Below are positions 1 to 26,432 of a stretch of 26,432 nucleotides of DNA, piece after piece. A program made the translations under genes and the position numbers. This DNA is from a virus: the IMG/VR virus record IMGVR_UViG_3300021197_001060, positions 1-26,432 of that record; one strand, 5' to 3'. The notes below the pieces were generated by a model that saw only the letters and a list, made by a program, of their open reading frames with translations, was not told where the DNA came from and ran no database searches. Positions within the stretch are counted from its first letter, which is position 1; each line of letters begins with the position of its first letter.

Positions 1-2
1 CT

Positions 3-995
3 ACTGTCTACTGGTCTGATCTGCTAATAGGCCATGATTGGTCAGGTGGCACTAGTGGCTCTATCAACTTATCTAAGGTGTGGCCTGACGGCTACGACGA
101 GATTGTTGCGTTAGCTGCACATAACAGCCTGTTAATTATATTCGGTAAGCACAGCATTGTTGTTTACCAAGGTGCAGAAGCACCAGCAACGATGGCATTA
201 GCAGATACAGTAGCAGGAGTAGGCTGCGTAGATAGAGACACGGTACAGTACACGGGTACTGATGTGTTGTTCTTGTCGCATACAGGACTAAAGAGCTTTG
301 GTAGGACAATACAAGAAAAGTCCATGCCTATAACTAGCTTGTCTAGCACTGTGTCAAAAGACATTATTGGCTTATTGCAAAATGAAACTGGCTTTTACCG
401 TTCTGTTTACAGCCCCGAAGAAGGTTTTTACCTAATTACTTTTACTGCTCAGGATACGACTTATTGCTTTGACGTTCGAGGCACATTAGAAGGTGGCGCA
501 TATCGTGTCACTCGTTGGCCCGGCACTGGCTTTACTAGTTACGGCAGACAAGATGATGGCACTCTGTTGATTGGTAACGGTAGTGGCATTAGCAAGTATG
601 ATGGCTACAGAGACAACGGAGAAACGTACCGTTTCAAGTACTATAGCCCCGGCCTAACCTTTGGCGACCCTTCTAGGTTAAAGATATTAAAGAAGCTACG
701 TCCTACAATTGTTGGTGCTAACAGTGCAATTATGTTTCTTAAATGGGCGTATGACTTTGGTACGTTCTTTCAGACTGCAGAGTTTACCGTTGGTAATCAG
801 GTAACTGGTTTTTACAACGAGAGTGAGTTTAACAGTACAGCAGAATTTACAGGTGGTGATCTAACGTCACGACGTGGAATAAACACTACCGGAGGCGGTG
901 GAGTTATAACAATAGGGTTGGAAGCGGACATAGACGGTTCAGGCTTGTCTCTCCAAGAGATCAATGTATTGGCATTAATGGGTAAAGTACTATGA
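3..995 (+). CDS. Tail nozzle / tail-tube B-like structural protein, 5' partial
   Basis: The frame is open from the left edge with no stop, so the true start lies outside the window; an internal ATG at 78 is not needed. About 330 residues are visible. They are beta-rich, with stretches such as LLIIFGKHSIVVYQG and repeated short Gly/aromatic segments, the style of podovirus nozzle or packaged-DNA stabilisation proteins (T7 gp12 or P22 gp10 type). The protein would sit at the tip of the short tail. Its stop overlaps the start of the next gene by 4 bases (ATGA), and the next four genes run in the same direction. The class is inferred from style and neighbourhood; no diagnostic motif exists to prove which family it belongs to. 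Confidence 0.6.
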   Translation, partial: TVYWSDLLIGHDWSGGTSGSINLSKVWPDGYDEIVALAAHNSLLIIFGKHSIVVYQGAEAPATMALADTVAGVGCVDRDTVQYTGTDVLFLSHTGLKSFGRTIQEKSMPITSLSSTVSKDIIGLLQNETGFYRSVYSPEEGFYLITFTAQDTTYCFDVRGTLEGGAYRVTRWPGTGFTSYGRQDDGTLLIGNGSGISKYDGYRDNGETYRFKYYSPGLTFGDPSRLKILKKLRPTIVGANSAIMFLKWAYDFGTFFQTAEFTVGNQVTGFYNESEFNSTAEFTGGDLTSRRGINTTGGGGVITIGLEADIDGSGLSLQEINVLALMGKVL

Positions 996-1225
996 GCAAT
1001 TATACAAAGACCACAGACTTTGCCGCGAAAGACAGTCTACCTTCCGGTGACAGCGGCAAAATTATTAAGGGCGCTGAATTTGAAACAGAATTCGACGCGA
1101 TTTCTACAGCCGTTGCTACGAAGGCCGACCTTGCATCGCCTACGTTTACAGGCACAGTAACAATTCCTGCACTGACGTTTACAGGTACGCTGTCAACAGG
1201 AACGATTGATGGGGGTACATACTAA
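992..1225 (+). CDS. Small tail-associated protein
   Basis: A 77-residue protein translationally coupled to its neighbours: the ATG overlaps the upstream stop (ATGA) and its own stop overlaps the next ATG (TAATG). The C-terminal half is Thr/Gly-rich with the repeated element FTGT(V/L), seen at SPTFTGTVT and again at LTFTGTLST, as in short beta-structured fibre or spike segments of phage tails. Its position after the nozzle-type gene supports a virion role. The exact function is unknown; it could be a tail-tip or fibre-attachment protein. Confidence 0.7.
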   Translation: MSNYTKTTDFAAKDSLPSGDSGKIIKGAEFETEFDAISTAVATKADLASPTFTGTVTIPALTFTGTLSTGTIDGGTY

Positions 1226-2382
1226 TGGCTGAAGAAAAAAACACAGGAACCGGAGCAGAAGAAACATCATCAAGCATCTTTGATTACTTTTTAGGCGGCG
1301 CAGGAACTGGGTTGCTTGCTAGTGCTTATGGAGATCTTGGCAAGATTGGTGAGCGCGGCATTGCGCTAGGGACAGAGCTTGCTGAAGAGCAATTAGGGCA
1401 GGCAGAGTTTAGGCCATACACAATTACTACCGGAACAGGTGGTAGGTTTGGTGTTACAAGAGACCCTGAAACTGGACAGTTAGCTACAACAATGTCCTAT
1501 TCACCTCAAGAACAAGCGCTGTCTCAGGCTTTGTTTGGGCAGGCAGGTCAAATGTTAGGCCAGCCAACACCCGGCTCAATGCAAGTGCAACAAGCAGGCA
1601 TGGATGTTCTTGGAAGAGGCCAAGGGATGATAGGTCAGCCAGCGTTTGGCATTGATCCTACAAGAGCCGCATCTACCCAAGCGTTTGGTTTGGGCGGTCA
1701 GTTTATGGAGCAGGCAGGAATGCCGGCTTCTGATCGTGAAGCGGCTTTGTATGAACGTATGCGAGCCACTCAAACGCCAGAAGAAGAGCGTCAGCGTTTA
1801 GAGTTAGAGCAGCGACTAGCAGCTCAAGGTCGACTAGGTGTTAGCACAGCTCAATATGGTGGAACCCCTGAGCAATTAGCAATGGCGAAAGCGCAAGAAG
1901 AAGCAAAAAGCCAGGCAATGTTAAGTGCTATGGGCCAAGCTAGAGCTGAGCAAGCACAACAAGCGGCGTTAGGCGCGCAGTATGCCGGACTAGGAACTAC
2001 GCTTGCAGGGCAGCAGCAAGCTCTTTCGGCGGGACAGCAGGCTCAGGCGTTACAGGCGTTGCAAGCAGGCCAAGGTCTTCTTGGTGGATCGCAAGCCCTC
2101 ATGTCTGGACAGCAACAGCTTGGAATGGGCGCATTGGCAGGTGCTTACTTACCACAACAAGAGCTATTAAGAGCGTTGTCACCAGGGCAAACTGCGGCGG
2201 CACAAGCTCAACAAACACAGTTATATGGCGCTGGATTGTTTGGAGAGGCTAGAGCATCTGGTATCGACATGCTTCTTGCTTCAGCCTTGGGTCAGGCAAA
2301 CCTTGCTGGATCGTTTGGTAGTGGATTGTTAGGTGGCGCATTAGGCGGCGGCTATAATATTGAACTTCCTAAAATAGGTTAA
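1225..2382 (+). CDS. Gln/Ala/Gly-rich virion-associated protein
   Basis: A 385-residue protein. Residues 1-60 include a Gly-rich hydrophobic stretch near LGGAGTGLLAS. The middle (about 90-330) is strongly enriched in Gln, Ala and Gly with many AQQ, GQQ and AGQ elements, and predicted mostly helical. The end is again Gly-rich (FGSGLLGGALGGG). The Gly/Ala-rich ends could contact membrane. It lies between a tail protein and two large helical proteins, the position in podoviruses where internal virion or ejection proteins are encoded. That role is inferred from context; I do not recognise a named family. Confidence 0.7.
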   Translation: MAEEKNTGTGAEETSSSIFDYFLGGAGTGLLASAYGDLGKIGERGIALGTELAEEQLGQAEFRPYTITTGTGGRFGVTRDPETGQLATTMSYSPQEQALSQALFGQAGQMLGQPTPGSMQVQQAGMDVLGRGQGMIGQPAFGIDPTRAASTQAFGLGGQFMEQAGMPASDREAALYERMRATQTPEEERQRLELEQRLAAQGRLGVSTAQYGGTPEQLAMAKAQEEAKSQAMLSAMGQARAEQAQQAALGAQYAGLGTTLAGQQQALSAGQQAQALQALQAGQGLLGGSQALMSGQQQLGMGALAGAYLPQQELLRALSPGQTAAAQAQQTQLYGAGLFGEARASGIDMLLASALGQANLAGSFGSGLLGGALGGGYNIELPKIG

Positions 2383-2393
2383 GGAGATTAACG

Positions 2394-3788
2394 ATGGCAC
2401 GTTTTGGTAGAGATATAGTTAGATCCTTAACGCAACCTGATTTTGCAGATCAAGTTTCTAGTGTTGGCATGCTTCTTGGCGCTGCACCTAGAGCTAGGCG
2501 TGAAGAAGAAAATCAAAAACAAACACAGCAATCGCTTGTTAACATGATGAATACAAACACACGAATTGCAGAAACAGGAAATCTAAAAGGTCTTGAGGAT
2601 CAGCGCGTTCTTTTAACAGAAATGTTAAGTCAAGCTACGGATGATCAAAGCAGAGATATGATTATTGCTGAGCTTAGTAGGGTTGAAGGGCTGCGAGATG
2701 TTGCAAAACCTGTTGCCAATAAAAGAAATATTGACACTCTTTTAAGGGCACAAAAATCTTTAAACGAAGCAGATCAACAAATTGCAAGCCTTCAAAGTGA
2801 TACAAGCCCTGAAGGTCAAATTAAATTAGATGCCGCTATAAGGGCAAAGCAAGCAATTCAAAGTCGTGTTGACTCTCTTAAATCTGATCCAGCTTTAGTT
2901 ACAGCAGCAGATAATCAAAAAATTGATATGGAAATAGCGGCTCTTACAAAAGAAGAAGCATTACGCTCTGCTCGTAAAAACGACATGATAGCTAGACTCA
3001 AATCTGTACCTGTTAATTCGCAGGCTTGGGAGGCATTAGTTAAAGAGGCTGGCGAAAAAAACCTTGGATCTGCAGTCAACTCAGTGATTACAGAGCTTAA
3101 TGAGCTTGAAATGAAACGACTTGAGGTTGCTAAAGCACAAGAAGAACAACGCAACTTAAGCGACGAAGAGGTTAAAGAGCTTAAGGATGCCGACGTACCA
3201 CTTCCTAGCGGGCTGTCTGCTATTGAAAGGCGTAGACGATATACAGTGTTTGCTAATGCTCAAATTGAAAAATTAGTAAATAAAGCTACTCGACCTTTAG
3301 ATGTGCCTAGCCAAGCCAGGGCAAACGCTTTGGTAAAAACAACGCTTAGCTTTATGGTTCGTGATGCCGAGTTAGAGGGTGTTCCTATTCTTCAGGATCT
3401 TTCTGACAAGGTAGAAGATTTACTTGCAGATCCAGAAGAGCTACAAACTATTCAGGGGCTTGTTGCTGATTTAACAGGATCTCAAGTAATTCCTACAGTT
3501 GAAAGCTACATTCAAGATAGATTTCCTAAAAAATATGCTGAATATCAACAGTTCCGAAAGGGCAGAATTGAAGAAGCTGAAGATTACAATCTTATTTTGG
3601 AGTCGGTTTATAAAGATGATCCAAGTCTTAATCGAAATGATCCTTCAGGTGTTGATCAAGCTAGAGCAGAAATGAGGGCAGAACAAAAACTTTCTGAAAT
3701 ACTTAGAGAAATTGAGCGATCTAAACGCGATCCAGAGCTTCTTGTCGATACAGGGTTGCTAAGTCAACTCTTAGGTTATAGGCGGTAA
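2394..3788 (+). CDS. Coiled-coil internal virion-like protein
   Basis: A 464-residue, highly charged, almost wholly helical protein with long heptad-like Glu/Lys/Leu segments (about 80-160, 170-260 and 400-450). A ribosome binding site (AAGGAG) precedes the ATG. It is followed after 6 bases by the 908-residue gene. Composition and position fit an internal core protein released into the host at infection, but no enzymatic motif is visible and the assignment rests on gene order. It could instead be a tail or head-to-tail accessory protein. Confidence 0.7.
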   Translation: MARFGRDIVRSLTQPDFADQVSSVGMLLGAAPRARREEENQKQTQQSLVNMMNTNTRIAETGNLKGLEDQRVLLTEMLSQATDDQSRDMIIAELSRVEGLRDVAKPVANKRNIDTLLRAQKSLNEADQQIASLQSDTSPEGQIKLDAAIRAKQAIQSRVDSLKSDPALVTAADNQKIDMEIAALTKEEALRSARKNDMIARLKSVPVNSQAWEALVKEAGEKNLGSAVNSVITELNELEMKRLEVAKAQEEQRNLSDEEVKELKDADVPLPSGLSAIERRRRYTVFANAQIEKLVNKATRPLDVPSQARANALVKTTLSFMVRDAELEGVPILQDLSDKVEDLLADPEELQTIQGLVADLTGSQVIPTVESYIQDRFPKKYAEYQQFRKGRIEEAEDYNLILESVYKDDPSLNRNDPSGVDQARAEMRAEQKLSEILREIERSKRDPELLVDTGLLSQLLGYRR

Positions 3789-3794
3789 ACATTA

Positions 3795-6521
3795 ATGTCT
3801 GAAGTGGACTCTGTAACAAAAGCAATTCTAGAAAGAAGGCTTGGGAAAAATGTCCAGCCTTCTGTTGCAACTGAAGAAAATGACTCTGAAGTTAAAAATG
3901 CAGCACTAAGAATAATAAATAGGAGAAGAGCTAGATCTGAAGGTTTGGCTACAGAGGCTGTGCAAGGTTTTACCTTTGGATTGGCTGATGAATTTTCTTC
4001 GGCAATGACTGCGCTTACTACAGACAAAACATACTCCGAAGCTAAAGAAGAATACCAAGCAAAAAGACGTGCGTTTAAAAAGAAAAATCCTCAATTAACT
4101 GATGAAGCGCTTTTGCTTGAGGCTGTAGCTTCTATACCTACTGGCGCCGGTGTTGCCGCAGGGCTAGGAAAGGCTGGGATAAAATCCTTAGGGAAAATAG
4201 GTGCCATTGAAGCTGGCGGGTATGGCATTACTACTGGCGATACCTTTGAAGAGCGAATTGGCCAGGGTATTGTTGGTGGCATTGCTGGCTTTGGCCTTGG
4301 TAAATTAGTTCAGGCTGCTACTAGGCCTGCAAGTGCAGGGGGCTTTAAAACCCAAACCGATGACATTGCAACAGAAGCATCAGATATTGATGACATTGCA
4401 TTGCAACGCTCAATAGAAGAAGAAAAGTTTATTGAAATAGATACGCCCAAATATACTCGTAAACCTTTACGTGATGCACAAACAGTTGGTGAGTTTTGGG
4501 AAAGCGTTAAAACTGCTGTTAAAGAATTTTATAACGATAAAATTACTGGCGTATCGGATGACATTGCTCGACGTATGCCGCAAGTAGGTCTGCGTTTCCA
4601 GCGTGCAGATGAAACTGCGCTTCGAGAAATTAATAAAAAGATTGGCGGCTTTGCAGAGCAGTTAATTCCAGTTATACGAATTATTAATGAAAACGAAAGA
4701 GTTAAAGGCACGCTACTAGACTATGGCGCTGGTCGGCTAGGCAAAATAGACGATGCTATATCTTTTTTAAGAAAAGATTTTGCCGAACAAATGAGCGAAG
4801 AAAATCTTGACGCTTTAGAAAAATATCTTCGATTTAGCGCAGACAAAAACAAGCAGCTAAACCAAAAAGTATTTGGCAGTATCTTTCAGTTTCCGACTTA
4901 CCTTCACACTAGAAACAACGCCTTTACTAAAAAGCTCAAGGAAAAAGGAACGTCTGATAAAGACATCGAAGAAATTGTGTTTACTGATAAAGGCCAAGAA
5001 GCTAGAAGTCGAGGATCTTATCTTGAGAAAGAAGGCGCAACACCTAACGTTGCTGACTACGATAACCCCCTTATGTCTGATATGCAGCGAATTTTTCAAA
5101 TGGAAAAGTTTGGGCAAATTCAACGCATATTTGGCGTAGACATAGAAGATACCCTAAAAGTTAAAAGAGAAGTTGTTCGTTCTCAGCGCGAACTTGCTGG
5201 CGCTGGTCAAGTTGTTGATGACAAGCAGTTACAATCTATTGGCATTACACCTACAGAATTTATGGATACATTTTTTAACACGCTAGTAAGGCGGGGCATT
5301 AGCAATGATGGCGCTGACTATGCTGTAAGCAAAATTAGAGATGCAATTATTGGTGCTAACAGCGCGCCGCACCCTTTAATTCAATCGATAAACTCTGCGG
5401 CTTATGCAACCACACTTGCTGGCCCTTTGTCTGCCGTACTTAATATTGCTGACATACCATTGCTTGGCGCTAAATATGGCGGTCGTGCTGTACTTGAAGG
5501 GTTTAAAGCGTTAACGCCATTTAAGAAAATACCAGATGTTGACCTTAAAAAAGCCGGGCTTGATAACCAAGTTATGGGTGAATTTACTAACGCTATTAAT
5601 GATGAGATGCGTGATGGCACTCAAGGTTTTTTAAAGTCTCTAGCTAGCAGTGTTCGCAAAGGCACAGACCTTGTAATGAAAGGTTCAGGCTTTGCCGCAA
5701 TGGATCAAATTGGCAAGAAAGGTGTGCTTCGGGGTGTTTTGAGTAGTGCCGTAAAAGATGCTAATGCAGGGCGATTAGCGGATAACTGGGGGTTTTACTT
5801 TAGCAAAAAAGAGTTAGAGCTTATTATTGACCAGTTTAAACGTCATGGCGCAGATCACACTAAATACAGCGGCAAAGGCGGCGAGCTTGCAGAAGAGTTA
5901 ATGTTTGCTGGCTTAGGTCAACAGCAGTTAATTAGTTCAGCTGGTCGACCCGCAGCATGGGCTAGAAATCCTAACCTTCGGCCTTTGTGGGCGCTTCGAG
6001 GCTTTGTAGTTAAACAGCAGGCCCTTGCACTTCGCGAAGTCGTTGGCAACATTAAAGCTGGCAAGCCAGAAAAAGCCAAAGAGTTTTTAGGGCGTTACGC
6101 TCTGTATGGAGCTGGCGGTTATGCAGTAATTAATGAGGGCCGGCAGTTTGTATTTGGAGACGGAGAGGTTAGTGCTGGCGGCCTTCTTCGAGGCTATGGC
6201 GATGCCTGGGCAAGTTTGCTAACAGCAAATACACTAGGCCTTAACGACTATCAGTACGGACAAATACAACAAAATGGCATATTGCCTACGTTGATTCTTG
6301 GTATGGAGCCTCTAGCTACAGCTCGTGCTAGAGACATTATAGGTACTACTGCTGAAGTAATAGATCAAGAAAGACCTCCACAAGCCTTGATGAATGAGCT
6401 TTTTCCTGCAATAAAGCAAACAACTGGAATGCTTTCCAATTTAGCCGAAGCAACCGGAGATACTCAATTAAAGAGTGTGACGGACGAAATTCTTCGTAAA
6501 AAAAATCTTAATCCCAGCTAA
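3795..6521 (+). CDS. Large internal virion / ejection-type protein
   Basis: At 908 residues this is the largest protein in the window. After a charged N terminus, residues about 110-175 form a long Gly/Ala-rich hydrophobic stretch (for example VGGIAGFGLGKLV) that could insert in a membrane. The remainder is mainly helical, with a second hydrophobic Ala-rich part near 540-565 (AAYATTLAGPLSAVLN). No lytic transglycosylase catalytic motif was seen. Position, size and the membrane-like stretch fit podovirus DNA-ejection core proteins (gp15/gp16-like in role). The gene ends in a 14-base convergent overlap with the opposite-strand ninG-like gene. Confidence 0.65.
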   Translation: MSEVDSVTKAILERRLGKNVQPSVATEENDSEVKNAALRIINRRRARSEGLATEAVQGFTFGLADEFSSAMTALTTDKTYSEAKEEYQAKRRAFKKKNPQLTDEALLLEAVASIPTGAGVAAGLGKAGIKSLGKIGAIEAGGYGITTGDTFEERIGQGIVGGIAGFGLGKLVQAATRPASAGGFKTQTDDIATEASDIDDIALQRSIEEEKFIEIDTPKYTRKPLRDAQTVGEFWESVKTAVKEFYNDKITGVSDDIARRMPQVGLRFQRADETALREINKKIGGFAEQLIPVIRIINENERVKGTLLDYGAGRLGKIDDAISFLRKDFAEQMSEENLDALEKYLRFSADKNKQLNQKVFGSIFQFPTYLHTRNNAFTKKLKEKGTSDKDIEEIVFTDKGQEARSRGSYLEKEGATPNVADYDNPLMSDMQRIFQMEKFGQIQRIFGVDIEDTLKVKREVVRSQRELAGAGQVVDDKQLQSIGITPTEFMDTFFNTLVRRGISNDGADYAVSKIRDAIIGANSAPHPLIQSINSAAYATTLAGPLSAVLNIADIPLLGAKYGGRAVLEGFKALTPFKKIPDVDLKKAGLDNQVMGEFTNAINDEMRDGTQGFLKSLASSVRKGTDLVMKGSGFAAMDQIGKKGVLRGVLSSAVKDANAGRLADNWGFYFSKKELELIIDQFKRHGADHTKYSGKGGELAEELMFAGLGQQQLISSAGRPAAWARNPNLRPLWALRGFVVKQQALALREVVGNIKAGKPEKAKEFLGRYALYGAGGYAVINEGRQFVFGDGEVSAGGLLRGYGDAWASLLTANTLGLNDYQYGQIQQNGILPTLILGMEPLATARARDIIGTTAEVIDQERPPQALMNELFPAIKQTTGMLSNLAEATGDTQLKSVTDEILRKKNLNPS

Positions 6522-6933
6522 CAAACTCTAACCAACCCGCAATACCTGCCGCCCTGTCATTCTCCATACGGGCGGCTTCTTCTTTGTAATGCCTGGCTAT
6601 TTCTTTCTGCTCTTTGTTCATGCGCCTGCCTAGGTCAATGTCCTCGGCCTTCTCTCTAATCAACTCAAGGCATCCTTCGCCGTAGGTATCTATGTAGTGG
6701 CGAACAAAGTAATCAGGATTGCTGCCGTACTTTTGATGGCACCCGTAACAGTGTGCGAAGGCGTTTAGCGCATCGTACCGAATCCCTTTCTTGGATCTGC
6801 TGAAGTAGTGCGAGCAGTGTAGTCCTGTGCTGTTTGACTCGTACTGTGCGCCACAACCTTGGCACTTAAAGTCGTTACGTATTCTGACGCACCTGCTGAA
6901 CCAATGATCTGCTGCTGTTCTTTTTAGTTTCAT
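6508..6933 (-). CDS. ninG: NinG/Rap-like recombination endonuclease
   Basis: A 141-residue protein with a treble-clef/HNH-like zinc site: C24xxC27, then C40-S-H42 followed by an Arg-containing segment, D54 and N57, then C62-Y-G-C65. This arrangement is the hallmark of lambda NinG (Rap), a structure-specific nuclease that cuts recombination intermediates. The C terminus is a charged helix. It is the last gene of the - strand operon, its ATG overlapping the upstream stop (ATGA), which places it beside a NinB-like protein as in the lambda nin region. The alternative is a generic HNH nuclease. Confidence 0.8.
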   Translation of the reverse strand: MKLKRTAADHWFSRCVRIRNDFKCQGCGAQYESNSTGLHCSHYFSRSKKGIRYDALNAFAHCYGCHQKYGSNPDYFVRHYIDTYGEGCLELIREKAEDIDLGRRMNKEQKEIARHYKEEAARMENDRAAGIAGWLEFVSWD

Positions 6934-7397
6934 TTGCTTTCACTTATCCTGTCTAAGTCTCTTAAATCAAATATGTAACTGGCTTTTGCATTTCCCTTTG
7001 TGTCGTCTTTCCTATTTTTGTATTCATGTTTTACAGCCTTCCCAGCCTTAACTAAAGACCTAGCTCGGTCAACTGTAATCATGTATATGCCAGACCATTC
7101 AACATCAAGAATAATTATGATGTTTGGATACAGGCTTGAGTACCGCTCAAGATCTTTTTGGTTAATAGATATCGCATACTTTGAAGGTATACCAAACAAC
7201 TCCTCAGACTTTCTCCACGGTTCCCGCACACTTTTTAAGTCCATGGGGATCATGCCAACAAGGTCGTGAGTAAAAGGGTTATTATGTTTTTCTGGGTTCA
7301 TTGCTATTCCCCATCCCGCTATCTTATTAACGGCCACAAAGTCTTTTTCTGCTAACTCCCCAGCTTTGCACCATGCTTTCTTGTCTTCATTGTTCAC
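6930..7397 (-). CDS. Putative PD-(D/E)XK nuclease
   Basis: A 155-residue protein with a GTG start that overlaps the stop of the ninB-like gene (GTGA). Residues fit a PD-(D/E)XK nuclease core: a helix with Glu14/Glu17 (AGELAEKDF), Asp45 in THDLVG, then D53-L-K55 in MDLKSV, followed by beta strands around IIIILDVEWSGIYMI. Such proteins act as resolvases or exonucleases. Lying between NinB-like and NinG-like proteins, and near an annealing protein, it probably processes recombination or replication intermediates. The motif reading is mine and the sequence is divergent; a profile search could overturn it. Confidence 0.5.
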   Translation of the reverse strand: MNNEDKKAWCKAGELAEKDFVAVNKIAGWGIAMNPEKHNNPFTHDLVGMIPMDLKSVREPWRKSEELFGIPSKYAISINQKDLERYSSLYPNIIIILDVEWSGIYMITVDRARSLVKAGKAVKHEYKNRKDDTKGNAKASYIFDLRDLDRISESK

Positions 7398-7816
7398 CGC
7401 AGCTGATCCTTGAGTTGTTGAGGAAATGGCACATATACCTGCTTATGCTCTGAAAGCCACCTGATTAGCACCTCAGCGGCTTCTGATAGCTCCTGTGCGG
7501 TTAGCTTGCCTGTAGAGCTTTTATCGTACATGGACTTAATGATGGGCTTGTAGAGCGTCTCCTTTACTAGAACCTCGGTAAAAGGAATCTCGAAGGCATC
7601 GCTAAAGGGGTGACGCACCCAATATCCTGCATCATTTAGCTCATTCGCTATCTGCCTAAACCATAGGTGCATAGCGTTGTTCTGTCTATCACTGCGCGTT
7701 GTGTCCTTGATTGCGTACAGTATCTTCTTGCCGTCATCGAACTGCGTAGTAACGAAAGCAATAAAAAAGTTCATCTTGTCTTTAGTATCGACAAGCCAGC
7801 GGTGTGATGTATCCAT
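7394..7816 (-). CDS. ninB: NinB/Orf-like recombination mediator
   Basis: A 140-residue protein. Residues 41-59 (around RSDRQNNAMHLWFRQ) match the signature of NinB/Orf proteins, where an R-S-x-x-Q-N-x segment precedes a helix. Lambda Orf is a recombination mediator that helps annealing proteins use SSB-covered DNA. The ATG is preceded by AGGAG. Unusually, the 154-base leader between this gene and the upstream ATPase consists largely of 9-bp repeats and a hairpin. It is the first of three coupled genes (ninB-like, PD-(D/E)XK-like, ninG-like). Confidence 0.7.
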   Translation of the reverse strand: MDTSHRWLVDTKDKMNFFIAFVTTQFDDGKKILYAIKDTTRSDRQNNAMHLWFRQIANELNDAGYWVRHPFSDAFEIPFTEVLVKETLYKPIIKSMYDKSSTGKLTAQELSEAAEVLIRWLSEHKQVYVPFPQQLKDQLR

Positions 7817-7829
7817 AGGTACTCCTATT

Positions 7830-7874
7830 CAGTTTGCCCAGTTTGCCCAGTTTGCCCGGTTTGCCCCTGATGCC
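7830..7874 (-). repeat. Five tandem 9-bp repeats, left cluster
   Basis: Read on the + strand there are three perfect copies of CAGTTTGCC followed by CGGTTTGCC and CCTGATGCC, with exact period 9. On the - strand (the sense strand of ninB) each reads GGCAAACTG. The array ends about 14 bases before the ninB start. On the - strand it supplies G-runs of 3-4 spaced by 5-6 bases, which satisfies a G-quadruplex pattern. Confidence 0.9.
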
Positions 7875-7891
7875 CCAGAAAAAGGGGGCGG
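7849..7891 (-). promoter_or_regulatory. Conserved GC-hairpin plus G-tract module, copy A
   Basis: On the - strand CCGCCCCC is followed by a T-rich loop, then GGGGCAT, AGGGGCA and GGGCA units. GCCCC (7872-7876) can pair with GGGGC (7885-7889). By eye about 35 of 43 positions match a second copy at 16807-16849 on the + strand. Both copies point toward the start of an operon (ninB here, the late genes there), suggesting a shared cis-acting role whose nature is unknown. Confidence 0.65.
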
Positions 7892-7910
7892 ATTGGGCAT
7901 TTTCCTATGC

Positions 7911-7922
7911 AGGGGGCCCCCT
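7911..7922. repeat. Perfect 12-bp GC palindrome
   Basis: AGGGGGCCCCCT is a perfect palindrome lying between the two oppositely oriented 9-bp repeat clusters. It may be a protein binding site or cruciform seed; function is not known. Confidence 0.8.
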
Positions 7923-7928
7923 AAACCA

Positions 7929-7973
7929 TGGGCATTACAGGCATTGTGGGCATTCTGGGCATTCTGGGCATTA
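7929..7973 (+). repeat. Five tandem 9-bp repeats, right cluster
   Basis: Consecutive 9-bp units on the + strand are TGGGCATTA, CAGGCATTG, TGGGCATTC, TGGGCATTC and TGGGCATTA, with one isolated similar unit at 7894-7902. The cluster is in opposite orientation to the left one (units TGGGCAAAC when that is read on the - strand). The last unit contains the stop codon of the ATPase gene, so the array starts exactly where coding ends. Confidence 0.9.
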
Positions 7974-9137
7974 CATTGGTATCCAGCGGTAGTATTTTTT
8001 GCCATGCGCGCCTTTGCGCTCTAGCTTTAGGTTGTTGCCCTTGAGCAAATCAATGCAGTTCCGTAGCGTTTTTTTGGTGCATCCATTAGGATTAGTTTCT
8101 TCGTCTTGTAGCATTTCAAACAGCTCTGTTTGCGCATACAGACGACCTGCCGTCATCACGCTGCTAAGCAAGATGTACTCATCTTCATACCTGCTGATTG
8201 CTTTGCCTATGTTGATCTGCGCACGCTGCTTTTCTTTTAGGTCGGTGATGTCGTCGACTGTCATGAACTGCACAGAATCTACTGACTCTTCATATCCCAC
8301 TGTTGCACTAGTCTGCTTGTACTTGAATCCGCCCTCAAAACTAATCTGGCTACGATCCTTTTCATTAATTACTAACAGCTCTTGGTGGAAGGCGAATTTA
8401 TCGTTGACGGGATCTAGTCCAAACATATTGTCTACGTCTGCTTTGAGATCTCCAACGCCCTCATAGATTAGCCGACCATCCATGCTTCTGTGCTTGTTGC
8501 AGTGCCCTAGTAGTATGACAGTGCCACCTGCAGCAGCGAACTCGCGAAAGACGTGCAGTACCTGTCGCATATCCCCCTTGTTAAGGACTGGTGCAAACTT
8601 TTTGAGAGTGTCACAGATCACGATCTTGCCGTCTGCCTCGCCCTCCTCGCGGATAGCATTTAGCAAATGGAGTGCATCAGTAGTCGTGCGCAGGGATGGA
8701 TCTTGTGAGTTGGCCAGAGTAACCATGGTCATATCATGCTTGTGGCCCATCTTGGCTTTCTGAAGTACGCCCTTGGCTCCGTCATCTTCGTTAAAGTAGA
8801 TCACGTCAGAGCCTTTTATGAGGTTATTCCGAATACTCTGGAATAGATTGCCTAGAATCCATACGGTCTTACCAGCTCCTGACGGCGCGTATACAAGCGT
8901 TACGGTGCCGGTGGTAATCATCCCCGGTATCACGTCTTTTTCTTTTGCCAGGCGCATCTCAAGCTCTTCTATGCGGTCATTGACTGCAACACTGCGGAGT
9001 CTTGAGAGTGATGATGATCCGTTCTGTTTTGTGTGGTATGGGTTTCCCGGAAAGGCTTCGTTGATGAGTTGTTCTTTTACTACAAACGCGGGTTTCTGGC
9101 CTACTGCTTCGCAGTAATCAGCCCAGTCGTCTTGCAT
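7971..9137 (-). CDS. RecA-fold RepA/DnaB-like ATPase (replicative helicase candidate)
   Basis: A 388-residue protein. A Walker A motif is clear at residues 84-91 (APSGAGKT), Walker B at about 171-176 (KIVICD), and a motif-3-like GGTVILLGHCNKH at 204-216, in the order found in RepA/RadA/DnaB-type AAA ATPases. The C terminus (from about 325) resembles a winged-helix domain (AQTELFEMLQDEE...KKTLRNCIDLL). It probably unwinds DNA or loads a helicase during phage replication. It is transcribed divergently from the annealing-protein operon and lies directly next to the repeat clusters, which could be its binding sites. Confidence 0.75.
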   Translation of the reverse strand: MQDDWADYCEAVGQKPAFVVKEQLINEAFPGNPYHTKQNGSSSLSRLRSVAVNDRIEELEMRLAKEKDVIPGMITTGTVTLVYAPSGAGKTVWILGNLFQSIRNNLIKGSDVIYFNEDDGAKGVLQKAKMGHKHDMTMVTLANSQDPSLRTTTDALHLLNAIREEGEADGKIVICDTLKKFAPVLNKGDMRQVLHVFREFAAAGGTVILLGHCNKHRSMDGRLIYEGVGDLKADVDNMFGLDPVNDKFAFHQELLVINEKDRSQISFEGGFKYKQTSATVGYEESVDSVQFMTVDDITDLKEKQRAQINIGKAISRYEDEYILLSSVMTAGRLYAQTELFEMLQDEETNPNGCTKKTLRNCIDLLKGNNLKLERKGAHGKKYYRWIPM

Positions 9138-9218
9138 TCTTGTCCCCTTTTTTGTTGTGGTGAAAGCCCATAACTGTGACCGACTTTAGCGTATCTGTCA
9201 ACAAACACAGCAAAAGGT

Positions 9219-9247
9219 TTGCAAAGTTTTAAAAAGTTTTGTAGACT
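9219..9247 (+). promoter_or_regulatory. Candidate sigma-70 promoter for the annealing-protein operon
   Basis: TTGCAA (9219-9224) and TAGACT (9242-9247) are separated by exactly 17 bases in an AT-rich divergent intergenic region, 29 bases before the ATG at 9277. Each hexamer matches the consensus at 4 of 6 positions, so this is a moderate candidate. The start itself is set by AAGGAG. Confidence 0.4.
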
Positions 9248-9276
9248 GCAAGCTCAATCAAAAAAAGGAGAACGTA

Positions 9277-9891
9277 ATGTCAGGCACCGTAAAGATCCAT
9301 GGCAAGGAATATAAGACTGTAGCCTTGCGTGTTCAGGAGTTCAGAGAAAAGCACTCGGACTTTACTATTCAAACTGAGCTTGTTGAAGCTAACGACACCT
9401 TGGTTATTGTCAAAGCAACGATAGCCGCTGGAGGCATAGTTATTTCTACTGGCTATGCCGAAGAAGTAAGGTCAGCTAGCAAAATCAATCGTACTTCAGC
9501 CCTTGAAAATGCAGAGACCAGCGCAGTAGGCAGGGCTTTAGCATTCTTTGGAATGGGCGGATCAGAGATAGCATCTGCTGATGAGGTGGCTAATGCGATT
9601 AGTCAGCAGAACAGCCAGCCAGCTATCGAAGAAACTAACAAACTCATTGCCCATAACGAAGCATTAAAAAACAACTTTGCTTCTGTCTACTTTATTAAAG
9701 AGTACGTCAATATGGACAGCCCTAACTGGGAAAACCTAGCTGAGGCATGGGGTGAGATTTCAAATGAGGATAAGGCTGTTTTATGGCTGGCTCCTTCAAA
9801 GGGCGGGGTATTTACTACGGCTGAACGTGCCGCGCTTAGATCTGATGAGTTCAACGCCGCAAGGAAAGTAATGGGAGAAAACAATGGATGA
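9277..9891 (+). CDS. Rad52/ERF-like single-strand annealing protein
   Basis: A 204-residue protein. The N-terminal 100 residues carry alternating beta strands (IQTELVEANDTLVIVKATI) followed by the helix SALENAETSAVGRALAFFG at 74-92. This resembles the conserved T-D-A-x-x-R-A-L-x-x-F-G helix of Rad52-fold annealing proteins (Sak, ERF). Such proteins pair complementary single strands in recombination and end repair. The C-terminal part is a linker plus an acidic helical domain. It is followed by an SSB-like gene with an 8-base overlap. The family call is from motif likeness; Erf and Sak cannot be separated here. Confidence 0.65.
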   Translation: MSGTVKIHGKEYKTVALRVQEFREKHSDFTIQTELVEANDTLVIVKATIAAGGIVISTGYAEEVRSASKINRTSALENAETSAVGRALAFFGMGGSEIASADEVANAISQQNSQPAIEETNKLIAHNEALKNNFASVYFIKEYVNMDSPNWENLAEAWGEISNEDKAVLWLAPSKGGVFTTAERAALRSDEFNAARKVMGENNG

Positions 9892-10186
9892 TAAAGTCTT
9901 TGTAGATGGGATGATGGCTAAGCGGCCAGATGATGGTGCGCCTGATTTTGTAAAGCTAAAGCTGTCATTAAAGCTGGATGAGTTTGGCCCTTGGGTTGCA
10001 GCTCAAAAGGCAAAAGATCCTAGTCTTGAATGGCTCAACATCGAAGTTAAAGAAGGTCGATCTGGCAAGTGGTATGCTGAGCGTAATATGTGGAAGCCTA
10101 GCGGCGACCAGCCTGCTCGACAGCCATCTCGTAGCGGCCCGCCACGTAATGTCCAGCCTATGCCAAACGACGATATCCCTTGGTGA
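9884..10186 (+). CDS. Small SSB-like protein with acidic tip
   Basis: A 100-residue protein. A compact beta-rich segment (about 20-75, with KLKLSLKLDEFGPWV and WLNIEVKEGRSGKWYAE) is followed by a Pro/Arg/Gln-rich linker and the C terminus PNDDIPW. That ending closely mimics the D-D-D-I-P-F tip by which bacterial SSB recruits partner proteins. It overlaps the annealing-protein gene, supporting a role in ssDNA handling. An OB fold is not proven from sequence alone. A strong terminator follows 8 bases after the stop. Confidence 0.6.
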   Translation: MDDKVFVDGMMAKRPDDGAPDFVKLKLSLKLDEFGPWVAAQKAKDPSLEWLNIEVKEGRSGKWYAERNMWKPSGDQPARQPSRSGPPRNVQPMPNDDIPW

Positions 10187-10193
10187 GTGACTT

Positions 10194-10217
10194 GCCCCGT
10201 TTCGGCGGGGCTTTTTT
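10194..10217 (+). terminator. Intrinsic terminator after the SSB-like gene
   Basis: GCCCCG and CGGGGC form a perfect 6-bp stem with a 6-base loop, followed by six T. The T-run runs directly into AGGAG, the ribosome binding site of the next gene, so termination and initiation signals touch. Confidence 0.9.
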
Positions 10218-10228
10218 AGGAGCATTCA

Positions 10229-10417
10229 ATGAATGAGAAAACCGAATACCTTTATTACCGCGATCTGTTTCACATCTTTAAGGCGTATACGTCACCGAAG
10301 TTAATTAGAGTGCTGGAGTCTCAAGGCATTAAGTATTTTACTGATGCAAACGGCAAGCCCTTTACTACAAGGGCCGCCATCGAAGGGGCATTAACCGAAG
10401 AAGACCAGCCTGCCTAG
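10229..10417 (+). CDS. Small DUF4224/excisionase-like protein
   Basis: A 62-residue protein with AGGAG at the right distance. The segment LIRVLESQGIKYFTDANGKPF followed by TTRAAIEGAL (residues 24-55) has the pattern of DUF4224-type and excisionase-like winged-helix proteins, in which a short helix leads to GI-x-x-x-x-x-x-x-G-x-P. A DNA-binding regulator is the likely role. The gene sits behind a terminator, so it is probably expressed by readthrough. Its stop TAG and the opposite gene's stop share the tetranucleotide CTAG. Confidence 0.6.
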   Translation: MNEKTEYLYYRDLFHIFKAYTSPKLIRVLESQGIKYFTDANGKPFTTRAAIEGALTEEDQPA

Positions 10418-11568
10418 GCTCTTGGTCTGATGGTTATCCGACTAACTTCGCCATCCTGTGAGTCGTATGTAATAACCTTTGCGCCACGCTGGGACATAAG
10501 CCCTAAACGTGTGGCGTATGAATCCCTAGATGCAAGCGTGGGGTGCTGTTCTGTAATGGCCCCCGCGTCTTCCAGCAATCTTTCGTGGTGGTAATGGCCT
10601 GAATGAATATAAGCTATCTTTGACTTACCCCAATCCTCTCTGAATCTAGGCTCGCTTGAGAATACCTTGGGCAAGCTACCCATCTTTGCCTTATGCCCAT
10701 GGTGAAAGCACAGCATAGTCTCGCCATGCCGATAAGCGTAGTAAGGGAAATCGTTGTCGATGACCTCAAGCCTTGGCTCCTTGGAATACAGCTTCCTAAT
10801 AAACTTACGTAGCCATATAGAGCCAGCAATGTCATGGTTGCCCTCAGCACATACGAACACCACCTTCTCGTATTTTTCTAGCATCATTCGGACAGCTTCA
10901 TCCATGACTGTCATCGCTATATCTACTATGCGCGAGTATCTAGAGTCACCTTCAAGCAGATTTTTACCTGACGGAGTGAGCTGCTCTAAACCGTCCCAGT
11001 GCAGGAAGTCTCCCAGATTGCAGAGCATTCCTATCTTACTCTTGGGCGTACTGTCGATCATCTCCTTGATGCTGGACAGAAATAAATCTCTCGCCATGTT
11101 GGTGTCGTAGTCTTCACTGGTCTCTTGTCCCCAGCAGTAGCTGCCCAGGTGAAAATCCGTAATGACCAGCAAACTTAATAAGTCTTGCTCAACCTGCTTT
11201 GGCTTTTTGACTGGCTTCCATGGGGTAATGCCATCGCACGCTATTTCAATACGCTTAATCATTGCCTGGAACTGAGCTTCTTTGTCGGCAATAGACTTAA
11301 CCCATTGACCAACTGGCTTGCCTTCATCGTTGTAATAAGTTGATACGCCCTTTACGTTAAACCCCGAAGGGACAGTGTGCGTCATATCGTGCTGAGGTGA
11401 GTAACCTTGTGCAGCAGCCTTGTCTCTGACTGACTTAACAATATCTCTGACAGTCCATCTAGATCCGCCAACTTCTTTGGCTATGTTTGTATAGCCCATG
11501 CCAAGTTCGTGCATCTCGATAACTTTGCGTTGCTTTTCGGTAGTGCAATATCTTAATAAACTCATCAT
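10414..11568 (-). CDS. HTH-domain metallophosphoesterase
   Basis: 384 residues from the ATG chosen at 11568; an upstream TTG at 11640 would overlap the neighbouring gene and is unlikely. Residues 10-48 form a helix-turn-helix (EKQRKVIEMHELGMGYTNIA then GGSRWTVRDIV). Residues 130-380 are a calcineurin-like phosphoesterase with all metal motifs: DFH 138-140, GD 186-187, GNHD 243-246, HHGHK 289-293 and SGHYHHE 323-329. Mre11/SbcD-like nucleases share these motifs, so a DNA phosphodiesterase is plausible. The substrate is unknown. The DNA-binding N terminus suggests the enzyme is directed to DNA. Confidence 0.8.
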   Translation of the reverse strand: MMSLLRYCTTEKQRKVIEMHELGMGYTNIAKEVGGSRWTVRDIVKSVRDKAAAQGYSPQHDMTHTVPSGFNVKGVSTYYNDEGKPVGQWVKSIADKEAQFQAMIKRIEIACDGITPWKPVKKPKQVEQDLLSLLVITDFHLGSYCWGQETSEDYDTNMARDLFLSSIKEMIDSTPKSKIGMLCNLGDFLHWDGLEQLTPSGKNLLEGDSRYSRIVDIAMTVMDEAVRMMLEKYEKVVFVCAEGNHDIAGSIWLRKFIRKLYSKEPRLEVIDNDFPYYAYRHGETMLCFHHGHKAKMGSLPKVFSSEPRFREDWGKSKIAYIHSGHYHHERLLEDAGAITEQHPTLASRDSYATRLGLMSQRGAKVITYDSQDGEVSRITIRPRA

Positions 11569-11590
11569 CTCCCCCCGGATAGATGTTGTT

Positions 11591-11797
11591 TTATGGCTGC
11601 AAGTTTCGCATCGTATTTGCTCTAGCAAGTACGGCGACAATTTGAGTTAGCTCAACAGGATCTACAGAAATAGTTATGTTCGACTCTTCGGTGTGCGCTA
11701 CTTTTGTGTAGTGTAAGTGAAGGTAGGATAGCAATGTCGACAGAGCTTCTTCTTCTGTTCGTATTGGTTTCAGTGCCTCTTCAGGCTTCGTAGCCAT
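11591..11797 (-). CDS. Hypothetical protein, 68 aa
   Basis: A 68-residue acidic protein with a good GGAG ribosome binding site. It is mostly helical with a central segment ISVDPVELTQIVAVLARA. It ends 22 bases before the phosphoesterase ATG and is probably cotranscribed with it. About 200 bases upstream lack a recognisable gene, so a promoter for this pair could lie there. No family recognised. Confidence 0.6.
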   Translation of the reverse strand: MATKPEEALKPIRTEEEALSTLLSYLHLHYTKVAHTEESNITISVDPVELTQIVAVLARANTMRNLQP

Positions 11798-11995
11798 AGT
11801 GTACTCCTTTGCGGGTCATAGCCCAGTGGTTGATAGTTGGATAGGGTGTCATAGCGAGAGAGGATGTCAAGTGCCAGCACTCTGCAAGTATTGTGCCACC
11901 GCAGGGCAGGAGGGTGCAGCGATTTTTGCCCACCGGGGCGCTGCCGACCGGCTCAACAGGCGAGGAGTACAGGAGTCGCCTTGGACTTGGGCAGT

Positions 11996-12151
11996 CTAAC
12001 AGTAAGGGTCGAAGTCATGCCACTCTTGTGTTTCATCTGACTGACCATCGTACTCCAATTCTTCGCAGTCAATGCAGACTCCATCATCATCAAGAAAGCC
12101 AGACTCCATTTGCTTGAGGCAAATAATGCAATGCTCAAGGTTATCGTCCAT
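11996..12151 (-). CDS. Tiny zinc-ribbon protein, 51 aa
   Basis: The start at 12151 has GGAGG at ideal spacing and the gene overlaps the upstream stop by 11 bases. The sequence contains C8xxC11 and C26xxC29 separated by 14 residues, a complete four-cysteine zinc ribbon, with a very acidic tail. Small acidic zinc ribbons in phage accessory arms are often host-takeover factors, but no target can be inferred. A longer reading frame over the same bases looks like a shadow because it lacks a well-placed ribosome binding site. Confidence 0.65.
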   Translation of the reverse strand: MDDNLEHCIICLKQMESGFLDDDGVCIDCEELEYDGQSDETQEWHDFDPYC

Positions 12152-12398
12152 TGTTTAGCCTCCATTCTTTTCCGTCATCGTAGCCATAAATGTAATGGAT
12201 GGATGCCCGAAGATCTGAGTTGTCTTCAACGGCATCGTTCCAGCCACGCCGGTAATCTGCCTTTACCATGTCAAGGTAATCATTCATGTGCCACGTACAG
12301 ACATCGCCTGTGATATTGGGAACTGCTTTAAACGATTCCCGGAAATCACGCAGCGCACTGATAGATTCCTCTAGCGAATCAAGTGGTAACTCTTTCAT
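12141..12398 (-). CDS. Hypothetical protein, 85 aa
   Basis: An 85-residue protein starting at an ATG that overlaps the upstream stop (ATGA), with GAGGAGG ahead of it. The first half is an amphipathic helix (LDSLEESISALRDFRESFK) and the second contains aromatic residues, as in DYRRGWNDAVEDN. The last element resembles small phage proteins with a W-N-D-A motif. Function unknown; part of the accessory operon. Confidence 0.65.
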   Translation of the reverse strand: MKELPLDSLEESISALRDFRESFKAVPNITGDVCTWHMNDYLDMVKADYRRGWNDAVEDNSDLRASIHYIYGYDDGKEWRLNNGR

Positions 12399-12691
12399 TG
12401 GAATGCCTCCTCAAGCGCCCAGCAAACATCGGCGTCGTTAATGATAGGTCGGCCATGCCAGGTGCAGGTTTCATTAAACAATATGTCTGTAGGCTCATTA
12501 AATACTTCACCCCAAAACTCATGGGTATCAGCAGAGTTTACGACAATGTATTCAGCATCAATCTCACTGGCATCAACAAACAAGCTAGCAATACAGTTGA
12601 CTCTATCGAAGTCGTCAATGTCAGCACCCTCAAAGTGATCGACATCGTCAGGAACGATAGCTTCAACCTTGATAAAGATTTTTTTACTCAT
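12395..12691 (-). CDS. Acidic hypothetical protein, 98 aa
   Basis: The frame opens further upstream, but the ATG at 12691 begins a convincing strand (KKIFIKVEAIV) and overlaps the upstream stop by 8 bases; it is chosen for that reason. The product is rich in Asp and Glu with beta strands such as AEYIVVNSA. Acidity suggests a nucleic-acid mimic or inhibitor is possible, but that is speculation. No family recognised. Confidence 0.6.
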   Translation of the reverse strand: MSKKIFIKVEAIVPDDVDHFEGADIDDFDRVNCIASLFVDASEIDAEYIVVNSADTHEFWGEVFNEPTDILFNETCTWHGRPIINDADVCWALEEAFQ

Positions 12692-12872
12692 AGTTAAACA
12701 CCTCATCAATTGTCTTGTATGAAGGTATGCCATTTATCTGCTTGCTGCCAAGCACTTCAGTAATAAAGTCATCCATATCCTCAAAGGTAGGACGTATGTC
12801 ATTGCCAGCGCAGTAGTTAAAATAAACCCGGAGTAAAGTCTCCGGGTAGTATTTGTCATTGGGTTTTTGCAT
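12684..12872 (-). CDS. Hypothetical protein, 62 aa
   Basis: The ATG at 12872 follows GGAGAAG; longer versions would run deep into the neighbouring gene. It carries an N-terminal helix with aromatic residues (YYPETLLRVYFNYC) and an acidic helix (FEDMDDFITEVL). It overlaps both neighbours, consistent with a tightly packed operon. Function unknown. Confidence 0.55.
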   Translation of the reverse strand: MQKPNDKYYPETLLRVYFNYCAGNDIRPTFEDMDDFITEVLGSKQINGIPSYKTIDEVFNYE

Positions 12873-13221
12873 TTTTCTTCTCCAAGTCACGCAGCTCCTC
12901 ATTAAGATGATAGATACAAGAGTTGATCTCAATCATCAGGGTTGCACAATTATCGGACAGCCTAGGCATTTTGTTTAGATGGTTATGCGCAGCTCTAAGA
13001 AACTCAACTGCATTGACAATACGATCACGCCCATCAAGGTAAGCCACCACCTTGTCAGTGGTAACAACATCGGGGAATAAACTTCTTGCCGTTGCCCTTA
13101 CCAGCTGCGGGTAGATATTCTTGGGATCATACAGATCAAGCAGGTTATCAATAAGAATTTTTACCTCTGACTCTAAAAGCTCAGGGCAAATACCACTTAC
13201 ATATTTAGTTGTTAAATCCAT
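12856..13221 (-). CDS. Hypothetical helical protein, 121 aa
   Basis: A 121-residue, mostly helical protein ending in a charged Lys/Asn-rich tail. Its ATG overlaps the stop of the upstream gene (TAATG). The segments ESEVKILIDNLLDLYD and RIVNAVEFLRAAHNHL are amphipathic. It contains no recognisable catalytic motif. It belongs to the run of small accessory genes. Confidence 0.6.
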   Translation of the reverse strand: MDLTTKYVSGICPELLESEVKILIDNLLDLYDPKNIYPQLVRATARSLFPDVVTTDKVVAYLDGRDRIVNAVEFLRAAHNHLNKMPRLSDNCATLMIEINSCIYHLNEELRDLEKKNAKTQ

Positions 13222-13406
13222 TAGTAAAAAGTCTCCGGTTCAATAGGCTCATCAGCCGTGTAATTAGGATTGCTAAGTACCTCTGGTCGGTACATTGAAA
13301 GTTTTACCTCTTCGCATTTGTCGCACACTTTGCACAACGGAATACCTCTTGCATCGTATTCCCACCAAGCGTCTTCGTTTTCATGCATACAATTACGTAA
13401 ATCCAT
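13221..13406 (-). CDS. Small Cys-rich putative zinc-binding protein, 61 aa
   Basis: A 61-residue protein with C6 and H8 near the N terminus, then C25xxC28xxC31 (LCKVCDKC), followed by EVKLSMYRPEVL and an acidic tail ending FY. Small proteins of this style, with W-W-E/aromatic then C-x-x-C-x-x-C, are common in phage genomes and remain uncharacterised. AGGAG precedes the ATG. Zinc binding is likely; function unknown. Confidence 0.65.
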   Translation of the reverse strand: MDLRNCMHENEDAWWEYDARGIPLCKVCDKCEEVKLSMYRPEVLSNPNYTADEPIEPETFY

Positions 13407-13436
13407 TACTTACTCCTTTGTTGATTAGTGAGGGAT

Positions 13437-13497
13437 TTCCGCAGCCCCCGCCTAAGCCGGGGTGCGGAATCCTGAACGGCTATATCGTTATAGCCGT
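13437..13497 (-). promoter_or_regulatory. Two adjacent RNA hairpins between genes
   Basis: In transcription order (- strand) the first hairpin (13497-13476) is a perfect 9-bp stem ACGGCTATA/TATAGCCGT with a 4-base loop, and it contains the last codons and stop of the upstream gene. The second (13469-13437) has a 7-bp outer stem TTCCGCA/TGCGGAA, then CCCC/GGGG after a bulge, and a CTAA loop. Neither is followed by a T-run, so they look like RNA-stability or processing elements rather than a classical terminator. Confidence 0.6.
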
Positions 13498-13667
13498 CCT
13501 TCGTAAAACTCTTCATAAAGCTCTCTTGCTATTTGTTTAATAACGGTTTTATCTTCACAGCATTCTACTCCCTGCTCTGCTATCCAAAGATCTACCGCTT
13601 TGCTGTAGCAAACTAAATAAACAAGATTTTTATCGACTAAATTTAAATTTATTTCAGTTAATTTCAT
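13488..13667 (-). CDS. Hypothetical protein, 59 aa
   Basis: The ATG at 13667 follows AAGGAG with ideal spacing. The product is 59 residues, beginning KLTEINLNLVDKNLVYLV and ending in an acidic/aromatic helix (ARELYEEFYEGRL), with a CC pair near residue 36. The gene follows ardC after 18 bases and its stop lies inside a 9-bp hairpin. Function unknown. Confidence 0.65.
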   Translation of the reverse strand: MKLTEINLNLVDKNLVYLVCYSKAVDLWIAEQGVECCEDKTVIKQIARELYEEFYEGRL

Positions 13668-13685
13668 AACGTTCTCCTTGGTTAG

Positions 13686-14513
13686 TTATGCGGCTTCATA
13701 CTTCCGCATCATGGTGAACTGCGTCATGCAATACTCGCTGGCCTTTCTTGCTTCTGTTGCTGCAGTCGTTAAGTACTTGGGGTCAGACTTGATTGCCTTC
13801 TTCCAAGAGTTGAGATAGCTAGCGTGTTGAGCAATGTCATAGGTCACACCTAGCTCGCTACATAAGAAGATAGATCCAAGCTCTGCAACCAATTCTTCTT
13901 TTGCGTAGTCTTCGCTACCAAAGGCGCCAGTTAGTGGGCGAGCCAGTCTTGAGTTGTGGCCGGTAGCATGGATGCACTCGTGGTACAGGGTTGATTGATG
14001 CGCGTCGTCAGATTCAAATTGCCCTGGCATAGGCATTCTGATCTCATCAGCTGATGGCGAGTAGCAGGGGTTATGATATTCGTCTGCGCTTACCTTGACA
14101 TTTATTGCGTTCGGAATCTCGTACGGCTCATCAAGTTTTGTTTGTCGTAACTCAATCTCCGGCAGCTCAATACCTGTTTGCTCAATGTTGAATAGGTTGT
14201 ATATCCTGGCAAATTTGTAAGACTTTTCGCTGTCTTCTTTGTCTTTGCCGCTGCCGAAGAAGATTGCAGGTGTGGCCTTCTGGTCTTTGACGGTGCCACC
14301 AAGCTCAACAACTTGCTTGTATGTCAACCAGTAAGGTTTGCTATAGCCATGAAGCCAGCTTGATATCATAGTCATCAGCTGGTTTGTGCCATTGTAAGGT
14401 CGCTTGCTTACCCAGTTTTGGTGGAGGCATGATTGAGACTGCCATGTTTTTCTCCATGACGTTTCATCTTCCATCGCTGCCATCACAAGCTCGAGGATTC
14501 GATCGTATTTCAT
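13686..14513 (-). CDS. ardC: ArdC-like antirestriction protein
   Basis: 275 residues from the ATG at 14513, which has GGAG at good distance; an alternative ATG at 14564 lacks one. The N-terminal domain has the ArdC ssDNA-binding pattern (SWRKTWQ, RPYNGTNQLM, WLTYKQVVELGGTV, then TPAIFFG). The C-terminal domain is a zincin-like metallopeptidase with HECIH at 178-182 and KEELVAELG at 205-213. ArdC proteins of plasmids protect incoming single-stranded DNA from restriction. Here it would protect the phage genome early, though phage roles are less studied. It is preceded by a nested inverted repeat. Confidence 0.85.
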   Translation of the reverse strand: MKYDRILELVMAAMEDETSWRKTWQSQSCLHQNWVSKRPYNGTNQLMTMISSWLHGYSKPYWLTYKQVVELGGTVKDQKATPAIFFGSGKDKEDSEKSYKFARIYNLFNIEQTGIELPEIELRQTKLDEPYEIPNAINVKVSADEYHNPCYSPSADEIRMPMPGQFESDDAHQSTLYHECIHATGHNSRLARPLTGAFGSEDYAKEELVAELGSIFLCSELGVTYDIAQHASYLNSWKKAIKSDPKYLTTAATEARKASEYCMTQFTMMRKYEAA

Positions 14514-14531
14514 AGGTTGTACTCCGTTGGG

Positions 14532-14579
14532 TGTAAACATCTGGGGCGTTGATACCCCAGACATAGGTTAAAGTTTACA
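14532..14579. promoter_or_regulatory. Nested inverted repeat upstream of ardC
   Basis: TCTGGGG (14540-14546) pairs with CCCCAGA (14555-14561) around an 8-base loop. Outside it TGTAAAC (14532-14538) pairs with GTTTACA (14573-14579). It lies in the 5' leader of ardC if the ATG at 14513 is used. It could be an operator or an RNA control element. Confidence 0.5.
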
Positions 14580-14596
14580 TAACTTCTGCAAACTTA

Positions 14597-14779
14597 TCAA
14601 AGGTTATTAGCTTTAGCGTGTTCATCATCTATGATCTTGATGATGGTATCTTTGCATAAACCAAACTCCATGGCCCATCGTGCAAAGCCAAGAGTATCGT
14701 TTTGATTGATAAGATAATGCTCGACATTGGTTAGCACTGTCTCGCCAGCATCGCCACGTTGCCACCATTCAGGATTCAT
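14597..14779 (-). CDS. Hypothetical protein, 60 aa
   Basis: The ATG at 14779 is 6 bases after GGGAGG; longer forms would lie wholly inside the upstream gene. The 60-residue product contains NPEWWQRGDAGETVL and an amphipathic C-terminal helix (CKDTIIKIIDDEHAKAN). It overlaps the upstream stop by 11 bases. Function unknown. Confidence 0.6.
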   Translation of the reverse strand: MNPEWWQRGDAGETVLTNVEHYLINQNDTLGFARWAMEFGLCKDTIIKIIDDEHAKANNL

Positions 14780-14930
14780 CATCGTCCTCCCAAACTTCAC
14801 AGCTGCCTGCATAAGGCTCATCTGTTAGTGCATTAATCGCGTGTTTGTTCGCTTCGCCTTTAGACTCAAACTCTGCATCAGAGGTAAAGATCTCGCCTCC
14901 ATTAAAGCCACTTAATGTATAGCCCCACAT
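14769..14930 (-). CDS. Hypothetical acidic protein, 53 aa
   Basis: A gene with AAGGAGG ahead of ATG at 14930. The 53 residues begin MWGYTLSGFNGGEIFTSDAE and end EVWEDDDES. The pattern (strand, then helix with FESKGEANKHAINAL) resembles small phage proteins that adopt an alpha/beta fold. The ribosome binding site and coupling to the next gene make it convincing. Function unknown. Confidence 0.65.
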   Translation of the reverse strand: MWGYTLSGFNGGEIFTSDAEFESKGEANKHAINALTDEPYAGSCEVWEDDDES

Positions 14931-14988
14931 AACTGCCTCCTTAAAAGCATTTTTAGTTAAATTAAAACCAAGTTAGTTGAATAATAAA

Positions 14989-15029
14989 GCGAGGGTTTGT
15001 TGCGCCCCTCGCAACCGGACGGGGCGCAA
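14989..15029 (-). promoter_or_regulatory. Two mutually exclusive hairpins (possible attenuator)
   Basis: Stem B pairs TTGCGCCCC (15000-15008) with GGGGCGCAA (15021-15029). Stem A pairs GCGAGGG (14989-14995) with CCCTCGC (15006-15012). They share bases 15006-15008 and so cannot both form fully. In - strand RNA, stem B comes first and stem A would be followed by TTTATTATT. This is the topology of an antiterminator/terminator pair, though the U-tract is interrupted. Confidence 0.5.
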
Positions 15030-15040
15030 AAACGTGAGCG

Positions 15041-15460
15041 TCAATCGTCGTATGGATATTCCTCCTCTGCTTCGTCATCATGTATTGACTCATCGCCAAG
15101 GTTGTAACACTCACTATAAACCTCGGCATCGTAAGCGTCTCCCAAGGTTTCTTGTATGCGCTTGTCGGCACATCTTGCTGCCCACTCGATGGCATCGTCT
15201 TCGTTCTTCGCTAGCACCTTGATGTTCATGTCAACATTGCTAGTTACTTGAATGCAGTACACACGCTGTTCAAGATCTGCTTTGACTTCAACAATACGAT
15301 CTTCAACATAACTAAGGCTAGTTCGTATTTGATCAAGCGCAGTGCGAGTATCATCATCAAGATGAAAATCACGAAAGTTTAGGTGGTGAAGTAGCCGACT
15401 GCGATAGTCGACTAGCTCATGGAACAAAGACTCAAGGTCTGCTAATAGGTTGTCTCTCAT
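15041..15460 (-). CDS. Hypothetical helical protein, 139 aa
   Basis: A 139-residue protein with a long N-terminal coiled-coil-like region (about 1-65) then VYCIQVTSNVDMNIKVLAKNEDDAIEWAARCA. This second part resembles a small beta-alpha domain in which D-A-I-E-W-A follows strands, also seen in the next protein upstream. It ends in an acidic Asp/Glu/Tyr tail. ATGA overlap with the upstream gene. Confidence 0.65.
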   Translation of the reverse strand: MRDNLLADLESLFHELVDYRSRLLHHLNFRDFHLDDDTRTALDQIRTSLSYVEDRIVEVKADLEQRVYCIQVTSNVDMNIKVLAKNEDDAIEWAARCADKRIQETLGDAYDAEVYSECYNLGDESIHDDEAEEEYPYDD

Positions 15461-15645
15461 GCCACATCCTCCTCTGGGATAATATCAAGTTGTACAACCT
15501 CCAAGTTTTCTAGCCTGGGACGATCATCCAATAGATTGCCTTGTATCCATCCATAGTGCGCTTCAGCTTTAGCTCGCATATCGCTGCTTGCTTCTACTTC
15601 AACGACATGGCTAGTCGTTTCGATAAGGGTCACTAGATATCTCAT
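15457..15645 (-). CDS. Hypothetical small beta-alpha protein, 62 aa
   Basis: A 62-residue protein: strand MRYLVTLIETTSHVVEVEAS, helix DMRAKAEAHYGWIQ, then strand LENLEVVQLDII. The strand-helix-strand layout resembles the C-terminal half of the next protein, so the two may be related. Coupled by ATGA to that gene. Function unknown. Confidence 0.65.
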   Translation of the reverse strand: MRYLVTLIETTSHVVEVEASSDMRAKAEAHYGWIQGNLLDDRPRLENLEVVQLDIIPEEDVA

Positions 15646-15646
15646 G

Positions 15647-15754
15647 TCAGCACCCCATTAAAGGTTGAAAAGAAATAAGAATTGATAGCCCACCTACTGC
15701 TATAAGATTGAATGCCAATATAAAAGAATTAATTAGCGTTATTTTAAGCATCAT
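15647..15754 (-). CDS. Single-pass membrane peptide, 35 aa
   Basis: The ATG at 15754 overlaps the upstream stop (ATGA) and follows a G-rich ribosome binding site. The 35-residue product is almost entirely one hydrophobic helix (residues about 5-28, ITLINSFILAFNLIAVGGLS). With its partner it forms a two-gene membrane cassette. A role as holin, antiholin or superinfection factor is possible but unproven. A longer reading frame starting at 15829 looks artificial. Confidence 0.55.
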   Translation of the reverse strand: MMLKITLINSFILAFNLIAVGGLSILISFQPLMGC

Positions 15755-15918
15755 AGTTCCCCCTCGAGATAAGCAATGCCAAACAATGAAGCTATGCCAG
15801 TCGTCCAGCACAGCGCCATCGTCAGCCATTCATAACTGACCAACGCCAACAAACCCCAAAGGAATGTGATGACTACGATCACGATCAAACTTACTTCCAA
15901 TACATCTGAATACTTCAT
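15751..15918 (-). CDS. Two-pass membrane protein, 55 aa
   Basis: A gene with GAGGA before ATG at 15918. Two hydrophobic segments are seen: about 9-28 (VSLIVIVVITFLWGLLALV) and 31-50 (WLTMALCWTTGIASLFGIAY), with a short loop. Small size and two passes recall class II holins, but position in an accessory arm far from the M15 peptidase argues for caution. It follows directly after a strong terminator. Confidence 0.6.
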   Translation of the reverse strand: MKYSDVLEVSLIVIVVITFLWGLLALVSYEWLTMALCWTTGIASLFGIAYLEGEL

Positions 15919-15941
15919 CGTAATATCCTCTTAGTTGAGAT

Positions 15942-15962
15942 AAAAAAAGGGGCCGAAGCCCC
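15942..15962 (-). terminator. Intrinsic terminator with TTCG loop
   Basis: On the - strand GGGGC, loop TTCG, GCCCC, then seven T. It lies 5 bases after the stop of the 85-residue gene and before the ribosome binding site of the membrane gene pair, so it should limit expression of the downstream - strand genes unless read through. Confidence 0.9.
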
Positions 15963-15967
15963 GTTGG

Positions 15968-16225
15968 TTATTTGCCAGCATTGGCAACATTGTGTAGGTA
16001 ATCGAGTCTGCGCTCTGCTCTCTCGATCTCTGCGGCGTGCTTGTCATCAACCTTCATGCTAAGCATCGTCTTACCTGATTTCGTCTTGCGCTCCCATATG
16101 GCGACCTCAAGGCGCTTGCCCTCGAAGAGGATCTCGCCTTTGAACTGTGGAGCTTTGTCGGATCGCTCAAGACCGCGATCGTTGTGGAATGCTAAACCTG
16201 AATTTGGATTGAGTTCTAATGACAT
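15968..16225 (-). CDS. DUF736-like small protein, 85 aa
   Basis: An 85-residue protein: NPNSGLAFHNDR at the start, then PQFKGEILFEGKRLEVAIWERKT and KSGKTMLSMKVDD. This N-x-G-x-x-F-x-N opening, W-x-x-x-x-K-x-G-K-x-x-x-S ending and beta-rich middle resemble DUF736-type proteins found on phages and plasmids, sometimes compared to OB-fold ssDNA binders. The last 20 residues form a basic/acidic helix. As the first - strand gene beside the control region it is probably the first transcribed of this arm. Confidence 0.6.
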   Translation of the reverse strand: MSLELNPNSGLAFHNDRGLERSDKAPQFKGEILFEGKRLEVAIWERKTKSGKTMLSMKVDDKHAAEIERAERRLDYLHNVANAGK

Positions 16226-16313
16226 AGTATTTCTCCTTAGTTGAAAGTTCCTGTCGTTTCCGACAAGGACAGTGGATCACCCGGTTAAGGGACATTGGCA
16301 AGAAAGCGGAATC

Positions 16314-16363
16314 GTAGCGGTAGCGGAGATGTAGCGTGAATCGCGGAGGATCCGCGCGTAGCG
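16314..16363. repeat. GTAGCG repeats around a dyad
   Basis: GTAGCG occurs at 16314, 16320, 16331 and 16358. The perfect dyad CGCGGA-GGA-TCCGCG lies at 16342-16356 between the third and fourth copies. Such clustering suggests a protein binding region. Confidence 0.55.
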
Positions 16364-16582
16364 TGGAAACCGTTATTCTTCTTGCTGATGGAGCGCGGGT
16401 GATACTCTTTCCGAAGGCGGTAATGACAAGTAGGAACTTTTGGCTAAGGAGCGCATTTGCTCTGTCATTGGGAGTCTATTCATGTGGCAATGACTATCGT
16501 GGTGTTATCTCGTGTGATTAGCTTTAAGTAATTAGCTTCAGGGGTTGCTGTGGACACACTCGCACTCGTCAGACGCGGACAC

Positions 16583-16636
16583 GGATCATCATGCAGAGTC
16601 AACAGGGTCATCATGCAGAATCTACGGGGTCATCGG
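16583..16636 (+). repeat. 22-bp direct repeats (two full, one partial)
   Basis: Units begin at 16583, 16605 and 16627 with exact 22-bp spacing. Each starts GG(A/G)TCATC; the first two continue ATGCAGA(G/A)TC. Two helical turns per unit would place a bound protein on one face of the DNA. Candidate iterons or operator. Confidence 0.65.
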
Positions 16637-16806
16637 CTAAAAGATGGAACGATTAACGGGGACGGGGAGGGGGGTCAGCGGATCACCAGTATAGTAGTTC
16701 CCACCCAGACACAAAAAAGGAGTATTTTGGAATTACGTTAAGTATCTGTTTCCTTTAGTTATATTGTAGGTATTTTTATTCCATTAAGTTCTAAGGTATA
16801 ACTAAC

Positions 16807-16849
16807 CCGCCCCCTATTTGTGGGGCATTAGGGGCATTCTGGGCATTCT
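16807..16849 (+). promoter_or_regulatory. Conserved GC-hairpin plus G-tract module, copy B
   Basis: CCGCCCCC, a T-rich loop, then GGGGCATTA, GGGGCATTC and GGGCATTC. It matches the - strand module at 7891-7849 with about 35 of 43 bases equal by eye and in the same orientation relative to the following operon. It lies about 110 bases before the first late gene. GCCCC can pair with GGGGC. Confidence 0.65.
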
Positions 16850-16883
16850 AGTAATTTAGTGGTAAAAAAGAGCATCCGAGGCC

Positions 16884-16912
16884 TTGTCTAACTAAAAGTA
16901 TATATATAGGAT
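16884..16912 (+). promoter_or_regulatory. Candidate promoter of the late operon
   Basis: TTGTCT (16884-16889) and TAGGAT (16907-16912) with a 17-base AT-rich spacer, each matching the sigma-70 consensus at 4 of 6. A transcript from here would begin almost directly with the terminator-like hairpin at 16923. Confidence 0.4.
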
Positions 16913-16922
16913 AGGGAGGGTA

Positions 16923-16948
16923 GGAGGGCAAATAGCCCTTCTTTTTTT
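16923..16948 (+). terminator. Terminator abutting the first late-gene RBS
   Basis: A 7-bp stem GGAGGGC/GCCCTTC (one G-T pair), loop AAATA, then seven T (16942-16948). The next bases GGAG are the ribosome binding site for the ATG at 16960. The position suggests a leader terminator that must be overridden for late expression, or termination of upstream noise. Confidence 0.75.
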
Positions 16949-16959
16949 GGAGAGTAGAC

Positions 16960-17139
16960 ATGGAAAAGAAAGATCACACGGTTACCTATACACCTACGGA
17001 ATACTATTCGATGTGCGAAACGTCGAAGAGGCGCGTTAAGGAGATGCAGGAGCGTGGTATTCCTACTAAGTACGACCCTAAAGAGAATCCAGAAGAAGCG
17101 GGTCAAATGGATTCGTTCGGCTTTGTAATGATTAAGTAA
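16960..17139 (+). CDS. Small first late-operon protein, 59 aa
   Basis: An ATG 7 bases after GGAG, first gene of the + strand late operon. The 59 residues are polar and charged, with a short helix (MCETSKRRVKEMQERG) and an acidic linker, ending FGFVMIK. No family recognised. It could be a packaging accessory given its place before the probable terminase small subunit candidate. Confidence 0.6.
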   Translation: MEKKDHTVTYTPTEYYSMCETSKRRVKEMQERGIPTKYDPKENPEEAGQMDSFGFVMIK

Positions 17140-17144
17140 TCAGC

Positions 17145-17579
17145 ATGGAAGAAACGCACGTTCAACGAAGAAAGCGCGAGATAAAGCAGCGTAAACAGGA
17201 GTCAGGGAGGCCATCCAAAAAGGATATAGTCTCTAATTCGCCTGGGGGAAGGGGTAAAGTAGGTCGTCCAAAGGGCGATGCAACCATAATTAACGAGTAT
17301 AAGGCTCGTATGCTGGCATCCCCTAAGTCCAAACGGGTACTAGATACCATATTCGATGCAGCGTTAGACCATGATCATAAGAATCAGGCGGCAGCATGGA
17401 AGTTAGTTATGGATCGTATACTACCTGTGGCGGCCTTTGAGAAAGAGGTGGTACAAAACGGCGGTAAATCCGCTATTCAAATCAACATAACGGGCGTGGG
17501 TACAGCTGAGGTCAAAGACATTGATCCGACTACTATCCAACCTACGGTAATTGACGGGGACAACGGTGAAATACTTTAG
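17145..17579 (+). CDS. Basic DNA-binding-type protein, possible terminase small subunit
   Basis: A 144-residue protein. The N-terminal 50 residues are strongly basic with two AT-hook-like GRP cores (GRPSK at 21-25 and GRPKG at 40-44). A helical middle (about 50-95) contains SKRVLDTIFDAALDHDHKNQ. Its place ahead of the large terminase, with a DNA-binding N terminus, suggests terminase small subunit, but four genes separate it from the large subunit and no family match is certain. Stop overlaps the peptidase gene by 14 bases. Confidence 0.5.
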   Translation: MEETHVQRRKREIKQRKQESGRPSKKDIVSNSPGGRGKVGRPKGDATIINEYKARMLASPKSKRVLDTIFDAALDHDHKNQAAAWKLVMDRILPVAAFEKEVVQNGGKSAIQINITGVGTAEVKDIDPTTIQPTVIDGDNGEIL

Positions 17580-17910
17580 GCTAGAGGAGTTTGACTGCAC
17601 TCATACCAACCGAAATGAGATGGATGAGGCGTTTTTAGAGAAATTAGACGAGCTGCGCGAAAAATGCGGTTTTCCGTTTAAGATTACGTCAGGCTATCGT
17701 GATCCTTCGCACCCCGTGGAGTCCCGGAAACAGTTTCCCGGCGTTCACACGTACGGGATTGCGGCCGATATTGCGGTAAGTAATGGCAAAGACCGCATGA
17801 ATCTCGTGCATGAAGCGTTAAAAATGGGATTTGGCGGGATTGGGGTAGCCAGATCGTTCGTTCACGTAGATACTCGTGACACAACTCAGGTTATGTGGAC
17901 GTACTCATGA
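17566..17910 (+). CDS. Peptidase M15-type endolysin
   Basis: 114 residues from the GTG at 17566, chosen over a TTG at 17551 because the protein then begins KYFRLEEFDC as in related peptidases. Zinc ligands of M15 peptidases are visible: H61 and D68 in GVHTYGIAADI, and H100 in FVHVDTR; SGYRDPSHP precedes. This class cuts peptide cross-links in peptidoglycan (D-alanyl-D-alanine carboxypeptidase or L-Ala-D-Glu endopeptidase). It is probably the lysis enzyme of the phage, though a structural role cannot be excluded. ATGA overlap with the next gene. Confidence 0.8.
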   Translation: MKYFRLEEFDCTHTNRNEMDEAFLEKLDELREKCGFPFKITSGYRDPSHPVESRKQFPGVHTYGIAADIAVSNGKDRMNLVHEALKMGFGGIGVARSFVHVDTRDTTQVMWTYS

Positions 17911-18245
17911 AGTTTTCTCACGGCGATGCACTAACGGCAGGCTCTGCTAATCATATCTTAGCGGTTCCTTCCGGGTATGACGCTATTGTAACTTACTTGT
18001 TTATATCCAACACAGGCTCTAACAAAAGCATTAGCGCTAAGTGGGTTCATGGCGGTGTAAACATAGACTTTATAGCAGGTAAGAACGTAAACGCTGATGA
18101 ATTTCTAGAGTTTGGTGGGCAGTCCGGTGAGTTTCTTGTTGCAAAAGAAGGAGACACTATTACCTTAACGCCAGAATCAGGATCTACGTTTGTTAGCATT
18201 ATTTCGTTTGAGTTAATACCAGCAACACCGAGGCTAAACTTCTAA
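17907..18245 (+). CDS. Small beta-rich protein, possible minor virion protein
   Basis: 112 residues from ATG 17907, overlapping the peptidase stop (ATGA). The sequence is a series of beta strands (AIVTYLFISNT, SISAKWVHGGV, DTITLTPES, FVSIISFEL), consistent with a beta sandwich. Location between the endolysin and terminase suggests a head or tail decoration protein. No family recognised. Confidence 0.65.
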   Translation: MKFSHGDALTAGSANHILAVPSGYDAIVTYLFISNTGSNKSISAKWVHGGVNIDFIAGKNVNADEFLEFGGQSGEFLVAKEGDTITLTPESGSTFVSIISFELIPATPRLNF

Positions 18246-18246
18246 T

Positions 18247-18510
18247 ATGGTTATTGTTCTCGGGGCAGATTGGTGCGCCGGTTGCAAAGCAGTTCGCACT
18301 AAGCTGGCTAAATGCGACATAGAACACAGATATGTAAAAATCCCGCCCGGACAAGCCGGATGGGATATGGTTGAATCACTAACGGGCCGTCGTGCAGTAC
18401 CGGCAGTTATGTATAAGTTCGGCTCTCCTGTTGAGCTAAACGATTTGTTGCGGCAAGCAGGGGCATCTGAGCGAGAACTAACAGAAGAAGAGTTAGACGA
18501 ATTTGACTAA
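18247..18510 (+). CDS. Thioredoxin/glutaredoxin-fold protein
   Basis: An 87-residue protein with active-site-like C10-A-G-C13 after a strand (VIVLGADWC) and the expected cis-Pro motif AVPAV with P52. These are marks of glutaredoxin-type redox proteins that reduce disulfides or ribonucleotide reductase. No ribonucleotide reductase is in the window, so the substrate is unclear; it may help virion assembly or alter host redox state. The C terminus has an acidic tail. The gene lies between structural and packaging genes. Confidence 0.75.
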   Translation: MVIVLGADWCAGCKAVRTKLAKCDIEHRYVKIPPGQAGWDMVESLTGRRAVPAVMYKFGSPVELNDLLRQAGASERELTEEELDEFD

Positions 18511-18536
18511 ATTACCTAAAGGGAAGTTAAAGGAAT

Positions 18537-19790
18537 TTGACTGATTTAAATATTGAGCTTTTGCCTTGGCAACAAAGCGTATGGGCAGACAACACTCGAT
18601 TTAAAATTGTTGCAGCAGGCCGACGAACGGGTAAGTCGCGTCTTGCTGCGTGGATGCTAATTGTTAATGCGCTACAGGCGGATAAAGGCCATGTATTTTA
18701 CGTCGCACCTACTCAAGGACAAGCCAGAGACATCATGTGGCAAACCCTCATGGAACTGGGGCATCCTGTTATTGCTGGTAGTCACATTAATAATTTGCAA
18801 ATCAAGCTGGTCAACGGAGCGACCATCAACCTTAAAGGCGCTGACAGGCCAGAAACAATGCGAGGCGTTAGTCTCAAGTTTTTAGTGCTAGATGAGTACG
18901 CAGACATGAAGCCTGACGTATTCGAGCAGATTTTAAGACCTGCATTGGCCGACCAAGAAGGCGGTGCAATGTTTATTGGGACACCAATGGGAAGAAACCA
19001 TTTCTACGAACTGTATAAATATGCGGAGTTTGGAGATGATGAAACGTACAAGGCATGGCACTTTACTTCTTACGACAATCCTATTCTTAAACGGAGTGAA
19101 ATCGACATTGCTAAGAAGTCTATGTCTTCTTATGCGTTTCGTCAGGAATTTATGGCGTCGTTTGAAGCCCGTGGTTCAGAAATGTTTAAGGAAGACTGGG
19201 TACGCTTTAGTGAGGATGAGCCGGATGTAGGCGATTACTACATTGCTGTCGACTTAGCGGGCTTTGAAGAGGTCAACAAGAAAAGAACAAAGAATACAAA
19301 ACTGGATGATACTGCGATTGCCGTTGTTAAAGTTAGTGAGCATGGCTGGTTTGTTGATAATATTATCTACGGACGCTGGAGCCTTGACGAAACGGCAGCC
19401 AAAATTTTTCAGGCCGTCAGAGACTATCGCCCCGTTAGTGTGGGCATCGAAAGAGGGATTGCAAAGCAGGCTGTAATGTCGCCTCTGATGGATCTACAGA
19501 AGCGTTACGGGAACTTCTTTAGAGTTGAAGAGTTAACACACGGTAACAAGAAGAAGACCGACAGGGTAATGTGGGCGTTGCAGGGACGCTTTGAAAATGG
19601 GTACATTACTCTGAACAAGGGAGAGTGGAATAGTCGTTTTCTAGACCAGCTCTTTCAGTTTCCTGACCCTTTGACCCATGATGACTTGGTGGACGCACTA
19701 GCGTACATTGACCAATTGGCTAACGTAGCATATGACTATGACTACGAAATAGAAGACCATGATATTTTAGACGTGGTAGCAGGATACTAA
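18537..19790 (+). CDS. terL: Terminase large subunit
   Basis: 417 residues with a TTG start (an in-frame TAA lies just upstream, and AAAGGA precedes it). Walker A GRRTGKS is at 28-34, Walker B FLVLDE at 115-120 and the coupling-type motif IGTP at 147-150. A RNase H-like nuclease follows with an Asp in YYIAVDLA (D239) and DDLVDALAY near the end. This motor translocates DNA into the prohead and cuts it. The portal gene follows 1 base later. Confidence 0.95.
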   Translation: MTDLNIELLPWQQSVWADNTRFKIVAAGRRTGKSRLAAWMLIVNALQADKGHVFYVAPTQGQARDIMWQTLMELGHPVIAGSHINNLQIKLVNGATINLKGADRPETMRGVSLKFLVLDEYADMKPDVFEQILRPALADQEGGAMFIGTPMGRNHFYELYKYAEFGDDETYKAWHFTSYDNPILKRSEIDIAKKSMSSYAFRQEFMASFEARGSEMFKEDWVRFSEDEPDVGDYYIAVDLAGFEEVNKKRTKNTKLDDTAIAVVKVSEHGWFVDNIIYGRWSLDETAAKIFQAVRDYRPVSVGIERGIAKQAVMSPLMDLQKRYGNFFRVEELTHGNKKKTDRVMWALQGRFENGYITLNKGEWNSRFLDQLFQFPDPLTHDDLVDALAYIDQLANVAYDYDYEIEDHDILDVVAGY

Positions 19791-19791
19791 T

Positions 19792-21825
19792 ATGGCAGAA
19801 TTTTACGAACAAGATCCACTTTTAGTTGAAGAAACGATTGAAGATTGGGTTATAACCAAGTGTGAAGACTGGAGGGACTACTACGAAAGTAATTATGAAG
19901 CAAGGTTTGAAGAGTATTATAGACTTTGGCGTGGTATATGGGATCCTGCAGACAGTGACCGTAAGTCTGAGCGTTCCCGTATTATTTCTCCTGCACTTCA
20001 GCAGGCTGTCGAGTCTAATGTAGCAGAATTAGAAGAAGCTACGTTTGGACGTGGTAAGTGGTTTGATGTTAGTGACAACTTAGGTGATACGCAAAAGGAA
20101 GATGTACTATTCCTGCGTAACAAACTGACTGAAGACTTTGAAAACTGCATGGTACGTAAGTCCGTTGCGGAATGTCTTATCAATGCTGCTGTGTTTGGTA
20201 CAGGTGTTGGTGAGATTGTTATTGAAGAAATGAAAGAGATGACGCCCGGTACGCAACCTGTTATGGGTGGTGATTTGCAAGCAGTAGGTGTAAATGTTTC
20301 TGACCGTGTTGTTGTTAAGCTTAAACCTGTACTACCTCAGAACTTTTTAATTGATCCTGTAGCTACGTCTGTAGATGACGCTTATGGAGTAGCCGTAGAC
20401 GAGTTTGTTAGCAAGCACCATGTAGAACTATTACAAGAACAAGGCGTTTATCGTGACGTGTACGTTGGTTCTGCTGCTCCTGACACTGACCTTGAACCTG
20501 ACCAAGACATAACAATTTACAATGATGACAAGGTACGTCTTACTAAGTACTATGGCCTAGTGCCACGAGAGCTTCTAGAATCCGCTCTGAGAGACGATGA
20601 TGAAGAAGAGGTACTAGAAGAAGGGGAAGAAGGTTCACGTTACGTAGAGGCCGTTGTAATCATTGCTAACGGGGGTATTTTACTTAAGGCAGAAGCTAAC
20701 CCTTACATGATGGAAGATCGTCCTATTGTTGCATTTCCTTGGGATGTAGTACCCGGACGCTTCTGGGGTCGTGGTGTATGTGAAAAAGGTTACAATTCAC
20801 AAAAAGCACTTGACACTGAACTACGAGCTAGAATCGATGCATTAAGTCTAACAATCCACCCCATGATGGCTATTGATGCTACTCGTCTACCGCGTGGTGC
20901 AAAGCCAGAAGTACGACCCGGTAAGATGATCCTAACCAACGGAGACCCACGTGAAGTACTTCAACCGTTCAACTTTGGTCAAGTTAGTCAAATCACTTTT
21001 GCTCAGGCAGGAGCCTTGCAGCAGATGGTACAGCAAGCAACAGGAGCCGTTGACTCAGCAGGAATCGCAGGCTCTGTTAATGGCGAGAGTACTGCCGCTG
21101 GGATTAGTATGTCTCTTGGCGCTATTATTAAACGTCATAAACGCACACTGATTAACTTCCAGCAGTCTTTCTTGATTCCGTTTGTTAAGAAAGCAGCGTA
21201 TCGTTACATGCAGTTTGATCCTGAGAACTATCCAGTGGCTGACTACAAGTTTAACGCAAGCAGTACTCTTGGTATTATTGCAAGAGAATACGAAGTTACT
21301 CAGCTAGTACAGTTGCTGCAAACTATGGGTAAGGACTCACCGTTGTACAACACATTGATTCAGTCCGTTGTTGACAACATGAATCTGTCTAACCGTGAAG
21401 AACTAGTTGCTGCTTTGTCGCAGGCTTCACAACCTAACCCTCAAGCCCAGCAGATGCAACAACAAATACAACAATTGCAGATGCAGTTCCAGCAATCACA
21501 AACTGCAGCGTTGTCTGCTCAGGCGCAAGAGTCGCAAGCACGAGCTTCTAAGTTGGCTGCTGAAGCTCAAGCTGTACCAATGGAACTTGAGATTGACCGT
21601 ATTAACGCCGTCACTAGAAACCTTAAAGAAGGTGACGCAGAAGATAAAGAGTTTGAGCGACGTATGAAAGTTGCTGATACTCTCCTTAAAGAAAGACAAA
21701 TAGAAGGTAAAACCAATGTTAACAGACCACGAACTGAGACTCCTCCTGCAGAGAGTCAACAACGAATTTCAGGGAACATTCCAACGAATAACGGAACTGG
21801 AACGCAAGGTGGAGGAGCTGTCTAA
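19792..21825 (+). CDS. Portal protein
   Basis: A 677-residue protein directly after terL. The core resembles portal proteins, with an N-terminal Trp/Tyr-rich helical segment, an Asp/Glu-rich middle and RFWGRGVCEKGYNSQKALDT around residue 325-345. The C-terminal 130 residues hold a Gln-rich helical stretch followed by a Pro/Gly/Thr-rich tail. The tail is overprinted by another gene in a different frame. A dodecameric ring at the head vertex is the known role. Confidence 0.85.
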   Translation: MAEFYEQDPLLVEETIEDWVITKCEDWRDYYESNYEARFEEYYRLWRGIWDPADSDRKSERSRIISPALQQAVESNVAELEEATFGRGKWFDVSDNLGDTQKEDVLFLRNKLTEDFENCMVRKSVAECLINAAVFGTGVGEIVIEEMKEMTPGTQPVMGGDLQAVGVNVSDRVVVKLKPVLPQNFLIDPVATSVDDAYGVAVDEFVSKHHVELLQEQGVYRDVYVGSAAPDTDLEPDQDITIYNDDKVRLTKYYGLVPRELLESALRDDDEEEVLEEGEEGSRYVEAVVIIANGGILLKAEANPYMMEDRPIVAFPWDVVPGRFWGRGVCEKGYNSQKALDTELRARIDALSLTIHPMMAIDATRLPRGAKPEVRPGKMILTNGDPREVLQPFNFGQVSQITFAQAGALQQMVQQATGAVDSAGIAGSVNGESTAAGISMSLGAIIKRHKRTLINFQQSFLIPFVKKAAYRYMQFDPENYPVADYKFNASSTLGIIAREYEVTQLVQLLQTMGKDSPLYNTLIQSVVDNMNLSNREELVAALSQASQPNPQAQQMQQQIQQLQMQFQQSQTAALSAQAQESQARASKLAAEAQAVPMELEIDRINAVTRNLKEGDAEDKEFERRMKVADTLLKERQIEGKTNVNRPRTETPPAESQQRISGNIPTNNGTGTQGGGAV

Positions 21826-21898
21826 TGCCCAAGAGCAAAGACCCAAAACTAGCACGAGCAGGGGTAAGCGGGTACAACAAACCGAAGCGGACGCCTAG
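21716..21898 (+). CDS. Overprinted coiled-coil protein, 60 aa
   Basis: The ATG at 21716 is preceded by GAAGG at a good distance. The protein has leucine-rich heptads (ELRLLLQRVNNEF, ITELERKVEELSNAQEQ) and a basic tail, natural for a small structural protein. Every base is shared: the first 110 with the portal C terminus (whose frame there is low-complexity Pro/Gly/Thr) and the last 74 with the following basic gene. Three frames are used across the region. Similar small coiled-coil proteins follow the portal gene in other podoviruses from memory. Confidence 0.6.
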   Translation: MLTDHELRLLLQRVNNEFQGTFQRITELERKVEELSNAQEQRPKTSTSRGKRVQQTEADA

Positions 21899-22091
21899 CC
21901 ACCCTACTAAAAAGTTTGTAGTAGTTGCCAAGGACGGTGACAAGACTAAGACTATACGGTTTGGCGATGCAAAGATGACCATTAAAAAAGATCAACCTGC
22001 ACGTCGTAAGTCGTTTAGAGCGCGTCACAAGTGTGACACAAATCCACCTAGTAAACTAACAGCACGATATTGGTCGTGTAAGAAGTGGTAA
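21825..22091 (+). CDS. Small basic phage protein (KTIRFG type), 88 aa
   Basis: The ATG overlaps the portal stop (TAATG) with GGAGG ahead. The protein is very basic: a conserved N terminus (DPKLARAGVSGYNKPKRTP), KTKTIRFGDAKM, then ARRKSFRARHKC and ARYWSCKKW at the end. I know this pattern as a widespread small phage protein seen near portal and capsid genes. Role unknown; DNA or capsid binding would fit its charge. Confidence 0.7.
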   Translation: MPKSKDPKLARAGVSGYNKPKRTPSHPTKKFVVVAKDGDKTKTIRFGDAKMTIKKDQPARRKSFRARHKCDTNPPSKLTARYWSCKKW

Positions 22092-22095
22092 GTAA

Positions 22096-22362
22096 ATGGC
22101 TAAAGGTGTAAAACATTATAAGCGTGACGGCACTGAGTATTCAGGCGGTACGCATAAGATGCCTGATGGTTCGGTACATTCAGGCAAAACCCACGGCAAA
22201 ACATCAGTACCTCTTTTCCATTTTGATGATTTGTCTAAGACAGCAAAGGAGAAAGCTATGCCCGGTTATGGAATGAAAACAATGAAGCCAAAGAAAAAGA
22301 AGCCTGCTATGCCTGTACGCGGCCAACGCACAATGACTAACAAGAAAAACAAAAAGAAGTAG
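22096..22362 (+). CDS. Lys-rich hypothetical protein, 88 aa
   Basis: An 88-residue protein in which HYKRDGTEYSGGTHKMPDG and HSGKTHGKTS are followed by a Lys/Met/Pro-rich tail. It is part of a run of four small basic genes. The N-terminal part with Gly-His-Thr and Tyr resembles phage proteins that contain Y-x-G-x-x-H-x-M-P-D-G. Function unknown. Confidence 0.65.
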   Translation: MAKGVKHYKRDGTEYSGGTHKMPDGSVHSGKTHGKTSVPLFHFDDLSKTAKEKAMPGYGMKTMKPKKKKPAMPVRGQRTMTNKKNKKK

Positions 22363-22364
22363 TC

Positions 22365-22535
22365 ATGGCTAAAGCTAAAACAAAACCTAAAAAGTCTGGA
22401 CCTACTCCTAAAAACAAGGCGTTGTATTCTAGAGTTAAATCAGAAGCTAAACGTAAGTTTGACGTATGGCCTTCTGCGTATGCTTCGGCATGGTTGACTC
22501 GTGAGTACAAGAAACGTGGTGGTACTTATGCCTAA
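22365..22535 (+). CDS. Tiny basic protein with PSAYAS motif, 56 aa
   Basis: A gene starting 2 bases after the previous stop. The C-terminal half RVKSEAKRKFDVWPSAYASA is a pattern I recognise from many small phage proteins (x-K-F/Y-x-V-W-P-S-A-Y-A-S). It lacks cysteines that many relatives have. Third in a run of basic proteins. Function unknown. Confidence 0.65.
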   Translation: MAKAKTKPKKSGPTPKNKALYSRVKSEAKRKFDVWPSAYASAWLTREYKKRGGTYA

Positions 22536-22779
22536 GAAAACAGGGCTTAAAAAATGGTTTGACGAAGAGTGGGTTGACGTTAAGACTGGCAAAAAGTGTG
22601 GTCGTAAGTCTGCTAAAAATAGTAAACGTCCTTATCCTTCTTGTCGGCCTAAAGCCGTTGCAGCTAAAATGACTAAGGCTGAAAAGGCTTCTTCTTCTCG
22701 TCGCAAAACAGGACCACAACGTATAGCACACGCAGTCACTGCATCAGGACGTAGAAGAAAAACTACAAAAAACGCTTGA
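22528..22779 (+). CDS. Small basic protein GLKKWF type, 83 aa
   Basis: ATG 22528 is inside the previous gene (8-base overlap); a GTG at 22501 is less likely. It begins PKKTGLKKWFDEEWVDVKTG, then KKCGRKSAKNSKR and PSCRPKAVAAKM, and ends in basic residues. The opening is typical of a widespread small-protein family (I recall DUF5872; number unverified). The stop codon lies inside the -35 hexamer of a promoter. Confidence 0.7.
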   Translation: MPKKTGLKKWFDEEWVDVKTGKKCGRKSAKNSKRPYPSCRPKAVAAKMTKAEKASSSRRKTGPQRIAHAVTASGRRRKTTKNA

Positions 22780-22804
22780 CAAATGCATAAAAGTGTGGTA
22801 TAAT
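22776..22804 (+). promoter_or_regulatory. Consensus sigma-70 promoter
   Basis: TTGACA (22776-22781) and TATAAT (22799-22804) with exactly 17 bases between, 12 of 12 consensus positions. It lies just ahead of the ATG at 22836. Host RNA polymerase should transcribe the scaffold and capsid genes from here. Confidence 0.9.
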
Positions 22805-22835
22805 ATAACTATATAATATAATAACAGAGGAAACC

Positions 22836-23090
22836 ATGACTCCCGAGCTTGAAACTTATTTCAATAACTATAACGAACTCTTCAACAGTGAAGGTTTCAA
22901 ACAACTCGTACAAGAGCTTTCCACTAACGCAACGCAACTAGCAGACATACAGACTGTAAAAGACGTAGAAGATCTTTTCTTCCGTAAAGGTCAAGTAGCT
23001 GCTTTTGCTACTGTAATTAACCTACAAGGTACTATTGAAGCTGCTCGTGATCAAGCCGAAGCAGAAGAAGAAGAACCTATAGATGTTTAA
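22836..23090 (+). CDS. Conserved-type hypothetical protein, 84 aa
   Basis: An 84-residue acidic helical protein with GAGGAAA ahead. The segment LETYFNNYNELFNSEGFKQL and the following helices could form a coiled-coil adaptor. The tail ends EEEEPIDV. It is the first gene after the consensus promoter and precedes a zinc ribbon and scaffold, so a head-assembly function is possible. Confidence 0.65.
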   Translation: MTPELETYFNNYNELFNSEGFKQLVQELSTNATQLADIQTVKDVEDLFFRKGQVAAFATVINLQGTIEAARDQAEAEEEEPIDV

Positions 23091-23301
23091 GATATACGAC
23101 TTCCGTTGTACTAACGGACATGTTTTTGAAGATTTTGTAAAAAGTGGTACTACAACCAGTAGGTGCGGTTGCGGTGCTAACGCTACAAAAATGGTATCTG
23201 CCCCGTCTTTCCATCTTGAAGGTGCTTCTGGAGATTTTCCCGGTAGTCACATAAAATGGGTTAGGGAACACGAAAAAGCAGGTAAAAAATCCTCTCCATA
23301 A
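23083..23301 (+). CDS. FmdB-type zinc-ribbon protein
   Basis: A 72-residue protein: YDFRCTNGHVFEDFV with C9 and H13, then C28-G-C30, and ATKMVSAPSFHLEG. This is the FmdB-type single zinc ribbon with one Cys/His and one Cys-x-Cys pair. Homologues are annotated as putative regulators; in phages the role is unclear. It overlaps the upstream gene by 8 bases. Confidence 0.75.
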   Translation: MFKIYDFRCTNGHVFEDFVKSGTTTSRCGCGANATKMVSAPSFHLEGASGDFPGSHIKWVREHEKAGKKSSP

Positions 23302-23325
23302 TGATTATAATCACGGAGTTTAATT

Positions 23326-24126
23326 ATGTCAAGAGCTATGATGCTTGATCCACAACCTGAAGAGGACAACGTGGACGCCATTGAAAACGAAGTAGATGAG
23401 ATTCAACAAGAAGAAGAAGTTGAGCAACCTCAAGCCGAAGAACAAAGTTTACCCGATAAGTACCAAGGTAAGTCTTTAGAAGAAGTAGTACAGATGCACC
23501 AAGAAGCTGAAAAGCTTTTAGGTCGTCAGTCTTCTGAAGTAGGCGAACTTCGTAAGGTAGTTGATGATTACATTTCTAGTCAACAACAACCAACAGCACC
23601 TCAACAACAACACGTTGAGCCTGAAGACGATATAGACTATTTTACAGATCCTCAAGGTGCAGTTAATCGTGCTATTGAGAATCACCCTAAGATTAGAGAA
23701 GCGCAGCAGTACACTGAGCAGTACAAGAAGCAGTCGTCACTTGCTACCCTTCAAGCTAAACATCCAGATATGCAGGACATTTTAAATGATCCTAAGTTTG
23801 CAGAATGGATTAAGGCATCTAAGATTAGGACTCAGTTGTTTGTAGCGGCTGACCAACAGTATGATTCTGACTCTGCTGATGAACTGTTTTCACTCTGGAA
23901 AGAACGTAAGACAGTTGCTCAGCAAACCGCCAATGTTGAAAAACAGGCACGTAAGCAATCACTAAAGGCAGCTAATACAGGCAATGCACGAGGCAGTGCT
24001 GAGGGATCACGTAAGAAGGTATATCGCAGGGCCGACATTATTAAACTAATGAAGAATGACCCTGACCGTTATCAAGCTTTGTCCGAAGAAATTATGGCAG
24101 CTTATGCGGAGGGTCGAGTCAAATAA
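23326..24126 (+). CDS. Scaffolding protein
   Basis: A 266-residue protein directly before the major capsid gene. The N terminus is very acidic and Gln-rich (residues about 8-45), then a helical middle with long Glu/Gln-rich stretches, and a basic C terminus (KKVYRRADIIKLMKNDP). This charge asymmetry and location are typical of podovirus scaffold proteins that guide capsid assembly and leave before or during packaging. GGAG precedes the ATG. Confidence 0.8.
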   Translation: MSRAMMLDPQPEEDNVDAIENEVDEIQQEEEVEQPQAEEQSLPDKYQGKSLEEVVQMHQEAEKLLGRQSSEVGELRKVVDDYISSQQQPTAPQQQHVEPEDDIDYFTDPQGAVNRAIENHPKIREAQQYTEQYKKQSSLATLQAKHPDMQDILNDPKFAEWIKASKIRTQLFVAADQQYDSDSADELFSLWKERKTVAQQTANVEKQARKQSLKAANTGNARGSAEGSRKKVYRRADIIKLMKNDPDRYQALSEEIMAAYAEGRVK

Positions 24127-24140
24127 TCTAGGAGATTGAC

Positions 24141-25118
24141 ATGGCTACTGCAACATATCCCGGCGCAGGCGGTAATACTGCGAAAACTGAAGCGGCAACT
24201 TTCATTCCAGAAATTTGGAGTGATGAGATTATCGCTGCTTATCAAAAGAACCTAAAGATGGCTCCACTTGTCAAGAAGCTTGCTATGACTGGCAAGAAGG
24301 GCGACAAGCTCCACATTCCTAAGCCCGTCCGTGGTGATGCAAATGCTAAGGTTGCTGATACAGCAGTCACTATCATTGCAAACACTGAAGGCGAGTTGAC
24401 TGTTGACATTGACCGTCACTTCGAGTACTCACGCTTGATTGAGGACATTGTAGAAGTACAAGCTCTTTCTAGCCTGCGTCAGTTCTACACTGAAGACGCT
24501 GGTTATGCTCTTGCTGTACAAATCGACAATGACCTTCACGCTGCAGGTACTGGCTTTGGTGACGGTGGCGCTGTTGTATTCAGCCCAGCCGCTACTGACT
24601 ACCAGCACACTGGTTGTTTCTTTAACGATAACGGAACGACAACTCAGTATACTGATGACACAATTGTGCCAACTCAAGATATATTTACTGATGCGTTCTT
24701 CCGCGACATGATCCAGAAGCTCGATGACAACAACGTACCTATGGACGGACGTGCGCTTATCATCCCACCTTCTGTTCGTAACACAATCATGGGCATTGAC
24801 CGTTATGTGTCTTCTGACTTTGTATCTGGTCAGGCTGTCAACAGTGGTCTTATTGGTAACCTCTACGGTGTAGACGTTTACGTCTCAGCTAACTGCCGAA
24901 CTATTGAAGCAGCTGGCGACAACACTGCAGGATCTGCTGATACTCGTGCTGCACTCTTGTTCCACCGTGACGCTATTGTCATGGCAGAGCAGCAGTCTGT
25001 ACGTTCGCAAACTCAGTACAAGCAGGAATACCTTTCAACTCTGTACACGGCTGATTGCCTGTATGGTGTTCAGGTATATCGTCCTGAAGCTGGTTTCGTA
25101 CTCGCAATCGCAGAGTAA
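24141..25118 (+). CDS. Major capsid protein
   Basis: A 325-residue protein after the scaffold with AGGAG ahead of ATG. The N terminus (about 1-45) is variable; then alternating beta and helix segments (MTGKKGDKLHIPKP, DRHFEYSRLIEDIVEVQ, ALAVQIDNDLHAAG) are consistent with an HK97-like fold. Late segments contain VYVSANCRTIEA and RTPE-like surface loops. A terminator follows, as expected for a highly expressed gene. Confidence 0.85.
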   Translation: MATATYPGAGGNTAKTEAATFIPEIWSDEIIAAYQKNLKMAPLVKKLAMTGKKGDKLHIPKPVRGDANAKVADTAVTIIANTEGELTVDIDRHFEYSRLIEDIVEVQALSSLRQFYTEDAGYALAVQIDNDLHAAGTGFGDGGAVVFSPAATDYQHTGCFFNDNGTTTQYTDDTIVPTQDIFTDAFFRDMIQKLDDNNVPMDGRALIIPPSVRNTIMGIDRYVSSDFVSGQAVNSGLIGNLYGVDVYVSANCRTIEAAGDNTAGSADTRAALLFHRDAIVMAEQQSVRSQTQYKQEYLSTLYTADCLYGVQVYRPEAGFVLAIAE

Positions 25119-25127
25119 CAACCTTAT

Positions 25128-25160
25128 GGGGGTCAGCAATGGCCCCTTTTCCTTTTCTTT
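25128..25160 (+). terminator. Terminator after the capsid gene
   Basis: GGGG, a bulged G and TCA pair with TGG and CCCC around a GCAA (GNRA) loop; the T-rich tract (TTTTCCTTTTCTTT) follows to 25160. It separates the capsid gene from the tail fibre gene, whose AGGAG lies a few bases later. Confidence 0.75.
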
Positions 25161-25174
25161 AGTAGGAGTAGTAG

Positions 25175-26432
25175 ATGCCTTTATTCCGTGGAACAGGTGG
25201 TTCTGGTGATGCTAGTACTGATGCGTATGCTTCACAGGTAGCTACCGACGCCCAGACTGCCACTACTAAAGCAAATGAAGCTAGTGCTTCTGCAACGGCA
25301 GCGGCAACCTCAGCATCAAACGCGGCAGGGTCTGAAGCGTCTGTATCAACAGATGCAACTACTGCGTCCAATGCAGCGTCTGCAGCACAAACTGCTCAGA
25401 CCGCATCAGAAACAGCTAAGACTGCATCAGAGACAGCGCAGACTGCGTCGGAAACTGCTAAGACTGCAGCAGAGACAGCAAAGACTAGTGCTGAAACTGC
25501 TAAGACTGCAGCAGAGACAGCGGAAACTAATGCTGCTGCTTCTGCTACTACAGCAACTACCAAAGCAAGTGAGGCTAGTTCTTCTGCAACTAGTGCTACC
25601 TCTAGCGCCTCCTCAGCGTCCACCTCAGCGACGAACGCTGCTACCAGTGCTACTGCTGCACAAACAGCACAAACTGCAGCAGAGACCGCTAAAACGGCTG
25701 CTGAGGCTGCTCAGAACGCTATTGACGGTTTGTACCTTGGCGCACAATCGAGCAACCCTACGGTAGACTTAAACGGCAGCGCTATTACCACTGGTGACTG
25801 GTACTTCAATACAAGTGACAACAGTACTAGAATTTATACAGGAAGTGCTTGGGACTCAATTAATCCTAATCTTGTTGGCGACACTAGCCCGCAGTTAGGC
25901 GGTAACTTAGATTTAAACAGTAGAGACATTACAGGCACTGGTAACGTTGGTATTACTGGCAACATAACACTGTCAGGCACTGTAGACGGTCGTGACGTAG
26001 CAGCAGACGGCACCAAACTAGACGGTGTTGAAGCTAGTGCTGATGTTACAGATACGGCTAATGTAACAAGCGCTGGTGCATTAATGGATAGCGAGCTTGC
26101 AAGTATCGCAGATGTAAAAGCATTAAATCAATCAGTAGTAAGCGGGGCAACACCTACATTTACAACTACTAATTTTACTGATGCCACAAATAAAAGGTTA
26201 ATGACTGATGCTCAAGAAACAAAACTTGATTCAGTTGAAAGCAACGCCACTGCTGATCAGACTGATGCAGAGATTAGAGCCGCTGTCGAAGCCGCTACAG
26301 ATTCCAATGTTTTTACGGACGCTGACCATACTAAGTTAAACGCTATTGAAGCTTCAGCAGACGTAACCGACACAGCTAATGTTACAGCCGCTGGTGCGTT
26401 AATGGATTCGGAAGTTACTAACCTTTCACAGG
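25175..26432 (+). CDS. Tail fibre-like protein, 3' partial
   Basis: ATG 25175 with AGGAG ahead; open to the right edge, about 419 residues visible. Residues about 12-180 are Ala/Thr/Ser-rich with repeated SETAKTA-type heptads, a trimeric coiled-coil stem. Next WYFNTSDNSTRIYTGSAW resembles a common fibre segment. Repeats TKLDGVEASADVTDTANVT and GALMDSE recur at about residues 286 and 392. Host-recognition fibre is the likely role. It would be followed by further tail genes outside the window. Confidence 0.8.
   Translation, partial: MPLFRGTGGSGDASTDAYASQVATDAQTATTKANEASASATAAATSASNAAGSEASVSTDATTASNAASAAQTAQTASETAKTASETAQTASETAKTAAETAKTSAETAKTAAETAETNAAASATTATTKASEASSSATSATSSASSASTSATNAATSATAAQTAQTAAETAKTAAEAAQNAIDGLYLGAQSSNPTVDLNGSAITTGDWYFNTSDNSTRIYTGSAWDSINPNLVGDTSPQLGGNLDLNSRDITGTGNVGITGNITLSGTVDGRDVAADGTKLDGVEASADVTDTANVTSAGALMDSELASIADVKALNQSVVSGATPTFTTTNFTDATNKRLMTDAQETKLDSVESNATADQTDAEIRAAVEAATDSNVFTDADHTKLNAIEASADVTDTANVTAAGALMDSEVTNLSQ

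Follow-up and report, generated by a model that had tools for sequence, protein, structure and literature searches.

Which protein reads two opposed clusters of 9-bp repeats lying behind an ATPase gene in an uncultured phage, and what do these repeats do for the phage? The locus lies in a 26,432-base virus record, called the window hereafter. The original prediction proposed a new kind of replication origin, a partition-like site or an RNA control element. We approached the question by comparing the window with its relatives, following in parallel the letters of the repeats and the residues of the proteins encoded around them.

The repeat element and its conservation

Read along the minus strand, the region is ordered as the ATPase gene (9137-7971), the element, a NinB/Orf-like gene (7394..7816), a short gene and a NinG/Rap-like gene. 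The five plus five units in opposed clusters that had been predicted were indeed found. The ninB-side arm (7833..7877, minus strand) is of the CTGGGCAAA type in transcript orientation and is kept in relatives; its five 9-bp units read TTTGCCCAG, TTTGCCCAG, TTTGCCCGG, TTTGCCCCT and GATGCCCCA, preceded by CAG at 7830-7832. The ATPase-side arm (7929..7973, plus strand) comprises five 9-bp units of the CTGGGCATT type (TGGGCATTA, CAGGCATTG, TGGGCATTC, TGGGCATTC and TGGGCATTA) and overlaps the ATPase stop codon, which is, in the window, the complement of its final three bases. The unstranded centre (7878..7928) is GC-rich and contains G-run and C-run motifs, a lone unit TGGGCATTT at 7894-7902 and the 12-bp palindrome AGGGGGCCCCCT at 7911-7922. 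Such an arrangement lies far beyond chance. The lag-9 scores of the arms were 31 and 30 out of 36 comparisons; 200 Markov-simulated windows never scored above 23. The double-core pattern had 9 matches in the window where 0.22 were expected.

The family carrying the element is composed of uncultured phages, mostly marine. More than 100 relatives of the ATPase are present in IMG/VR, and the annotated phage collection INPHARED provided no match to it at E<=1e-5. With a relaxed limit, Campylobacter phage CAM-P21 was the sole weakly significant match there (E=2e-4), and no comparable array was seen near its matching gene. One 3-kb contig of a gammaproteobacterial MAG was the only genome match, too weak for naming a host.

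The main element is found 3' of the AAA_25 ATPase gene and before the next genes in 81 of 81 phages, window included, and the repeats are neither absent, scrambled nor translated in the relatives. Counted by exact GGG/CCC runs, the arms hold 2-6 units, mostly 3-5, and the centre spans 28-128 nt, most often 43-44. The unit cores vary by phage (TGGGCA, TGGGGA/TGGGTA or GGGCCA), both arms of one phage being of a single type. Two details of the original prediction proved to be local. The palindrome exists in the window but is not conserved, its place being mostly taken in relatives by TTTAGGGGGCGGGT, usually at one edge of the centre. Likewise, the element starts at the ATPase stop codon in the window but not generally: an extra gene separates ATPase and array in several relatives, where the array begins 260-445 nt past the stop, and the link with the stop codon is therefore incidental.

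Some variants of the layout deserve mention. In four relatives (L050, L052, L065 and L068), the order of the ATT-type and AAA-type arms relative to the ATPase gene is the reverse of that in the window, which looks like an inversion of the whole element, and the centre motif is present in both orientations among relatives. One contig of 58241 bases (IMGVR_UViG_3300046167_000364; L169-L171) bears two complete elements about 36 kb apart, which suggests two joined phages or a misassembly. TGGGCA arrays on six other contigs (L089, L090, L096, L097, L100 and L104) were discarded, being in unrelated settings or formed by repeats within reading frames.

The arms are complementary, their folds are strong and some centres resemble terminators, as would befit an RNA structure in which the arms of the ATPase-ninB transcript pair as a long hairpin controlling ninB translation or termination. 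Complementarity is, however, expected of any inverted array of binding sites. Across 66 distinct elements folded on both strands, G-U pairs amounted to 206/2805 in the sense and 196/2828 in the antisense direction, and the sense strand was the more stable in 26/66 only. Neither the G-U pairs nor the energies of the predicted folds are biased towards one strand, contrary to the RNA control element first envisaged. A hairpin would also leave unexplained a remote array with a single arm and the link between the units and the residues of a winged helix, both described below. Because this remote copy is single-armed and the winged-helix residues track the units, duplex DNA is favoured as the form that is recognised, and we give hardly any credence to the RNA alternative.

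The ATPase winged helix as candidate reader

The proposed reader is the 388-aa product of the ATPase gene (7971..9137, minus strand), a RepA-like, RecA-fold protein matching phrog_6357 and Pfam AAA_25 (E=1.8e-11; 44.5 bits, above the curated cut-off of 27). The AAA_25 domain was detected with Pfam in 44 of the 44 family members scanned, and the D5/Primase_Cterm and DUF927 domains in none. The phrog_6357 member of phage CAM-P21 has further matches, to primase/helicase and DnaB-like helicase families. Taken at the level of the family only, these assignments (AAA_25, phrog_6357 and the CAM-P21 member) support a putative helicase character for the ATPase.

Residues 321-388 (7974..8177, minus strand) form a predicted C-terminal winged-helix domain, identified from an AlphaFold model with a pLDDT of 90 and from co-variation with the units. 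The model starts at ATPase residue 285, so that its residues 71-81 correspond to 355-365, and it displays the succession helix, helix, strand, helix, helix and two-stranded wing. In the full-length model, which is of poor quality (pLDDT 61), the winged helix is again confident. Structural matches in the PDB included PadR- and Fur-kind regulators and other winged helices, with E of about 0.01 to 0.08; a sequence-based search returned no solved structure.

Residues of this domain vary with the letters of the repeats. With units written NNGGGxNNN, position 6 (x) is C in 63 phages and, by consensus, G or A in 18, whose single units have G, T or A. All 63 phages with C carry Arg359, and all 18 non-C phages carry Leu359. 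In one of the comparisons, residues 333 and 340 likewise split the C types from the G types in every case, and residue 357 in nearly every case. A C at position 7 accompanies Tyr340 in 10/11. Residues 357 and 359 belong to the predicted recognition helix (355-365), residue 340 to the preceding helix and residue 333 to the first strand. On a tree built from ATPase residues 1-280 only, the N-terminal domain, 9 changes of unit type are counted, of which at least 6 fall on well-supported branches, and residue 359 switches the same way in 6/6 independent pairs.

No column separating the types was found in ATPase residues 1-316, nor in the NinB (encoded just past the element), NinG, SSB-like, ERF-like and excisionase-like proteins. 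The best column overlap was 0.14-0.28 in ATPase 1-316 and these control proteins versus 0 for several C-terminal columns of the ATPase; a further control protein (6930-7397), with only 7 sequences, was left out. The five control proteins were consequently rejected as array readers, leaving the ATPase as the sole tested protein with residues that track the unit type. Repeat letters and the amino acids presumed to read them change in step across the 81 phages, which makes the ATPase the likely reader, and we strongly infer from this co-variation that the arrays are DNA sites recognised by its C-terminal domain.

A single-armed array ahead of the terminase genes

A second array, overlooked in the original prediction, is located far from the ATPase gene. 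This remote half-element (16806..16849, plus strand) consists of a CCCGCCCCCTA motif, whose complement recurs at the edge of the main centre, followed by three units, TGGGGCATT AGGGGCATT CTGGGCATT, at 16821-16849. It is separated from the main element by 8.9 kb in the window and by 7.5-9.4 kb in clade members with a contig spanning the interval; the linear contigs of G001, G012 and G017 are cut differently, giving a longer distance on the contig. In 11/11 genomes where a remote array was found, its type is that of the main element, namely C in seven (the window, WIN, with G002, G003, G009, G012, G017 and G020) and G in four (G001, G008, G040 and G041). Elsewhere in the genomes, arrays of their own type were limited to isolated single pairs. 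Most of the distant relatives have no clear remote array, the main element being universal.

How specificity may be exchanged is seen when the window is set against G001, its nearest relative. In 60-nt steps, the nucleotide identity of the ATPase genes is 87-98% up to residue 320 and 63-78% across most of the winged helix; the array is switched, and ninB is near-identical again. This pattern suggests that the winged helix and the main array can move as one block. The core of the remote array is switched too, despite an identical left flank. Since the winged helix and the main array are adjacent and exchangeable together, the remote array bears much of the causal weight, which rests on 11 genomes. 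Its type match, together with the switch beside an identical flank, points to a trans-acting reader.

Adjacency could in principle account for the whole association, as the block that differs between the window and G001 covers both domain and array, and recombination might exchange them jointly without any functional tie. Yet the distant array agrees in type wherever it exists, NinB is equally close and has no separating column, and the columns that separate perfectly fall within the recognition helix or next to it. We therefore regard simple hitch-hiking as extremely improbable.

The setting of the half-array brings in another possible function, transcription control by the bound ATPase. The half-array sits in a long non-coding stretch ahead of rightward genes, near a conserved TATATATAGGATAGGG motif, and repressors are common among winged-helix proteins; it could control a promoter region before the terminase genes, while the main element would limit read-through into ninB. 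The main element nevertheless occupies the 3' end of the ATPase gene, without a promoter position, and two inverted multi-unit arrays with an ATPase motor domain exceed the needs of an operator. Moreover, the half-array is absent in many relatives where the main element persists. A role in transcription is thus an unlikely alternative.

The same non-coding region has other features of its own. Before the terminase genes, at 16640-16960, a conserved G-rich stretch followed by CCCACCCAGACACAAAAAA, plus TATATATAGGATAGGGAGGG, is retained in nearly all relatives; these blocks are possibly a cos/pac site or a late promoter. A 22-bp tandem repeat occupies positions 16586-16634.

A probable phage origin among known systems

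Overall, the arrays are very likely double-stranded DNA binding sites for the winged helix of the ATPase, and probably form a phage replication origin. The idea of an origin-like site read by the neighbouring ATPase has thus gained support from the co-variation of winged helix and units, the co-switching of the second array and the conservation in relatives. Other observations are unfavourable: the GC-rich centre and the absence of a skew signal, the third-position GC skew of the window being irregular and uninformative, with no switch at the main element, go against a textbook origin. The origin function is presumptive, and the ring loading, the melting and the role of the half-array that we propose below are conjectural.

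Paired iteron arrays beside an NTPase gene are also known from plasmid partition loci, and the element might be a centromere-like site for partition or anchoring bound by the ATPase. The family match of the protein, however, is AAA_25, with helicase relatives, and does not indicate a ParA-type cassette. Nor is it evident why a small phage whose genes include terminase, portal, NinB/NinG and exonuclease would need partition, which makes this reading very improbable.

As an origin, the element could work as follows. One winged helix would be bound per 9-bp unit. With about five units in each of the two opposed sets, a pair of ATPase rings would come to sit over the G-run centre in opposite orientations. 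The duplex would be opened at this centre and replication would start there, the host polymerase, the phage SSB and recombination proteins acting next. Ahead of the terminase genes, the half-array would serve as an auxiliary site, like the second site of some initiators. The remote site lies in AT-rich surroundings whereas the main centre is GC-rich, and it might itself be the place of melting.

The SaPI/PICI origins offer the closest layout, and the original designation as a new kind of replication origin was too strong in this respect. As with their Rep, two sets of short iterons on either side of a centre come after the gene of an initiator-helicase, putative in our phages, and the initiator has allelic variants (PMC6092414, PMC7581432). 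The initiator helicases of SaPI and SCCmec read, with their C-terminal domain, iterons placed just 3' of their gene, and those of SaPI/PICI apparently act on them as two hexamers (PMC7581432). The C-terminal domain would be the iteron reader here as well, and the iterons lie similarly 3' of the initiator gene, with one small gene intervening in several phages. On the other hand, the ATPase is of the AAA_25 type instead of having D5/Primase_Cterm or DUF927 domains, and the AT-rich melting centre of SaPI/PICI is replaced by a GC-rich one with G-runs. The carriers are here phages with their own terminase, portal and capsid genes, and they have an extra remote half-array. SCCmec Cch2 also binds, through the C-terminal domain of the helicase, short direct repeats just downstream of its gene, but has a D5-type (Primase_Cterm) helicase domain and three iterons only, in an integrative element and not a phage (PMC7581432). 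By this comparison, the element is organised like SaPI/PICI origins and appears to stand outside that class, as its ATPase family and its centre differ.

Other systems share parts of this organisation. The alpha protein of phage P4 joins helicase and C-terminal iteron binding on one polypeptide, and its iterons occupy two genome sites (ori and crr). The phages studied here similarly have iterons at two separate places and, as predicted, a combined helicase and iteron reader; unlike P4 alpha, which has a primase and an SF3 helicase, their ATPase matched no primase domain, and unit and layout are different. In the RepA-RepB-RepC-oriV system of RSF1010/IncQ, RepA is a hexameric ATPase and RepC binds the iterons of the origin. 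The RepA-like ATPase family and the iteron origin, probable in our case, are common to both, but the reading domain, carried in RSF1010/IncQ by a separate RepC, is apparently fused to the ATPase in our phages. TGGG repeats, with a period of 10, are also known for MraZ.

A more elaborate model can be put forward tentatively, with rather less confidence than the origin itself. A self-loading RecA-fold (RepA-like) helicase would come with a winged helix of its own for reading the origin. Two rings would be loaded by a pair of opposed 9-bp arrays on an origin that is GC-rich. The protein-DNA specificity would pass repeatedly among related phages as a module, each exchange requiring that a distant second site be rewritten too. 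Such exchange perhaps keeps competing phages or satellites from using one another's origins. The selective reason behind the switching of origin specificity becomes testable. The 81 proteins and their sites also constitute a natural experiment on DNA recognition, with a one-residue/one-base match on independent branches. Protein sequence could then predict the unit type, and origins could be located in metagenomic phages.

The neighbouring genes complete the picture of the locus. A DNA repair exonuclease and an ArdC-like protein are encoded nearby, with terminase, portal and major head genes to the right. No match to a DNA polymerase or primase was obtained among the genes scanned. An ERF-like protein in the vicinity, so named from our own reading of its sequence, matches phrog_11717, a family without functional annotation, and one of its matches in the phage collection is annotated as mgM101-like. 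A small protein (9884-10186) ending in an SSB-type acidic tail, NDDIPW, as read from the sequence, is present in nearly all relatives, and a second SSB-like match lies at 15968-16225 on the minus strand. No integrase was matched in the window, despite an excisionase-like small protein (10229-10417; phrog_1266, E=7.6e-5) that nearly all relatives possess. The exonuclease gene (10414-11640) encodes an N-terminal HTH-like segment (residues about 25-75) ahead of its metallophosphoesterase domain. Finally, a repeat with a 42-bp period is included within a coding frame at 25380-25535.
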